Assembly: GCF_030643825.1 (NCBI RefSeq)
Contig: NZ_CP101717.1
Span: 1,054,001 to 1,118,000 of the forward strand
DNA from: Salinispirillum sp. LH 10-3-1
GTDB lineage: Bacteria; Pseudomonadota; Gammaproteobacteria; Pseudomonadales; Natronospirillaceae
Length of the DNA: 64,000 bases
Direction of reading: 5' to 3'
Shown: positions 1-64,000 of the stretch, piece by piece
Numbering within the stretch: position 1 is the first letter of the stretch
Layout of the letters: every line of letters begins with the position of its first letter
Program-made: the position numbers and the translations under genes
Notes under the pieces: generated by a model
The model's database searches: none
Told to the model about the DNA's origin: nothing
What the model saw: the letters and a program-made list of their open reading frames with translations, nothing else

Positions 1-249
1 CTTCACGATGTGGCCAACGGGGGCGGCAGGCGCTTCAGCGGCGGCTGGTGCCGCAGGCGCTGCGGGTGCGGGTGCCGGGGCAGGTGCTTGCATCTGCTGC
101 ATTGGTGCGCTCATGAAGTGTTGCTGGGGTGGCAACGAATGCGACGTGCGGCTGATACGAATGGACTCTTCACCTTCGGTGATTTCAATTTCGTCAATGC
201 CGGATTCTTCCAGCAGTTCAATCAGTTTTTTAACTTTGCGAATATCCAT
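1..249 (-). CDS. accB: Biotin carboxyl carrier protein of acetyl-CoA carboxylase, N-terminal part
   Basis: AccB carries biotin between the carboxylase and carboxyltransferase halves of acetyl-CoA carboxylase, the first step of fatty acid synthesis. Only the first 83 codons are present; the gene runs off the left edge, so the biotinyl domain is not visible. The start reads [20 protein letters not shown], the conserved N-terminal helix of the family, followed by the Ala/Pro-rich flexible linker. It starts 28 bp after the aroQ stop on the same strand, the classic aroQ-accB(-accC) order, so the two are probably co-transcribed. Identity is seen directly; function is family knowledge. Confidence 0.95.
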
Positions 250-277
250 TTGGGTAATCCTGTCGATGATTGTAGGT

Positions 278-709
278 TTAAAGCTGCTTGCTCAGGTAGC
301 GCAGTGCTGCCCGATAACCCTCGCTGCCTAGGCCACAAATGACGGCAACAGCAAGGTCAGAGAAATAACTGTGATGACGGAACGCTTCTCGACGATGCAC
401 ATTGGACAAGTGCACTTCGATGAATGGGATAGCCACACCGGCTAAGGCATCGCGGATCGCTACGCTGGTGTGAGTGAACGCCGCCGGGTTGATGATCACC
501 GCATCGCTGCGCCCGCGCAGTTGATGAATGTGGTCGATCAACTCATGTTCAGCATTGCTTTGCAGGCAAGCCACCTCGATGCCCAACTCAGCGCCGATCG
601 ATACCAATGAGGCATTGATGTCGTCCAGCGTCTCGTGTCCGTATACTTCAGGCTCACGGGTGCCCAGCAAATTGAGGTTGGGGCCATGTAGTACGGTGAT
701 GTGGGGCAT
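278..709 (-). CDS. aroQ: 3-dehydroquinate dehydratase, type II
   Basis: AroQ dehydrates 3-dehydroquinate to 3-dehydroshikimate in the cytosolic shikimate pathway. The 143-residue product has the usual type II length and opens [20 protein letters not shown], the family signature with the catalytic Tyr shortly after it. [16 protein letters not shown] and [19 protein letters not shown] carry the substrate-binding Asn/His and the catalytic-loop residues. The reading frame is open 25 codons further upstream, but that extension has no family similarity and overlaps the predicted promoter, so the start at 709 was chosen. It is followed by accB 28 bp downstream. Confidence 0.96.
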
Positions 710-755
710 AAGTATAAAAAGCCGCAAGTTGCAGTGATATTCAGTGAACAGGTAG

Positions 756-784
756 ACAATATTGCGTGACAGGCAATGGGTCAA
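756..784 (-). promoter_or_regulatory. Putative sigma-70 promoter for aroQ-accB
   Basis: Read on the minus strand, a TTGACC -35 hexamer (779-784) and a TATTGT -10 hexamer (756-761) are separated by 17 bp. Transcription would start near 748, giving a leader of about 40 nt before aroQ. Prediction from sequence only. Confidence 0.55.
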
Positions 785-960
785 CGTCTAGCGCTATTTT
801 TTGTTATGAAAAAAACTCAAAAACGCATCGATATTCCCAGAAATACTGCTTACTCGCGATGAAAGAGCTGTTTCGTACACTGTCGAGAGACTGGTAGCCT
901 AAAGGCGGTTACAGATGTATCTTGTACTGATGTCGAAACGACAATCAAAGGAAGGCTAGT

Positions 961-1992
961 ATGGTAAAGCGTTGGTTAAGTAAATTGAATCCAGCCCCTC
1001 TTTGGCACCGAGTTAGATCCTCTTGGGCAACAGGGCTGTCAGGTCGTGGTTACGTCAAGCCCATATTGATTGTCACCAGTGCCTTACTCGTTGTGTTGAT
1101 TGGCTTGGGCATCTGGTGGAGTAAAGAGCCTGATTCCTTTGATGTGGTGGCTTTGGCAGAAGCGCGTGCCGAGGCGCGGGGACACGAAGTCGTGCCGGGC
1201 TATACCACGGTGGCCACCCTTGAGCATGTGATGAGCACCCTGCTGGATAAGCCGGGTGGCTATTTGCAGAATGATGTGATGCCACCGGGTCTGTGGCTGG
1301 ACAATATGCCGAATTGGGAGATGGGAGTGATCATCCAGTCTCGTGATATGGCGCGGGCCTTGCGTCGTGACATGAGTCGTTCGCAGTCGCAGTCGACCGA
1401 AGACCCCGATTTGGTTATTGCTGAACCTCAATTCCATTTCGACTCCAGCAGCTGGATTCTGCCGTCTGCCGAAAGTGAGTATCGTCGCGGTATCCGGCAT
1501 CTTGATTCCTATTTGCATCGGCTAAACAGTACCGGCAACGATCGCGCACAGTTTCACCCGCGCACTGACAGTCTTGCCAATTGGCTGGGCGATGTATCGA
1601 CGCGTTTAGGCTCTATGTCGCAGCGTTTGAGCAACAGTGTCGGTGGGCGTGTATACGGAGTCGGTGAGGACCAGGAAACCGTATCCGAAACGCCTTGGTT
1701 GGAAATTGACGACATTTTCTATGAGGCGCGTGGTTCGGCTTGGGCGTTGGTGCATTTGCTGAAAGCGGTGGAGCACGATTTCGCTGATGTATTGAGCCAG
1801 CGCAATGCCACTGCCAGCTTGCGCCAGATCATTCGCGAGCTGGAAGCCACCCAGCGACCATTGCGCTCGCCCATGGTGCTGAATGGCGACGGCTTTGGCA
1901 TATTGGCCAACCACTCGTTAGTAATGGCTAACTACCTGTCGCGCGCCAATGCGGCGATCATTGATTTGCGCCAGTTGCTGCAATCTAATTGA
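961..1992 (+). CDS. DUF2333 family membrane-anchored protein
   Basis: This is a 343-residue protein with one transmembrane segment near residues 34-53 (a run of Ile, Leu, Val and Thr) followed by a large, presumably periplasmic domain rich in helices. Overall it matches the DUF2333 family of gammaproteobacteria, which has no established function. The segment KPGGYLQNDVMPPGLWLDN around residues 98-116 is a typical conserved block. The start is supported by an AGGAAGG ribosome-binding site 6 nt upstream. It stands alone, divergent from aroQ and followed by a palindromic repeat before ygiQ. No catalytic motif is visible. Confidence 0.85.
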   Translation: MVKRWLSKLNPAPLWHRVRSSWATGLSGRGYVKPILIVTSALLVVLIGLGIWWSKEPDSFDVVALAEARAEARGHEVVPGYTTVATLEHVMSTLLDKPGGYLQNDVMPPGLWLDNMPNWEMGVIIQSRDMARALRRDMSRSQSQSTEDPDLVIAEPQFHFDSSSWILPSAESEYRRGIRHLDSYLHRLNSTGNDRAQFHPRTDSLANWLGDVSTRLGSMSQRLSNSVGGRVYGVGEDQETVSETPWLEIDDIFYEARGSAWALVHLLKAVEHDFADVLSQRNATASLRQIIRELEATQRPLRSPMVLNGDGFGILANHSLVMANYLSRANAAIIDLRQLLQSN

Positions 1993-2035
1993 TTTGCACT
2001 GAGTTAGTCGTTTTTAACGGGGGTATCTGTGTTCC

Positions 2036-2060
2036 GTAGGGCGGCGTGTTTACACCCGCC
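2036..2060. repeat. Dispersed palindromic repeat, copy 1
   Basis: This is one of six intergenic copies in the window of an element reading GTAGGG followed by an inverted repeat of GCGGGTGT and ACACCCGC. Here the left arm has an inserted C (GCGGCGTGTTTACACCCGC). It lies between the DUF2333 gene and ygiQ. Other copies are at 35122, 35154, 51844, 54287 and 55893. Confidence 0.85.
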
Positions 2061-2158
2061 ACTGCGGCCGCTACATGCTGTTATCATAATCAATCACATT
2101 GGCATCGCTGCGGAAATCCGTACAATAGCCCATCTATTCTTCCTCGCGACTCTGCTTT

Positions 2159-4378
2159 ATGTCTACCACCAAGCCCAAACCGCTGTACGCCTATCGGAAA
2201 TACTGGGCAGAATGCTTCGGTCCAGCCCCGTTTTTGCCGATGAGCCGAGCCGAGATGGACGCGCTGGGATGGGACAGTTGTGACATCATCTTGGTTACCG
2301 GCGACGCCTACGTTGATCACCCAAGTTTTGGTATGGCCGTTGTTGGCCGTGTGCTTGAAGCACAAGGCTTTCGCGTCGGTATCATTGCCCAGCCGGATTG
2401 GCAGTCAACCGCTGACTTCAAAGCCTTAGGGCAGCCGAACCTGTTCTTCGGGGTTGCCGCCGGTAACATGGACTCCATGATCAATCGCTACACGGCTGAT
2501 CGTAAAGTGCGCTCCGATGATGCCTATACACCAGGTGGGCAGGGCGGCAGTCGCCCAGATCGAGCTACCATTGTTTACAGTCAGCGGGTCCATGAAGCCT
2601 GGCCGACCGTTCCAATTGTTATTGGCGGTATTGAGGCCAGTTTGCGCCGCCTGGCGCATTACGATTATTGGTCGGACAAGGTGCGCCAGTCCATCTTGAT
2701 TGATAGCCATGCGGATCTGCTGCTGTACGGCAATGCCGAACGCGCCATTGTCGAAATCGCTCACCGGGCAGCGCAAGGCGAACGGCCACGCGATATGCAC
2801 GATATTCGTGCGACCTGCTATGTGGTGAACCAATTGCCGGACGACTTTGCGCGGATTGATTCGCGTACGTTGGATGCACCCAGTAAGCCCTATTTACCGC
2901 AAAATCCTTATCAGGTTACCGAGACGGCAACCTGCAGTGACAGCAAGGCCAAAGCCGCGCGTACGGGCGTGACTGAACAGGGCGTGGTGCAGGCAGAGGC
3001 CAGTGGCGCAGAAGTGGTGGTTGCAGAGCCGGTGCGTTTGCTGGGTGCGGCGTCGGCAAGCCCAACCTTTATTGAATTGCCCGACAGCCAAGCGGTACGG
3101 CAGGACTCCGTGCTGTATGCGCATGCCTCGCGCATCTTTCACCGCGAGACCAATCCCGGTAATGCACGGGCGGTGGCGCAACGGCACGGTGACCGCTGGG
3201 TCTGGCAGAATCCACCCGCCATTCCGCTCAGTACCGATGAATTAGACTGGGTATTTGAGTTGCCTTACCAGCGCATACCCCATCCAGTCTATGGCGATGC
3301 GGTGATTCCAGCGTACGATATGATCAAATTTTCGGTCAACATCATGCGTGGTTGTTTTGGTGGCTGTACCTTCTGCTCCATCACCGAACACGAAGGGCGT
3401 ATTATTCAAAGCCGTTCTGAAGACTCGGTGATTCAGGAAATTGAACGAATTCGTGATAAAACTCCGGGCTTCACCGGTGCGATCTCTGACCTGGGTGGTC
3501 CCACGGCCAATATGTACCACCTGACCTGTAATGACCGTGAAATCGAAGCCAAGTGCCGTCGTCCGTCCTGTGTGTATCCGACGATTTGCGGCAACTTGAT
3601 TACTGATCACAGTCCGACCACTAAGCTGTATCGTCGCGCCCGTGCCTTGCCAGGCATCAAGCAGATCCGTATTGCTTCGGGATTACGCTATGACTTGGCA
3701 GTAAAAGATCCGGAATACGTACGAGAACTGGTCACCCATCATGTGGGCGGGTATTTGAAAATTGCCCCGGAGCATACCGAAAGCGGCCCACTCGACTTGA
3801 TGATGAAACCGGGCATGGGGGCGTACGACGAATTCAAGGAGATGTTTGACCGCTTCTCGAAAGAGGCCGGTAAAGAACAGTATCTGATTCCGTATTTTAT
3901 CGCCGCACACCCCGGCTCTACCGACGAAGACATGATGGCGTTGGCGATTTGGCTGAAAGCGCACAAGTTTCGTGTCGATCAGGTACAGAATTTCTATCCG
4001 TCGCCCATGGCAACGGCCACAGCGATGTTCCACACCGGTAAGAATCCGCTCAAACCGTTAAAATTGCAGCGCGAAGGCAAGATATATTCGGCCCGCGGCA
4101 AGCAGCAGCGCTTGTTGCATAAGGCGTTTTTGCAATACCACCGACCAGAGAATTGGCCCATGTTGCGTCAAGCGTTGAAGCGGATGGGGCGGGCCGATTT
4201 AATTGGGCGCGGTAAAACACACTTGGTGCCGCCGGAAGGCGTGCAAAAAGACCGTTATGCGCCGCGCTTTAATGCGCGGACGCAGCATACAGGTTTGCCA
4301 CATAACCCAAGCAATCCTGCAAAAGGGAAGGGGGCGCGCGGCAAGCCTGCCTCAAAAAGAGCAAGCAAGCCGCACTGA
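2159..4378 (+). CDS. ygiQ: YgiQ family radical SAM protein (UPF0313)
   Basis: This is a large radical S-adenosylmethionine enzyme of unknown substrate. The 739-residue product has an N-terminal cobalamin-binding-like domain (about residues 1-330) and then the radical SAM core. The [4Fe-4S] cysteines are in CFGGCTFC at residues 399, 403 and 406 (CxxxCxxC). [20 protein letters not shown] and [20 protein letters not shown] are characteristic YgiQ blocks. The C-terminal 40 residues are basic and low-complexity. The family is widespread and its reaction is not established. A variable Ala-rich insertion at about residues 260-300 is normal for the family. Confidence 0.93.
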
Positions 4379-4393
4379 GTGCAGGAGTGATGG

Positions 4394-5290
4394 CTAAGGG
4401 GTTGGTGTGGTGTCCGGCTCGTTTTCCGTCACTGCCGTTGTTCCAACCGGCATCACTTGCAAGTGCAAGATACGGCGGTCATCGGCACTGTGCACGGTGA
4501 ACAGTAGGTCGGCGATACGCACGGACTCGCCTTTTTTCGGTAGATAGCCAAACACGTGGGTGACAAAGCCGCCGATGGTGTCGAACTCGTCATCGCTCAA
4601 AGCGGTATCGAAGTGTTCATTGAAGTCTTCAATCTCGGTCAGCGCCGCGACCTTGAACAAGCCGCCACCCATTTCTTGAATATCTTCTTCTTCCGCTGGG
4701 TCGTGCTCGTCTTCAATATCGCCGACGATCTCTTCCAGTACGTCTTCAATGGTGACCAAGCCAGCGACACCGCCGTACTCATCGACCACCACGGCCAAAT
4801 GGTTGCGTGTTTCGCGGAAGTCGCGCAACAGGCGATTCAGCCGCTTGATCTCCGGCACAAACACGGGCTGGCGAATAATTTTGTGCAGGTTAGCCGCAAT
4901 CTTCTCAGCATCGAACGCGTATTCCTGCGCCAGTTGCAGAATGTCTTTGGCCAGCAGTACGCCGGTTACAGTGGAGTTGTCTTCACTCAATACCGGAAAA
5001 CGCGAATGTGACGAGGTGACGATCTTTTCCATGATGGTGGCAAAGCTGTCATCGTGCTCAATGCAGACCATTTGCGAGCGTGGCACCATGATGTCACGTG
5101 CATGTTGATCGGTGACCTTCATGGCACCTTGCATGATGTGGAGTGCAGAATGGTCCAGCAGTTCGTTTTCGTGCGCTTCTTGCAGTAATTCCATGACTTG
5201 TTCTTTGTCACGTAACTCTGATGAAAACGCATCAGCCAGTTTCTCAAGCCAGCTACGCCTGCCGGACTGACTACTCGGTTCTTCGCTCAT
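4394..5290 (-). CDS. corC: CorC/YbeX family protein with CBS pair and CorC_HlyC domain
   Basis: This 298-residue protein is related to Mg2+/Co2+ efflux factor CorC. After a short polar N-terminus come two CBS motifs (about residues 70-190, with [16 protein letters not shown] at the first), then [20 protein letters not shown] and a C-terminal CorC_HlyC domain. No transmembrane segments are present, as in true CorC rather than the membrane-bound HlyC/CNNM forms. It overlaps ybeY by 4 bp (ATGA), making it the last gene of miaB-ybeZ-ybeY-corC. The role in metal homeostasis or ribosome-associated Mg2+ is family knowledge. Confidence 0.94.
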
Positions 5291-5775
5291 GGGGTGAGGT
5301 TCTCGCTCCCGTTAATAATATAAGGATCTGGTATGCCCAGTTGGAACAATAATTCGCGCTCAAGCTGTTCCATTTCTTCAGCGTCATCATCGGAAATATG
5401 GTCATAACCCAATAAATGCAAGGCTCCATGAATCACCATGTGGGCCCAGTGATGCAGTATTGGCTTCTGCTGCTCCTCAGCTTCTTGATTCACCACCGGT
5501 ACGCAGATTACCAGATCACCCAAGTAATCTTCGTCAAGGGGAATGTCGGCTGGGGCTTCAAACGGGAAAGACAGCACATTGGTCGGTTTGTCTTTGCCAC
5601 GATAGGTGTTATTCAACTGTTGTGACTCGGCGCTGTCAACTAACCTTACGGTTAAGCCTGAAGCGCTGTCTAAACGGGTCGCCAGCGGTGCGAGCCAGTT
5701 GACCACCATCGCCTCGTCTGGTCGTTCTCCGGGCGCCGTACAGGCATCCTGCAAAGTGACTTCTAACGTGCTCAT
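5287..5775 (-). CDS. ybeY: Endoribonuclease YbeY, rRNA maturation factor
   Basis: YbeY is a zinc-dependent endoribonuclease needed for 16S rRNA 3'-end maturation and 70S ribosome quality control. The 162-residue product has the three-histidine zinc site [15 protein letters not shown] (HxxxHxxxxxH pattern) near residue 120, and [18 protein letters not shown], the conserved UPF0054 block, near residue 55. It overlaps ybeZ upstream and corC downstream by 4 bp each, so the three proteins are probably translationally coupled. The assignment is firm. Confidence 0.97.
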
Positions 5776-6818
5776 TGATGTTCTTTTGGTTCGTTGGCAT
5801 CCCAGGCTTCATAGGCGTCTACAATGCGCTGAACCACCGGGTGGCGCACCACGTCTTTAGAAGCGAAGCGCACAAAGCTGATACCCGGTACCCCCTCCAG
5901 TACTTCCACAGCATGGGCCAGGCCGGATTTTTGGTTGCGCGGTAAGTCGACCTGCGTCGGATCGCCGGTGATGACAGCGGTAGAGCCAAAGCCAATGCGG
6001 GTCAGGAACATTTTCATCTGTTCACGCGTGGTGTTCTGGCTTTCGTCTAGGATGATAAAAGAATGGCTCAGCGTTCGGCCGCGCATATAGGCCAGTGGAG
6101 CGACCTCAATGATGTTGCGTTCAATCAGGCGATCGACCTTTTCGAAGCCCAGCATTTCATACAATGCGTCGTACAGTGGACGCAAATAGGGGTCCACTTT
6201 TTGCGCTAAATCACCGGGTAGGAACCCCAGTTTTTCGCCGGCCTCTACCGCTGGGCGTACCAATAATATGCGTTTTACGTCATCGCGCATCAAGGCATTC
6301 ACGGCGCAGGCTACGGCCAGGAACGTTTTGCCGGTGCCCGCTGGGCCGAGGCCAAAATTGATGTCATTGCGTTGCACCGCATCCACATAGGCTGTCTGGT
6401 TAGGACCTTTGGGCTTGACCACCATTTTGGGCGTGCGAATCTCGTTCAGGCGGGGATTAGACCATGGGTTACTCGGGCTGATTTCCGCACTGACTCGTGT
6501 TTCGATTTCGGCGTCTTGGAGGTGCAGATGCACGGTGTCGGGCGAGAGGTCTTTGCCGCCTTTGGTTTGTTGGTACAAATCAGTGAGCAGCTTTTTCACA
6601 ACCTGTGCCAAGTCGGCCTCCGCTTTCACTTCAAAATGATTGCCGCGACTGAGTATGCGCACATCTAAGCGTTCTTCAATCAAACGCAAATTCTCGTTGC
6701 CTAGGCCGCACAAGCTGGCCAGACGATGCGGGTTGTCGGGGTTGAGGTCAAATTGTAATGCTGTGATTTCAGGAGTATCTGTGGTGGTCAAAAAGTCCGC
6801 CTCGTGGTTGCTGTTCAC
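5772..6818 (-). CDS. ybeZ: PhoH-like ATPase YbeZ
   Basis: This is a PhoH-family ATPase/putative RNA helicase partner of YbeY. The 348-residue product has an N-terminal KH-like region (about residues 30-110) and the P-loop [16 protein letters not shown], followed by the Walker B-type FIILDESQN and [20 protein letters not shown]. It starts 16 bp after the miaB stop and overlaps ybeY by 4 bp. In Enterobacteria ybeZYX belongs to the heat-shock regulon. No sigma-32 site is visible in the short miaB-ybeZ gap here. Confidence 0.95.
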
Positions 6819-6834
6819 TGTATGGAAGTATAGA

Positions 6835-8190
6835 TCAATACGCCAGATCAGCGTTAATTAGCTCACCACGTAACGAATTGTGGTAAGCCTCATTGATACG
6901 CACCTGAACGAATTTGCCAATGAGACTTTCGTCGGTGCAGGGGAAGTAGGTCAAGCGGTTATTTTCGGTCTTACCGACGAGTTCGCCGGGGTTGCGCTGC
7001 GAAGCATTCTCGACCAGCAGCAATTGTGTCGTACCGATCATGGCGCGAGAAATATCCATGGCAATCTGTCCGATGCGATCCTGCAGGATTTGCAGACGCT
7101 GCTTTTTGACGGATTCCGGAGTGTCGTCGGTCAGTTGCGCCGCAGGGGTGCCGGGACGCGCGCTGTAAACAAAGCTGAACGAATGATCAAAGCCGATGGT
7201 TTGGATGACGTTCATGGTCGCCATGAAGTCCTCTTCCGTCTCACCGGGGAAGCCAATGATGAAATCCGAAGAGAAGCTGATATCGGGGCGCAGCGCACGA
7301 ATACGTTCCAGCTTGTCGATGTACTCAGCAGCGGTATGGCCGCGCTTCATGGCCTTAAGGATATTATCGCTGCCACTTTGCACCGGCAGATGCAGGTGGC
7401 TGACCAATTCAGGGACATCGGCATAGACATCAATCAGGCTGTCACTGAATTCGACCGGATGCGATGTCGTAAAGCGGATGCGGTCAATGCCGTCGATCTG
7501 TGCGGTGACCGTGATCAGCTCGGCAAGGTCAGCGACGGTGCCGTCGTGTTTAGGTCCTTGGTAGGCGTTCACGTTTTGGCCTAAGAAATTAATCTCACGC
7601 ACACCTTGTGCCGCCAAGTGGGCGACTTCGGCCAAAACGTCGTCATACGGTCGGCTGACTTCTTCGCCGCGCGTGTAGGGCACCACACAAAAGGTGCAGT
7701 ACTTTGAGCAGCCTTCCATCACCGAGACGAAGGCAGTTACACCGTTGCTACTGGGGGCTGGCAAATGATCGAACTTCTCGATTTCCGGAAAAGTGACGTC
7801 AATGGCTGCAATACGATTGCCATTGGCGGTGGCCGAGCCGCCCTTCAATAGCTCGGGCAGGCGATGTAGGGTCTGCGGCCCGAAAATCATATCCACGTAA
7901 GGCGCGCGCTGGCTGATGCTGTCGCCTTCTTGGCTCGCCACGCAGCCGCCCACTCCGATTTTTAGGTTGGGGTTCTTTTTCTTAAGTTTCTTCCAGCGCC
8001 CCAGTTGATGAAACACCTTTTCCTGGGCTTTTTCACGAATGGAACAGGTGTTCAGCAGAATAACATCGGCGTCTTCTGCGGAATGTGTGAGTTCCATGCC
8101 CTCGCTGTCTTTGAGCAAGTCCGCCATGCGGGCAGAGTCGTACTCATTCATCTGACAGCCGTGGGTTTTAATGAATAGCTTTTTGGTCAT
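6835..8190 (-). CDS. miaB: tRNA-2-methylthio-N6-dimethylallyladenosine synthase
   Basis: MiaB adds the 2-methylthio group to i6A37 of tRNAs reading U-starting codons. The 451-residue product has the N-terminal MTTase domain with cluster cysteines ([37 protein letters not shown]). The radical SAM motif is [15 protein letters not shown], and a C-terminal TRAM domain follows. Length and motif order are standard. It is the first gene of the leftward miaB-ybeZ-ybeY-corC operon. The related ribosomal-protein methylthiotransferase rimO is also in this window (35.9 kb). Confidence 0.97.
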
Positions 8191-8238
8191 GGTGTACTTC
8201 AGTCAGTCCTGTGTGCGAGCAAATCTGTAAGGGCGCGG

Positions 8239-8267
8239 ATTATACCTGTTGTGGTGTTGAAAACACA
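8239..8267 (-). promoter_or_regulatory. Putative promoter of the miaB operon
   Basis: On the minus strand a perfect TATAAT -10 box lies at 8239-8244, about 50 bp before the miaB start. The -35 region (GTGTTT or TGTGTT, near 8261-8267) is a poor match, so the call rests mainly on the -10 box. Confidence 0.4.
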
Positions 8268-8360
8268 GGGGCTATACGCCCGCTAGGTACAACAGAAATC
8301 GCGTGATAAAATCCGCCGCTTTGTTGGGGTTCCTCGATTTCCTAGTCTAAGGTTTAAGGT

Positions 8361-8696
8361 ATGACTGATAAAAAACGCATTGTGTATCGTGTGATTTTCG
8401 TCCACCAAGACAAGGTGTACGAGGTGTTTTGTCGCGAAGTAACGCAGAGTGACATGCATGGCTTTATTGAGTTGGGAGGCTTTATTTTCGGTGAGCGTTC
8501 GCAGGTGGTGGTTGATCCTGGCGAAGAGAAGCTGAAAAGTGAGTTTTCTGGCGTGAAGCGCAGCTATGTACCGATGCATCGGGTGTTGCGTATTGACGAA
8601 ATGGACAAAGAAGGCGTCGCGAAGGTGCGCGACCACACGGGTAAGGGTGAGGTGACCCCTTTTCCTGCACCGCCAAGGCCCAGTGGCCGCAGTTAG
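8361..8696 (+). CDS. DUF1820 family protein
   Basis: This is a 111-residue cytosolic protein matching DUF1820, a gammaproteobacterial family of unknown function. Its first 75 residues are well-formed beta/alpha sequence (RIVYRVIFVHQDKVYEVFCR; FIELGGFIFGERSQVVVDP) and the last 20 are Pro/Gly-rich and probably disordered. An AAGGT-type ribosome-binding site precedes the ATG. It is divergent from miaB and followed 33 bp later by the glucosaminidase gene on the same strand. No catalytic residues are evident. Confidence 0.85.
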   Translation: MTDKKRIVYRVIFVHQDKVYEVFCREVTQSDMHGFIELGGFIFGERSQVVVDPGEEKLKSEFSGVKRSYVPMHRVLRIDEMDKEGVAKVRDHTGKGEVTPFPAPPRPSGRS

Positions 8697-8729
8697 TTGT
8701 TGGCCATTGTTGGCTAGGAGAGCATTACT

Positions 8730-9557
8730 ATGTTGAAACAGCAGTATCCGAGAGCGAATCGATGGCCACTGGGCTGGTTGGTGATAGGTGTGGTAGCCCT
8801 ATTGGCAGCGTTTTGGGGTTGGGAGCGTGGACAAGATGCCGAAGAGCGTGCTCGAGAGGCCATTCGCGCTGCGGAGGAGGCTGCCGCGTTGGCGTTGCTG
8901 GCGCTGCCGGATTTTGCGTCCGAGCCAACGGTGCAGGCGCGGAAAGATGCGTTCTATAGTTATCTGATTCCATTGGCCGAGGCCGAAAATGAGCGCGTGC
9001 TGCGCTTACGAGCGGAAATAAAGGGTTGGCATGCGCGCTTGCAGGCCGGTGAAGAGCTGTCGGAACGCACGGTTGAGCGGTTGCTTGCGGTGTCCGAACT
9101 CTATTACGTGAGCCGGGACCAGTCGCTGTTGGCGCAAACCGAGGCACTGCTGGTCAAGGTGGATGCCATCCCGATGTCTTTGATCATAGCGCAAGCGGCC
9201 AATGAGTCCGCGTGGGGAACGTCTCGGTTTGCATTGCTGGGTAATAACCTGTTCGGCCAGTGGTGTTTTTCTGAAGGCTGCGGTGTTGTGCCGCGAGGCC
9301 GCCCGGAGGGCGAGACGTATGAAGTGCGTGCGTTTGATCACGCCGGACTGTCGGTGCGGGCGTACATTCTGAATTTGAATCGGCATAACGGTTACGACGA
9401 GTTACGTGCCTTGCGGGCCGCTGCACGCGAAGAGAGTGAGGTCGTCAGTGGTCTCGATCTCACGGCGGGCCTGATTGCTTATTCGACCCGCCGAGAGGAG
9501 TACGTGGAAGAGCTTAATGCGATGATTCGTTTTAACGGTCTACAGGCCCTTGATTGA
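8730..9557 (+). CDS. Bax-like glucosaminidase domain protein
   Basis: This is a predicted peptidoglycan N-acetylglucosaminidase of the Bax family (glycoside hydrolase 73-like). The 275-residue product has one N-terminal membrane anchor (about residues 14-32), a charged helical stretch, then the catalytic domain from about residue 130. IIAQAANESAWGTSRFALLG carries the catalytic Glu, and GNNLFGQWCFSEGCG a conserved loop. It is predicted to be periplasmic and tethered to the inner membrane. A strong AGGAGAG site precedes the ATG. Its 3' end overlaps the convergent polysaccharide deacetylase gene by 26 bp. Confidence 0.88.
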   Translation: MLKQQYPRANRWPLGWLVIGVVALLAAFWGWERGQDAEERAREAIRAAEEAAALALLALPDFASEPTVQARKDAFYSYLIPLAEAENERVLRLRAEIKGWHARLQAGEELSERTVERLLAVSELYYVSRDQSLLAQTEALLVKVDAIPMSLIIAQAANESAWGTSRFALLGNNLFGQWCFSEGCGVVPRGRPEGETYEVRAFDHAGLSVRAYILNLNRHNGYDELRALRAAAREESEVVSGLDLTAGLIAYSTRREEYVEELNAMIRFNGLQALD

Positions 9558-10572
9558 TCAGCCACTGCTGAGACAGCCAATAGAAGACACCGTTAACGCT
9601 GCGTGATGGCGCAGTGCAGTTGTAGCGCTGCCGACCATCGCGCAATTCACTTTCCGTTTGGGTGATCAGCCAGCCAGCTTCGATTCTGGTTGGCAACGGA
9701 TCGCCACCGCCAGAGAAACACTGAATAGCATCCCAGCGTACGTCAGGATTATCCAGTGTACGCACGCGTAAAATCGGGAAGCGATCATTGGTGACCGGAT
9801 CAGCCAGCGGGAATTCAACCGGCAGAGGCCGGCCTCTCAGTTTGGGGCGCAGCGTGTTCAGGTTGGCAAAGATGCCGCCGGCGGCATAGCGTGGCAGTGC
9901 CATCATGTCAGAAAATTCGGCGACACCACCGGAGTGTTGGCCAAAAGCCATCTCGTACCCTTCCTCGCGCAGCGCTGCTTGCAGCAGATCATTGTATTCA
10001 CCGTAGGGGTAGGCAAATACTTTGGGTAATTCGGTGCCTAATTCCGCTTCGAGGCGCGCCTGCCCGGTACGAATGCTTTCCATCGCGTTATTGAGCCAGG
10101 CTTCATCATAGGTGTCGGAACGCACCAAGTATTCATGCCCGTGACTGTGATTCAAAATAGTCACGCCTGCGGCATGCATTTCGCGATGCATATCCCACGT
10201 CATGACTAGGCGAGAGCCTTGGTCAACGGGTTGGGTAGCGGTAAAGATGGTAAACGGAAAGCCAGCCTCTTTAAGCATTGGCCAGGCTGTTGTGTAGTTG
10301 TTGCGGTAGGCGTCATCGAAGGTGATGGCGACAGCGTTGTCGGGCAGGTCGCGACCAGCGCGAATTTCATCCATCGCCCACAGCAGGTCAACCACGGTGT
10401 GGTGTTCTTTGAGGTAGTCGAGGTGATCCTGAAAGACGGCCACACGTGTTGACGTCGATGGTGGCGTGTCATCGGCAATGTGATGGTACATCAGGATGTT
10501 TAATGCCAGGCTTGGCGTAGCGAGGAAGAGTGCTAGTAGTGTTCCGAGCATGGCTCGGTTAAAGAAGACCAT
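9532..10572 (-). CDS. Secreted polysaccharide deacetylase (NodB/PgaB-like)
   Basis: This is a predicted extracytoplasmic carbohydrate esterase 4 enzyme. From the chosen start it has 346 residues, with a signal peptide (MVFFNRAMLGTLLALFLA... cleaved after PSLA) and then the NodB fold. ILMYHHIADD, the metal-site Asp pair in ITFDDAYRNNY, and the HxxxH in NHSHGHEYL follow in order. This resembles PgaB N-terminal deacetylases acting on poly-GlcNAc, but no pga operon is nearby. The open frame continues upstream to 10674, but that extension is translated tRNA-Gln and was discarded. It begins only 23 nt after tRNA-Gln. Confidence 0.87.
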   Translation of the reverse strand: MVFFNRAMLGTLLALFLATPSLALNILMYHHIADDTPPSTSTRVAVFQDHLDYLKEHHTVVDLLWAMDEIRAGRDLPDNAVAITFDDAYRNNYTTAWPMLKEAGFPFTIFTATQPVDQGSRLVMTWDMHREMHAAGVTILNHSHGHEYLVRSDTYDEAWLNNAMESIRTGQARLEAELGTELPKVFAYPYGEYNDLLQAALREEGYEMAFGQHSGGVAEFSDMMALPRYAAGGIFANLNTLRPKLRGRPLPVEFPLADPVTNDRFPILRVRTLDNPDVRWDAIQCFSGGGDPLPTRIEAGWLITQTESELRDGRQRYNCTAPSRSVNGVFYWLSQQWLINQGPVDR

Positions 10573-10595
10573 ACGAACTCCAATGTTAGAAAGGA

Positions 10596-10670
10596 TGGCT
10601 GGGCTGGGAGGATTCGAACCTCCGAATGCCGATACCAAAAACCGGTGCCTTACCACTTGGCGACAGCCCA
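10596..10670 (-). tRNA. tRNA-Gln (anticodon UUG)
   Basis: This is a 75-nt cloverleaf with encoded CCA. The acceptor stem TGGGCTG pairs with CAGCCCA, the T-loop is GGTTCGAATCC, and the anticodon loop TTTTTGG places TTG at positions 34-36. It closely follows the sequence pattern of enterobacterial glutamine tRNA. It lies 27 bp downstream of tRNA-Met on the same strand. Confidence 0.97.
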
Positions 10671-10697
10671 TCAACTTTCTACATTGTATCTGTTCGT

Positions 10698-10774
10698 TGG
10701 TGGCTATGGCTAGATTCGAACTAGCGACCCCAGCATTATGAGTGCTGTGCTCTAACCAACTGAGCTACATAGCC
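10698..10774 (-). tRNA. Elongator tRNA-Met (anticodon CAU)
   Basis: This is a 77-nt cloverleaf with encoded CCA. The acceptor GGCTATG pairs with CATAGCC, the D-loop region is AGCTCAGTTGGTTAGAGC, and the anticodon loop is CTCATAA. The first acceptor pair is G-C, unlike initiator tRNA, so this is elongator Met. A sigma-70 promoter lies just upstream and also serves tRNA-Gln. Confidence 0.96.
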
Positions 10775-10790
10775 CCTGAGAACGAAGCGC

Positions 10791-10818
10791 ATTATCCGTA
10801 TATTTCGCTGGGTGTCAA
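10791..10818 (-). promoter_or_regulatory. Sigma-70 promoter of the tRNA-Met/tRNA-Gln unit
   Basis: On the minus strand a consensus TTGACA (10813-10818) and a GATAAT -10 box (10791-10796) are spaced by 16 bp. They lie about 17 bp from the 5' end of tRNA-Met. Position and quality make this one of the better promoter predictions in the window. Confidence 0.75.
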
Positions 10819-10859
10819 CAGCGGAACTTAAAAAAAGATAAAAGATTTCAAATAGTTAT

Positions 10860-10902
10860 GGCGCTACTTGGGGCCCGCTGTGATGGACCTTGCTGTAGCG
10901 CC
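10860..10902. repeat. Inverted repeat after the small unknown gene
   Basis: GGCGCTAC (10860-10867) and GTAGCGCC (10895-10902) form an 8-bp perfect stem with a 27-nt loop just past the 3' end of the 10905-11141 reading frame. There is no T-run on either strand. It may be a weak terminator or an mRNA 3'-end structure. Confidence 0.4.
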
Positions 10903-10904
10903 CG

Positions 10905-11141
10905 TTACCCTTGCCCGTGTGGGTCTGAATCCACGGATTTGCGGTTGGGAAAGCTCTCCAGCGGCAAGTAGGCTGAGGAGTGTTGCAGGCGTATCAAGGT
11001 GCTCGCCGTCAGCAAGGCTGCGGCAATGGCGTGGTGATGCAAGCGTTCCAGCGTCAATAAACGAAAGTTGTCTTCGCTCATGGCGTAGGTCAGAATCTCG
11101 TCATCAGTCAGTAAATTCTTGCCCAGTGTGATGGGTGTCAT
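10905..11141 (-). CDS. Small uncharacterised protein (78 aa)
   Basis: I do not recognise this protein. It is predicted cytosolic: MTPITLGKNLLTDDEILTYA is followed by a helical, Leu/Ala/His-rich middle (LTLERLHHHAIAAALLTAS) and a polar tail. A GAGGAG ribosome-binding site 8 nt before the ATG supports it as a real gene. It lies on the same strand as the tRNAs and is divergent from the secreted protein at 11214. No motif suggests a role. It could be spurious, but the ribosome-binding site and gap position argue for it. Confidence 0.5.
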   Translation of the reverse strand: MTPITLGKNLLTDDEILTYAMSEDNFRLLTLERLHHHAIAAALLTASTLIRLQHSSAYLPLESFPNRKSVDSDPHGQG

Positions 11142-11213
11142 CGCCGTGTCTCCTCTAACTGACTATAGAATCGGCGGCTGCGGCCGTTACTTGAGAGTAA
11201 GAAACACAATTAA

Positions 11214-11705
11214 ATGGTCACAACTATGAAACGTTATCTGATTCTTGCGCTGTTTTTGTGTGGTGTGACAGCGCTAAGTTCAACGGTGATCGGGGCCTCG
11301 GTACGGTCGGAGCACGGCATCTATGCCATGCCGGAATCGGTCGTTTATGTGCAGCGTTTAGGCTACTGGCGTTACGGCTCGCTCGACGGCAGCTATCGTG
11401 TCGTAGTGATGGAAGATGAAAGTAGCTTTCAGCGCCACAAGATCTATGTGCAATGGTTGTGTCAGTGCGATCGCGGCATGATCGCCATGCGCGCCCTAGA
11501 CGAATTGCATGAGAACGAACGCTATATATTCACCCCGCCTACTTTCCGACGTTCCAGTAATGTAGACCTGCTGGAGTTTGTCGCGCGTGATGTGCGTACG
11601 CACGAAGACTATCAGGTGCAAGTACAGTTAACCGGAATTGGTGAATTGCGTGTGCAGCGTCAGCGTATGCCAACGGCTGATCGTAGCGACACCACTTCGC
11701 AATAG
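11214..11705 (+). CDS. Secreted protein of unknown function (163 aa)
   Basis: This protein has an N-terminal signal peptide (hydrophobic core LILALFLCGVTALSSTVIGA) followed by about 130 residues that look like a small beta-rich domain. That domain contains YVQRLGYWRYGSLDGSYRVV near residue 45 and a CxC pair in VQWLCQCDRGMIAMRALDEL. I do not recognise the family. A second ATG 12 nt downstream (11226) is an equally good start and gives the more typical MKRYLI signal-peptide opening. It precedes murI by about 50 bp on the same strand. Confidence 0.72.
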   Translation: MVTTMKRYLILALFLCGVTALSSTVIGASVRSEHGIYAMPESVVYVQRLGYWRYGSLDGSYRVVVMEDESSFQRHKIYVQWLCQCDRGMIAMRALDELHENERYIFTPPTFRRSSNVDLLEFVARDVRTHEDYQVQVQLTGIGELRVQRQRMPTADRSDTTSQ

Positions 11706-11759
11706 GTCACGGCAAGGCTACAATGCCAACCCAATTGGTTTGGTGCGGTGGAAAACGTA

Positions 11760-12572
11760 ATGAATAATGCGGCCATCGGAGTGTTTGACTCCGGTTTAGG
11801 CGGGTTGACGGTGCTGGCGGAATTGCGCCGCCGGTTGCCGGCAGAAGATATGATTTACTTAGGTGACACAGCTCGAGTGCCCTATGGTACAAAAAGCCAA
11901 GCCAGCGTGACCCAGTACGCGTTACAGGTGGCGAAAAAGTTACGGCAACAAGACATTAAAATGCTTGTAGTGGCCTGTAATACCGCGTCGGCGTTAGCAT
12001 TGCCTGCCATTCAGGCGGCCTTGCCCGACCTGCCGATCGTCGGTGTGGTGAATCCGGGTGCGCAGCGCGCCGTATGCGCCTCTGCAACCGGCCATATTGG
12101 GGTGATTGCTACCGAGGGCACTATTTTGCGTGGCGCTTACACCGACGCCATTCAGGCGTTGCGAGCAGACGCCGTGGTGACCGGTAAGGCGTGCTCACTC
12201 TTCGTGTCCTTGGTAGAAGAAGGCTGGGTGGACGGAGCGTTGGTAACGGAGATCGTGCGCACCTATCTTGAGCCTTTGCAGGCGCTTGACCCGGCCATTG
12301 ATACGCTGGTGTTGGGCTGCACGCATTACCCGGTATTGCGCCCAGTTATTGCTAAGATTATGGGGCCGGATGTCACCTTAGTCGATTCAGCATTAACGAC
12401 AGCAGAAGTGGTGAGCGAGCGTTTGCGCAATGAAGTTCTCGCATGCTCGCCTGGCCGTATAGGTCATACCGAGTTTCAGGTAACCGATGGGCCGGAGCGC
12501 TTTGCGCGGGTAGCAGGTATATTTCTTGGCGATGCGGTCGGCGTACAGGATGTGCATCTTGTTGATCTATAG
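11760..12572 (+). CDS. murI: Glutamate racemase
   Basis: MurI is a cofactor-independent racemase making D-glutamate for peptidoglycan. The product of about 270 residues opens MNNAAIGVFDSGLGGLTVL. The two catalytic cysteines are in VVACNTASALALP and VLGCTHYPVLRP, in the usual positions. The frame can also start at GTG 11748; the ATG at 11760 gives the family-typical N-terminus. No strong terminator follows, only a short AAAAAGCCCC/T-rich stretch before the convergent gene. Confidence 0.95.
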   Translation: MNNAAIGVFDSGLGGLTVLAELRRRLPAEDMIYLGDTARVPYGTKSQASVTQYALQVAKKLRQQDIKMLVVACNTASALALPAIQAALPDLPIVGVVNPGAQRAVCASATGHIGVIATEGTILRGAYTDAIQALRADAVVTGKACSLFVSLVEEGWVDGALVTEIVRTYLEPLQALDPAIDTLVLGCTHYPVLRPVIAKIMGPDVTLVDSALTTAEVVSERLRNEVLACSPGRIGHTEFQVTDGPERFARVAGIFLGDAVGVQDVHLVDL

Positions 12573-12621
12573 GGAGCATCAAAAAGCCCCTTTTTCTAAA
12601 GCTGGTTGGCTTGATCTAGGG

Positions 12622-13350
12622 TTACAGCCCCAGGCCTTCTAGAAAATCGAGGATTAAGTCCTGCGTTTGCCGCCATTGCTCAACATCGGAAATGGTGGCG
12701 ACACCGTCATCCATTTGTAAGCCGTAGGCGCCAAACTGGGCATGATTGCCTCCTTCCAGTATCACCGAGCGGGAGCCGCGCGGTAACAGACGTTCAGCCT
12801 TGAGGCGATCGTCCGTGGTGACAAGTCCGTCGTTGCTGGCGAAGATGGCCAGAGTAGGGGGGGCTGCTTCAGGGTAGCGGCGATTGGTCGGGTAGGCTGC
12901 AAGCAATACAACAGCTTCATAGTGGTTGTCGCGCAGTGCATGCCCGGTCGCCATTGCGCCACCCAAGCTGTGCCCTCCGATCACCCATTGGCGCACGGCG
13001 GGAAACTCCGCAATTACCTGGCGTGCACGATTGGCGCCCAGCACGGCTAGATCCAGAGGCATATCTGGCACCACCACCAAATACCCTTGCGCCGCCAAAC
13101 CACGCAACAGAGGCGCATAGGCGGATGGTTTTACCTTGCCGCCCGGATAAAAAATGATACCGGTGAGCGGTTCTCGGCCGTTTGGCGCAATGGTTAAGAA
13201 TGGTTCTGTCTGAACATACACCAAGGCATCGTTGCCCAATGCCCACTGAGTATTCTCGGTCAGGCCTACACTGCGCGAAAACAGTGAGCAGGCGCCGGTA
13301 AACATCAATGCACCGAGTAGAAGTAGGATGCGGATGGTGTGGCTGCTCAT
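12622..13350 (-). CDS. Lipoprotein alpha/beta hydrolase
   Basis: This is a 242-residue predicted lipoprotein: signal sequence, then lipobox FTGAC with Cys at about residue 21. The rest is an alpha/beta hydrolase. GIIFYPGGKVKPSAYAPLL provides the oxyanion region, the nucleophile elbow is GGHSLGGAMA, the acid is probably Asp in IFASNDGLVT, and the His is in LEGGNHAQFG. This resembles alpha/beta hydrolase family 5 esterases. It overlaps the cobalamin adenosyltransferase gene by 4 bp (ATGA) and ends the leftward operon. The substrate cannot be told from sequence. Confidence 0.87.
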   Translation of the reverse strand: MSSHTIRILLLLGALMFTGACSLFSRSVGLTENTQWALGNDALVYVQTEPFLTIAPNGREPLTGIIFYPGGKVKPSAYAPLLRGLAAQGYLVVVPDMPLDLAVLGANRARQVIAEFPAVRQWVIGGHSLGGAMATGHALRDNHYEAVVLLAAYPTNRRYPEAAPPTLAIFASNDGLVTTDDRLKAERLLPRGSRSVILEGGNHAQFGAYGLQMDDGVATISDVEQWRQTQDLILDFLEGLGL

Positions 13351-13907
13351 GATGGAGTGTGCCGACTCTGCCAGAGCACTTCTTTGCCGCCGTTCTCGCG
13401 CGCTAACGCACGGCTTACGACGAACAGAAAATCGGACAATCGATTCAAATACTGGACAGCGCGCATACTGACGCTGTCATCTACTTCCTGTAATGCCCAT
13501 AGTTGTCTCTCGGCACGACGTGCTACCGCGCGCGCTATGTGAGCACGTGAACAGGCTTCATTGCCCGCTGGCAGAATGAAATTCTCCAATGCGGGAAGGT
13601 CACCGTTTATGCGGTCAATATGCTGCTCTAATTCTTCGACCAAGGTGGGGCTAACCAGCTCGAAGCCGGGCATGGCTAATTCGCCACCAATATCAAACAA
13701 GTCATGTTGAATTTGGCTTAGTACCGCATCAAGGTCGTGCGGCTGGGCCAATGCTGAGCGGATGTGGCCGATCCAACTGTTGACTTCGTCAACATCACCC
13801 AGGGCATGGATGCGAGGTGCGTGTTTGGACACGCGGTCGTTGGTGCCGAGCCCTGTGGTGCCTTTATCGCCGCCACGGGTATAGATTTTCGTCAATCGGT
13901 TTGCCAT
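13347..13907 (-). CDS. Cob(I)yrinic acid/cob(I)alamin adenosyltransferase, PduO type
   Basis: The enzyme transfers adenosyl from ATP to cob(I)alamin, making coenzyme B12. The 186-residue product starts MANRLTKIYTRGGDKGTTGL, the PduO-type ATP-binding signature. RAHIARAVARRAERQLWAL and YLNRLSDFLFVVSRALARE form the conserved C-terminal helices with the Arg/Asp residues of the active site. It overlaps the histidine kinase stop (TAATG) and the downstream hydrolase. No B12-dependent enzyme or other B12 gene is in the window, so its linkage to a sensor kinase operon is unexplained. Confidence 0.93.
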   Translation of the reverse strand: MANRLTKIYTRGGDKGTTGLGTNDRVSKHAPRIHALGDVDEVNSWIGHIRSALAQPHDLDAVLSQIQHDLFDIGGELAMPGFELVSPTLVEELEQHIDRINGDLPALENFILPAGNEACSRAHIARAVARRAERQLWALQEVDDSVSMRAVQYLNRLSDFLFVVSRALARENGGKEVLWQSRHTPS

Positions 13908-15886
13908 TAGGCGCCTTCCTGCGTCAGTGGTAATTTAATGGTGAACGTGGTGTTTATGTTCGGCTCGGACTGCACGCTCAATTGTCCTCGATGATGCGAG
14001 GTTACAATGAAGTAGGCGACACTGAGTCCGAGGCCAGTGCCATGACCAACGTCCTTGGTGGTAAAAAAGGGCTCAAAAACCCGCTTGCGGGTACTGGCAT
14101 CCATTCCTTTACCGTTGTCACTCACCTGAATGATACAGTAATGACTGCTGCGCTGGCATTGTATTCGGATAACGCCCACGATGTCTTCTTCGGTCTGACG
14201 CTGCAGAATGGCTTGGTAGGCGTTTTTCAACAGGTTAAAAATAACCTGTTCTATTTCGGTGTTGGCCACCGCAAGCTGCAAGTCCGCACAATCGCCCCAG
14301 TCGCGCTCGATCACCAGTTTCTCTTTTCGTAGATGTTGGCGTAGATCCAAGTCACTCATCGCAATGGCCAGTGCGCGTTCGAGCAGATCAACCATATTGG
14401 CCTGTTGCAGCGTAGTATTGCTCTGGCGACTGAATTGCAACATGTTAGTGACGATCGCGGCCGCCCGGTTGCCAGACGTCAGAATGTGGTCCAGAAATTT
14501 GGGTACATCACGACGCTTTAAATACTGTTGCAGCAGTGGCAAGTCGATGCCCAGCTCATTGGCTACCCGCTGATTGGCAGGCGTTTCCGTTTTTAGACGG
14601 CGCTGAATAGTCTGAACACTTTGCACGATGGCGCTCAGCGGGTTGTTGATCTCATGTGCCATCCCGGCCGCTAAGCCACCCACCGACATCATTTTCTCGC
14701 TCTGTACCATCATTTCTTCCATGCGCACCTTGTCCGACACGTCATCGATTCGAATCACGGCGCCGATGGTGCCTTTCAAATGAAGTGGGTAGATCATCAT
14801 ATCCAGTCGGTAATCGGTGCCATCATTTTGGTAGCGCACACGCTCAATGTGCTGGGTTTCACGCTCTAGCAGGGCGAGGCTCAGACGATCCATGTACTTG
14901 TGCATGAAGGGAAAGGCCTCGTCCAGACTATAGCCCAAGGCGAGATCCAGCGGGCGGCCACTGAGGCGGCTGGCTTCGTCGTTCCATTGCGTGATTCGCG
15001 CGTTCTCGTCTACGGCGATCAACACCGAGGGCATGGAGTTGATCATGGCGTTCAGATAGGCCTGAAACTCGGTTAACTTGCGTTCTACCTTGGCGCGTAC
15101 CTGCACCTCAAACTCGAGTCGTTGATTGGCCGCACGCGTCTCACTGGCTAACGTCTGGGCTTGTACTTGGGCTTTTTCGGCGCGGTCACGCTCACTTTTC
15201 AGCTGTACGTCGCGTGTTTCAACGCGTTGCAACATATCATTAAAGGCATCCACCATTTCCCCAATATCGTCATCTTTGCCTTTCTGTGCACGCAAGGTGA
15301 AATTCTGTTCGTGACTGACCACGCGCGCCAAATCCACCAACTGTAAAATAGGTTTGGAGAGAGCAACCTGAATGCGATAGGACAATAGAGCCACTACCAT
15401 GATACCCAGTGCAGTCAGTGCCAGAAGTGACCATGACAGCGCACGATAGAATTCACTCAACAGGCTAGCATTGGCGACGGAATACAGTTGCCATCGACCT
15501 TCATTGTCGAGCCAGGTACGTCGTTGTATGCGCGGTGGCGGGAGTGTGGCCGGTAGGTCAGCGGCGCGCTCTGGGAAAGCGTATCGAGGTTGACGGTTGT
15601 AGGCAGCGACCAGCACTCCGTCATTATAGAGCGCTGCGCCTTCAAACAGCGCTGGATAGCTGTCCCAGTGCGTCACACGATCCGACCAATGGTCGCGGTG
15701 GTCGATGCCGTCTGGGACCGCACGGAAGCTGTCTTCCACCGTTTTCAGCCAACTGGGTGCAACGCTGTGGTACGAAAAAAACACCACGGCCAACATGCAA
15801 ATAATGACGGTGATCAACATGGCGCAGCCCATGAGCAGGGCGTTCTTAACGAATAGGGCGTAGTGTATGGGGCGTTCGGTAGACAC
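13907..15886 (-). CDS. Membrane sensor histidine kinase with HAMP and PAS domains
   Basis: This is a 659-residue two-component sensor. It has TM1 (about residues 17-40), a periplasmic region of about 110 residues, TM2 (about 150-170) and HAMP (about 171-225). A coiled coil (225-275) and a PAS domain (about 275-385) follow. The dimerisation domain has phospho-acceptor His411 in MAHEINNPLSAI, and the ATPase carries NLLKNAYQAI, VSDNGKGMD and GHGTGLGLSV. All catalytic boxes are intact. The N-box/H-box style is of the NtrB-like class. Its likely partner is the response regulator two genes upstream. It is coupled to the adenosyltransferase by a TAATG overlap. Confidence 0.92.
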   Translation of the reverse strand: MSTERPIHYALFVKNALLMGCAMLITVIICMLAVVFFSYHSVAPSWLKTVEDSFRAVPDGIDHRDHWSDRVTHWDSYPALFEGAALYNDGVLVAAYNRQPRYAFPERAADLPATLPPPRIQRRTWLDNEGRWQLYSVANASLLSEFYRALSWSLLALTALGIMVVALLSYRIQVALSKPILQLVDLARVVSHEQNFTLRAQKGKDDDIGEMVDAFNDMLQRVETRDVQLKSERDRAEKAQVQAQTLASETRAANQRLEFEVQVRAKVERKLTEFQAYLNAMINSMPSVLIAVDENARITQWNDEASRLSGRPLDLALGYSLDEAFPFMHKYMDRLSLALLERETQHIERVRYQNDGTDYRLDMMIYPLHLKGTIGAVIRIDDVSDKVRMEEMMVQSEKMMSVGGLAAGMAHEINNPLSAIVQSVQTIQRRLKTETPANQRVANELGIDLPLLQQYLKRRDVPKFLDHILTSGNRAAAIVTNMLQFSRQSNTTLQQANMVDLLERALAIAMSDLDLRQHLRKEKLVIERDWGDCADLQLAVANTEIEQVIFNLLKNAYQAILQRQTEEDIVGVIRIQCQRSSHYCIIQVSDNGKGMDASTRKRVFEPFFTTKDVGHGTGLGLSVAYFIVTSHHRGQLSVQSEPNINTTFTIKLPLTQEGA

Positions 15887-15949
15887 TGTGATGAGATTCC
15901 GTGCCGTGTGTTCAGGATTCCATCAAGGGTATAACGAATGGCGGGGCCA

Positions 15950-16918
15950 TTAACAGGCTTTTCCTGCCATCAGCGCGTCGAGCAATGCGCTGATCCGTGG
16001 CGTGGCGATGCCCGATTGAGCACCGTAACGAACAACAGCCCCCAAGATCAGGTCCGCTTCCGTGGCACGACCGTAGTGCCAGTCTTGGTGCATGGAAGAA
16101 TAGTTTTCTGCCGTCGCCTGCATGACGGTGTGCGCGTCGGCGACCATGGCTTCAGGGTCAAAAGACAGGTGTTGGGCATTGGCCACGGCAACGGCTTCGA
16201 CCACGATGTCCTGCCACTGGGCTACCCATTCTGGGTTGAGGAGCTCGCCATTTCGCAGATTGTGTAATGCTGTCATCGGGTTGATGGCACAATTAATAAT
16301 GACCTTGCGCCAAATGTGTTGGTGCATGACAGAGGTTGACGGCGCCCAACTGGATGCCCAGAGACTCCGTCGCAGCAGGTGCATCACTGCCGGTTCATCA
16401 GTGGCAGTTTGTGTACTATCGGTCGCCGTGCGCCACGGGCCAATGATCGTCTGCCCTCGCCCTGTGTGTTGTACCTGCCACTTGTCCGTGCGCAAAGCGC
16501 CCTCGGTCGTTGTTCCCACCCAAACGTTGCCAGAATATAGAGCACAGGCGGCGTCTTGGGGGCCGAGCCCATTATGCAGTAGCACGACATCAGCCGCGTC
16601 GTCGAGTTGGGGTAGTATCGCCCGCAACGCGGGCACCACTTGAAACGCCTTGGTGGTGAAAAGGGCGCAGCGAATGGGGGCTGGGTCGGTAAGGGACAGA
16701 GTTTCAACGCGCCGCGTGGTCGACGAGTCGACATAGGACAACGCAACGCTTCCCGCTGAAAAGTCTGGATGGCGCAGGCGCACGACCGCATCGGGCGGCA
16801 TTGACAGCGCTAAGTGCAAACCAAGGGCGCCGGGCCCGATGATATCAACGTGTATTGGAATTAGGTCAAGCCTCTTTAATCTGCGCTGCTGGGGACCGAG
16901 GTGGCTCAATGCTGACAT
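15950..16918 (-). CDS. panE: Ketopantoate reductase family protein
   Basis: PanE-type enzymes reduce 2-dehydropantoate to pantoate with NADPH in coenzyme A synthesis. The 322-residue product has the Rossmann motif IIGPGALGLHLAL near residue 26, the catalytic-Lys region WRKVIINCAINPMTAL, and the C-terminal ENYSSMHQDWHYGRATEAD that binds substrate. The start gives a 53-bp overlap with the response regulator gene. No good internal start precedes the Rossmann motif, so the overlap is probably real. Paralogues of this family exist, so PanE function itself is likely but not certain. Confidence 0.85.
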   Translation of the reverse strand: MSALSHLGPQQRRLKRLDLIPIHVDIIGPGALGLHLALSMPPDAVVRLRHPDFSAGSVALSYVDSSTTRRVETLSLTDPAPIRCALFTTKAFQVVPALRAILPQLDDAADVVLLHNGLGPQDAACALYSGNVWVGTTTEGALRTDKWQVQHTGRGQTIIGPWRTATDSTQTATDEPAVMHLLRRSLWASSWAPSTSVMHQHIWRKVIINCAINPMTALHNLRNGELLNPEWVAQWQDIVVEAVAVANAQHLSFDPEAMVADAHTVMQATAENYSSMHQDWHYGRATEADLILGAVVRYGAQSGIATPRISALLDALMAGKAC

Positions 16919-17876
16919 CTTCTTTTTGCCAGTTTTTCACTACGTGCCGTTTGGTTTGTGACGATTCGTTTAGCGCCTGTTGTGCCAGATGCCAGAGCTC
17001 CGCTAATTGCGCAATCCCTGTGTCGCTGCTGGTTGCAACCAAACAGCTACTGGCTTCAATAGTGACAAAACCAGAGCGGGTTTTCAAACTGCGTTGATGC
17101 AAACTGTGGCGAAAGCGTTTCAGAGCGCCGGGCTGAAAATGCTCTATGGTTTCCGAGTGACACACTACCGCGAAGGTTTCTCGGCCCAGTCGAGCCACCA
17201 GGTCCATCGGTCGACACAGCTGTTCAATGTGCTGACCGACTTGCTGCAACAGGCCGGCGACACCGGATTCCGGCAGGTTATCACTGAGCGCCTGATAATT
17301 GTCGATGCGCAACAGCACTAAACCTATGGCACCGCCACGTCCTTCTATGTGTTCGAGGCTCCGCGCCAAAAAGCGCTTGGTGTACTGTGGTCCAGCCAAG
17401 TGTGTGATGGCGTCTTGCCAGGTGTTTTGGCGCAACGACTGATGGCGTACACTGAGGGTGCGATGACGGCTGATCAGGCCGTTTTGCTGTTGCGTGGTGC
17501 GCACGGCGGCGTACACCCTAGGGGTTAGCTCGCTGTGCAGATTTGATTTGCAGATGAAATCGTCCACGCCATGGTCAAACGCGGCTTGAATGGCCTCTGG
17601 GCCTTCTTCGGCGGTGAGCATAATGACGTAGGTAAAGCGATCTTGTTCGGCATCCCAGTCACGTACCTGCTGCATTAGGGTGAGTCCATCGGTCACCGGC
17701 ATGCGCCAGTCGACAATCATGACTTCTGCGGCGCTCTCTTGGTGCAATTTCAGAGCCTGTTCGGCGTTGGTGGCGCAGCGAATATTGCGGTATCCCGCTT
17801 GTTGCAAGTGCCGCACTGTTACCGCATTACTGAAGCGAGCGTCATCGACCACCAGCAAGGCCACATTTGGTTCCAT
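16866..17876 (-). CDS. Response regulator with degenerate GGDEF domain
   Basis: This 336-residue protein has a receiver domain (residues 1-125; acidic pocket Asp11/Asp12, phospho-acceptor Asp56 in IVDWRMPVTDG, conserved Lys in FICKSN). A GGDEF-like domain follows, but its active loop reads RLGRETFAVV where GGDEF should stand. It is therefore unlikely to make c-di-GMP and may instead bind a nucleotide or a partner. The open frame extends 67 codons upstream, but MEPNVALLVVDDARFS is the natural receiver start. It heads the leftward operon with panE and the histidine kinase. Confidence 0.85.
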   Translation of the reverse strand: MEPNVALLVVDDARFSNAVTVRHLQQAGYRNIRCATNAEQALKLHQESAAEVMIVDWRMPVTDGLTLMQQVRDWDAEQDRFTYVIMLTAEEGPEAIQAAFDHGVDDFICKSNLHSELTPRVYAAVRTTQQQNGLISRHRTLSVRHQSLRQNTWQDAITHLAGPQYTKRFLARSLEHIEGRGGAIGLVLLRIDNYQALSDNLPESGVAGLLQQVGQHIEQLCRPMDLVARLGRETFAVVCHSETIEHFQPGALKRFRHSLHQRSLKTRSGFVTIEASSCLVATSSDTGIAQLAELWHLAQQALNESSQTKRHVVKNWQKEDVSIEPPRSPAAQIKEA

Positions 17877-18037
17877 ACTAAAACTCCCAGTTTTGGCGTC
17901 GGTACTTTTTATTATGATGAGATGAAGCAAGGTGGCAGGCATCAAGCCACATTTTCTACCATTGTTAATAAAGCACATGCGGCGGGAAGGTTCTGTGATC
18001 CAGATAACGAAAAAGCACAGACCATTGACGGTTTTTT

Positions 18038-18066
18038 CTTGAAATGTGATCGAATACCCCCATTTT
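18038..18066 (+). promoter_or_regulatory. Sigma-32 (heat-shock) promoter of fxsA
   Basis: CTTGAAA (18038-18044) and CCCCAT (18058-18063, continuing TTT) are spaced by 13 bp, matching the sigma-32 consensus exactly. It lies about 40 bp upstream of fxsA. The match and spacing are seen directly; heat-shock control is inferred. Confidence 0.8.
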
Positions 18067-18103
18067 GCACTTTGCACACATAGAAACTACATAGGTTAGA
18101 GGC

Positions 18104-18535
18104 ATGCCTTTACTCATTATCCTGCTGCTGGCGTTCGCCATGGAGCTTACCTTGTTTATCGAAGTCGGCAGCGAAATTGGCGTGCTCTGGACGCTCGTGC
18201 TGATTGTGGCCACCGCTATGCTGGGTGGACAGCTTATTCGGCGTGCCGGATGGCGCCTGATGCAGGAACTGCAAATGCAGGGTGGTGTGGTGTCGCACTG
18301 GTGGCTGCAGATGCGCCAGCAAGTCATGATGCGTCGGGTATTAGCCGGGTTGTTGTTGATTGTTCCAGGTTTCGGCACTGACTTGATCGGGGTGGCTTTG
18401 TTTCTCTGGAGTTTCGTGGGTACGGGCGGCGGTTCGGACGGCGCTGGCTCATCGGGCGGTTCACGCCCGCATCACACCGCCAACCCGGAGTCGGGTGGTC
18501 GGGTGATCGAGGGTGAGTACGAACGAGAAAAATAA
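18104..18535 (+). CDS. fxsA: FxsA family membrane protein
   Basis: FxsA is a small inner-membrane protein; in E. coli its overproduction relieves F-plasmid exclusion of phage T7. The 143-residue product has two or three membrane segments (about residues 1-20, 26-45 and 85-108). The conserved opening MPLLIILLLAFAMELTLFIE and GQLIRRAGWRLMQELQMQGG are present. The C-terminal tail is Gly/Ser-rich. It lies directly upstream of groES as in E. coli and has its own sigma-32 promoter, so it is probably part of the heat-shock response here. Confidence 0.92.
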   Translation: MPLLIILLLAFAMELTLFIEVGSEIGVLWTLVLIVATAMLGGQLIRRAGWRLMQELQMQGGVVSHWWLQMRQQVMMRRVLAGLLLIVPGFGTDLIGVALFLWSFVGTGGGSDGAGSSGGSRPHHTANPESGGRVIEGEYEREK

Positions 18536-18547
18536 TTTTTCGTGGCT

Positions 18548-18575
18548 ATTGAAATGGTCTTCTATGGCCCCATTT
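18548..18575 (+). promoter_or_regulatory. Sigma-32 promoter of groES-groEL
   Basis: ATTGAAA (18548-18554) and CCCCAT (18568-18573, followed by TTT) are spaced by 13 bp, one mismatch from the sigma-32 consensus. It lies about 120 bp before groES, just past the fxsA stop. The spacing is the same as in the fxsA promoter. Confidence 0.8.
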
Positions 18576-18696
18576 TGTGAAGGGTCGCAATGGATTCTTC
18601 TTGATCCCTTGCGGAAATGAATAATAAGAAGTAGTCCGTGGCAAGCCCTTACTACTTCTCGGTTTTAGCAATCTGTTTAATTGGGAGATACATCAG

Positions 18697-18987
18697 ATGA
18701 AAATTCGTCCGTTGCATGATCGCATCGTAGTACGACGCAAAGAAGAAGAAACCAAAACCGCTGGTGGCATCGTGCTGCCTGGTTCAGCTAAAGAAAAGCC
18801 TTCACAGGGTGAAGTACTGGCTGTGGGTAATGGTCGTATCTTGGAAAACGGTGAAGTGCGCCCACTGGATGTCAAAGTAGGCGACGTGGTTGTGTTCGGT
18901 CAGTACGCTGGCAGCACAGTGAAAGTCGACGGCGAAGAGCTGTTGATCATGTCTGAAAGCGACGTATTTGGCGTAGTTCAAGCCTAA
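18697..18987 (+). CDS. groS: Co-chaperonin GroES
   Basis: GroES is the 10-kDa lid of the GroEL folding chamber. The 96-residue product is standard length and starts [18 protein letters not shown]. The mobile loop [18 protein letters not shown] contacts GroEL, and the C-terminus reads [12 protein letters not shown]-like ([15 protein letters not shown]). GGGAG precedes the ATG. It forms an operon with groEL, 57 bp downstream, under the sigma-32 promoter at 18548. Confidence 0.98.
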
Positions 18988-19023
18988 TTTTTCTGACTAT
19001 CCGTTAATTGACTAACTGATTAA

Positions 19024-20691
<1,668 letters not shown>

Positions 20692-20692
20692 A

Positions 20693-20723
20693 ATCGGTCA
20701 CTGGCGCTGCTGCGCTGACCGAT
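20693..20723 (+). repeat. Hairpin directly after groEL
   Basis: ATCGGTCA (20693-20700) and TGACCGAT (20716-20723) form a perfect 8-bp stem with a 15-nt loop, 2 nt after the groEL stop. There is no T-run. It is the first of several structures in the groEL 3' region. Confidence 0.6.
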
Positions 20724-20731
20724 ACGGCGTT

Positions 20732-20790
20732 GGAAATGACAGCTCGTTGCTCATGTGCTTTAAGCACACTGCGCTCTCGCTGGCATTTCC
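20732..20790. repeat. Nested stem-loop in the groEL 3' region
   Basis: An outer 12-bp stem with one mismatch (GGAAATGACAGC at 20732-20743 against GCTGGCATTTCC at 20779-20790) encloses an inner perfect 7-bp stem, TGTGCTT/AAGCACA (20754-20768). The element is about 59 nt and has no coding potential. Confidence 0.65.
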
Positions 20791-20833
20791 GCCTTGTCTC
20801 GGTTGCGCTCGCGACGCGCCACTGAACGATTTC

Positions 20834-20878
20834 AATTGCCTCATAACTGCTGCACTCGCGACGTTATGAAAAGCAATT
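20834..20878. repeat. Third imperfect stem-loop downstream of groEL
   Basis: AATTGC (20834-20839) with GCAATT (20873-20878) and, inside it, CATAAC (20842-20847) with GTTATG (20863-20868) make a two-part stem with unequal internal loops. It lies between the nested stem-loop and the terminator. Confidence 0.5.
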
Positions 20879-20910
20879 TGCATGCGCTTAGTTAAGCCTA
20901 TGAAATCAGA

Positions 20911-20934
20911 AAGCCCGCTTCGGCGGGCTTTTTT
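20911..20934 (+). terminator. Rho-independent terminator downstream of groEL
   Basis: The strong GC stem AAGCCCGC/GCGGGCTT with loop TTCG is followed by a run of T. It is the only clear intrinsic terminator between groEL and gspN and ends the groESL transcript about 220 nt after the stop codon. Confidence 0.92.
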
Positions 20935-21096
20935 GTGCCGGTAAGAAAGGTATTTTCTTCGATACGGTAGGTCAGTGAGAGCTCCGAGCACCCATAGAAA
21001 GTCTGTCTTACAAAAAGGTTAATTGAACGAAACTGTTAAACTCAAGTACACTGCGCCACTGGGTTTTGCGCATGTGTTACAGGTTTCAGCATAATA

Positions 21097-21843
21097 ATGA
21101 TTAAAGTTCGCCATCTGCTCATCGTTTTTCTTTCATTCTTTCTCCTCTCACTGGTGTTTACCACGCCAGTGCATGTGCTGTGGCATCAATTCGGTGACGA
21201 TTCCCGTTCAGCCGTCAAGGTGAATGCACTAGCAGGAAATCTGTGGCGCGGGCAAGCCGATTTAGTCTACGGTTCAGATCGCTTTTTATTGGATTGGTCG
21301 TTTCGTCCGGCTTACTTGCTGAGGGGAGCATTGAGCTATGACCTCTCGGTGGGCGGCGCTAAGGCCGATATAGAAGGCCAGGTGGTGCGTTCATTCACGC
21401 GCTGGCATGTACACAACCTGGATGGCTTTGTCGATCTGGTGGCGGTCAATCCTGCGCTCGCGCAACAGCGCGTGACTTTGTCGGGTCATCTTTGGGTAAA
21501 TGACTTGTCTCTCGCTTGGTCACCTCGTCGCGGTCGGCTGGTGGCAGACGGCAATCTCGACTGGCGTAATGGGCAGTCGCGTTTTGTTTGGATGGGGCGA
21601 CCGCAAGAGGTACGTCTACCGCTGATTCAGGCCAGTGTCAGTACAAACAATGATGGTCTAGTGCAAGGGCGCGTTGTCGACGCTACGGTCAATCGCCCGC
21701 TGGCCGACTTTGAACTCGATGTCGAGCTAATGGCGATGTACCGTATCTATACACACATTCGTGAAGTACTTAATGTGAACCTGCCGGGTGGTCGAGATAT
21801 TATCATGGAGAGTCGAGTAAGCTTGCGGGAGTATTTACTATGA
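21097..21843 (+). CDS. gspN: Type II secretion system protein N
   Basis: GspN is a bitopic inner-membrane accessory component of the type II secretion system. The 248-residue product has one N-terminal transmembrane segment (about residues 7-25). The family opening TTPVHVLWHQFGDDSRSAVK and VNALAGNLWRGQADLVY follow, then a beta-rich periplasmic domain typical of T2SSN. It overlaps gspC by 4 bp (ATGA), so the two are coupled. GspN is absent from many T2SS clusters and usually sits at the cluster end; here it comes first. Confidence 0.88.
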   Translation: MIKVRHLLIVFLSFFLLSLVFTTPVHVLWHQFGDDSRSAVKVNALAGNLWRGQADLVYGSDRFLLDWSFRPAYLLRGALSYDLSVGGAKADIEGQVVRSFTRWHVHNLDGFVDLVAVNPALAQQRVTLSGHLWVNDLSLAWSPRRGRLVADGNLDWRNGQSRFVWMGRPQEVRLPLIQASVSTNNDGLVQGRVVDATVNRPLADFELDVELMAMYRIYTHIREVLNVNLPGGRDIIMESRVSLREYLL

Positions 21844-22820
21844 TGCTTTCAGCCGTCTGGTTAACCCGTGTTGCCAGCTTATGTTTACTGGCTACGGTGG
21901 CGTGGGCAGGTGCTTATTCTGCGCCGGTTGTTTGGCGTGTGCTCAGTCCGTCTTCCATCGTCTTTGTAGAAGTGGACTGGAGCAATGGTACAGTGTCCAA
22001 CGACAACGGTGCTGATGCGTCGGTGCTGGTGGAGGAGATTGCCGATGGGCAATGGTTCGGTGAGTTCCGGGAGGACGCCGAAAAAAAGCCCGAACCCCCT
22101 CCCGTTGTGGTCGAAACTGCTCCGGCGACTAGACTGCAACTGGTTTTACAGGGGGTCTTTTCAGCCAATAGTCCGCAGCAAGGTTCGGCAATGATTTCGC
22201 AGCGCGGTCGCGGTGCTGAACTATTTCGGGTTGGTGATACCATCTTTGGCCAAGCTGAACTGGTTGAAGTGCATCGTAACCGAGTTGTGCTACGCCGTGC
22301 TGGGGTGCTTGAAACGTTGAGTTTTGACGAAGCACCACTTGCAGGTAGTGGCCCGGCGGCGTCGGCCCAGACGACCAGTGCTGCCCCGACACCGGTAGCT
22401 CGGCCGTCAGCTCCGGCGCGTACAACAGAAGAAACGCGCGGCGCAGTTTCGTCCAGTGGTTCACGCAGTGACGCCTCTGCGCGCAATGTGGCCGATGCAC
22501 AAGAACGTCTGGATCAGCAGATCCGGCAGGCGATTACTGATGTTCGTGCGCAAGCGTTTCGCAACCCGCAGGGCTTACTGAATCAATACGGATTGGAATT
22601 AACCGAACAAGGTTATCGCGTCACGCCGCGCTCAGGCATTCTAATTGCCAATGGCTTGCGTCCGGGGGACGTTATTACGGAAGTGAATGACCAGCGTGTC
22701 GGCAATATCGAGCGCGATCAGCAGTTGATTGAAGCCGTTTTGGCGTCCGGTGAAATAAGAATAACCTTGGAACGTGCGGGTGCAACCTTCCGCATTTTCC
22801 AGAATTTACCGAGTTTTTGA
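21840..22820 (+). CDS. gspC: Type II secretion system protein C
   Basis: GspC links the inner-membrane platform to the secretin. The 326-residue product has a single N-terminal transmembrane helix (about residues 8-28) and a homology-region domain around residues 90-165 (LQLVLQGVFSANSPQQGSAM; FRVGDTIFGQAELVEVHRN). A Pro/Ala/Thr linker and a C-terminal PDZ-like domain (about residues 235-326; YRVTPRSGILIANGLRPGDV) follow. It overlaps gspN and is followed by gspD 7 bp later. Domain order is standard. Confidence 0.92.
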   Translation: MMLSAVWLTRVASLCLLATVAWAGAYSAPVVWRVLSPSSIVFVEVDWSNGTVSNDNGADASVLVEEIADGQWFGEFREDAEKKPEPPPVVVETAPATRLQLVLQGVFSANSPQQGSAMISQRGRGAELFRVGDTIFGQAELVEVHRNRVVLRRAGVLETLSFDEAPLAGSGPAASAQTTSAAPTPVARPSAPARTTEETRGAVSSSGSRSDASARNVADAQERLDQQIRQAITDVRAQAFRNPQGLLNQYGLELTEQGYRVTPRSGILIANGLRPGDVITEVNDQRVGNIERDQQLIEAVLASGEIRITLERAGATFRIFQNLPSF

Positions 22821-22827
22821 GGTGAGT

Positions 22828-24783
22828 ATGAATTCAATGCGCGCATGGGTGAAGCAGGCAGTCTTTGTGCTGGTGCTGAGTATGGTGGCATGGCAAGCCA
22901 AAGCAGACACCTGGCAAGTGAACATGAAAGAGGCAGATTTGTCTCTATTCATCAACCAGGTAGCAAGTATCACTGGCCGAACCTTCATTCTTGACCCCCG
23001 TGTGCGTGGACAGGTCACCATCATCTCCGACGATGAACTCAATGCCGAAGAAATCTACGAAGTATTTTTAGCTGTATTGAAGATGCAGGGCTTCACCGTA
23101 GCTGAGCGTGGCAACGAAGTGCACGTGATCCCGGTGAACGACGCCAAGCAGATCACTGGCCCTCTGGTACAGGGCGAGGTGCCGATCAACGATGATTTCA
23201 TCACCCGTGTTATTACCTTACAGCATGCTTCGGCGATGGAGTTGATTCCAATTCTTCGTCCGATCGGAGCAAAGTACGGTCATATGTCAGGGGTTCCGTC
23301 GACCAACGCCATCATACTGGTTGATCATGCCGACAATATTGCTCGTATTGAGCAAATTCTAAATACCATCGATGTGACTGCAGATAGTGATATTCGTATG
23401 GTAGAGCTGCGCCATGCCTGGGTGGGTAATATCATCGCGTTGTTGCAAACCCTATTGCCTGATGAACTGGCGGCGGGCGGCCAAGCGTCCAGTAATGGTA
23501 TGCCTGGCACCTTGCGGCTGGTGGCCGATGAGCGCTCGAATCGTCTGATTTTGCGCGGCGAGCCTCGTGTGCTGGATTATGTTGAAGGTTTGATTTTGAG
23601 TCTTGATGTTGAGTCGCAGCAACGCCGTGGTAATACGGAAGTTATCTTTTTGAACAACGGTGACGCAGGTAAAATGGCGGAGTTGCTGAAGGGCCTTAAT
23701 CCTGGTGGCGCCTCAGTAGTGCGTACGGGCACCACCTCAGGTGGCAGCAGTGGTGGTTCAGCGCCTTCAGCGCCCCCTAATTCAGGCCTATTTATTCTGG
23801 CTGACGAAGAGCTGAATGCGTTGATTGTCCGAGCCGAGCCAGATGAGCTGGCGGAGATTAAGCGTATTATTGCGCAGCTCGATATTCCCCGTGCCCAGGT
23901 ATTGATCGAGGCAGCCATTGTCGAAGTCAGTGGTACGGTCAGTGATCAATTTGGCGTGCAGATGGGGCTGGTATCGCAGGGAAACAATGGCCTGCCGCCG
24001 GGTCTTATTGGCAGTAACTTTCCGGGCTCCGGCGTGTCGCTTGGTGATGTAGGGGTTGCTGGTTCGACCGGCGACTTGGGTCAAGCCGCTCTGCCGCTTG
24101 CCGGTACTGAAGGCGTCGCGGGCGGCTTGGCGATTCCAGGCAGTAACATGTCGTTCGCCGCGATCGTACAGGCTTTAGAGACACGCTCGAACACCAATTT
24201 GTTATCGACCCCTTATCTCATGACCATGGACAACACAGAAGCACGTATTCTGGTCGGGGAAACGGTACCCTTTCAAACGTCGCGTGACCCGGATAATCCG
24301 TTCACCATACAGCGGGAAAACGTGGCGACGGAAATTACTGTGAAGCCGCATATTCAACAGAACGAAATGGTGCGTCTGGCGATCAACCAAGTGACCGAAG
24401 AACTGATTGCTGGTGGTGCTGATTTGCAAAGATTGACCTCAAAGCGTCAAATTCAGACTAATGTCGTAGTCGCCAATGGTGACACCATCGTTCTAGGTGG
24501 TATGGTTAAAGACCGTGTAACGGAAACAGAACGTAAGGTGCCTCTGTTGGGTGATTTGCCGATCATTGGATTCTTGTTTCGCAGCACGCAGCAGTCCAAC
24601 GAGAAGGTGAATTTGCTGGTGATCATTCGTCCGACCATTGTTACCGAACGAGTGACGGAAATGGCCATGGATCGTTATTTGGGTATATGGGAATTGCGCT
24701 TTGGTCCAACGGGCACCGAGTTTGATAGCCGAGTTGCACCTCCAACGTTCGACCAGCTATACAGAGGCCAGCAAACTCAGTAA
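22828..24783 (+). CDS. gspD: Type II secretion system secretin GspD
   Basis: GspD forms the outer-membrane secretin channel. The 651-residue product has a signal peptide ending ...WQAKA. The N0 domain (VNMKEADLSLFINQVASITG) is followed by N1-N3 repeats with a Gly/Ser-rich insertion near residue 305, and the secretin core carries VGETVPFQTSRDPDNPFTI and LPIIGFLFRSTQQSNEKVNL. The frame is open 18 codons upstream, but the ATG at 22828 has a GAGGTGAG site and starts the signal peptide. No gspE-M genes follow; the next gene is adk after a terminator. Confidence 0.95.
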   Translation: MNSMRAWVKQAVFVLVLSMVAWQAKADTWQVNMKEADLSLFINQVASITGRTFILDPRVRGQVTIISDDELNAEEIYEVFLAVLKMQGFTVAERGNEVHVIPVNDAKQITGPLVQGEVPINDDFITRVITLQHASAMELIPILRPIGAKYGHMSGVPSTNAIILVDHADNIARIEQILNTIDVTADSDIRMVELRHAWVGNIIALLQTLLPDELAAGGQASSNGMPGTLRLVADERSNRLILRGEPRVLDYVEGLILSLDVESQQRRGNTEVIFLNNGDAGKMAELLKGLNPGGASVVRTGTTSGGSSGGSAPSAPPNSGLFILADEELNALIVRAEPDELAEIKRIIAQLDIPRAQVLIEAAIVEVSGTVSDQFGVQMGLVSQGNNGLPPGLIGSNFPGSGVSLGDVGVAGSTGDLGQAALPLAGTEGVAGGLAIPGSNMSFAAIVQALETRSNTNLLSTPYLMTMDNTEARILVGETVPFQTSRDPDNPFTIQRENVATEITVKPHIQQNEMVRLAINQVTEELIAGGADLQRLTSKRQIQTNVVVANGDTIVLGGMVKDRVTETERKVPLLGDLPIIGFLFRSTQQSNEKVNLLVIIRPTIVTERVTEMAMDRYLGIWELRFGPTGTEFDSRVAPPTFDQLYRGQQTQ

Positions 24784-24909
24784 ATTTGGTCTTTGTAACG
24801 AATTGATTACAGTGGGGCGCATCAGCAAGTATTTGTGATGATGGGTGGGGTTTTCATTCGATTCTCTGTGAGTAGAATGGGCCCCGTTTTGACTCTCTTG
24901 CTGATTGAC

Positions 24910-24945
24910 GCCCTGCCAGCTGCGTGCTGAGCGGGGCTTTTTTTT
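24910..24945 (+). terminator. Rho-independent terminator after gspD
   Basis: The stem GCCCTGC (24910-24916) with GCGGGGC (24931-24937, one G-T pair) and a 14-nt loop is followed by eight T. It is placed 130 nt after the gspD stop. The rest of the 24784-25160 gap shows no coding sequence. Confidence 0.82.
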
Positions 24946-25154
24946 GCCTGCGAATAAGCGATTGCTGCTACTGCTCTGTGCGACTGCCGGGCAGGGCAGG
25001 TAACACACGAGCCCCTTGGCATACATGAATTTTGTAATAGTCACTATTTGCGCTGCTTACTGCGAGTCAGCTTGTCAATATTTCGTAAGGCAGTTAAGGT
25101 TATGCCATTTTCGCCACAGCGAAGCCGAATTCGTATTATAAAATCAGGAGTTAG

Positions 25155-25813
<659 letters not shown>

Positions 25814-25814
<1 letters not shown>

Positions 25815-26485
25815 TGACCCGATTGCTTGCCCTTGATACCTCAACCGAAGCCTGCTCAGTAGCGTTATGGGCTGACGGAGCCGTGGTTGAGGAAATCTAT
25901 GAAATAGCCGAGCGTTCGCACACGCAGCGCTTGTTACCCATGATTGAAACAGTGTTGAATGATGCCGGTCTGCAATTGGGTGATCTTGATGGCCTGGTGT
26001 GTACGCGCGGTCCGGGTAGCTTTACTGGGATTCGTGTGGGCGTCAGTGCAGCCCAAGGGTTGGCCTTCGCAGCCGAATTGCCGGTTCTGCCTTTGTCGAC
26101 GCTAGCCGTCTTGGCGTGGCAGGGTGTGCAAGCCGAGCATGGAAAAGAGCGTTGGCAAGTGGTCATGGATGCGCGCATGGGTGAAATTTACTACGCAGCA
26201 TACGCCTGGCTAAACGGCAAATTAACCGTATTGGCTGATGAGCAACTGCTCGCACCCGCTGAGCTGGACGTATGGGCCGACCACACCGTCGGACGCATTG
26301 GTGCAGGTTGGCAATTGCCAATACTGGCAGAGCACTCATCGCTGGTAGCGCTGTCATTGCCGCGAGCGGCCACGGCAGCGGCATTCGCCGCGCATTTACT
26401 GCAACAAGACGGCGCTGCACTTTGGCAACCACCCGACGCTCTGCAGCCTGTTTATCTGCGTGATCAGGTTACGCATGGCCGTTAA
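25814..26485 (+). CDS. tsaB: tRNA threonylcarbamoyladenosine biosynthesis protein TsaB
   Basis: TsaB partners TsaD and TsaE in forming t6A37 in ANN-decoding tRNAs. The 223-residue product starts MTRLLALDTSTEACSVALW, the ASKHA-fold opening. HTQRLLPMIETVL and VCTRGPGSFTGIRVGVSAAQ are the family hallmarks. It is translationally coupled to adk by a 1-bp overlap and overlaps rsmJ by 11 bp. Confidence 0.95.
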
Positions 26486-27263
26486 GGTTGCGTTGCACCC
26501 GGTGGCTCAGGCATACGCCGACAGCCACGCCATAGACCTTCCCGACGACTTACCACTGCGCAGTCAACCGCATGCGGAGGACCACTTTCAGCTGGTGGTT
26601 GCCGACGGGTTGGCACTCCAGCCTTTGCAGCTTGGCAAAGTGAATCCGTTAAAAGTCGATTTCGTCGCGGGGGCGCTCGCCCATCGAAGGCTTTATGGGG
26701 GTGGCGTGCAACAGGACGTCGCAAAGGCCTGTGGGCTGCATCAGCTGCGCGAACTGCACATCCTTGATACAACGGCCGGCTTAGGGCGAGATGCCTTTGT
26801 ACTGGCCTTTCTGGGCGCTGCGGTGACCATGGTGGAACGTCATCCTGTTGTGCATGCTTTGCTGCAGGATGGCATCTATCGCGCGACGCACTCAGAAGAT
26901 GCTGACCTACAACGGATATTAAGCCGGATGCAGCTGCAATTTGGGTCGGCTCCGGAGCTTTACCGCACGAAGCCGTTGGTCGCGCAGGTAGTTTATATCG
27001 ATCCTATGTTTCCGCCGCGTACTAAGGCGGCCAAAGTGAAGGTCGATATGCAGAGCTTTCATGCTTTGGTCGGAGCCGACGACGATGGTTCCGCATTGCT
27101 GGCGTGGGCATTGGCGTCTGGGGCGAGTCGTGTGGTCGTCAAGCGTCCCCGGTTAGCGCCTTGTTTACTCGATCAAGAGCCCTCTCATCAGCTGTCGGGT
27201 AAGGCCAACCGCTTCGATGTCTATGCGCTGCGAAAACTCACGGCACAAAGCACTGCTGTATAA
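26475..27263 (+). CDS. rsmJ: 16S rRNA (guanine-1516-N2)-methyltransferase
   Basis: RsmJ methylates G1516 of 16S rRNA using S-adenosylmethionine. From the ATG at 26475 the product has 262 residues. NPLKVDFVAGALAHRRLYGG is the family block, the SAM motif is LDTTAGLGRDAFVLA, and VVYIDPMFPPRTKAAKVKV contains the catalytic DPMFP motif. VVVKRPRLAPCL is near the end. It overlaps tsaB by 11 bp and converges on the GGDEF-EAL gene. Confidence 0.93.
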   Translation: MAVKVALHPVAQAYADSHAIDLPDDLPLRSQPHAEDHFQLVVADGLALQPLQLGKVNPLKVDFVAGALAHRRLYGGGVQQDVAKACGLHQLRELHILDTTAGLGRDAFVLAFLGAAVTMVERHPVVHALLQDGIYRATHSEDADLQRILSRMQLQFGSAPELYRTKPLVAQVVYIDPMFPPRTKAAKVKVDMQSFHALVGADDDGSALLAWALASGASRVVVKRPRLAPCLLDQEPSHQLSGKANRFDVYALRKLTAQSTAV

Positions 27264-27272
27264 AGCGCCTGT

Positions 27273-29906
27273 TTAAGGGCGTTGCTTGATGACGCTGAAC
27301 GAACGAATCAGCTCTTCCATGACCACCGGGGCTGAAAACAGATACCCTTGCAATTCATCGCAACCGGCTAGACGCAATATTTCTCGCTGGCCTTCCGTTT
27401 CAACGCCCTCCGCTACCACCGCCAAGCTTAGGTTATGGCCCAGTTGAATCATTGTTTCGACAATGATGCGGTCGTCCTGATCAAACTCCGTATCCTGCAC
27501 AAAGGACTTGTCTATTTTCAGCGCTGACAACGGTAGGTTACGCAAGCTGGCGAGGTTGGAGTACCCCGTACCGAAGTCGTCGAGCGCAAAGCCGACGCCG
27601 ATACGCGACAACGACCGCATAAAAGCTTCACATTGCAAACGGTCACGAATAATGAAGGTTTCAGTGATCTCCAGCTCCAATTCCCTGCCAGTGATGCCAT
27701 GAATGTCCATGGCATGGCGAATATCGTGCTCGAGTTCGGTGTACTGAATCTGGCGCGGCGATAGGTTGATGGATAGCGTAATATCCGCGGCCAAGGTTTC
27801 GCGGGCGGTAGCAAACTCTCGGAACGCCTCATTCATCACCCAGCTGCCGAGTTGCACGATGAACCCGGTTTCTTCGGCGATTGGAATGAATTCGTCGGGA
27901 CCGACATTGCCAAATTGTGGGCTCTGCCAACGCAGTAGCGCCTCTATACCGACGATCTCATCGGTTTTTACAGATATCTTGGGTTGGTAGACCAAATGAA
28001 ATTCGCCGCGTTGCAACGCTGAGCGCATAGCCCGTTCCAGGCTCGTGCGGCGTTGAAAGTCAGTGCTCAAGAAGTCTGAATACAGATGATAGCGATTTCG
28101 CCCGGATGCTTTGGCGCGATAAAGCGCGAGATCGGAGCGTTGGTACATATCTTCGTAGGTATCTGCTTGATCCGGGAAGAGAACGATGCCAATGGAAACC
28201 GCACTAAAAATCTCATGATCTTGAATGGACATTGGCGTGGAGAACTTTTGCAGTATGCGTTTTGCGACCTGACAGGCTTCGTCACTGTCGGTGACATCAG
28301 GCACAGCCACCATAAACTCATCGCCACCGGTGCGCGACAGCACGTCGTGGTCGTGCAGAGCGGCACGTATACGATCACTGGTGATGCGTAGCACTTCGTC
28401 GCCGATATGGTGGCCAAGTGAATCGTTAATAACCTTGAAATGATCCAGATCGATATGCAGGAGCGCTAATTTCTGCCGGTCACGCTGGTGCTTTTCCAGT
28501 AATCTTTCCATTTCTGACTTAAAGAAGTAGCGGTTGGGCGTATGCGTCAGCGTGTCGTAGTAGGCTAGGCGTTCTAAGCGATGTTCGGCTTCTTTTTTGG
28601 CGGTGATATCGAACAGCGTGCCCACCGCTTGAGCGGTGGTTCCCGCGCTAGGTCGCTTATGCTCGGCGCTGTGCTGCACCGTCAGTTGTTTGCCTTCGGG
28701 CGTTAATACATTGTGTTCAATACTGAATTCGGTTTGGCGTCCGGTAAGGATGTCGTGCATCAACCCTGAAACTAGGCGTACTTGTTCGCGCGGAATGAAT
28801 TGCATCCACTCTGTCAGGGAAATTTGCTGGCGGCTACCCAATAGCTTGGCAAGCTGTGGCGACAGGGTGAATTCGTTGTCTTCTTCGCGCCGAATCCAGC
28901 TGCCAATGCCGCCAATACGTTGGGCTTCATCCAGCATGTATGCGGTGGTTTCTAAGCGCTGCATGGCGTGCGCCGTTGATGCGCGGTTACGCGCCAGAAT
29001 GACGGTGACCCAGATGGCCAGTGTGGTCAGAAATATCGTTATACTGTGTATGGTTAATTGCAACACAAAAGGCAGTGCTGTCGATTCACGCGGGGTCAGT
29101 TGAATTAACCAAGCGCCGTTGGGAATGTCGGTCCGGTGTTCAACCCATGCTTGGCCCCTTAGCGGTTCACCCCATATGTGGCTTAGTTCGCCAGGTGCGT
29201 TGCTAAATTCAGCAGTGATGGCTACGAGGAAGTCATCTTCCAGCTGGCTGATGCCAGCGAACCCCAAGAGTCGCTCTAAGGGTACAACCGCTGCGATAAC
29301 TCCCCATATGCTGCCTTCTGGCGTTTTCACTAGGTCATGAATAATGAACCCGCGCCCGCCTTGAGCTAAATTTATCGGGCCTATCAGTACCTGCTCCCCC
29401 GTCTGCAGCATGGTTTCGATAAAAGGCCATTGCGATGGGACATTCGGGTAATACAGGCCCAGTGCAGGCTCATTGCCAGCAACGGGAAAAATATATTGAA
29501 TGGTGAGATCGGGTGCGGCTGCAACGTTGGTATAGAGCTCAGGGTTGAGTAGGAGACGATGCAGGAAGTTCTCGTAATCTTGTTGGGTTAACTCAGGGTT
29601 GTCCGCTAGATAGGTTACGAGCGCGCGTACTTCTATTTGGCGGTTGCTAACCACTAAATCAATTTTCTGCACTACCTCGCTGAGTTGCAGCTGTACTTCA
29701 CGTTGACGGATGGCGTCTTGGCCCGAACGCAGTAAATGGATGCTGTACAGGTTGGCCAAAATGGCGAGAATCAGCAGGCCAAACGAGACTGGCTTGATGT
29801 GCCTCAAATGTGTATAGCGCCAAGCTGCAATGACCAAGGTAAAGACCGACGTGGCCACCACTAGGCTGATGATACTTGATAGCAGATTGTTCATGTCAGA
29901 CATCAA
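27273..29906 (-). CDS. CHASE-PAS-GGDEF-EAL membrane protein (c-di-GMP turnover)
   Basis: This is an 877-residue inner-membrane protein. TM segments near residues 10-29 and 40-58 precede a periplasmic CHASE sensor domain (about 75-270), with a further TM at about 283-305. A PAS domain (325-440), GGDEF and EAL domains follow. The synthase signature GGDEF (residues 527-531) and the EAL signature (655-657, IEALLRWQ) are intact, so both cyclase and phosphodiesterase activity are possible. The product-inhibition site RxxD before GGDEF reads HDHD, so feedback inhibition is probably lost. The signal sensed by CHASE is unknown. It is monocistronic and convergent with rsmJ. Confidence 0.92.
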   Translation of the reverse strand: MMSDMNNLLSSIISLVVATSVFTLVIAAWRYTHLRHIKPVSFGLLILAILANLYSIHLLRSGQDAIRQREVQLQLSEVVQKIDLVVSNRQIEVRALVTYLADNPELTQQDYENFLHRLLLNPELYTNVAAAPDLTIQYIFPVAGNEPALGLYYPNVPSQWPFIETMLQTGEQVLIGPINLAQGGRGFIIHDLVKTPEGSIWGVIAAVVPLERLLGFAGISQLEDDFLVAITAEFSNAPGELSHIWGEPLRGQAWVEHRTDIPNGAWLIQLTPRESTALPFVLQLTIHSITIFLTTLAIWVTVILARNRASTAHAMQRLETTAYMLDEAQRIGGIGSWIRREEDNEFTLSPQLAKLLGSRQQISLTEWMQFIPREQVRLVSGLMHDILTGRQTEFSIEHNVLTPEGKQLTVQHSAEHKRPSAGTTAQAVGTLFDITAKKEAEHRLERLAYYDTLTHTPNRYFFKSEMERLLEKHQRDRQKLALLHIDLDHFKVINDSLGHHIGDEVLRITSDRIRAALHDHDVLSRTGGDEFMVAVPDVTDSDEACQVAKRILQKFSTPMSIQDHEIFSAVSIGIVLFPDQADTYEDMYQRSDLALYRAKASGRNRYHLYSDFLSTDFQRRTSLERAMRSALQRGEFHLVYQPKISVKTDEIVGIEALLRWQSPQFGNVGPDEFIPIAEETGFIVQLGSWVMNEAFREFATARETLAADITLSINLSPRQIQYTELEHDIRHAMDIHGITGRELELEITETFIIRDRLQCEAFMRSLSRIGVGFALDDFGTGYSNLASLRNLPLSALKIDKSFVQDTEFDQDDRIIVETMIQLGHNLSLAVVAEGVETEGQREILRLAGCDELQGYLFSAPVVMEELIRSFSVIKQRP

Positions 29907-30048
29907 CAGCAGTACCTGATCCTGTTACAGTGAACTCACCCAATATTGGCCTACAGGGAACATCGGTACACGATGCCACCAGCATGATCGCCGTGTTGTA
30001 CTCTAATAATGGTAGAACCGGATAGATAGCGCAACCTAATAAGACATA

Positions 30049-30088
30049 GGGTAATTAATGAGTGTAATTTATTGCTCATTAATTACCC
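30049..30088 (-). terminator. Hairpin after pta
   Basis: A perfect 14-bp inverted repeat, GGGTAATTAATGAG (30049-30062) with CTCATTAATTACCC (30075-30088), has a 12-nt loop and lies 7 bp past the pta stop. It is AT-rich and symmetric, so it could end transcripts from either side. There is no long T-run. Confidence 0.65.
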
Positions 30089-30095
30089 AGCACCC

Positions 30096-32228
30096 TTATT
30101 CTGCGGCTTGAATGGCCGTTAGCGCGATGGTGTACACAATGTCGTCAACCAGAGCGCCCCGCGACAAGTCGTTAACCGGTTTACGCAAGCCTTGCAGCAT
30201 AGGACCAATAGAGATCAAATTGGCGCTGCGCTGCACAGCCTTGTAGGTGGTGTTGCCGGTGTTCAGATCGGGGAAAACAAACACCGTAGCGCGACCAGCT
30301 ACCTTACTGTCCGGAGCTTTGCTCTGCGCGACGCTGGCAATGGCGGCCGCGTCGTATTGCAGGGGGCCGTCAATCAGCAGGTCCGGGCGCTTCTCTTGGG
30401 CAATACGCGTGGCTTCGCGGACTTTTTCGACATCCTGACCAGAACCACTTTTACCGGTTGAATAGCTGATCATGGCAATGCGTGGCTCGATTCCGAAAGC
30501 TAACGCCGAGTCGCCGGATTGAATAGCGATGTCGGCCAGTTCTTCGGCATTCGGGTCGGGGTTAACCGCGCAGTCTCCATAAACCAACACTTGGTCGGGC
30601 AGCAGCATAAAGAAGACTGAAGAAACCAGCGCCGCATCCGGTTTGGTTTTGATCAACTGGAGGGCCGGGCGAATGGTATTGGCGGTGGTATGGACCGCAC
30701 CCGAAACCAGTCCGTCGACCTCGCCGAGCGCCAGCATCATGGTCGCCATGACCACCGAATCTTCCAGTTGCGCTTCCGCCATGGGCTCGGTCAGTCCTTT
30801 GTGCTGGCGTAACTCGACCATGGGAGCAATGTAACGGTGGCGCACTCGATCCGGGTCAATGATCTCGATCTCTTTCGGCAATTGCACGCCTTGGCTTTCA
30901 GCCACACGTTGGATGGTGTCGGGGTTACCCAACAACACGCATTGGGCGATACCTTTCTGCTGGCAGTAGGCCGCCGCTTGGACAGTACGTGGCTCGTCGC
31001 CTTCCGGTAATACAATGCGCTTGCGGGCTTCTTGGGCGCGCTTCATTAGGTAGTGCCGGAAGGCGGGCGGTGACATGCGTTTTTCGCGTTCAACACGAGC
31101 CATGCGCGCAAGGTGGTCAGCATCCAACGAGGCCGCTACCGCATTCATCACCAACTCCATACGCGGAATGTCGTTAGCCGGTACCTCGTTGTTCATGCTG
31201 TCGAGCCATTGCGCGGTGCCATAGGTGTTCGACTCGGTCAGCATCACAGGCAGGCCGGTATTCAAAGCCGCACGACACAGTTCAATAACATTCTCTGCGG
31301 GCTTTAACCCCCCGGTAAACAAGATGCCCGCCAAAGGCACATGGTTTAGCGCTGCCATGCAGGTGGCTAAGAAAATGTCTTCGCGGTCACCGGGCGTCAC
31401 TACCAGGGTGCCCGGTTTCAGTGTGTGCAGCATGTTGGGCATGGTGCGGGCGCACAGCGTGATGCTGCTGACCCGTCGTTCACTGGCAAACCCTTGATTC
31501 ATGTACTCTGCTTTCAAATAGTCGGCTACATCACTGGTGCGGGGCGCTACTAAAGCGGGGTTCCAACGAATGGCTCCCAGGAGTTGAAAGCTGTCTGTAA
31601 AAACCGGTAGTTTCGCGCGAATTTCAGCATTGGAAAGTTGGCGCCCAGAGTCGTCTTCATCACCATCCAGCGCGCGTACGTGCTGCAACGCCGACGGTGG
31701 AGCACCGACCTTGTTAAGAATGCAACCCAGCACCTTGGGATGTTGGGAGCCGCCAAATACACTGGCCGACATACTGATGCGCTGATTCAGTTCGCTCGAT
31801 CGAAGTTCATTTTTCGCCGCCACCAAAATAACCCAGGAATCCAAGGCTTTGGCGATTTCGATGTTCAAACGGGTGAGGTAATTCTCGTTCGGTAGTGGTA
31901 CTAAGCCCTCGACCACCACCAAGTCGGCGTCTTGTGCCGACTGTTGATAAATATGAATCACCTCCTCCATCAGCTTGTCACGATTACCCATTGCCAGCTG
32001 TTGCTGCGCGTAGGACAGGCTCAGGGGGGTAGCTGCTTGCAAACCTGTGGTTTGTTGGATGAGATGCGTCGAACGCTCAATGCCGTCGTCACCACCTTGA
32101 ATCTGCGCAATGGGCTTGCAAAAGGCTACTCGGACGCCCAGTCGATCCATGGCGCGTATTAAGCCCAGACTCACCGAGGTGAGGCCGGTGCCAGCGCCCG
32201 TCGGCGCGAGAAAGAAGGAGTTTTGCAT
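30096..32228 (-). CDS. pta: Phosphate acetyltransferase (long form)
   Basis: Pta converts acetyl-CoA and phosphate to acetyl phosphate. The 710-residue product is the long form. It has an N-terminal P-loop-like domain (FFLAPTGAGTGLTSVSLGLI), a middle DRTGG domain (about residues 220-330) and the C-terminal catalytic domain from about residue 385, with RIVLPEGDEPRTVQAA, LVSGAVHTTANTIRPALQ and MISYSTGKSGSGQDVEKV. It follows ackA by 30 bp and forms the acetate overflow/activation operon ackA-pta. Confidence 0.97.
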   Translation of the reverse strand: MQNSFFLAPTGAGTGLTSVSLGLIRAMDRLGVRVAFCKPIAQIQGGDDGIERSTHLIQQTTGLQAATPLSLSYAQQQLAMGNRDKLMEEVIHIYQQSAQDADLVVVEGLVPLPNENYLTRLNIEIAKALDSWVILVAAKNELRSSELNQRISMSASVFGGSQHPKVLGCILNKVGAPPSALQHVRALDGDEDDSGRQLSNAEIRAKLPVFTDSFQLLGAIRWNPALVAPRTSDVADYLKAEYMNQGFASERRVSSITLCARTMPNMLHTLKPGTLVVTPGDREDIFLATCMAALNHVPLAGILFTGGLKPAENVIELCRAALNTGLPVMLTESNTYGTAQWLDSMNNEVPANDIPRMELVMNAVAASLDADHLARMARVEREKRMSPPAFRHYLMKRAQEARKRIVLPEGDEPRTVQAAAYCQQKGIAQCVLLGNPDTIQRVAESQGVQLPKEIEIIDPDRVRHRYIAPMVELRQHKGLTEPMAEAQLEDSVVMATMMLALGEVDGLVSGAVHTTANTIRPALQLIKTKPDAALVSSVFFMLLPDQVLVYGDCAVNPDPNAEELADIAIQSGDSALAFGIEPRIAMISYSTGKSGSGQDVEKVREATRIAQEKRPDLLIDGPLQYDAAAIASVAQSKAPDSKVAGRATVFVFPDLNTGNTTYKAVQRSANLISIGPMLQGLRKPVNDLSRGALVDDIVYTIALTAIQAAE

Positions 32229-32258
32229 GCTTGGTAGTTCCTCTACTGAGTACGGACG

Positions 32259-33464
<1,206 letters not shown>

Positions 33465-33566
33465 AAGAACCTGATCCCATGGTTTTTGTTGGCACGTAAC
33501 CAAATGAAGTTATACTGAATTAATAGTGTAACACCTAACAGTTGAACTATCCGGTGACGAAATACA

Positions 33567-35075
33567 ATGAAGTTTGTACAACGCTTGTCTGTCGTTTCTT
33601 TACTCTTTGCTACCGCATTGGCGTCGCTTGTTGTGGCAGAAGAGTCGATGTGGTTTGGGCAATTGAAGTCCGGGGGCTATTTGTGGGTAGAAACCCCGGA
33701 AGGCTCAACCCTGAAACTCAATGGTTCACCCATCGAGATCAGTGTGCCAAGAACCCTGGTGGGCTTTGGGCGTAATGAATCGGGCGACATTATCCTAGAG
33801 CGCCAGTTGCCCTACGAAGAGCCGAAAATATGGAGTTTGCCGGTTGCGTCGCGCAGTTACCTGGAACAGCGTGTTGAAGGTGTACCGCCTAGAACACTGG
33901 ACCCCTCGCCGGAAGAGTGGGAACGCATGCAGCGTGACTCAGCCGCGCTGGCGAAAGCTCGCCAGTCCGTCACGCCAGACAACACCGGAGTCACCATGCC
34001 CTTTGCATGGCCACTGTACGGTCGTATCACGGGCGTGTATGGCAGTCAACGCTGGTACAACGGGGAACCCTCAACGCCGCACTGGGGTATCGATATTGCG
34101 CGGCCAACGGGTACACCCATACTGGCGCCAGCCGACGGCCGAGTAACCTTGGCGGATGATCTCTTTCTGTCCGGCAAAACCATCTTGATGGATCACGGGC
34201 AGAGCCTCACTTCCTCCTTTTTACACATGTCAGATCTGAAAGTACAAGAAGGCCAATGGGTGCGACAAGGGGACGTCATTGGCTTGGTGGGCTCCACCGG
34301 GCGCTCTACCGGGCCTCACCTAGACTGGCGGATGGACTGGAACGGTGTCCGCATCGACCCGGCACTCTGGGTGCCAGCCATGGACGACGTGTGTGAGATT
34401 AAGGGCTCGGGCGATGAGCTGGTGATCTTGTTGCATGGTCTTGGTCGGACGTCGCGCTCCATGAACGCCATGGCGGACGCCTTACTGGACAACGGTTTCA
34501 GCGTCTGCAACCAGAACTACCCGTCGCGCAACGAAACAGTACAGATGTTGTCATCTTACGTCGCTAGCGCGGTGCAAAAGGCACGCATGGAAGGCAAGTC
34601 GCAGGTGCATTTTGTGACTCACAGTTTAGGCGGCATTCTGGCGCGCTATTACCTGGCCTACAGCAGCCATGAGCTGGACGGGCGGGTGGTCATGTTGGCA
34701 CCGCCGAATCAAGGCAGTGAAATTGTGGATACCTTGGAACAGTGGCCGGGTATTTTTGAGCAGATCATGGGGCCAGCGGCGCGGCAGCTGAGTACCTCGC
34801 CCGAGAGCCTGCCCAATCAACTGCCACCGATCTCCATACCGGTGGGCATTCTGGCCGGTGACCGCAGTTCCGACCCTTGGTTCGACGGCTTATTTGAAGA
34901 GACAGCGAACGATGGCAAGGTCAGTGTGGAGTCCACTCGCTTGCTGACCATGAAAGACCACAAAGTCGTACCGGCAGGGCATACGTTCATCATGAACAAC
35001 CGTGACGTACAGGCGGAGGTGATATCCTTCCTGCGGTATGGGCATTTCCTGAAAGACGAACTTGCCGGCGAATAG
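33567..35075 (+). CDS. Secreted fusion of M23 peptidase and alpha/beta hydrolase
   Basis: This is a 502-residue protein with a signal peptide (cleavage near LVVA-EES). It has an N-terminal domain of about 115 residues, then a LytM/M23 endopeptidase domain (about 145-268) with all four zinc-site residues: His172 and Asp176 (HWGIDIARP), His220 (SSFLHMSD), His251 (GPHLDW). An alpha/beta hydrolase follows from about residue 284: oxyanion LLHGLGRTS, nucleophile Ser353 in THSLGG, candidate acid Asp432 or Asp436 and His472. Both active sites look complete. The frame is continuous, so this is a real fusion, predicted periplasmic. Joint action on peptidoglycan and an ester-linked partner is inference. 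Confidence 0.85.
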   Translation: MKFVQRLSVVSLLFATALASLVVAEESMWFGQLKSGGYLWVETPEGSTLKLNGSPIEISVPRTLVGFGRNESGDIILERQLPYEEPKIWSLPVASRSYLEQRVEGVPPRTLDPSPEEWERMQRDSAALAKARQSVTPDNTGVTMPFAWPLYGRITGVYGSQRWYNGEPSTPHWGIDIARPTGTPILAPADGRVTLADDLFLSGKTILMDHGQSLTSSFLHMSDLKVQEGQWVRQGDVIGLVGSTGRSTGPHLDWRMDWNGVRIDPALWVPAMDDVCEIKGSGDELVILLHGLGRTSRSMNAMADALLDNGFSVCNQNYPSRNETVQMLSSYVASAVQKARMEGKSQVHFVTHSLGGILARYYLAYSSHELDGRVVMLAPPNQGSEIVDTLEQWPGIFEQIMGPAARQLSTSPESLPNQLPPISIPVGILAGDRSSDPWFDGLFEETANDGKVSVESTRLLTMKDHKVVPAGHTFIMNNRDVQAEVISFLRYGHFLKDELAGE

Positions 35076-35121
35076 CCGAAAATGTGAGTGAATAGTGGGG
35101 TAGGGCAGGCGCTTTAGTGCT

Positions 35122-35145
35122 GTAGGGTAGGTGTTCACACCTGCC
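35122..35145. repeat. Dispersed palindromic repeat, copy 2
   Basis: GTAGGGTAGGTGTTCACACC begins a diverged unit of the palindromic family. It faces copy 3 in inverted orientation 8 bp away, so the pair can fold into one large structure. It lies 46 bp past the M23 fusion gene. Confidence 0.75.
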
Positions 35146-35153
35146 AAATTGTC

Positions 35154-35176
35154 GCGGGTGTAAACACCCGCTCTAC
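35154..35176. repeat. Dispersed palindromic repeat, copy 3
   Basis: The unit has the exact core GCGGGTGTAAACACCCGC followed by TCTAC, inverted relative to copy 2. It sits 41 bp before the 3' end of efpL, which converges on the M23 fusion gene. Confidence 0.9.
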
Positions 35177-35216
35177 GGATTTTATCAAGGTCATCGGGCG
35201 GAAGAGCGCAGTAGCT

Positions 35217-35783
35217 TTAAGCGCGACCCATGAATTTTCGGGTGCCCGTATTTACTTTTACTATGTCCCCTTGCGCCACATATTCCGGCACCTGAATCAC
35301 CACCCCGCCGGCTAGCTTCGCTGGCTTGGTGCGCGCAGTGGCACTGGCTCCTTTCATGGCCGGTGATGTCTCAATGATTTCCTTTTCAACCGACTGCGGT
35401 AATTGGATACTGACCAGCTTTTCTTCGACGAACAAGCCAACCAAGCCTTCCATGCCATCGTGCAGCCAGTCTGCTGTTTCGTCCAGTTCGTCTGCCGACA
35501 TCTGGTGCTGGCTGTAGTCTTCAATGTCCATAAAGGTGAAGAAATCACCGTCACGGTAGAGGAACTGCACGGATTTATTCATGGCTTCCACGTCAGGCAG
35601 CATGTCGTCGCCTTTGTAGGTATGGTCCCATTTTTGTCCGGTGATCAGGTGATTAAACGTGACTTTGTACAGGGTAGAGGCACCGCGCGCCGAAGGAGCT
35701 TTGATATCAATGTTACGGACCTGATATTGACCCCCGTTGACCGCTACCACAAAACCGACTTTGAGTTCTGACGCCTTTGCCAT
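35217..35783 (-). CDS. efpL: Elongation factor P-like protein EfpL (YeiP)
   Basis: EfpL is a paralogue of translation factor EF-P that helps ribosomes past difficult peptide-bond sequences. The 188-residue product has the three beta-barrel domains of the EF-P family. The tip loop of domain I reads KAPSARGASTLYKV, with Arg where EF-P carries the modified Lys, which is typical of YeiP/EfpL. NTGTRKFMGRA closes the C-terminus. No earP or epm genes are in view. It is monocistronic and divergent from rimO. Confidence 0.93.
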   Translation of the reverse strand: MAKASELKVGFVVAVNGGQYQVRNIDIKAPSARGASTLYKVTFNHLITGQKWDHTYKGDDMLPDVEAMNKSVQFLYRDGDFFTFMDIEDYSQHQMSADELDETADWLHDGMEGLVGLFVEEKLVSIQLPQSVEKEIIETSPAMKGASATARTKPAKLAGGVVIQVPEYVAQGDIVKVNTGTRKFMGRA

Positions 35784-35915
35784 GCCGTTTATTTCCGTGC
35801 AGGTGAGAAAGCGCGAAATATAGCGGAACGGCAGAAAAAAGCCATACTGCTTGCACCTTTATTCCAGCTCCGTACAATCGGCGCCCCGGTTTAATTTTCG
35901 TACAGGCACAACAGC

Positions 35916-37232
35916 ATGACCCAGCAAGGCAAAGTCGGTTTCGTTTCTTTAGGGTGTCCTAAAAACACCGTTGATTCAGAGCGCATCATCACGCAACTGC
36001 GCAGCGAAGGGTACGACCTTGTGCCGAGTTATCACGACGCCGATGTGGTCATTGTGAACACCTGTGGCTTTATCGACAGTGCCGTGCAGGAATCTCTGGA
36101 CGCCATCGGTGACGCCTTGAAAGAAAACGGCAAAGTGTTGGTGACGGGTTGCTTGGGCGCGCGTGAAGACGAAATTCGTCAAGTGCACCCCAACGTAATG
36201 GCCGTTACTGGCCCGCACGCTTACGAAACCGTGGTCAAGCAGGTGCATGAGGTAATTCCGCCCCAGCACGACCCCTTTACCAGCCTGGTGCCGCCTGCCG
36301 GATACAAGCTGACACCGCGCCATTATTCCTATTTGAAAATTTCAGAAGGCTGTAACCACCGTTGCACCTTCTGCATCATTCCCTCTATGCGCGGTGACCT
36401 CGACAGCCGCCCGGTTGGTGACGTACTGAACGAAGCCAAACGTTTGGTGGAAAGCGGCACCCGCGAATTGCTGGTGATTTCACAAGACACCTCAGCCTAC
36501 GGTGTCGACGTAAAATACCGCACCGGTTTCTGGGACGGCCAGCCGGTAAAAGCCCGCATGACTGAACTCTGTGTGGAGCTGGGTAAGTTGGGCGCCTGGG
36601 TGCGGTTGCATTACGTGTACCCCTATCCGCACGTCGATGAGATCATTCCTTTGATGGCCGACGGCTTGATTCTGCCGTACCTGGATATTCCGTTTCAGCA
36701 CGCCAGTCCGCGTATTCTGAAATTGATGAAGCGCCCCGCGCACAGCGAAAAAGTATTGGACCGCATCAAGAAGTGGCGCGAGCAAGTGCCTGAACTGACC
36801 TTGCGTTCGACCTTTATTGTTGGCTTCCCCGGCGAAACCGAAGAAGACTTCCAAATGCTGCTCGACTTCTTAGAAGAAGCGCAGCTCGACCGCGTAGGTT
36901 GCTTCCAGTATTCACCGGTAACCGGTGCCGCCGCCAATGACCTGCCAGATCCCGTACCCGAGCACATCAAACAGGAACGTTACGACCGCTTTATGAGTGT
37001 GCAGCAGCGCATCAGCGCCGCACGCTTGCAGTTGAAGGTGGGTCAGGAAATGGACGTCATCATCGACGAAGTGGTGGAAGAGGGCGCTGTAGGCCGCACC
37101 ATGGGCGATGCGCCGGAGATTGACGGCCAGGTGTTCTTAGACAATCAAACGCACCTGCAAGTAGGTGATATTGTGCGGGTGGTGATAGAAGAAGCCGATG
37201 AGTATGACCTGTGGGCACACTTGGTTGAATAA
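35916..37232 (+). CDS. rimO: Ribosomal protein S12 methylthiotransferase
   Basis: RimO methylthiolates Asp88 of ribosomal protein S12. The 438-residue product has the MTTase domain ([44 protein letters not shown]) and the radical SAM site [22 protein letters not shown]-terminal TRAM domain ends the protein. Its stop codon lies inside a 17-bp perfect hairpin. It is divergent from efpL and convergent with the mrp operon. Confidence 0.97.
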
Positions 37233-37262
37233 GTCGGGCTTTTGTCCGACTTATTCAACCAA
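37221..37262. terminator. Long perfect hairpin between rimO and mrpG
   Basis: TTGGTTGAATAAGTCGG (37221-37237) and CCGACTTATTCAACCAA (37246-37262) form a perfect 17-bp stem with an 8-nt loop. The rimO stop codon is in the left arm, and the mrpG stop lies 4 bp to the right. It probably serves as a bidirectional terminator or mRNA-end stabiliser. Confidence 0.75.
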
Positions 37263-37265
37263 GGA

Positions 37266-37604
37266 TTACTCCTTGTTCTCCCACGGTTCGCCGCGCGTCC
37301 CCTCCACATGCTTCACCTTCAGATGAATCGCCGCCTTGGCCATCATATGGCCACTGACGGGCGCGGTGATGAACAGAAACATCGAAATCAGCAATTCATG
37401 AATGCTCAAGGTGCCCTTGGTGACGGTGAAAAAGATCACCGAGCCAATCAGGGTGCCGCCTACCCCTAACGTTGTGCCGGTGGTCGGGGCATGTACGCGA
37501 GTAAAGAAGTCGGGAAAGCGTGCCAGCCCAATGGAACCGATTAAGGCAAACAAGGCACCGCCGAGCAAAAAGAACGAAACTACCAATTCAAACCAGAAAT
37601 TCAT
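37266..37604 (-). CDS. mrpG: Mrp antiporter subunit G
   Basis: This is a small membrane subunit of the multi-component Na+(K+)/H+ antiporter. The 112-residue product has three transmembrane helices and the family block FPDFFTRVHAPTTGTTLGVG. The C-terminus is charged. It is the last gene of mrpA(B)CDEFG, 11 bp after mrpF. Which cation the complex prefers cannot be read from sequence; the small-subunit set resembles proteobacterial pha/mnh operons. Confidence 0.93.
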   Translation of the reverse strand: MNFWFELVVSFFLLGGALFALIGSIGLARFPDFFTRVHAPTTGTTLGVGGTLIGSVIFFTVTKGTLSIHELLISMFLFITAPVSGHMMAKAAIHLKVKHVEGTRGEPWENKE

Positions 37605-37615
37605 GTGTCGACCCC

Positions 37616-37885
37616 TTATTCAATGATGTTGCCGCGCAGTATGTACTTACATACCGCCACGGTGCCGACAAACCCCATCATCGCAATCAACAATGCGGCT
37701 TCAAAAAACATTGTGCTGTTCAGCCACACGCCAAACACAATGATCAACGCAATGGCATTCACATAGAGTGTATCCAGCGTCAGAATCCGGTCGGGTAGGT
37801 CCGGGCCCTTAACCATGCGATACAGCGTCAGCAACGCTGACAGACTATAAATAACCAGAGTCAGTGGAACGACATACTGCAGCAT
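37616..37885 (-). CDS. mrpF: Mrp antiporter subunit F
   Basis: This is an 89-residue, three-helix membrane subunit. The conserved block YRMVKGPDLPDRILTLDTLY binds at the interface with subunit E and the D/A core. It overlaps the mrpE stop by 1 bp (TAATG type). Required for assembly of the Mrp complex by family knowledge. Confidence 0.93.
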   Translation of the reverse strand: MLQYVVPLTLVIYSLSALLTLYRMVKGPDLPDRILTLDTLYVNAIALIIVFGVWLNSTMFFEAALLIAMMGFVGTVAVCKYILRGNIIE

Positions 37886-38397
37886 CAGAATATCTCCTTC
37901 AGCGGGGCTTCGTAGCGCGCCTTGATATCAGCGATGGCCTTATCAACATCAGGAATGAACAAACCATGTACCAGAATGCGGTCACGCTCGGGCGATAGAT
38001 CGGCGCTCACCGTGCCCGGTGTCAGCGTTATGGTGTTGGCCAACACGGTGATGGCGATGGGGTTGGTCAGGTCGAGTGGCACCACGAAAAAAGCCGGGCG
38101 CAGGTTGCGCAGCGGGCCCAGGGCCAAACGTGCCATGATCAAGTTGGACATGGTGATGTCCCACAGCACCAGAAAAGCGTAGCGTACCAAGGGAACCCAG
38201 CCGCGAATACGCACCGGGAATGACCAAAAACGTTGCGTTAACCAGGGTAAAAACCACGCCAGCAGCAAGGCCAGAATCAGGTTACCCAAAGAAGGCGTCT
38301 CGGCCAAAATCATCCACACGGCCACCAACACCATACTCACCATGGGGTGAGGCAACCACTGCCGAGGTGCAGAATCTGCTTTGTGTTCTGTCGACAT
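37885..38397 (-). CDS. mrpE: Mrp antiporter subunit E
   Basis: This 170-residue protein has two N-terminal transmembrane segments (about residues 18-55) and a further hydrophobic segment near 65-90. The soluble C-terminal part contains VLANTITLTPGTVSADLSP, the family signature. It lies directly after mrpD with a 1-bp gap. It is part of the Mrp complex. Confidence 0.92.
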   Translation of the reverse strand: MSTEHKADSAPRQWLPHPMVSMVLVAVWMILAETPSLGNLILALLLAWFLPWLTQRFWSFPVRIRGWVPLVRYAFLVLWDITMSNLIMARLALGPLRNLRPAFFVVPLDLTNPIAITVLANTITLTPGTVSADLSPERDRILVHGLFIPDVDKAIADIKARYEAPLKEIF

Positions 38398-38398
38398 A

Positions 38399-39916
38399 CT
38401 ATTGCACTCCTAACGCCGAGGGGCCCAACACAGCTTCAATGTAACCTGTTGTGTTGAGCAGCTGAGTTGCCGTTGCTTGCGCGTATTGAATGACCGGCTC
38501 CGCGAAGATGGTCAGCAAGGGGCTCAGTGCCAGCAACATCAAGGCCACCGCCAATTTCATTCGGTCAGCCTTGCGCCCTATAGCGGTGCTTTCGCTGACC
38601 CGCCAAAAAATCGTACTGCCCGCGCGTGACATACTGATCAAACCCACCAGACCCGCGCCCAGCATCACAAACCACATGACCACGGCAAAGCTGGCACCGG
38701 CAGAACCGGTCAGGATGAGCGCCTTACCGATAAAGCCCGACAAAGGCGGTAAGCCGGCAACACTGGCGGCGGAAAAGAAAAAGATCACCGCCAGCAAACG
38801 CGGTTGCGCCAGCGGTTGGGCCGGAGCCAGATAGTCTTGCGTCGCGCCGCGCTGCTCGCTGATGATGTCAGCAATCAGAAACAGCGCCGCCGTAATAAAG
38901 GTCGAATGAATCAGGTAATAGATGCCGCCGACCAGCGTTTGTTGGTCTTCCGTCGCCGCGACGATCAACAGCGTACCGACCGACACAATCACCAGATAGG
39001 ACACCGCACGTTTCAGGGTGCGCGCCCCGATGACACCGAAGGCGCCAAACACAATGGTCAGCGCCGCAATCGGCCAAACCCACGCCATGATACTGCCCGC
39101 CACCACACCGGCCTCAGGGCCGTACAGCAGCCCATGCACACGCAATACGGCGTACACGCCTACCTTGGTCATGATGGCAAACAGAGACGCCACCGATGGA
39201 CTGGCCGAGCTGTAGGCATTGGGTAGCCAGAAATACAGCGGCAGCATGGCCGCTTTTAAGCCGAACACCACCAACAGAATCAAGCCTGCCGCCTGCACAA
39301 TGGGCGCGTCTTCGACGGGAATGTTCCGCATTTGCACCGCCAAGTCCGCCATGTTCAGCGTGCCCAGCATGCCGTACAGCGTACCGACGCCAATCAAGAA
39401 CAACGCCGAACCGGTGAGGTTCAAAATCACGTAATGCAAGGTAGCCCGCGTACGTGCCGGGCCAGCGCCGTGCATCAGCAAGCCGTAAGAAGAAATCAGC
39501 AGAATCTCAAAGAACACGAACAGGTTGAACAGGTCGCCGGTTAAGAAAGCCCCGTAAATACCCACCAACTGAAAGTGAAACAGCGGGTGAAAGTTGCGTC
39601 CCGGCTTGTCGTCGCCACGGATGCCGTACAGCAATGCCATAATGGCCAGAATCGACGTCATCAACAGCAAGAGAGCCGTCAACCGGTCCAGCACCAGCAC
39701 AATGCCAAAGGGTGGTACCCAATTGCCCAGCGCGTACACCTGTATCTGATCGGTCATAGCCTGTTGAACCAACAGGATCATGATGGGGAGCGATACCAAG
39801 GCTGACACCAAACTGACCGCGCGCTTGGCGTCGCGTCCGGCCCGGGCCATAAAAATCAGCAGCACACCCGTCAGCAACGGCCAAAGAATCGGCAGGGTAA
39901 TCCAGTGTTGCATCAT
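38399..39916 (-). CDS. mrpD: Mrp antiporter subunit D
   Basis: This is a 505-residue membrane protein homologous to complex I NuoL/M/N, with about 14 transmembrane helices. GDLFNLFVFFEILLISSYGL contains the conserved transmembrane Glu, and AAMLPLYFWLPNAYSSASPS carries the Lys/Pro region of the proton channel. It overlaps mrpC by 4 bp. It forms part of the ion-translocating core with MrpA. Confidence 0.95.
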   Translation of the reverse strand: MMQHWITLPILWPLLTGVLLIFMARAGRDAKRAVSLVSALVSLPIMILLVQQAMTDQIQVYALGNWVPPFGIVLVLDRLTALLLLMTSILAIMALLYGIRGDDKPGRNFHPLFHFQLVGIYGAFLTGDLFNLFVFFEILLISSYGLLMHGAGPARTRATLHYVILNLTGSALFLIGVGTLYGMLGTLNMADLAVQMRNIPVEDAPIVQAAGLILLVVFGLKAAMLPLYFWLPNAYSSASPSVASLFAIMTKVGVYAVLRVHGLLYGPEAGVVAGSIMAWVWPIAALTIVFGAFGVIGARTLKRAVSYLVIVSVGTLLIVAATEDQQTLVGGIYYLIHSTFITAALFLIADIISEQRGATQDYLAPAQPLAQPRLLAVIFFFSAASVAGLPPLSGFIGKALILTGSAGASFAVVMWFVMLGAGLVGLISMSRAGSTIFWRVSESTAIGRKADRMKLAVALMLLALSPLLTIFAEPVIQYAQATATQLLNTTGYIEAVLGPSALGVQ

Positions 39917-40251
39917 CGCCCTGGCTCCTGATCTTCTTGCCCGTCGACGTGGTCGTTACCCATTTCACCGCGCGCGCGCAGTGCCAATACTGTAATGAAC
40001 GACGTCATCGCGAAGCCAATCACAATGGCCGTTAACACCAAGGCTTGTGGAATGGGGTCGGTGTACACCGCACCCTCCATCACAATGGCGGGCGCGCCCG
40101 TGCGCAAGCGGCCCATCGCCACGAGAAACAGGTTCACCGCGTAGGAGAACATCATCAAACCCATCACCACCGGAAAGGTACGTGCGCGCAACATCAGATA
40201 AATGCCGCTACCGGCCAGCACGGCCACGACCACTGCGTATAAAATTTCCAT
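39913..40251 (-). CDS. mrpC: Mrp antiporter subunit C
   Basis: This is a 112-residue NuoK-like subunit with three transmembrane helices. The conserved ALVLTAIVIGFAMTSFITVL forms the third helix. It begins 1 bp after the mrpA stop and overlaps mrpD by 4 bp, so translation is tightly coupled. Confidence 0.94.
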   Translation of the reverse strand: MEILYAVVVAVLAGSGIYLMLRARTFPVVMGLMMFSYAVNLFLVAMGRLRTGAPAIVMEGAVYTDPIPQALVLTAIVIGFAMTSFITVLALRARGEMGNDHVDGQEDQEPGR

Positions 40252-40252
40252 G

Positions 40253-43042
40253 TCAGGCCTCCGTCTTCGCGCTGTGCAGGGGTTTGAGTTTGCCTAAGTT
40301 GGCCAGGATGAGCAGCGTGGCACCAATGACGGCCAAGTACACACCCAAGTCGAACAGCATGGCCGAGGCCAGCTCAATGTCACCAATCAAAGGAATGTGG
40401 AAATGATCATGCCACGAGGTCAGCAGTGGCATACCGAACACCCAGCTGCCCATGGCGGTAATGGCCGCAATCAATACCCCGGTAGCCACAATGGGGTGGT
40501 AGTTGCCGGTTAAGCGCTCGCTTGTCCACTGCTGGCCGTTGGTCAGGTACTGCAGAATCAACGCAATGGCGGTGATCAAACCGGCAATGAAGCCGCCGCC
40601 GGGCAGGTTGTGGCCGCGCAAGAAAATGTACACCGACACCATTAAGGCCAGCGGCAACAAGGGCATGTTCAGAATTTGCAGCAGCATGGGGTGCTTGTCG
40701 ACCGCAAATTGACGCGCCGGTGCTTGCTGCGGGTTGAACAGCTTCATGCCATCCAGCAAACCGAAAATACCGATGGCGGCTATCGCCAGAACGGTGATTT
40801 CACCGAAGGTGTCAAAGCCACGGAAGTCGACCAGAATCACGTTCACTACGTTTGAGCCGCCGCCTCCGGGAATACTTTGCAGCAGGTAATAGTCGGCAAT
40901 GCTGTCAGCCGGGCGCGTCAGCACCGCAAAGGTCAGTACGCCGATGATCAGCGCCCCGGATGTGGCAATGGCACCGTCGCGCCACAGGCGACGGTAGGAA
41001 GAGTCCATCGGGCTTTTAGCGGGCAGCAGGAACAGAATCAGCATCAGCAGAATGATGCTCACCACTTCAACCGACAGTTGCGTTAACACCAGATCCGGTG
41101 CCGAGAAGCGTGCGAACACCAGTGCGACCCCCAAGCCCACCACGCTGAGAAACAACAGCGCAGCCAAACGTTGGTGGTGCCAAATCGCCGCCGACAGCGC
41201 CGTGACGATCATCACCAGACCGATGGCTAAAGACGGGAAGTCCACCGGGCTCAACGACAGGCTGCCTTGCCAGGATGCCAGTGGCCACAGAGCCACCCCC
41301 GCCAAGAGAATGGTGAAGGCAAACAAAATGGCGATGTAACTTTGCGGATGACCACTTTCGAGCAACTTGGTGATGTAACGCGACGGTACGATCACCCAAT
41401 TATGCAAAATGTATTCGAACACCGCGGGTGCGCTCAGGGGCGGCAATTTGTCCCACCACGTATATAGCTGATGCCGGGCGAAGTACACCGCCACACCCAA
41501 CACCATGGCGGTAATTGACATGATCAATGGCAGGTTGATGCCGTGCCACAGGTCCAGTGAATAATACGGCAGCGACGCATCCGTAGCGGCTATCGCGGCT
41601 GCGTTCAACATGCTACCAATAAAGAACACCGGGAAGATGCCCACCGCCAAGCACAGCAGCACCAAAAACATCACCGGAGCGCGCATAAAAAACGGAGCTT
41701 CGTGCGGTTTCTTGGGCAGGTTTTCGGCTTTCGGGCCAAAGAACACGCTGTAAATAAAGCGCACCGAATAGGCAACCGAGAAAATTTTGGCGAACACCGC
41801 GACCACCGGAATCAGCCAGCTCCAACCGCCCAGTACGCTCTGTTTGACCGCTTCACCTAAGAACATCTCTGTGCTCAGGAAGCCGTTCATCAAGGGCACA
41901 CCGGCCATGGCGGCCACAGCGATCAGCCCGAGTGCCGCCGTGTACGGCATGTAGTGGCGCAACCCCGAGAGCAAGCGGATATCCCGCGTGCCGGTTTCGT
42001 GGTCCACAATACCGGCCGCCATAAACAGCGATGCCTTAAAGGTTGCGTGGTTCAGCAAATGAAACAGCGCGGCGACCACGGCCAACTGCGTGTCCAAACC
42101 GAACAACAGCGTAATCAAACCCAAGTGGCTGATGGTGGAGTAAGCCAGCAAGCCTTTGAGGTCATGCTTGAACAGCGCCACCACGGCGCCCAGTGTCATG
42201 GTCGACAGGCCCACCAGAGACAGCATGATGAACCACATATCGGTACCCGACAGCGCCGGATACAAACGCGCCAACAAGAACACACCGGCCTTTACCATGG
42301 TGGCCGAGTGCAGATAAGCCGACACCGGCGTGGGAGCCGACATGGCATGTGGTAACCAGAAGTGGAACGGAAATTGAGCAGACTTGGTGAACACACCCAG
42401 CAGAATCAGCGTCAGCGCGACAGGGTACAGCGCATGGGCCCGAATAATACCGCCCGAAGCCAATACATCGGTTAAATCAAACGACCCGACAATGTGCCCT
42501 AAAATAATCACCCCAGCCAACAGCGCCAAACCGCCACCGCCGGTGACGGTTAAGGCCATACGCGCACCGCGTCGTGCATCCGAGCGGTGGCCCCAAAAAC
42601 CGATCAGCAGGAACGAACTCAAGCTGGTCAGTTCCCAGAACAACACCAGCAACAGCAAATTATTCGCCGTTACCACACCCAGCATGGCGCCCATGAACAT
42701 CAGCAACAGGCCAAAGAACCGGCCCATCGGATCTTTCTCAGACAAGTAATAACGGCCGTACAAAATCACCAGCAGACCGATGGCGAGAATCAACAACGCG
42801 AACATAAACGACAGACCGTCCAATCGGAACGTCAGGTTTAAGCCCAGCGAGGGAATCCACTCAAGAAAGATGACCTGCACGCGCCCACGAAATACCGACG
42901 GCGCTTGCGACAATAACAAGACCAATGCAAGAGCTGGAGCCACCGCCGCAGCCCACGCCGACGCGTTGCGGCCATAGCGAATGAAGATGGCGGGCAGCGC
43001 CACCCCAAAGAAGGGTAAAAGAATGATCAGCGCCAGAGTCAT
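40253..43042 (-). CDS. mrpA: Mrp antiporter subunit A fused to B
   Basis: This is the largest subunit (929 residues). The N-terminal two-thirds is NuoL-like, with LLLVLFWELTSLSSFLLIGF carrying a key membrane Glu and SAQFPFHFWLPHAMSAPTPV the Lys region. A NuoJ-like stretch follows, and a C-terminal MrpB domain (about residues 790-925; LPGGGFIAGLITAIALILQY). There is no separate mrpB gene, so A and B are fused as in group 2 (pha-type) operons. It is the first gene of the operon, 118 nt downstream of a predicted promoter. The role is Na+/H+ exchange and alkali or salt tolerance. Confidence 0.95.
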   Translation of the reverse strand: MTLALIILLPFFGVALPAIFIRYGRNASAWAAAVAPALALVLLLSQAPSVFRGRVQVIFLEWIPSLGLNLTFRLDGLSFMFALLILAIGLLVILYGRYYLSEKDPMGRFFGLLLMFMGAMLGVVTANNLLLLVLFWELTSLSSFLLIGFWGHRSDARRGARMALTVTGGGGLALLAGVIILGHIVGSFDLTDVLASGGIIRAHALYPVALTLILLGVFTKSAQFPFHFWLPHAMSAPTPVSAYLHSATMVKAGVFLLARLYPALSGTDMWFIMLSLVGLSTMTLGAVVALFKHDLKGLLAYSTISHLGLITLLFGLDTQLAVVAALFHLLNHATFKASLFMAAGIVDHETGTRDIRLLSGLRHYMPYTAALGLIAVAAMAGVPLMNGFLSTEMFLGEAVKQSVLGGWSWLIPVVAVFAKIFSVAYSVRFIYSVFFGPKAENLPKKPHEAPFFMRAPVMFLVLLCLAVGIFPVFFIGSMLNAAAIAATDASLPYYSLDLWHGINLPLIMSITAMVLGVAVYFARHQLYTWWDKLPPLSAPAVFEYILHNWVIVPSRYITKLLESGHPQSYIAILFAFTILLAGVALWPLASWQGSLSLSPVDFPSLAIGLVMIVTALSAAIWHHQRLAALLFLSVVGLGVALVFARFSAPDLVLTQLSVEVVSIILLMLILFLLPAKSPMDSSYRRLWRDGAIATSGALIIGVLTFAVLTRPADSIADYYLLQSIPGGGGSNVVNVILVDFRGFDTFGEITVLAIAAIGIFGLLDGMKLFNPQQAPARQFAVDKHPMLLQILNMPLLPLALMVSVYIFLRGHNLPGGGFIAGLITAIALILQYLTNGQQWTSERLTGNYHPIVATGVLIAAITAMGSWVFGMPLLTSWHDHFHIPLIGDIELASAMLFDLGVYLAVIGATLLILANLGKLKPLHSAKTEA

Positions 43043-43165
43043 CGAACCAGATTCCCTAATGCGTTGCAGATGAACCTCATCACATCGGTGACGGGACGTA
43101 ATGGGCGCGGATTATAGACACATTCCTGGGCGTATGCTTCCCCTTCGCAGAAAAAAGTTTAGCTA

Positions 43166-43194
43166 TATATAAGAAGGAAGACTTTTTGTCGCAA
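43166..43194 (-). promoter_or_regulatory. Putative sigma-70 promoter of the mrp operon
   Basis: On the minus strand TTGCGA (43189-43194) and TATATA (43166-43171) are spaced by 17 bp, leaving a leader of about 120 nt before mrpA. The remaining 43043-43258 gap holds no gene. Confidence 0.5.
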
Positions 43195-43258
43195 TTTTGC
43201 AATTGACGGCGCGACCAACACCAAGCGGGTACTGTTAACTTGCCTCAGCCGAATTCGG

Positions 43259-44152
43259 CTAAGGGCAAAAGGCCACGCTGAGGTGATCGAGCAGCGCCGT
43301 TACCTTGGGTTCCAATAAATGCTGCGCGGGCAGTGCCGCATAATATACTAGGCTTTGCAGCGTCCACTCATTGAGCACCCTGACCAACTCGCCTTGCGCA
43401 ATGGCGTCTTGAACCATGAAATCCGGCAGCGGAGCAATGCCGAGACCATTCTTGGCCATTCTCAACGCAATTTCGGCGTGGTTCGTGCTGTAGCGCGCCC
43501 GTCTCAAGGGCGCAACGTCCATCCAACCATCAGGCCCATGTATTTTCCAGGGTGCACGTGAAATGGCGTGATCAATATCAATAAGGTCTAAACGGTGACG
43601 GTCTTCCGGGTGGGAAGGCGCGCCGTGTTGAGCGAGATAACTCGGTGCCGCACACAGCACTACTTTCGAGGTGCATAGCTTGCGCGCCGGAATGGCAGCG
43701 TTGTAGTCGTCTTGGGCGCCGATGATGATCACGTCAAATCCGCTGCCGATCAAATCAAGCCGTGCTTCGTGTAATTGCAGATCAATCTCTAATTGGGGGT
43801 GCTGCTGCGCAAACTGAATGAGCAACGGCTCCAATTGATACAGCCCAAATGAAACCGGTGCAGCAATCCGCAACGTGCCCCCCAGCTCACGTGCTTCGGC
43901 TTTAATTTCCGCCCGCGCATCAGCCAGATCCAGCAGTATTTTGCGGCAACGTAAGGCGTAGCGCTCACCGGCGGGCGTGAGTGCCACGCGCCGCGTGTTG
44001 CGGTTAAACAGGCGCGCACCGAGCTCGTGCTCAAGGTCTTTTACAGCGCGGCTCACTGCCGTCGCGGAGCTGCCAGAGGCATCGGCCGCAGCGTGAAAGC
44101 TGCCATGGTCTGCCACGGCGATAAAGGCTTTAAGTTGACGGAGTTCGCTCAT
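43259..44152 (-). CDS. LysR family transcriptional regulator
   Basis: This is a 297-residue regulator. The N-terminal winged helix-turn-helix is MSELRQLKAFIAVADHGSFH plus ASGSSATAVSRAVKDLEHEL, and a LysR substrate-binding domain runs from about residue 88 (GGTLRIAAPVSFGLYQLEPL). It most resembles the CrgA/DmlR-like subgroup. It is divergent from the TolC export operon, with a candidate operator in between, so it probably controls that operon and itself. The ligand is unknown. Confidence 0.92.
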   Translation of the reverse strand: MSELRQLKAFIAVADHGSFHAAADASGSSATAVSRAVKDLEHELGARLFNRNTRRVALTPAGERYALRCRKILLDLADARAEIKAEARELGGTLRIAAPVSFGLYQLEPLLIQFAQQHPQLEIDLQLHEARLDLIGSGFDVIIIGAQDDYNAAIPARKLCTSKVVLCAAPSYLAQHGAPSHPEDRHRLDLIDIDHAISRAPWKIHGPDGWMDVAPLRRARYSTNHAEIALRMAKNGLGIAPLPDFMVQDAIAQGELVRVLNEWTLQSLVYYAALPAQHLLEPKVTALLDHLSVAFCP

Positions 44153-44183
44153 GGCGCAGTTCCTCAGCGGACGGTTGTGTCAA

Positions 44184-44204
44184 TTATCCCGATAAATGGG
44201 ATAA
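44184..44204. promoter_or_regulatory. Candidate LysR operator
   Basis: TTATCCC (44184-44190) and GGGATAA (44198-44204) form a perfect inverted repeat with a 7-bp spacer, in the 138-bp gap between the LysR gene and the divergent export operon. Position and symmetry fit a LysR-type binding site. This is inference from sequence. Confidence 0.6.
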
Positions 44205-44290
44205 ATACAAAAGAATGTCATATTTTTCGAGACAGTAATGTCCTATACGCTGACAGTCCTACCACACCTCAACCCAAAATGGAGGACAGC

Positions 44291-45634
44291 ATGGCACGAC
44301 GTATAAGTGCGACCGTTGGAATATGTTTGCTGAGTTGGCCGCTTTTATTGGGCGCCGAGCCATTGTCTCTGGGGCAAGCACAACAGCGTGCACAGAGCGC
44401 GTCGGGCGCGCTGCAGGCCAACGTTTATGAACTGCAGGCATGGCAGGAGCGGGCTTCAGCCACTCAGTGGTTGCGTGCTCCGCGGGTCACTTGGTCGGCG
44501 ACCGGGCTGGCGTATGAAAAAACCATAGACGTGCAGTATCAGGGCGCGGCGTTGTTGCCCGGCATGACACAGCTGGCGGTGGATGAAGTCATCGCTCAGC
44601 AGGGAGTGCGCAGCCAGTTGGCCGTGCAGTTGCCTGTTTACACCGGCGGGCGCATCAGTGCGACCCAACAGCAAGCGGCGGCGCGGGTAACGCAGGCAGA
44701 GGCTGAACATGCGCTGGCGATGGAGCAAGTCGAACGACGGGTGATCGATCGCTACTTCGATGTGCAGTTGGCACGCGAGCTCGAACGCATTCGCTGGGAA
44801 ACGCAGAACGTTTTAGCGGGACACCGGCATCGCGCCGAACGCTTTGAACAAGAAGGCATGGTGAGTCGCTTGCAGGCCATGCAAGCCCATGTGGCACACG
44901 ACCAATCCATGCGCCAGTGGCGGGCGGCGCAACAGCAGCGGTTTGATGCCGAATCGGCCTTGATGTCGTTACTCGGCACCACGGAGCTGAGTTGCCTCAC
45001 CACGCCCCTGCAGGTGGTAAAGGTGTCGGACTTGTCCGATCCCGGCGATCGCGCACACCCCGCCATGCAAGCGCTACTCGCCGCCGAGCGCCAGGCTGTG
45101 GCACAGGTAACGGTGGAACGCAGCGCCCGTAAACCCGAGGTGTTCGCCTTTGGCGTGGCGGAGTTGAACCGCTCGATGGCGGCCTTGAACGACCCGGATT
45201 GGGCGGTCGGTGTGGGCATGCAGTGGCAACTCAGCAGTGGCGTAAATCGTCGGGCTTTAGCGCAAGCGGCCGAAGCGCAAGCGTCACAAACCCGTGCCTT
45301 GCAGGCCCAAACCCAGCAGGACTTAATGCTCGCCCGTGCAGTAGGGCAGGGGCGCTTTGAACACAGTATTGAAGCCTTGCACTGGCTAACCAGTGATCTG
45401 GCATTGACCGAAGAAAACGCCCGCCTGCAGGAAGCCGCCTTTGCCGCAGGCCAAGCCACCAGTTTGGATGTGACCGATGCGTGGTTGCAGGTCGCAGTGG
45501 GCCGTTTGGAAAAAGCGCAATTACAACATCAGCACTTAAATGCCTTGGCGGACTGGCTGCAGGCTCAGGGAGCGCTGGCCGATCTGGATAGCGTGTTAAT
45601 GACGTCGTCGACGTCGCTGTGTGAGGAACGTTAG
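44291..45634 (+). CDS. TolC family outer membrane efflux protein
   Basis: This is a 447-residue outer-membrane channel subunit. A signal peptide (MARRISATVGICLLSWPLLL) is followed by two OEP repeats (about residues 25-220 and 230-440), rich in Ala/Gln/Glu helices. PLSLGQAQQRAQSASGALQA is the typical start. The frame is open about 88 codons upstream, but the ATG at 44291 has GGAGG 5 nt before it. It is the first gene of an operon with a membrane fusion protein and two ABC-2-type permeases. Confidence 0.92.
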   Translation: MARRISATVGICLLSWPLLLGAEPLSLGQAQQRAQSASGALQANVYELQAWQERASATQWLRAPRVTWSATGLAYEKTIDVQYQGAALLPGMTQLAVDEVIAQQGVRSQLAVQLPVYTGGRISATQQQAAARVTQAEAEHALAMEQVERRVIDRYFDVQLARELERIRWETQNVLAGHRHRAERFEQEGMVSRLQAMQAHVAHDQSMRQWRAAQQQRFDAESALMSLLGTTELSCLTTPLQVVKVSDLSDPGDRAHPAMQALLAAERQAVAQVTVERSARKPEVFAFGVAELNRSMAALNDPDWAVGVGMQWQLSSGVNRRALAQAAEAQASQTRALQAQTQQDLMLARAVGQGRFEHSIEALHWLTSDLALTEENARLQEAAFAAGQATSLDVTDAWLQVAVGRLEKAQLQHQHLNALADWLQAQGALADLDSVLMTSSTSLCEER

Positions 45635-45637
45635 ACC

Positions 45638-46594
45638 ATGAAATCATTACTGCATTGGGGCGTCGCCCTATCGACGTTGTTGGTGTTCGGTTGCAGCGAG
45701 CGACAGGACACCGCCACCGTTTACGGCGAAATTGAAATTCAAGATATGCGCGTTGGCGCGAAGGTGGCAGGGCGTCTCGACCAGCTGGCGGTTGAAACCG
45801 GTGACTGGGTGGCGGCCGGGGATCTGCTGTTTGTGATTGACAGCCCAGAGCTGCATGCGCGACGCGACCAAGCCCAAGCGGCGCGGGATGCCGCCAATGC
45901 CGCATTGGCCCGCACCGACGATGGTGCGCGGGATGAAGAGATTACTATGGCGCGCCTCGATTGGCAGCGTGCAGTGACCCAAGCCGAGCTGTTGCGTGCC
46001 ACGCACAACCGCCTCGAAACCCTGCACCACGAAGGCTTGGTGGCGCGCCAGCAGTTTGATGAGAGCCGTGCCGCATGGCGCGCAGCGGAAGACCAGATGC
46101 ACGCCGCCGAAGCACGCTACCAGCTCGCCCGTGAAGGCGCACACGTAGAAGAACGCCGCGCCAGTGCGGCGCAATTACGCCAGGCAGAAGCCGCATTGGC
46201 GGAGGTGTCGGCGCTGCTGACCGATGTCCACCAATACGCTCCGGTGCGCGCCCGTGTCGAGAACGTTGTCATGCAGCCAGGAGAACTGGTGCCTACCGGT
46301 GCCCCGGTGGTGACCTTGGTAAACCCGGACGACCAGCGGCTGATGTTAATGGTACGCGAAGACCTGCTAGGGCAGTTTCAACCCGGCGATGAATTTCAGG
46401 GCTATGTGCCAGCGCTGGGCGAGCACCTGACCTTTCGTGTGCGGCGACTGCAAGCCCTGCCCGATTTCGCCACTTGGCGTCAGGGTGGGGATGTCGCCAT
46501 GCACCTGCGCACCTTTCAGGTAGAGGCCCGCCCGTTAACACCGCATCCCGCCTTGCTGTCGGGTATGACAGTGACGGCAGAGGTGCCGCGCTGA
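45638..46594 (+). CDS. HlyD/YbhG-type membrane fusion protein (lipoprotein)
   Basis: This is a 318-residue periplasmic adaptor linking inner-membrane exporter and TolC. The N-terminus has a lipobox-like LLVFGCS. The biotinyl-lipoyl halves flank a long alpha-hairpin (about residues 75-185, Ala/Glu/Arg-rich coiled coil; RVGAKVAGRLDQLAVETGDW precedes it). VRARVENVVMQPGELVPTGA closes the barrel. It starts 3 bp after the TolC stop, and its own stop overlaps the permease start (TGATG). Confidence 0.92.
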   Translation: MKSLLHWGVALSTLLVFGCSERQDTATVYGEIEIQDMRVGAKVAGRLDQLAVETGDWVAAGDLLFVIDSPELHARRDQAQAARDAANAALARTDDGARDEEITMARLDWQRAVTQAELLRATHNRLETLHHEGLVARQQFDESRAAWRAAEDQMHAAEARYQLAREGAHVEERRASAAQLRQAEAALAEVSALLTDVHQYAPVRARVENVVMQPGELVPTGAPVVTLVNPDDQRLMLMVREDLLGQFQPGDEFQGYVPALGEHLTFRVRRLQALPDFATWRQGGDVAMHLRTFQVEARPLTPHPALLSGMTVTAEVPR

Positions 46595-47751
46595 TGCGGG
46601 GGTGTCTTGCCGTTTGGCGGCGTGAATGGCACTACTGGTTAGCGCACCCGAGTGAACGTTGGTTGTCGACCGGTCTACCGGTCATCATGCTGGTTTTTCT
46701 GGCATGGGTGTTTGCCGCCGGGCCTGTGGTGGGGTTGCCGATTGCGGTGGTGGATCAGGACCAGTCAGGGCTGTCGCGCCAACTGGTGCGTTTAGTGGCG
46801 GCCGTGCCTACGGTAGAGATTGCCGTGCAAGCCCCCGACATGTTGACCGCCAAACAGGCGTTGGAAGCACGTCATGTCTACGCCATCATGCAAGTGCCCG
46901 AAGGCTTTGAACGCGCTCTTTTGCGGCAGTCCGGGGCTTCGGTGGCGGTGCTTACCAATGCGCAATTGGCCAGCCATGCCAGCCAAATCACCGGCGCACT
47001 GCAACCGGTGATCATCGGCATGGGTGCCATGGCGGACGTGCAACGCCTCGAAATGCATGGGCTAACGTCGGTGCAAGCATGGGGGCAGGCGCAGCCCATT
47101 GCGGTACAAGGTGTCGCACTGGGCAATGCCGACCTCAGCAGCCAGCGTTTTCTGCAACTGCCCTTGTCTATGTCGGTGTTGTCCATATTGGCCATGGTGT
47201 CTGTTGTCAGCGCCTTCGGTCGTGAACTGCGCGACGGGTCAGCGGCAGAGTTGGCGTCCGCCGCAGGTTCCAACGCAACGGCCGTGCTGGCCAAGGTGAT
47301 CGCCTATGGTGTGCTGTACAGCCTGTGGTTTCTCGCGGCCTTGTGGCTCACGCACCGTTACTCGCTGGCCGTTGTCAGCAGTACACCCGCCTTGGTACTG
47401 GCCACTGTATTGCTGGCTTGGGCCTCGGTAGGTGCCGGTGTGCTGGTCGTCGCAGTAACCCTGAACTTTCGTATGGCGCTCAGTATCACCGGCTTCTACG
47501 CCGCCCCCGCGTTCGCGTTCGCCGGGCACGCGTTTCCTCTGGTAGCCATGCCGCCGTTAGCACAGTGGTGGGCCGAGGCTTTGCCGCTCACGCATTGGTT
47601 GCGGGTGTTCCAAGCCAGCGCCATCGACCCTGCGCTGATGCTGTGGCCGGTGCAGCAGGTGCTGGTGGCATTTGCTGTCAGTACGCTGTTGCTGGGTATG
47701 GGGCTATTTTGGGCGCGTGGCTTTAACCCAGCCCGTTGGGGAGGACGATAA
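46594..47751 (+). CDS. ABC-2 type transporter permease, first of pair
   Basis: This is a 385-residue membrane protein with one N-terminal transmembrane helix (about residues 24-46) and an extracytoplasmic domain of about 150 residues (PIAVVDQDQSGLSRQLVRLV). Five or six C-terminal helices follow, an ABC2_membrane_3 topology as in YbhS/YbhR. The frame is open 40 codons upstream inside the adaptor gene, but the ATG at 46594 overlaps its stop and fits the family start MRGCLAVWRREWHYW. No ATP-binding motif is present in it or in its neighbours. Confidence 0.9.
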   Translation: MRGCLAVWRREWHYWLAHPSERWLSTGLPVIMLVFLAWVFAAGPVVGLPIAVVDQDQSGLSRQLVRLVAAVPTVEIAVQAPDMLTAKQALEARHVYAIMQVPEGFERALLRQSGASVAVLTNAQLASHASQITGALQPVIIGMGAMADVQRLEMHGLTSVQAWGQAQPIAVQGVALGNADLSSQRFLQLPLSMSVLSILAMVSVVSAFGRELRDGSAAELASAAGSNATAVLAKVIAYGVLYSLWFLAALWLTHRYSLAVVSSTPALVLATVLLAWASVGAGVLVVAVTLNFRMALSITGFYAAPAFAFAGHAFPLVAMPPLAQWWAEALPLTHWLRVFQASAIDPALMLWPVQQVLVAFAVSTLLLGMGLFWARGFNPARWGGR

Positions 47752-47752
47752 C

Positions 47753-48853
47753 ATGAGTCGACTTATCGATTGGCGTGCACTGGTCGCCGATAAAGGAGCC
47801 TTGCTGGTGTTGCTGGCAGCGCCCCTACTGTACGCTTTTTTCTATCCATTGCCGTATCAGCAAGAACAACTGCTGCAGCTGCCTGTGGTAGTGGTAGACC
47901 AAGACCACAGCACCGAAAGTCGGCAGTTTACCCGGTGGTTGAACGCCACTCCGAGCCTTTCGGTGGTCACCATTGTGGCCGATACGCCGAGCGCCGTGCG
48001 GGCGGTGGCCGAGGGCGATGCCATGGCGTGGGTCACACTACCCAGTGGCTTTGCCACCGCGCTGCAACGCGGCGAGACAGCGAATGTTGGCGTGGCAACC
48101 CAAGGCACCATGGTGCTGACCAGCAGCCGTATTATGCGCGACCTGAACGACGTAGCCGCAGCCTATGGTGCAGCTGTAAAGCGAGCGCCGGACGGGCACA
48201 GCAGTATGGCGAGCGCACCGCCCGTCGTTATGCAGGCGATTCCCATGTACAACCCGAGCGAAGGTTATGGCAGCTACGTCGTGCCCGGCGTATTGGTGAT
48301 GTTGATACAGCAAAGCCTGTGGATGGGCTTGGCCTTGTTCGCGGGTTGGCAGCGCCAGCAGAGTCAGTCATTGTGGCACCAGCGTCGTGGCCGGTATGGC
48401 CTTTGGCTGGTGGGCACTGGGGTGGCCGTGTTAACCACCGCATTCTCGTTCGGCTTTGTGATGCGCTACCAGGGATACCCGCAACAAGCGCAGTGGTTGT
48501 CTCTCTGCCTGTTTGGCGTGTTGTTTGCGGCCAGCTGCGCGGCCAGCGGCCTCGCTTTAGCCCGTTGTTTCCGCACCCGTGAACAGGGCATGCAGTGGCT
48601 TTTAGCCAGCGCAATTCCTTTCTTCTTTTTCTCTGGCTACCCCATTCCGGTGGAAAACCTGCCACCCGTACTGCAAGCTCTGCGTTGGGCAGTGCCGAGT
48701 ACGGCCGGCATTGATGGCTTTATGACCTTAAATGCCATCGGTGGTGGCTTGGCGGAGGTGCGCACATCGATGGGGGTGTTGGCCACCATTCTGGCGCTGT
48801 CGTTGCTGGTGTTGGGGTGGCAAGGAAGGGGAGATGCTAAGAGCACAGCATGA
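47753..48853 (+). CDS. ABC-2 type transporter permease, second of pair
   Basis: This is a 366-residue membrane protein with the same layout as the preceding permease: an N-terminal helix (about residues 17-32), an extracytoplasmic domain (LPVVVVDQDHSTESRQFTRW), then C-terminal helices from about residue 185. FFFFSGYPIPVENLPPVLQA is the conserved ABC-2 end. It starts 1 bp after the previous stop. The two would form a heterodimer. An ATPase must come from elsewhere if this is an ABC exporter. Confidence 0.9.
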   Translation: MSRLIDWRALVADKGALLVLLAAPLLYAFFYPLPYQQEQLLQLPVVVVDQDHSTESRQFTRWLNATPSLSVVTIVADTPSAVRAVAEGDAMAWVTLPSGFATALQRGETANVGVATQGTMVLTSSRIMRDLNDVAAAYGAAVKRAPDGHSSMASAPPVVMQAIPMYNPSEGYGSYVVPGVLVMLIQQSLWMGLALFAGWQRQQSQSLWHQRRGRYGLWLVGTGVAVLTTAFSFGFVMRYQGYPQQAQWLSLCLFGVLFAASCAASGLALARCFRTREQGMQWLLASAIPFFFFSGYPIPVENLPPVLQALRWAVPSTAGIDGFMTLNAIGGGLAEVRTSMGVLATILALSLLVLGWQGRGDAKSTA

Positions 48854-48865
48854 GTTTCAATCAGG

Positions 48866-48893
48866 CGCTCTAACGTTTTCGCTAGAGCGAAAA
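48866..48893. repeat. Overlapping alternative hairpins after the export operon
   Basis: CGCTCTA/TAGAGCG (48866-48872 and 48883-48889) overlaps TTTTCGCT/AGCGAAAA (48876-48883 and 48886-48893). The two stems cannot form together. They sit 12 nt past the second permease stop and may mark its transcript end. Confidence 0.5.
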
Positions 48894-49185
48894 CTCGTGT
48901 ACCGTGCATAACCGCAGCGGATTGAACTGTCTCATCCGCCCGAAACCTATTGGATTTTGCGGTACACACCGGCGGGCGAGTTTCCGAGGAGGGTGCTCCA
49001 TGTGGCACGTCGCTCAGGTTTGCTTTCCACAATACAGGCAGAGGCTTGTATTGGCGTGGTGCTTTGTGTTTGGGGAGCAGGAGTGGATGGGATACGTTTA
49101 CGACTGCTCCAAATAATTCCACTGCGAGTCTGAGCCAGCCAAGGGCGTATCACCAGCTTAACAGGAGAACCGATTTAAATCGCGC
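48894..49185. other. Non-coding stretch without recognised gene
   Basis: About 290 bp lies between the export operon and the accessory genes. Short frames occur on both strands but none has a ribosome-binding site or family resemblance. It may be decayed coding sequence at the edge of the acquired segment; I see nothing definite in it. Confidence 0.4.
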
Positions 49186-49779
49186 TCAAAAAATGCCATA
49201 AAAGCTCCAAGCCCACGCTATGGTTCCTACAGTTCCTCTAATCCTATCATGTTGAATAGACAATGCTAGAGGTGTTCCGTACTTGTAGTAACTTGCGCCA
49301 AAGCCTACAGAAGTGTCAATATCTCGTTTGCTGCCGCTATCGTGCCTATAATATGAGTTAGTAGCAGTGGATTTTTTGACATCATAACTGTTGCCTTCAG
49401 CTGTAACAAAAGAACCATGCAAGTAAACATTAAATTTATTTACTGGCTTTATTCCTAAGCTTATCCCCATGCCAAACTCATCCTGTATAACAGTACTATG
49501 ATGAACGTAAGAATTATGGGGTGTAGGGTAATTAAACATTCCTGATGGGGGTTCAACGCCATTCCCACTACTTATCGAGAACATTGAAAACCCTAAAAAG
49601 ACGCGCTGCATGAACATTCCAGCTTCTATACCAGCGGCAGCATCACCTCCCCTAGTATTAGGGCCATAAAGAGCCCCAATTGAAAAGGCAATGTTATCAT
49701 CTTGTTCTTCAGAAAATGTAGTGAGGGGAGTTATAATTAAGGCTGCCAAAATTAGCAGTTGAATAGCTGTTTTAGTCAT
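49186..49779 (-). CDS. Putative outer membrane beta-barrel protein, unknown
   Basis: This is a 197-residue protein with a signal peptide (MTKTAIQLLILAALIITPLT, cleavage near FS-EEQ). It has alternating short amphipathic strands and Gly-rich turns (IAFSIGALYGPNTRGGDAAA; VGFGASYYKYGTPLALSIQ) and an aromatic C-terminus (WSFYGIF) as in small outer-membrane barrels. I do not recognise a named family. Base composition is AT-rich relative to the neighbouring efflux operon, pointing to acquisition. It is on the same strand as the two lipoprotein genes but 275 bp away. Confidence 0.72.
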   Translation of the reverse strand: MTKTAIQLLILAALIITPLTTFSEEQDDNIAFSIGALYGPNTRGGDAAAGIEAGMFMQRVFLGFSMFSISSGNGVEPPSGMFNYPTPHNSYVHHSTVIQDEFGMGISLGIKPVNKFNVYLHGSFVTAEGNSYDVKKSTATNSYYRHDSGSKRDIDTSVGFGASYYKYGTPLALSIQHDRIRGTVGTIAWAWSFYGIF

Positions 49780-49935
49780 TGTTTTTCCATATCAAAATAG
49801 ATATTATTCTTTTGTGTTTGATCTATTATTAAGTGCTTAAGAAAATTAATTTTTGTAAGGAACGCGTAGGAGGTTAAAAGATTCAAGGTAATCCTTGTTG
49901 TGGTTGAATTAAAGCTAATTTACTATTATCAAAAA

Positions 49936-50002
49936 TGATCAGCCAAAGGCCGCGGACTATCAAAAAAAGAACGATCTCTTGCTTGATATCATTAGCTGAT
50001 CA
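49936..50002. repeat. Inverted repeat TGATCAGC/GCTGATCA
   Basis: TGATCAGC (49936-49943) and GCTGATCA (49995-50002) form an 8-bp perfect stem with a 51-nt loop, in the non-coding gap 49780-50053. No other feature is visible in that gap. Confidence 0.4.
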
Positions 50003-50053
50003 GTGGGCAGGGTCGAAATCGCCAAGCGGTCAAATAGCCCGGCTTAAGCGAGT

Positions 50054-50428
50054 CTACAACTCTCTCATGGGTATAAAGCCATTTGTGTTACCATGAATAT
50101 TAATTTCACTTAGTGTTAGTGTGCTCCCGACAACAGTGCCTAATGCGGTGTATCTGAACACATGCTCCCTTCCATTCCAGCTAGCACTTGGCGGTATGGT
50201 ATATGCGTACTGCACCTTAACATCTCTGCTACTAGTCTTTTCGACTAAGCAGTCTGCACCTCCATGGCGAATATGCTGCCCTACACGCCTTTTAATAATA
50301 ACGATTGATGTGGAACAAATATTAGATGCCGTCATCTGTCCAATGATATAGGGCTGACTAGGCGCAGGGGGAGTGCAGCCTAACAAGAGAAAGAAATACA
50401 TAGTAAGAAAGAATGTTATTTTATTCAT
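50054..50428 (-). CDS. Putative lipoprotein of unknown function
   Basis: From the chosen start MNKITFFLTMYFFLLLGC the lipobox LLLGC gives an 18-residue lipoprotein signal, and the mature protein has about 107 residues. It contains two further cysteines (SNICSTSIV; GGADCLVEK) that could form a disulfide. ATG 50437 and GTG 50458 are possible earlier starts; none has a clear ribosome-binding site. I do not recognise a family. A hexanucleotide tandem repeat lies about 130-190 bp upstream in its promoter region. Confidence 0.62.
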   Translation of the reverse strand: MNKITFFLTMYFFLLLGCTPPAPSQPYIIGQMTASNICSTSIVIIKRRVGQHIRHGGADCLVEKTSSRDVKVQYAYTIPPSASWNGREHVFRYTALGTVVGSTLTLSEINIHGNTNGFIPMREL

Positions 50429-50554
50429 AAGAGCCATTTTAGTTAATTTAGTTATCACTGCAGAATGCTGAAAGACCTGTTTCTGATTGTTGGTTGATTA
50501 CTGGCCTTAAGTAAATGATAACGTATATAAAATAATCATGCTGATATAAAATCA

Positions 50555-50619
50555 CCTCAACCTCAACCTCAACCTCAACCTCAACCTCAACCTCAACCTC
50601 AACCTCAACCTCAACCTCA
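50555..50619. repeat. Hexanucleotide tandem repeat (CCTCAA)n, about 10.8 units
   Basis: This is a perfect array of ten full CCTCAA units plus CCTCA, with no substitution. It lies in non-coding DNA between the two lipoprotein genes, upstream of the left one. Such an uninterrupted array is expected to be length-variable by slippage. Confidence 0.97.
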
Positions 50620-50656
50620 GCAGATGCATGATTTGATTTGGTTTTGGTTGGTCAGG

Positions 50657-50680
50657 ACCGCCCATTTGATATCAGGCGGT
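50657..50680 (+). terminator. Possible terminator-like hairpin
   Basis: ACCGCC (50657-50662) and GGCGGT (50675-50680) are followed on the plus strand by ATTAATTTTT. It sits 22 bp from the 3' end of the right-hand lipoprotein gene. A second dyad TTTTTCC/GGAAAAA abuts it at 50686-50700. Orientation of use is uncertain. Confidence 0.4.
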
Positions 50681-50701
50681 ATTAATTTTTCCAGGAAAAA
50701 A

Positions 50702-51202
50702 TCACCAAGCTTCTTCAGGTGTTCGAATGTAGTTTTCGTAACTCGCCGCCACACCATTTAGATGTCTTTCGATAGCGTCGTATTGATTCTGTAGCGAGCC
50801 ATCAATTCCCACAACTCTGACTGAGCCGGAATAGTATGTGCTCTCTCTAAAGTTGTTGAACTGAAGCCTAGCTCTGCTGCCGTCAACATCGATTGAAAAG
50901 TTGTAAAAAAATTGGCGATTGAACATGTCCCCTTGCACGGGAGTCCTAGCAATCGCACGGCCTCTCAAAGCAAAGCTTTCAGGGTCATCGAAATTGATAA
51001 CGTCATCTGCAGATATAAAAGTATCAGACACCCACAGGCGAGACATACGGTAGATCTCTGAGCTTTCCATGTCTTCAAAGCTATAAATATGTGTAATTGG
51101 GGCGCTCAGTACTGCGGGGTCGGTTCTTACTAAACCCGCGCAAGCAGTTAGTATCCCAATTGAAACAAATGCCGCAGTGAGATTGACAACAGCTTTTATC
51201 AT
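50702..51202 (-). CDS. Lipoprotein with DUF4468-like domain
   Basis: This is a 166-residue lipoprotein with a signal ending in lipobox ILTAC (Cys at about residue 21). The mature part resembles DUF4468, a TBP-like domain of unknown function. MESSEIYRMSRLWVSDTFIS is the start of the domain, NFDDPESFALRGRAIART the turn, and FNRQFFYNFSIDVDGSRARL the beta-hairpin. Composition is AT-rich. No neighbouring partner is obvious. The domain call is from pattern recognition, not a search. Confidence 0.68.
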   Translation of the reverse strand: MIKAVVNLTAAFVSIGILTACAGLVRTDPAVLSAPITHIYSFEDMESSEIYRMSRLWVSDTFISADDVINFDDPESFALRGRAIARTPVQGDMFNRQFFYNFSIDVDGSRARLQFNNFRESTYYSGSVRVVGIDGSLQNQYDAIERHLNGVAASYENYIRTPEEAW

Positions 51203-51372
51203 GTTTTTATTTTTTTATGCATGGTAATGTAGTCCTTTGTAATTACGAATGACCTGATCTTGGCAAAAAACAAGTTAAACCTCAACAATTTATTGAATCT
51301 TTGCATTATTCGGTAGTTTGCATTGTAAAAAGGTGATTGATTTGCTGTATGCGATTGACTGGCACCTTCTGA

Positions 51373-51780
51373 TCAGCGCGACACCGGCAGGACATTACAT
51401 GGCAACAGCGCGTGGATGTCGGCTCGCGTTTGGCCAACGGCAGATTTTCAAAGATCTGTTTCAGTTAGCCATACGGCTTCAAGCCATTGGTCGCTTCTAT
51501 GATGGAGTATGACGTAGCGCTGGAGTTCGCATCGTTTACGGTTTCGGAGAACAGTCAGTTCTTTATGCCCTCCACGAATTTACGACGCGCGTACGTAAGG
51601 CAATGCGCAAGTTATGTCTTGCATTAGAAGCCACTTTGTAGTAGCCGACATAGCCATCCGTCATGATGGCGCCAGCTTAGCCGTTCAGCAGTGTTTCGGC
51701 TACCGAACTGGCTCGGCTGGCACTGATGCGTGGGGGTGTCTCAACGCCATGCCAATGGTTGCGAGCGGCGGCTTTGTTCT
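51373..51780 (-). pseudogene. Decayed IS66 family transposase (TnpC C-terminal part)
   Basis: Reading the minus strand, IS66-like blocks appear in order but in different frames with internal stops. SSVAETLLNG-stop-AGAIMTDGYVGYYKV matches the DDE-region DGYAGY. RKFVEGIKN is followed by LFSETVNDANSSATSYSIIE, then NGLKPYG-stop-LKQIFENLPLAKRE, and a frameshift to ADIHALLPCNVLPVSR ending at 51373. The stretch between RKFVEGIKN and LFSETV is missing the central part of the transposase, so it has both deletions and frameshifts. No terminal repeats are identified. The right boundary is approximate. Confidence 0.72.
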
Positions 51781-51843
51781 CCTCTCGCACGCGGTGTTTA
51801 TTACCAAAACAATGATGTCTGTTAGCAGGTGCTCGCAAATGCC

Positions 51844-51868
51844 GGCGGGTGTAAACACCCGCCCTAAA
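51844..51868. repeat. Dispersed palindromic repeat, copy 4
   Basis: The exact core GCGGGTGTAAACACCCGC is followed by CCTAAA, and beyond this a second small palindrome, CCCGCCCTTTAGGGCGGG on the minus strand. The element lies at the 3' end of the MATE gene and includes its stop codon. Confidence 0.9.
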
Positions 51869-53249
51869 GGGCGGGTTGCTCAATGTTCGTGCTACCAATC
51901 CGTTCGAACAGCTGCGGCCTGGGGAAAAAGCGCCACAAGAAAAACAACGCCAAGCCAAACGTTAGCCACTCAGCCATCGGGATGGCGACTATAAACGGCA
52001 GTGTTGGGAAGGCGTTGAACATCACCAACAACAGCACTGCGGGCAGTATTAGGCCGCGGCTCAGAGCGATGATCGCTGACGGTACTGGCAGGTGCAGTGC
52101 GGTGAGGTATGAGGTGACGATCATGGTCAGTCCGTTGACCAAGAACACCGGCCAGACCCAACTGACGAGTTCTATGGCTAGGGCGATAACGCTGGATTCG
52201 TCCTCATGCAGAAACACGGTGACCAGTTGTTCGGTAAAACCTACTAGTAGGCCGACAAAAATGGCCGCAATCAGCAGGGCATTGGTGGCGCTCACCAACA
52301 AAAACCGCCGAATACGTTGCAGTTGGCGGGCTCCGAAGTTCTGGCTGACGAACACGCCGCCCGCGTCACCAATGGAAAACACCATCATCATGCCGATCAT
52401 CAGCAGGTAGTTCAGTACGGTAAACGCCGCAACGCCTTCTACGCCATAACGCAGCACAAACAGCCAGTTGAGTATCAATACAATGATTGAGCCGGAAATC
52501 TCATTCACGAATTCAGACAGGCCGTTAAAGGCAGACTGAAAGAGTTCGCGCCAGTTGGTTTGACGTAAACGAAAACGCAGGTGGCGATTGCGCAGTAAAA
52601 AGTAGCTACACAGCACCAGAAACGGGAGCGACTGAGAAATGCCGGTGGCCCAAGCCGCACCAGCAATACCCCAGCCAAAACGTGCGATGAACAGATAGTC
52701 CAAGCCGATGTTCACTGCTGAGCCAATGGTCAGCGCTAATGCTGCCAGGCCGGGGTAACCGTCGAGGCGGACGAAGAAATAAAGCGTGACGGTTAAGAGT
52801 TGCGCCCAGACAAACCCCATGGTGATGCGGTAGTAAATTTGCATCAAGGGCAGTACTTCGTCGGTGCCGCCTAGGGCACGCAATAAGGTGGTTTCAAACA
52901 CTAAGCCCAGCGTGGTGACCACGACGGCCAGTGCAATTACGGCGATCAGGGTTTTTGAGAAGATGTTGCTGGCGGCGGTGTAGTTTTTTTCCCCAATGTA
53001 CTTGCCTGCGCGCACGGAACCGCCCATGGCGAGCATGAAGGTCAGCCCGAACAGGATGCCGAAAAACGGAATGATGAGGTTGACCGCCGCCAATGCATGA
53101 GCACCGACGTAATTACCGATGAATAAGCCATCTACGATGTTGGCGGTCGACAAGGCCAGCAAGCCAAGCATCGACGGTATCCATAGGCGATAGAACGTCG
53201 GCAGTACGGAGCTGGTGAGGGAGTGATTGGTGCGGGTCATTTCGGTCAT
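51864..53249 (-). CDS. MATE family multidrug/Na+ antiporter
   Basis: This is a 461-residue inner-membrane exporter with 12 transmembrane helices in two MatE repeats (about residues 15-225 and 240-440). NIVDGLFIGNYVGAHALAAV in helix 1-2 and IGDAGGVFVSQNFGARQLQR in the second half are conserved MatE blocks. The frame is open 27 codons upstream; the ATG at 53249 was chosen, and 53240 is an alternative. The last residues EQPAL and the TAG stop lie in the palindromic repeat, so the C-terminus may have been reshaped by its insertion. The substrate is unknown. Confidence 0.9.
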   Translation of the reverse strand: MTEMTRTNHSLTSSVLPTFYRLWIPSMLGLLALSTANIVDGLFIGNYVGAHALAAVNLIIPFFGILFGLTFMLAMGGSVRAGKYIGEKNYTAASNIFSKTLIAVIALAVVVTTLGLVFETTLLRALGGTDEVLPLMQIYYRITMGFVWAQLLTVTLYFFVRLDGYPGLAALALTIGSAVNIGLDYLFIARFGWGIAGAAWATGISQSLPFLVLCSYFLLRNRHLRFRLRQTNWRELFQSAFNGLSEFVNEISGSIIVLILNWLFVLRYGVEGVAAFTVLNYLLMIGMMMVFSIGDAGGVFVSQNFGARQLQRIRRFLLVSATNALLIAAIFVGLLVGFTEQLVTVFLHEDESSVIALAIELVSWVWPVFLVNGLTMIVTSYLTALHLPVPSAIIALSRGLILPAVLLLVMFNAFPTLPFIVAIPMAEWLTFGLALFFLWRFFPRPQLFERIGSTNIEQPAL

Positions 53250-53470
53250 GATGTTAAACGTCGGCTCAAAAATCGGACAATAATTAGGGAGCGGACAATA
53301 GCACAGCGGGTGACCTTTGAACCGTGACAAAGGTAATGAAAAGACCGCTTTGAGCGGGCCGGACAGTGCAGTAGTGCGACGATGTGACCGCTGGATTGAC
53401 CCACCTCAATAATCGGTGGACTGCTTCTCGTTATGCTCCGGCCTCATTTTTCGTTCATGGAGTGTGCCGA

Positions 53471-54268
53471 ATGGCAGCGGAACCTATCGTATTGTTTGAT
53501 AATGGGCAGCATAAGTGTCTGATGTTTGATTCGCTGGTGGTGGGCGAGGGCGTGCAGTCTAACCAGTTTTTGTTGATCGACGGACAACATGAAGCCTTGA
53601 TTGATCCGGGTGGTGATCTGACCTACACGCCGCTGTCGTTGGCGGCATCGCGTTATATGAATGTGCAGGACATGGACTATATTTTTGCCTCGCACCAAGA
53701 CCCAGACATCATCGGTTCGGTTGACCGCTGGGTGATGCACACCAACGCGAAAGTGGTGACGTCGCGCCTGTGGTCGCGGTTTTTGCCACATTTAGCGTCG
53801 GACTACAGCACGCGCATGGGCGGCAGTCTGTTCGACCGCATCATCGCCATTCCAGACCGTGGCGCGCGCGTGCCGTTCGGCAACAGCTACATCGCCTGCT
53901 TGCCTGCGCACTTTATGCATTCGGTGGGGAATCTGCAGTTTTTTGACCCGGTATCGCGCATCCTGTTTTCAGGTGACCTCGGTGCGTCCATGGGGGATGA
54001 CGATGAGCATGGGCCGGTGAGGGATTTCCATGCACATAAGGCCGCAATGCTGGGTTTCCATCGGCGTTACATTGCGTCGCGTAAGGTGTGTCAGTTGTGG
54101 GCAAACATGGTGCGGAAAATGGACGTGGCGATGATTGTGCCGCAGCACGGCAAGCGTTTTGAGGGCACGGCGATGGTGAATCAGTTTCTGGATTGGGTGG
54201 AGTCGGTCGATTGTGGCATTGATTTGATGACGCAGGACGCCTACCGTATGCCAACGGATATGATTTGA
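53471..54268 (+). CDS. MBL-fold protein, ODP/flavodiiron-like
   Basis: This is a 265-residue metallo-beta-lactamase-fold protein like the di-iron domain of flavodiiron proteins, without flavodoxin. The metal motif reads SHQDPDI (His75, Asp77, Asp79) where flavodiiron proteins have HxExDH, so Glu is replaced by Asp and the following His by Ile. The remaining ligands are candidates His147, Asp169 (LFSGD) and a His in VPQHGKRF. The start at 53471 follows GGAGTG. It may sense or reduce O2 or NO. It stands alone, followed by a repeat and the deacetylase gene. Confidence 0.85.
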   Translation: MAAEPIVLFDNGQHKCLMFDSLVVGEGVQSNQFLLIDGQHEALIDPGGDLTYTPLSLAASRYMNVQDMDYIFASHQDPDIIGSVDRWVMHTNAKVVTSRLWSRFLPHLASDYSTRMGGSLFDRIIAIPDRGARVPFGNSYIACLPAHFMHSVGNLQFFDPVSRILFSGDLGASMGDDDEHGPVRDFHAHKAAMLGFHRRYIASRKVCQLWANMVRKMDVAMIVPQHGKRFEGTAMVNQFLDWVESVDCGIDLMTQDAYRMPTDMI

Positions 54269-54286
54269 GTGTGTGGGAACCGAAAC

Positions 54287-54309
54287 GCGGGTGTAAACAC
54301 CCGCCCTAC
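54287..54309. repeat. Dispersed palindromic repeat, copy 5
   Basis: The exact core GCGGGTGTAAACACCCGC is followed by CCTAC, in the 75-bp gap between the MBL-fold gene and the deacetylase gene. Confidence 0.92.
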
Positions 54310-54343
54310 ATCCGGCCCCGTATACTCCTAAACTGAGAACCAC

Positions 54344-55378
54344 ATGATGAAAACATTTTATTCCGACGATCATCGTTTGCATCACGCCAACGCTGAACTG
54401 AACGACGGGCAGCTTGTGCCGGTTTTTGAAAAGCCTTCGCGTGCCGATATGGTGTTGGCGCGCGTGCGTTCGGTTGAACTTGGCCCGGTATTGCCGCCGG
54501 AAGCCGTGGGCGTTGAGCCGATCAAACGGGTGCACAGTGCTGATTACGTGGACTTCTTGCAGGGCGCATGGGCAGAGTGGTCGGCGTTGGGGCGCAGCAA
54601 TGACATGCTGCCATTGGCCTGGCCGCCGCGTCGGGTGCAAGCGCGTTGCCCCAAAGACATCGACGGTAAGCTGGGTTTTTACAGTTTTGATGCTGGCGCA
54701 CCGCTGACGGCCACCAGTTGGCAGGCGATCTACGCCGGTTCGCAAGTGGCGTTAACGGCACAGCGTGCGGTGGCGAGTGGAGAGCGAGCGGCCTTCGCAT
54801 TGTGTCGCCCACCGGGGCATCACGCCGGCATCGATTACATGGGTGGCTATTGTTATCTCAATAATGCCGCTATTGCTGCGGAGGCGTTCCTGGACGGTGG
54901 CATGCGCAAAGTTGCGCTGTTGGACGTGGACTATCACCATGGCAACGGCACGCAAGACATCTTTTATCAGCGCCCAGATGTGCTTTTTCTGTCGATTCAT
55001 GGCGACCCACAAACCGAATACCCGTGCTATACCGGGTATGCCGATGAGCGCGGTGAAGGGGCTGGCTTAGGCTATAATCATAACTACCCGTTACCGGTCG
55101 GCAGCGACTGGGCATCGTGGTCGCGGGCCTTGCAGGATGCGCTGCGCGTGGCTGCCGGATACGGCGCCGAGGCGCTGGTAGTGTCTCTGGGTGTGGATAC
55201 CTTTGCTGACGACCCAATATCGCAATTCAAGTTGCGCAGCGACGACTATCTGACCATGGGTGAGATGATTGCGGAATTAGGCCTGCCGACGTTGTTTGTT
55301 ATGGAAGGGGGGTATGCGGTGGAGGAGATTGGCATAAACGCCGTCAATGTTTTGCAAGGCTTCGAACGAGCGTCTTGA
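54344..55378 (+). CDS. Histone deacetylase family, acetylpolyamine amidohydrolase-like
   Basis: This is a 344-residue zinc amidohydrolase. RPPGHHAGIDYMGGYCYLNN carries the catalytic His pair and Tyr-Cys loop, and LLDVDYHHGNGTQDIF holds the zinc Asp/His. A second Asp is in GVDTFADDPISQF, and VMEGGYAVEEIG the terminal Tyr. The layout fits acetylpolyamine amidohydrolases, which remove acetyl from polyamines, though the exact substrate is not certain. It precedes thioredoxin 2 by 57 bp on the same strand. Confidence 0.9.
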   Translation: MMKTFYSDDHRLHHANAELNDGQLVPVFEKPSRADMVLARVRSVELGPVLPPEAVGVEPIKRVHSADYVDFLQGAWAEWSALGRSNDMLPLAWPPRRVQARCPKDIDGKLGFYSFDAGAPLTATSWQAIYAGSQVALTAQRAVASGERAAFALCRPPGHHAGIDYMGGYCYLNNAAIAAEAFLDGGMRKVALLDVDYHHGNGTQDIFYQRPDVLFLSIHGDPQTEYPCYTGYADERGEGAGLGYNHNYPLPVGSDWASWSRALQDALRVAAGYGAEALVVSLGVDTFADDPISQFKLRSDDYLTMGEMIAELGLPTLFVMEGGYAVEEIGINAVNVLQGFERAS

Positions 55379-55435
55379 AAATAGTCATTAACGCCCCTAC
55401 ATAACCAAAAGCTAATAATCTTTTGGAGTTTCGTC

Positions 55436-55885
55436 ATGGCGCAAATTAATGTGACCTGTGCGCATTGCGCACGCTTGAACCGAGTTCCGGCGGAGCGCAT
55501 GAATCAATCGCCGGTGTGTGGGGCCTGTAAGCAACCCTTGCTGTCCGCTGCACCGGTGGTCGCGAAATCTGCAGACTGGCCGAAGTATCTGAAGCAGGAC
55601 TTGCCGGTGGTGGTGGACTTTTGGGCCAGCTGGTGTGGGCCTTGTCAGGCTATGGCGCCAGTGTTCAGTCAGGCGGCACAGTTGTGGGAAGGTAAGGCTT
55701 TCTTCGTTAAAGCGGAAACTGATCAGGTGCAGGACGTTGCCGCACGCTATGGTATTCGTAGCATTCCGACGCTTCTGATTCTGCACCGTGGGGTCGAGGT
55801 GGCACGCGTTGCTGGCGCGATGCCCGCACCGCAGTTCAGTCAGTGGTTGCAGCAGAATTTGCCCAAGGTCAGTGCGGCGGTGTAA
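55436..55885 (+). CDS. trxC: Thioredoxin 2 (zinc-binding)
   Basis: This is a 149-residue thioredoxin with an N-terminal zinc ribbon: two CxxC pairs in CAHCARLN and CGACKQ. The thioredoxin fold follows, with active site WCGPC in FWASWCGPCQAMAPVF and the cis-Pro in SIPTLLILHRG. It matches trxC in length and order and functions in cytosolic disulfide reduction, often under oxidative stress. A GGAG site precedes the ATG. Confidence 0.95.
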   Translation: MAQINVTCAHCARLNRVPAERMNQSPVCGACKQPLLSAAPVVAKSADWPKYLKQDLPVVVDFWASWCGPCQAMAPVFSQAAQLWEGKAFFVKAETDQVQDVAARYGIRSIPTLLILHRGVEVARVAGAMPAPQFSQWLQQNLPKVSAAV

Positions 55886-55892
55886 TCGAAAC

Positions 55893-55915
55893 GCGGGTGT
55901 AAACACCCGCCCTAC
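55893..55915. repeat. Dispersed palindromic repeat, copy 6
   Basis: The exact core GCGGGTGTAAACACCCGC is followed by CCTAC, 7 bp after the trxC stop and 24 bp before the rhomboid gene. It is identical to copy 5 over 23 bp. Confidence 0.92.
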
Positions 55916-55939
55916 AACTCCATCTCTCCAGGATAGTCT

Positions 55940-56590
55940 ATGTCATCACCCATCGTTCAACTGCTCACCCCGCGGCCGGGGTATTTTCTGACGCCTGTCA
56001 TCATCTACATCAATACGGCCATCTTCTTGCTGTTTGTGCTGCTGACGCGTGAGGTGATGTGGTTCCCGGCGCAGCCGTTGGCTATCTACGGTGGGAATTT
56101 CGCGCCCTTAACCACGGATGGGCAATGGTGGCGACTGGTGACTAGTGTGTTTATGCACGGTGGTTTACTGCATCTGGTATTTAACGCCCTAGTGCTGGCG
56201 AATGTAGGCTTGATGTTGGAGCCGTTACTGGGTAAGGCGCAACTGTTGTTGATTTATTTGGTAACGGGCATCGTGGCCAGCCTGACCAGTGTGGTGTTCA
56301 ACTACGGCGCTGTGAGCGTGGGGGCATCCGGGGCGATTTTTGGCCTGTACGGTTTCTTTTTGGCGCTGTTGTTCAGTAACTTGTTTCGCTCAGAGGTGCG
56401 TCAGGCTTTCTTGCGCGGCACCTTGGTGTTTATCGGTATTAACCTGGTTCTGGGTTTCACCATGAGCATGATCGATAATGCGGCGCACATTGGTGGCTTG
56501 GTCAGCGGGGCGATTCTGGGGGTGATTTGGATACCCATCATTCGCCGCCAGATATTGCGGCATCAAGCTGACCAGTCTGGTGAGCGTTAA
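55940..56590 (+). CDS. Rhomboid family intramembrane serine protease
   Basis: This is a 216-residue membrane protease with about six transmembrane helices. The conserved nucleophile motif is VGASGAIFGLYGFF (Gly-x-Ser-Gly), the catalytic His is in AAHIGGLVSGAI, and GGLLHLVFNALVLANVG is the HxxxN motif. Substrates are unknown. It lies behind trxC with a palindromic repeat between them; its stop overlaps the convergent EamA gene by 4 bp. Confidence 0.92.
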   Translation: MSSPIVQLLTPRPGYFLTPVIIYINTAIFLLFVLLTREVMWFPAQPLAIYGGNFAPLTTDGQWWRLVTSVFMHGGLLHLVFNALVLANVGLMLEPLLGKAQLLLIYLVTGIVASLTSVVFNYGAVSVGASGAIFGLYGFFLALLFSNLFRSEVRQAFLRGTLVFIGINLVLGFTMSMIDNAAHIGGLVSGAILGVIWIPIIRRQILRHQADQSGER

Positions 56591-57465
56591 CCCAACGTCA
56601 CCAACACCAGCCCAGTGAACAATATAGCGACGCCCAACAGTCGAGGGCCACTGAGTGACTCCTTGAGCCAAATAGCACCCATGGCCACACCAAGCAGAAT
56701 GCTGACCTGCCGGAAGGCGACCACATAACTGACATCGCGGGCGTAGGCCATGGCCCAAACCACCAATGCGTAGGTGAGCAGTATCAACAGGCCCGTGAGC
56801 ATAGCCATGCCATGTTGGGTGCTGAGGCCGCGCCAGCCGTTTGGACGCCATCTTGGTACAGAAAAAAGTAGCAACGTCATCCAAAGCCACGCAGCCCACG
56901 CCTGCAACACCACATATACCAATGCTATCTCGGCGTCGTGCCATTGGTGGTTGGCAACCTGACGCATAAGCCGTGTTGCGTGGTCGTCGACCAATGAATA
57001 GCCTGCGGTGGCCGCCGCTGCCAGTAAGGCAAAGTAGGTGGCTGGGGTAGTGTAGTGACTCAATCGTACATCGCGAAAGTGGCGCATGGGCAGGAACAGG
57101 CAACCCCCTACGATCATAACAATGCCCACTACTGCTTGTTGGCTGACGCGTTCCATGGCGCCAAACAGCAAGCCACTCAACAGCAACAGCAGTAACGGTG
57201 ATGAGCGAATCAACGGATAGAGCAGTGACAGTTCACCGCGTTGATAAGCCAGCGTAAGGCCGCAAAGATAAATTGCTTGAAAGGCGCCACTGAGCAGCAG
57301 TAACAGTGCCAGTTGCAGAGGCATCAATTGCAACAAGGGCCAGCCGTAGACGATGAGTGGCGAACATAGAATGGCTGACCAGCCTGTCGCGAGCCAGAAG
57401 CTACCGATCGTAGCGCCCCCTTTCTTGCCGGAAAAGTTCCATGCGGCATGGGCCAATGCCGACAA
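56587..57465 (-). CDS. EamA/DMT superfamily transporter
   Basis: This is a 292-residue membrane protein with about ten transmembrane helices in two EamA repeats (about residues 3-135 and 150-290). AHAAWNFSGKKGG is the family start and YVVAFRQVSILLGVAMGAIW the second-half signature. It lies 26 bp after phnX on the same strand, so it is probably the last gene of the phosphonate cluster. A role in moving a phosphonate-pathway compound is possible; DMT transporters carry many small metabolites. Confidence 0.88.
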   Translation of the reverse strand: MSALAHAAWNFSGKKGGATIGSFWLATGWSAILCSPLIVYGWPLLQLMPLQLALLLLLSGAFQAIYLCGLTLAYQRGELSLLYPLIRSSPLLLLLLSGLLFGAMERVSQQAVVGIVMIVGGCLFLPMRHFRDVRLSHYTTPATYFALLAAAATAGYSLVDDHATRLMRQVANHQWHDAEIALVYVVLQAWAAWLWMTLLLFSVPRWRPNGWRGLSTQHGMAMLTGLLILLTYALVVWAMAYARDVSYVVAFRQVSILLGVAMGAIWLKESLSGPRLLGVAILFTGLVLVTLG

Positions 57466-57491
57466 GAGAACGAGGGCCAGAGCGGGCAGTG

Positions 57492-58319
57492 TCAGGGCTT
57501 TTCTCCTTGCGTGAGGCGATGCTGAATGAGCGTCAAGGTGGCGGGTAAATCAGCAATGCTGTCGATCACGTAATGCGCGCCACTGGTTGCCAGCGTCTGG
57601 TAGGCTCGACGGCGCAGCACCCCTTGTTCTGCCCGACTTAATTGCTGCCAGTCATCGAGGTCGAGTCCAACGGCATTACCACTTGTGGCAACCGCCACCG
57701 TCCACATGCCAGCATTGAGCCCTTCTTCTATGCCTGTGCCAGTGTCGTCTACCTTCACGCAGGCTTGTAAGGTGCTGACCCCTAGTTCTAAGGCGTTCTG
57801 TAGACTCATGTGTGGCCATGGGCGTCCACGAGGTACTTCGGTGGCACACACCACAGAGCTAAAGTGCAGCCCTTGGGTGTGAATGCTGGGCAGCACCGCT
57901 TCGGCCATGGCGCGGCTGTAGCCGGTATTGGCCGCTAGGGCGATGTTGGCGGCCACACAATAGTCTTGTAGGGCGAGCGCGCCATTGATTAACTCTGTGC
58001 GGTCTTGAATGGTTTTCAGCTGCACAGGAACAAAGGTCTCATACAGGCGCGATATGTCCGTGTCGCTCGGCCAGTGCCCAAACCGTGCCTGCCACTGCTG
58101 GGCAATTTCAGGTAGGGCGAGCAGCTGTGCAATGTGTTCGCGTTTTTCTGTGCCCATTGGGCCACGTGCCTGTGTTTCGGACAGTTCGATATCCAGATCT
58201 GCAAATAACTTCTGAAAGGCCAAAATCGGGGCGCGTGAGCCAAAATCCACGCACGTGCCTGCGAGGTCCAGAATGACAGCCTCTAACGGGCCACTGTAGC
58301 GGCGGCTATATTGATACAT
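57492..58319 (-). CDS. phnX: Phosphonoacetaldehyde hydrolase (phosphonatase)
   Basis: PhnX cleaves the C-P bond of phosphonoacetaldehyde to acetaldehyde and phosphate. The 275-residue HAD-fold product has the Asp nucleophile in AVILDLAGTCVDFG, the Schiff-base Lys in MGTEKREHI, and the Mg-site Asp in VKVDDTGTGIEEG. It lies 19 bp after phnW. With PhnW it makes the complete two-step 2-aminoethylphosphonate pathway. Confidence 0.96.
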   Translation of the reverse strand: MYQYSRRYSGPLEAVILDLAGTCVDFGSRAPILAFQKLFADLDIELSETQARGPMGTEKREHIAQLLALPEIAQQWQARFGHWPSDTDISRLYETFVPVQLKTIQDRTELINGALALQDYCVAANIALAANTGYSRAMAEAVLPSIHTQGLHFSSVVCATEVPRGRPWPHMSLQNALELGVSTLQACVKVDDTGTGIEEGLNAGMWTVAVATSGNAVGLDLDDWQQLSRAEQGVLRRRAYQTLATSGAHYVIDSIADLPATLTLIQHRLTQGEKP

Positions 58320-58338
58320 CGTATGCTCTCCTCGTGGG

Positions 58339-59469
58339 TTAGGCTGATATCGGCGTGTTTTGAGTTACTTGGGTGATACCCATGGTGTCCAGCGCACTGG
58401 CGACGACCGTGAGAAGGCGGTCAATGTCGGCGTCGTGCAACTGCCCAATGTGGCCGATGCGGAAGGTCTCTTGGGTGGTCAGTTTCCCTGGATAAATCAA
58501 AAAACCTTGGGCTTTAATCAGTGCGTAAAACTGGCTAAAGGTAAAACGAGGGTCCGTTGGCGACAGAAAGGTGGTGATGATGGGTGACAACCACGCATCG
58601 CTCAGTAGCGTTGCAAACCCTTGTTGGCGCAGGCCCTCTACTAAACGGTCGCGATTGCGCGCGTAGCGGGCGTGGCGCGCCGGCACTCCACCCTCGGCCC
58701 GGTGTTGTTCCAGGGCGGTGTGGAAAGCCGCAACCACATGAGTGGGTGGGGTAAAACGCCACTGCCCGGTGCGCTGCATGTACTGCCACTGATCGTATAA
58801 ATCCATTGCCAAAGAGTGACTTTGTCCCGCACTGGCCGACAGCAGTTGGCGCTCCACCAGCACAAAGCCAAACCCGGGAACACCTTCAAAACATTTGTTG
58901 GCGGAAGAAACTAAGGCCGCAAAGGGCAGTTTTTGCGCGTCGATAGGGACTGCCCCGAAAGCGCTCATGCTGTCGATGATCAAATGCTTTTGATATCGAG
59001 CAGCCAGAGCAGCAATCTCCTCTAGGGGGTTCAGCATGCCGCTGCTGGTTTCACAATGCACTACTGCGACCTGAGCGATGTCGGGGTGCGTGCGCAGACA
59101 ATGTTCAATGTCGGCCGAGCTGGGCAGTTGAACCCCATCGCTCGGCAACACCACGGTTGGCCGTTGTAAGTACTGCAGTATGGTTTCCATGCGTTGGCCA
59201 TAGGCGCCATTGCTGAGCACAAGGGTTTTACTGGTTGGCGCAATCAATGTCCCCAAAGTGGCCTCTACCGCAAAGGTGCCACTGCCTTGCATGGGCACAC
59301 AAACATGGGTTTCAGTCGCGTTGGCACAGGCCAGCAAATAGGCGCCGATGTCAGCCGTAAGCTGGTTGAAGTCGACGTCCCACGAGCCCCAGTCTCGCAA
59401 CATGGCGCGCTTGGTCTGCGCACTGGTGGTCAAAGGCCCTGGAGTCAATAAGAGTGGTTCGGTGTGCAT
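58339..59469 (-). CDS. phnW: 2-aminoethylphosphonate-pyruvate transaminase
   Basis: PhnW moves the amino group of 2-aminoethylphosphonate to pyruvate, giving phosphonoacetaldehyde and alanine. The 376-residue product starts [20 protein letters not shown]. It is a class V aminotransferase with PLP Lys in [18 protein letters not shown] and the phosphate-binding [15 protein letters not shown]. The frame is open 27 codons upstream without family similarity, so the ATG at 59469 was used. A short hairpin (59495-59515) lies between it and the permease gene. Confidence 0.96.
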
Positions 59470-59494
59470 GTGACTTTCTCTTCCTGATGTTGGA

Positions 59495-59515
59495 TGGGGG
59501 CGTAGTACACCCCCA
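59495..59515. repeat. Intercistronic hairpin between permease and phnW
   Basis: TGGGGG (59495-59500) and CCCCCA (59510-59515) form a 6-bp GC stem with a 9-nt loop. There is no T-run on either strand. It may modulate mRNA stability between transport and catabolic genes. Confidence 0.4.
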
Positions 59516-59531
59516 GTAGCGTGACGGCTGG

Positions 59532-61253
59532 TCAGTGGCGTTGTGACCAATGACTGGTTGTGCGGCGCAATACGGCGCTCAACAGGCTGTGTACAATTTT
59601 GGCTGCTCCACAGGTCAGCATAATGACAACGGCCATGGCTGCGGCCGGTGCTGTACCACCGGCCTCCTCTAAATGCATCACTACGACAGACGCTAAACGT
59701 GTATTGGGACCGTAGAGAAACACCACGGCGGATACGGTGGTCATGGCATTCACGAACAGGTACAGCGCGATATCTAATATGGTCGGCAGTGACATCGGCA
59801 GGGTGAGGCGGCCAAAGAGGTTCAAGCGGCTGGACTTCAACGAGTCGCCTACGGCTTCAAACTCTTGATCCAGTTGTTTGAGTGCCGTAATACCGGTGAG
59901 GTGGGCTACCGAATAAAAATGCACGATGGAACAGAGCACCAAAATGGTCATGCCGCCATAGAGCGCATTCAGCGGATTGTCTGGGTGATTGAAAAAGAAG
60001 ATGTAAGCGATGCCGAGCACTAAACCCGGAACGGCCATGGGCAGCAGCGCAACGCATTGATATAAGCCAGCCAGCCACGCTGGCGGTTGAGTACGTTCAA
60101 CCAGCCAGGCGTTGAAGAAGATGGCGGCAGTACCAAAGACCATGGCTAAGGAAGCCATTTTTAAGGAGTTGCGGTAAGGCTGCCAGCCATTGGCGTCAAA
60201 GCGTGTGAAATTGTAATTGTTAAAGGTGAGCGTGAGATTGTACGGCCAGTACGTCACCAGCGAAGCGTAAACCGCCATGCCGACAATGGTCAGAATGAAG
60301 ACCGCACTGGGCGACAAGCAGAGTAAACCAAAAAGATTGCGTGGCACGCTGCGCGGTGGTTGAAACGGCACCGACCGAGCGGTGATGGCCGAGCGTTGTT
60401 GGCGGCGCACCCATAGGTCGGCGCCAAAGGCCAGTAAAGCAGGAAACAACAGAATAACACCCACTACGGCACCCATCTCAAAGCGCTGCTGGCCGATCAC
60501 CTGACGGTAGATGTCGGTGGCCAAAACATTGAATTGGCCGCCGATCACCTTGGGCACACCAAAATCGGTAATGACCAGAGTAAAGACCACAAAGGTAGCA
60601 CTCACCAAACCGTATCGAGCGGAAGGCACTGTAACCGTCCAAAAGGTACGCCACGCCGACGATTTCAGCGCGTTAGCTGCCTCGTACTGGCGTCCGTCAG
60701 CGTTCGACAGAGCGGTCAGTAGAATCATCATGGCGTGGGGTAGGGTCCAAAAAACTGAGCCCAGGATGATGCCGATGGGGCCGTAAATGCTTTGGTCACC
60801 CAACAAAAAGCGTAGCACGCCTTGATTACCGAACAGATAGATCAAACTGATCGCTGGCAATAACGACGGGGCAAGAATGGGCACCGTTAAAATTAACCGA
60901 AATACACCTTTGCCAGGGAGCCCCGTGCGCGTCAGTGCATAGGCGGCCATGAATGCCAGAACGATCACGATCACCGTGCTGGTTGCCGCGATAAACAGCG
61001 AATTCATCGCTGCTTGCGAGATGCCACCCGATGCCGCATAGGCGATAAAATTATCAAGACCGACGTATTCGCCTTGTCGGTTTTGCACGCTGCGGCTCAG
61101 CAAAGCGTAAAGCGGCCCCAGCAGGGCGACGGCGAGGCCAATGAAGCCCAGTCCTAGCAGGGCAGTAAGCGCCGTTTTCTCACGCCAAAGCACCCGTTTA
61201 ACCGGGCTAAGCGCTGAGAACTGATCAGTTGGAGCGTTGGACAGAATAGACAT
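59532..61253 (-). CDS. 2-aminoethylphosphonate ABC transporter, double permease
   Basis: This is a 573-residue inner-membrane protein carrying two permease halves of about six helices each. The first EAA-type loop is near residue 200 ([20 protein letters not shown]) and the second near 490 ([20 protein letters not shown]). This is the fused PhnU/FbpB-like permease of AEP transport operons. The ATG at 61253 has GAGG 6 nt upstream; the frame runs 8 codons further into the ATPase gene. It would pair with the ATPase and binding protein encoded upstream. Confidence 0.92.
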
Positions 61254-61266
61254 CAATAACCTCGAT

Positions 61267-62313
61267 TTATGCGGCAAAGCAATGCAGGTGATTCTGATGC
61301 AGGGTAACGCCCACTCGATCGCCCGGCTTCAAGGCCAATTGCAGGGCTGACTGTATGTCAATGTCCGCACGTAAGGGTTGGGTACTAGACGACAGCGCCA
61401 CTGTGCAGCGCAGATAAGAGCCCATAAATTCGACGGCCGTGACCTGACCTTGCAGGGGGCTATTGTGATCCCGTGTTAGGGTCACATTCTCCGGGCGAAT
61501 AGCCAAGGTAACACCGGATGGCTCTGTAGCCTCTGCCGACATGCTGGCTTTGAGATTCAAGTCGGGCCATTCGGCCGCGTTGTCTAAGAAGTTCATGCTG
61601 CCGATAAAATCGGCAACAAAGGGCGTCGCGGGTCGAGTGTATATATCCAGAGGAGTACCGACTTGCTCAATGACCCCTTCGTTCATCACCACGATGCGAT
61701 CGGCCATCGCCAATGCTTCTTCCTGATCGTGGGTCACCATGATGGTGGTGACGCCCAAGCGTTGCTGCAAGCTACGTATTTCCTGGCGGAGATGAACGCG
61801 CACACGAGCATCCAGCGCCGACAGGGGTTCATCCAACAACAATAGGCCCGGTGAAGGTGCGAGGGCACGCGCCAGTGCGACACGTTGCTGTTGGCCACCT
61901 GATAATTGGGCTGGGTATTTGTTTTTATGTTCTTCCAGTCGGATCAAGGCGAGCAGTTCGGTTACGCGAGCTCGAATATCGGCTCGGCTGTGCTTTTGGC
62001 AGCGCAGGCCAAAGGCGATGTTGGCTGCTACCGTCATGTTGGGGAACAAGGCGTAAGACTGGAAAACAATGCCGAAGTCACGTTGCTGCACCGGCAGGCG
62101 ACTGATGTCTTTACTGCCTTGAATCAAGGTGCCATTGTCTTGCTCTTCCAACCCGGCAATGATGCGCAGTAGCGTGGTTTTGCCACAGCCTGACGGCCCT
62201 AGAAAACAAACCAGCTCTCCAGGAGCGATGTCTAGGTTGATGTCACGTAATACGTGCGCTTGGCCGAAATGTTTATTGATACCCGTTAATTGCAATTGGC
62301 TGCCTTGTAACAT
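61267..62313 (-). CDS. phnT: 2-aminoethylphosphonate ABC transporter, ATPase
   Basis: This is a 348-residue ATP-binding subunit. Walker A is [19 protein letters not shown], the signature [20 protein letters not shown], and Walker [19 protein letters not shown]-terminal TOBE domain (about residues 270-345) follows, as in Fe3+/AEP/spermidine-type importers. It drives uptake through the double permease. It is separated from the binding-protein gene by a rho-independent terminator. The phnT name is by family context. Confidence 0.93.
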
Positions 62314-62341
62314 TGCCCTTGCTCCATTCTAGGTTGAACGT

Positions 62342-62374
62342 AAAAAAGAGCTCGCGCTGACTGCAGCCGAGCTC
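62342..62374 (-). terminator. Rho-independent terminator inside the phn operon
   Basis: On the minus strand GAGCTCG (62374-62368) and CGAGCTC (62354-62348), with extra inner pairs, form a strong stem followed by six T (62347-62342). It lies between the binding-protein gene and phnT. It should stop part of the transcripts after the binding protein. Confidence 0.85.
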
Positions 62375-62391
62375 CGTGCTGGCGATGGTCG

Positions 62392-63420
62392 TTAGCGTGC
62401 GTCGGACTTACCGTCGTAACGGCGTTCCCATTCACGCAGAATGCGTTCACGCTGAGTGGCTGCAAAGACAAAGTCATTGTCGATCAGCAGCTCTTCTGCA
62501 TTCGCAGGGAAGTACTGGACGGGCTGAGCAACGCCGGGCATGGCAACGATGGCATAGCCTTCGTTGTACATTTCCATCGCCGCTCGACTGATCGACCAGT
62601 CAACCAGAGTTTGTGCGGCGTCCAGATTTTTGGTTCCCTTGACGATGGCCGTGGCCTCCATGTCCCAACCTGTACCTTCGGTGGGGAAAACCAACTCAAT
62701 GGGCGCGCCACGCTGTTTTTCGCGTGCGCCACGGAAAGCAAACGAGATACCAATAGCGGTTTCACCCGTCGCTGCGTCAACGCAAGGGCGTGAGCCGGAA
62801 TGGGTGTAATTCTTCATATTGGCGTGCAGGCCATCCATGTACTCCCAACCGCCTTCTTCACCAAAGATCTGCAGCCATGACGATACATCCAAATACCCGG
62901 TGCCCGAGGAGGCGGGGTTCGGCATGACAATGTGGCCGCGATACACTGGGTTGGTGAGATCCTGCCATGATGTTGGCTGAGGTAGATTGTGGCGTGCAGC
63001 TTCGATGGTATTGAAGCAAATGGCGGCCATCCAGGCGTCCATGCCTACCCAATGAGCTGGGTTGCTGTTGTCACGGAACGCGGGAGAGAGCTGTTCGATG
63101 TTGGCGGGTGAATAGGGGTGCAACATACCTTCTTCCTGCAGCAGCAGCATCAGGCTGGTGCCCGCCAAGCCCCAGATAACATCAGCGCGCGGGTTGTTCT
63201 TTTCGGCCAACAGACGGGCAGTAATGACGCCGGTCGAATCACGTACCCAGTTGATCTTGATGTCCGGGTGCGCTTCATTGAAGCGAGCCGCGTATTTTGC
63301 CAAGTCGTCAGACTCGATTGCGGTGTAAACCGTTAACTCGGCGGCAGAAGCCAGTAGCGAGGTTGAGGCGAGTGCTGCTACAGCCAGTTGAGAAAGTGAG
63401 CGTAGTGAAAGCATGTTCAT
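62392..63420 (-). CDS. phnS: 2-aminoethylphosphonate ABC transporter, substrate-binding protein
   Basis: This is a 342-residue periplasmic solute-binding protein with a signal peptide (LAVAALASTSLLASA-AEL). ELTVYTAIESDDLAKYAARF and NWVRDSTGVITARLLAEKNN are typical of the iron/AEP-type family-1 binding proteins, and VDAATGETAIGISFAFRGAR lines the ligand cleft. It is the first structural gene after the LysR regulator and is followed by a terminator, then the ATPase gene. Ligand identity (2-aminoethylphosphonate) is inferred from phnW/phnX. Confidence 0.92.
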   Translation of the reverse strand: MNMLSLRSLSQLAVAALASTSLLASAAELTVYTAIESDDLAKYAARFNEAHPDIKINWVRDSTGVITARLLAEKNNPRADVIWGLAGTSLMLLLQEEGMLHPYSPANIEQLSPAFRDNSNPAHWVGMDAWMAAICFNTIEAARHNLPQPTSWQDLTNPVYRGHIVMPNPASSGTGYLDVSSWLQIFGEEGGWEYMDGLHANMKNYTHSGSRPCVDAATGETAIGISFAFRGAREKQRGAPIELVFPTEGTGWDMEATAIVKGTKNLDAAQTLVDWSISRAAMEMYNEGYAIVAMPGVAQPVQYFPANAEELLIDNDFVFAATQRERILREWERRYDGKSDAR

Positions 63421-63521
63421 CTCCTAATTGAGGTATAAGCAAATGGGTCAGTGGTCTCGACCGTCGGGCTCAATGTAGGCTTGCTGTGTGACGTCTCAGT
63501 GACGCTGGGGTCGAATATGGC

Positions 63522-63534
63522 TAAGAAATTCTTA
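63522..63534. promoter_or_regulatory. Candidate LysR operator upstream of phnS
   Basis: TAAGAA-A-TTCTTA is a perfect dyad of 13 bp with the T-N11-A form expected for LysR-type regulators. It lies in the 153-bp gap between the LysR gene and phnS. Binding by the adjacent regulator is inferred. Confidence 0.6.
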
Positions 63535-63573
63535 TGCCATCCGCAAAATTTAGTATTTGGTTTCGTTAAACAA

Positions 63574-63999
63574 TTAGCCGCCACGGCGTTGCGCCTGCGC
63601 CGAGTGCAGTGCCAGTTCACGGCGCAACCAGTCGCAAAACGCGGTGACCTTGGGGCGCTGGTCGCCGTTACGCCACACCATATAGTGACCGCCTTGGGTT
63701 GGCAGGATGCCGCTGTGCGGTTGTACTAAGGTGCCTTCGGCAAGCGCGTCAGCAACCAAGAAGCTACGTGCCATCAGGACCAGATCACCACTCATTACTG
63801 CGCGAATTGCCAGTGTGGTGGTGTCGAACTCTAAATGACTGGGGTTGGGTAGGTGCTGAACCCCCTGCTTGTGAAACCATTGAGCCCAGCCTTCGCGGTA
63901 ACCCATTACTGATGCCCTTGGCCAGTTGAGAAACTCTGTTGCATCGGTCACCGGACCGCGCTTTGACAACGTCTGCTGACTACAGATGACGAGCCAATG
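63574..63999 (-). CDS. LysR family regulator, C-terminal part (cut by window end)
   Basis: About 140 C-terminal residues of a GcvA-like LysR effector-binding domain are present (WAQWFHKQGVQHLPNPSHLE; MSGDLVLMARSFLVADALAE; FCDWLRRELALHSAQAQRRG). The frame continues without stop to the window edge, so the start and helix-turn-helix lie outside. An in-frame TTG at 63969 is not the true start. It lies 153 bp upstream of phnS on the same strand and is probably the activator of the phosphonate operon. Confidence 0.88.
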   Translation of the reverse strand, partial: HWLVICSQQTLSKRGPVTDATEFLNWPRASVMGYREGWAQWFHKQGVQHLPNPSHLEFDTTTLAIRAVMSGDLVLMARSFLVADALAEGTLVQPHSGILPTQGGHYMVWRNGDQRPKVTAFCDWLRRELALHSAQAQRRGG

Positions 64000-64000
64000 T

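Follow-up and report, generated by a model that had tools for sequence, protein, structure and literature searches.

An M23-like domain with a variant metal site joined in one reading frame to a lipase-type alpha/beta hydrolase in Salinispirillum sp. LH 10-3-1 and its relatives

Peptidases of the M23 (LytM) type bind zinc through the His and Asp of an HxxxD motif and the second His of an HxH motif, while neither the first His of HxH nor another His some 30 residues ahead of it is a ligand (PMC9662197). In Campylobacter jejuni Pgp3 (PDB 6JMX and others; NCBIfam NF052530), a single enzyme of 274 aa, these motifs are H168xxxD172 and HxH249 (PMC6978369). The closest solved sequence to the M23-like half described in this study is a putative peptidase M23 of Pseudomonas aeruginosa (PDB 2hsi; E 2.1e-42, 34% identity), which differs from the fused protein in being unfused and in having the canonical HxH (GPHMHW). 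The degenerate LytM factors EnvC and NlpD also have the M23 fold and, like the protein examined here, depart from the zinc motif, although in the latter all remaining site residues are invariant. On the hydrolase side, BlEst2 of Bacillus licheniformis and lipase B of Candida antarctica combine the alpha/beta fold with a Ser/Asp/His triad, but they share just 16-22% identity with the fused protein and are not joined to a peptidase, and their substrate class is not transferable. Closer relatives are the stand-alone secreted hydrolases of Alcanivorax, Rhodobacteraceae, Verrucomicrobia and others, which belong to the same family (43-52% identity) and have the same triad but are single-domain proteins, most of them with their own signal peptide.

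A conserved two-domain reading frame

The gene studied here begins with ATG and lies in a window of 64,000 nts, i.e., the whole stretch of DNA that was analyzed. Its outline is as follows:

33567..35075, + strand: coding sequence of the fused protein (502 aa), an open frame with 10 in-frame fused homologs
33567..33641, + strand: probable Sec signal peptide, residues 1-25, read from the sequence, with cleavage near VVA/EES
32259..33503, − strand: ackA (acetate kinase), divergent neighbor of the fused gene, kept alongside it in 11 of 11 genomes

A preliminary description of this locus had presented a secreted 502-residue protein combining an M23 endopeptidase and an alpha/beta hydrolase in a single frame. 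Both the frame and the N-terminal Sec-type signal were found in the sequence, and the product would be exported to the periplasm. Searches with the full protein and with each half matched both parts, by profile and by fold, to the superfamilies proposed for them. Among 58 relatives searched, the same stop-free, in-frame fusion is present in 10 further genomes at 46-66% identity, with no case of a split frame; these genomes fall in the same family as the host and include Natronospirillum, Saccharospirillum and Gynuella. Four fused genomes were named through a second collection (Natronospirillum operosum, another Natronospirillum, Saccharospirillum salsuginis and a Gynuella assembly). The joining of two genes through faulty assembly or a sequencing error is therefore ruled out as the origin of the fusion, its probability being vanishingly small. 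Thus, the fusion is genuine and has been kept within its lineage (11 genomes). In the host's family as a whole (n = 22 genomes), the fusion occurs in 11 members, a separate hydrolase in two and no hydrolase in nine. The joining of two known superfamilies is an ordinary kind of event, yet this one is conserved and apparently undescribed: no mention of an M23/hydrolase fusion was found in the open-access literature searched, although one may exist elsewhere.

The putative metal site of the M23-like half

The N-terminal half contains the following features:

33642..34058, + strand: Pgp3/2hsi-like N-terminal region, residues 26-164, assigned from the alignment of the AlphaFold2 model of residues 27-280 with Pgp3
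34077..34361, + strand: M23-like domain, residues 171-265 (PF01551)
34080..34094, + strand: HxxxD motif, His172 to Asp176, the two retained putative metal ligands, invariant in the M23 halves compared below
34224..34226, + strand: codon of His220, the predicted catalytic, non-ligand His (His216 of Pgp3), invariant in the same set and placed by the Pgp3 alignment
34317..34331, + strand: HxDxR motif, placed by alignments, with His251 (non-ligand), Asp253 replacing the zinc-ligand His, and Arg255

Pfam Peptidase_M23 (PF01551) matches residues 171-265 with an E-value of 1.6e-29 (102.4 bits against a cut-off of 28.7). The AlphaFold2 model of residues 27-280 has a pLDDT of 83.6 when this half is modeled alone (about 30 in the full-length model, in which only five alignment rows cover it). 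The model aligns with Pgp3 (6jn1) at Z 23.5 over 235 residues (rmsd 3.8), spanning both the N-terminal region and the M23 domain, and with 2hsi at Z 21.5; the match to EnvC has Z of about 16-18. Compared with Pgp3, the fold is common, sequence identity is 26% over 235 residues, and HxxxD and both catalytic His residues are kept, but Asp253 takes the position of the Pgp3 ligand His249. The score against the Pgp3 model NF052530 is 128.5 bits, below its cut-off of 300.

Profile alignment pairs His220 and His251 with Pgp3 His216 and His247, both non-ligands, and Asp253 (GPHLDWR) with His249, the third zinc ligand. The preliminary description had listed His172, Asp176, His220 and His251 as a complete LytM zinc site; according to this alignment, the list comprises two ligands and two catalytic His residues and overlooks the Asp in the place of the third ligand. 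Profile, LytM/M23 fold and HxxxD motif all agree with M23, whereas HLD stands in place of an HxH whose second His is a ligand. Since Asp253 occupies the position of a ligand His, the N-terminal half is best classified, on sequence grounds, as an M23 homolog with a variant site and not as a canonical M23 peptidase. The 11 fused proteins all have Asp at position 253, as does each of the 19 stand-alone relatives taken from the same order; other M23 paralogs of the same genome keep the canonical HLH.

We further compared 76 M23 halves from the family, order and class. None of them varies at His172, Asp176, His220 or His251, an invariance that is partly built in, as the collecting script required the patterns HxGxD and GPHx[DH]. 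Asp253 is present in 56 of them, every one of which also has Arg255; the other 20 have His253 and never Arg255, with G, S, N or T there instead. A phylum-wide sample, which partly overlaps with the 76 proteins, contains 23 D-R and 7 H-G cases. On the maximum-likelihood tree, the D/H difference at position 253 amounts to two changes, which, read from the HxH side, are one origin of HxD and one reversion to HxH. The reversion is in L219 (genome G279): this HxH protein sits within the HxD part of the tree, and both residue 253 and residue 255 are back to the canonical type. The HxD motif is thus not peculiar to the fusion and, judging from these alignments, marks a large, widespread proteobacterial subfamily spanning many families. 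It was overlooked in the preliminary description, and it reaches further and holds more interest than the fusion itself. No mention of an HxD variant of M23 was found in the open-access literature searched; it may exist elsewhere.

M23-like sequences with the HLD variant were also observed on two contigs classed as viral (L220:3001-3438 and L221:3001-3132), where Glu replaces Arg after the Trp. With these two HLDW-E cases, a biased sample retrieved with the pattern TGPHLDW, an absolute pairing of Asp253 with Arg255 was rejected.

The conservation of the site residues suggests a metal site that has been altered but still works, not one in decay, and Asp253 may bind the metal. A precedent by analogy is offered by the aspzincins (M35 type), which are working zinc peptidases with two His and one Asp as ligands (PMC3890501); their fold and motif are unrelated, and the set in the fused protein would be one His and two Asp. 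We tentatively propose, as a reading that has somewhat less than an even chance, that the large HxD subfamily of proteobacteria consists of active peptidoglycan peptidases ("aspzincin" LytM proteins) using Asp as third ligand, tied to the Arg two residues on, and that in one lineage such a peptidase has been joined to a periplasmic lipase, so that a single enzyme would act on both the wall and an ester-linked envelope component.

In the main competing reading, the HxD site has ceased to cut, and the M23-like domain, catalytically dead or weak, binds peptidoglycan and thereby anchors a working esterase to the wall. Such an anchor would fit the replacement of a defining zinc ligand by Asp253 throughout the fused proteins, and degenerate M23 folds are known as binding partners (PMC9662197). 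A non-catalytic state does occur nearby: at the ackA locus of one relative (G005; L252:333-1799, − strand), a protein of 488 aa with a frame that is still open has a clearly homologous M23-like domain (hhalign 99.7%) that has lost every site residue, with His172, Asp176, His220, His251 and Asp253 all gone. However, in the 56 HxD proteins, drawn from many families, these five residues and Arg255 are invariant, a pattern that makes little sense unless the site carries out some chemistry and that counts against an anchor. Moreover, the stand-alone HxD proteins have no esterase to hold. On balance, we consider an anchor role unlikely, though a serious competitor to a catalytic HxD site. In the G005 protein, the C-terminal 190 residues matched no hydrolase profile, even at E 100, which leaves the idea of a decayed hydrolase unsupported; the protein appears to be a pseudoenzyme with an unexplained second part.

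With M23 enzymes defined by HxxxD and HxH, a constrained HxD subfamily in which Asp253 always goes with Arg255 among the cellular sequences sampled would mean that sequence filters labeling M23 proteins "active" or "degenerate" misfile a large group, and the subfamily provides a direct test of the role of that ligand.

The hydrolase half and the domain joint

The remainder of the protein consists of the linker and the second domain:

34362..34412, + strand: interdomain linker, residues 266-282, including Cys276 (codon 34392-34394), which together with Cys314 is invariant in the fused proteins
34413..35048, + strand: alpha/beta hydrolase (lipase-type) domain, residues 283-494, assigned by Pfam, a model block with pLDDT mostly above 90, and fold matches
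34623..34625, + strand: codon of the nucleophile Ser353 (HSLGG), invariant
34911..34913, + strand: codon of the triad acid Asp449 (NDGKV), invariant
34980..34982, + strand: codon of the triad base His472 (GHTFIM), invariant

In the full protein, Pfam Hydrolase_4 matches residues 283-416 (E 5e-8, 32.9 bits against a cut-off of 27; E 5.6e-9 with the separated half), and Abhydrolase_6 (30.8 against 26.3) and DUF676 (26 against 20.3) also exceed their cut-offs. The modeled domain matches lipase BlEst2 at Z 24.9 (rmsd 2.5, 216 residues) and Candida antarctica lipase B at Z of about 23. The hydrolase with Ser353, an Asp and His472, which had looked complete in the preliminary description, could be confirmed: the acid is Asp449, and all three residues are invariant in 24 aligned relatives and again in 53. 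They follow the order of the alpha/beta hydrolase triad, with the nucleophile at the turn after a strand (T-H-S-L-G-G). The lipase and esterase subfamilies of NCBIfam that were tested all stay below their curated cut-offs (VolA/Pla-1 phospholipases, BioH and EstD score 14-19 against 207 to 600). The C-terminal half is accordingly described as a predicted lipase/esterase-type alpha/beta hydrolase, for which the fold match alone gives no substrate class. As a guide to the substrate, we looked for a neighbor shared by the stand-alone hydrolases and found none across 13 loci in the order.

Cys276 and Cys314 are invariant in 11 of 11 fused proteins, whereas 11 of the 13 stand-alone hydrolases of the order have Cys at 285 and 339 instead. 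It looks as if a disulfide has moved to the domain joint, if these residues are indeed bonded.

Origin and possible function of the fusion

In the M23 tree, a single clade (98/93) holds the 11 fused proteins together with four unfused ones nested among them; the hydrolase tree likewise places the fused proteins in a single clade (SH-aLRT 86). Three of the four unfused M23 sisters occupy the same ackA locus; these genes (L013, L014 and L024) lack the hydrolase domain, and two of them retain a tail that resembles the linker and has an orphan Cys, terminating in WVPDLATLC or WVPNLATLC, compared with WVPAMDDVC in the fused linker. On the M23 tree alone, three gains cost the same as one gain and two losses. 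Because of the single hydrolase clade, the shared joint, the leftover tail and the swapped cysteine pair, a single fusion followed by loss of the hydrolase in sister lineages is favored, as a tree-supported and not a proven history.

Gene fusion is often taken as a sign of joint function. Among 352 members of the class, no association between M23-type and hydrolase genes was detected: an M23-type gene is present in 31 of the 48 hydrolase-carrying genomes and in 211 of 352 genomes overall (Fisher p 0.53). Of 80 named loci of the closest hydrolase relatives, four are fused to an M23-like domain, all of them in this lineage, and at the other 76 no M23-like gene lies in the frame or in the stored flanks (up to 6 kb). 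With neither co-occurrence nor neighborhood outside the family, functional coupling is weaker than the fusion alone would suggest, and with the hydrolase also missing from sister lineages, any joint function would be dispensable. The same observations, including the absence of the hydrolase at the same locus in sister lineages, are what one would expect if two unrelated secreted enzymes had been joined by chance, each doing its own job without cooperation. Yet the fusion has been retained at 46-66% identity in 11 genomes, and the invariant Cys276/314 pair at the joint, where most stand-alone proteins have the other pair, looks as if the joined form had adapted. A chance joining without cooperation seems to us quite improbable.

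Starting from the observed fusion, its conservation, the two folds and the conserved residues of both sites, we infer activities, substrates and cooperation as follows. The protein would be exported to the periplasm and act there as a two-domain envelope hydrolase. Its Pgp3-type M23 part would bind peptidoglycan stem peptides, and the variant metal site (His172, Asp176 and Asp253, with His220 and His251 as acid/base) would cut or trim D-Ala-containing stems or cross-links. In the same compartment, the lipase-type domain would use Ser353, Asp449 and His472 to hydrolyze an ester (or thioester), probably in a lipid or an acylated envelope component. Both enzymes would earlier have been separate secreted proteins; a single event at the ackA locus, in a family ancestor, would have joined them, and several sister lineages would afterwards have lost the hydrolase domain. 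We give this scheme of paired M23 and ester cleavage, including its single fusion and later losses, about an even chance of being correct. It is supported by the fold shared with Pgp3, which is an active D,D-endo/carboxypeptidase (PMC6978369), while peptidase activity is uncertain because the third zinc ligand is Asp instead of His. The suggestion in the preliminary description of a bifunctional enzyme cutting cross-links and an ester is upheld for the fusion and the folds, but cutting of cross-links may not be assumed, because at one zinc ligand the peptidase half does not conform to what defines M23. The fusion amounts to a construct provided by nature that brings wall and lipid/ester chemistry together in the periplasm, and it can be compared with split, lost and degenerate forms that occur naturally at the same locus.

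In addition, a REP-like intergenic palindrome, GCGGGTGTAAACACCCGC, was observed directly downstream of the fused gene (35119-35179, core 35154-35171). Four exact copies are present in the window, the other three at 51845-51862, 54287-54304 and 55893-55910. When up to one mismatch is allowed, the genome contains 26 copies, compared with none for the reversed control. The copy at the fused gene folds into a long hairpin (z -4.5).
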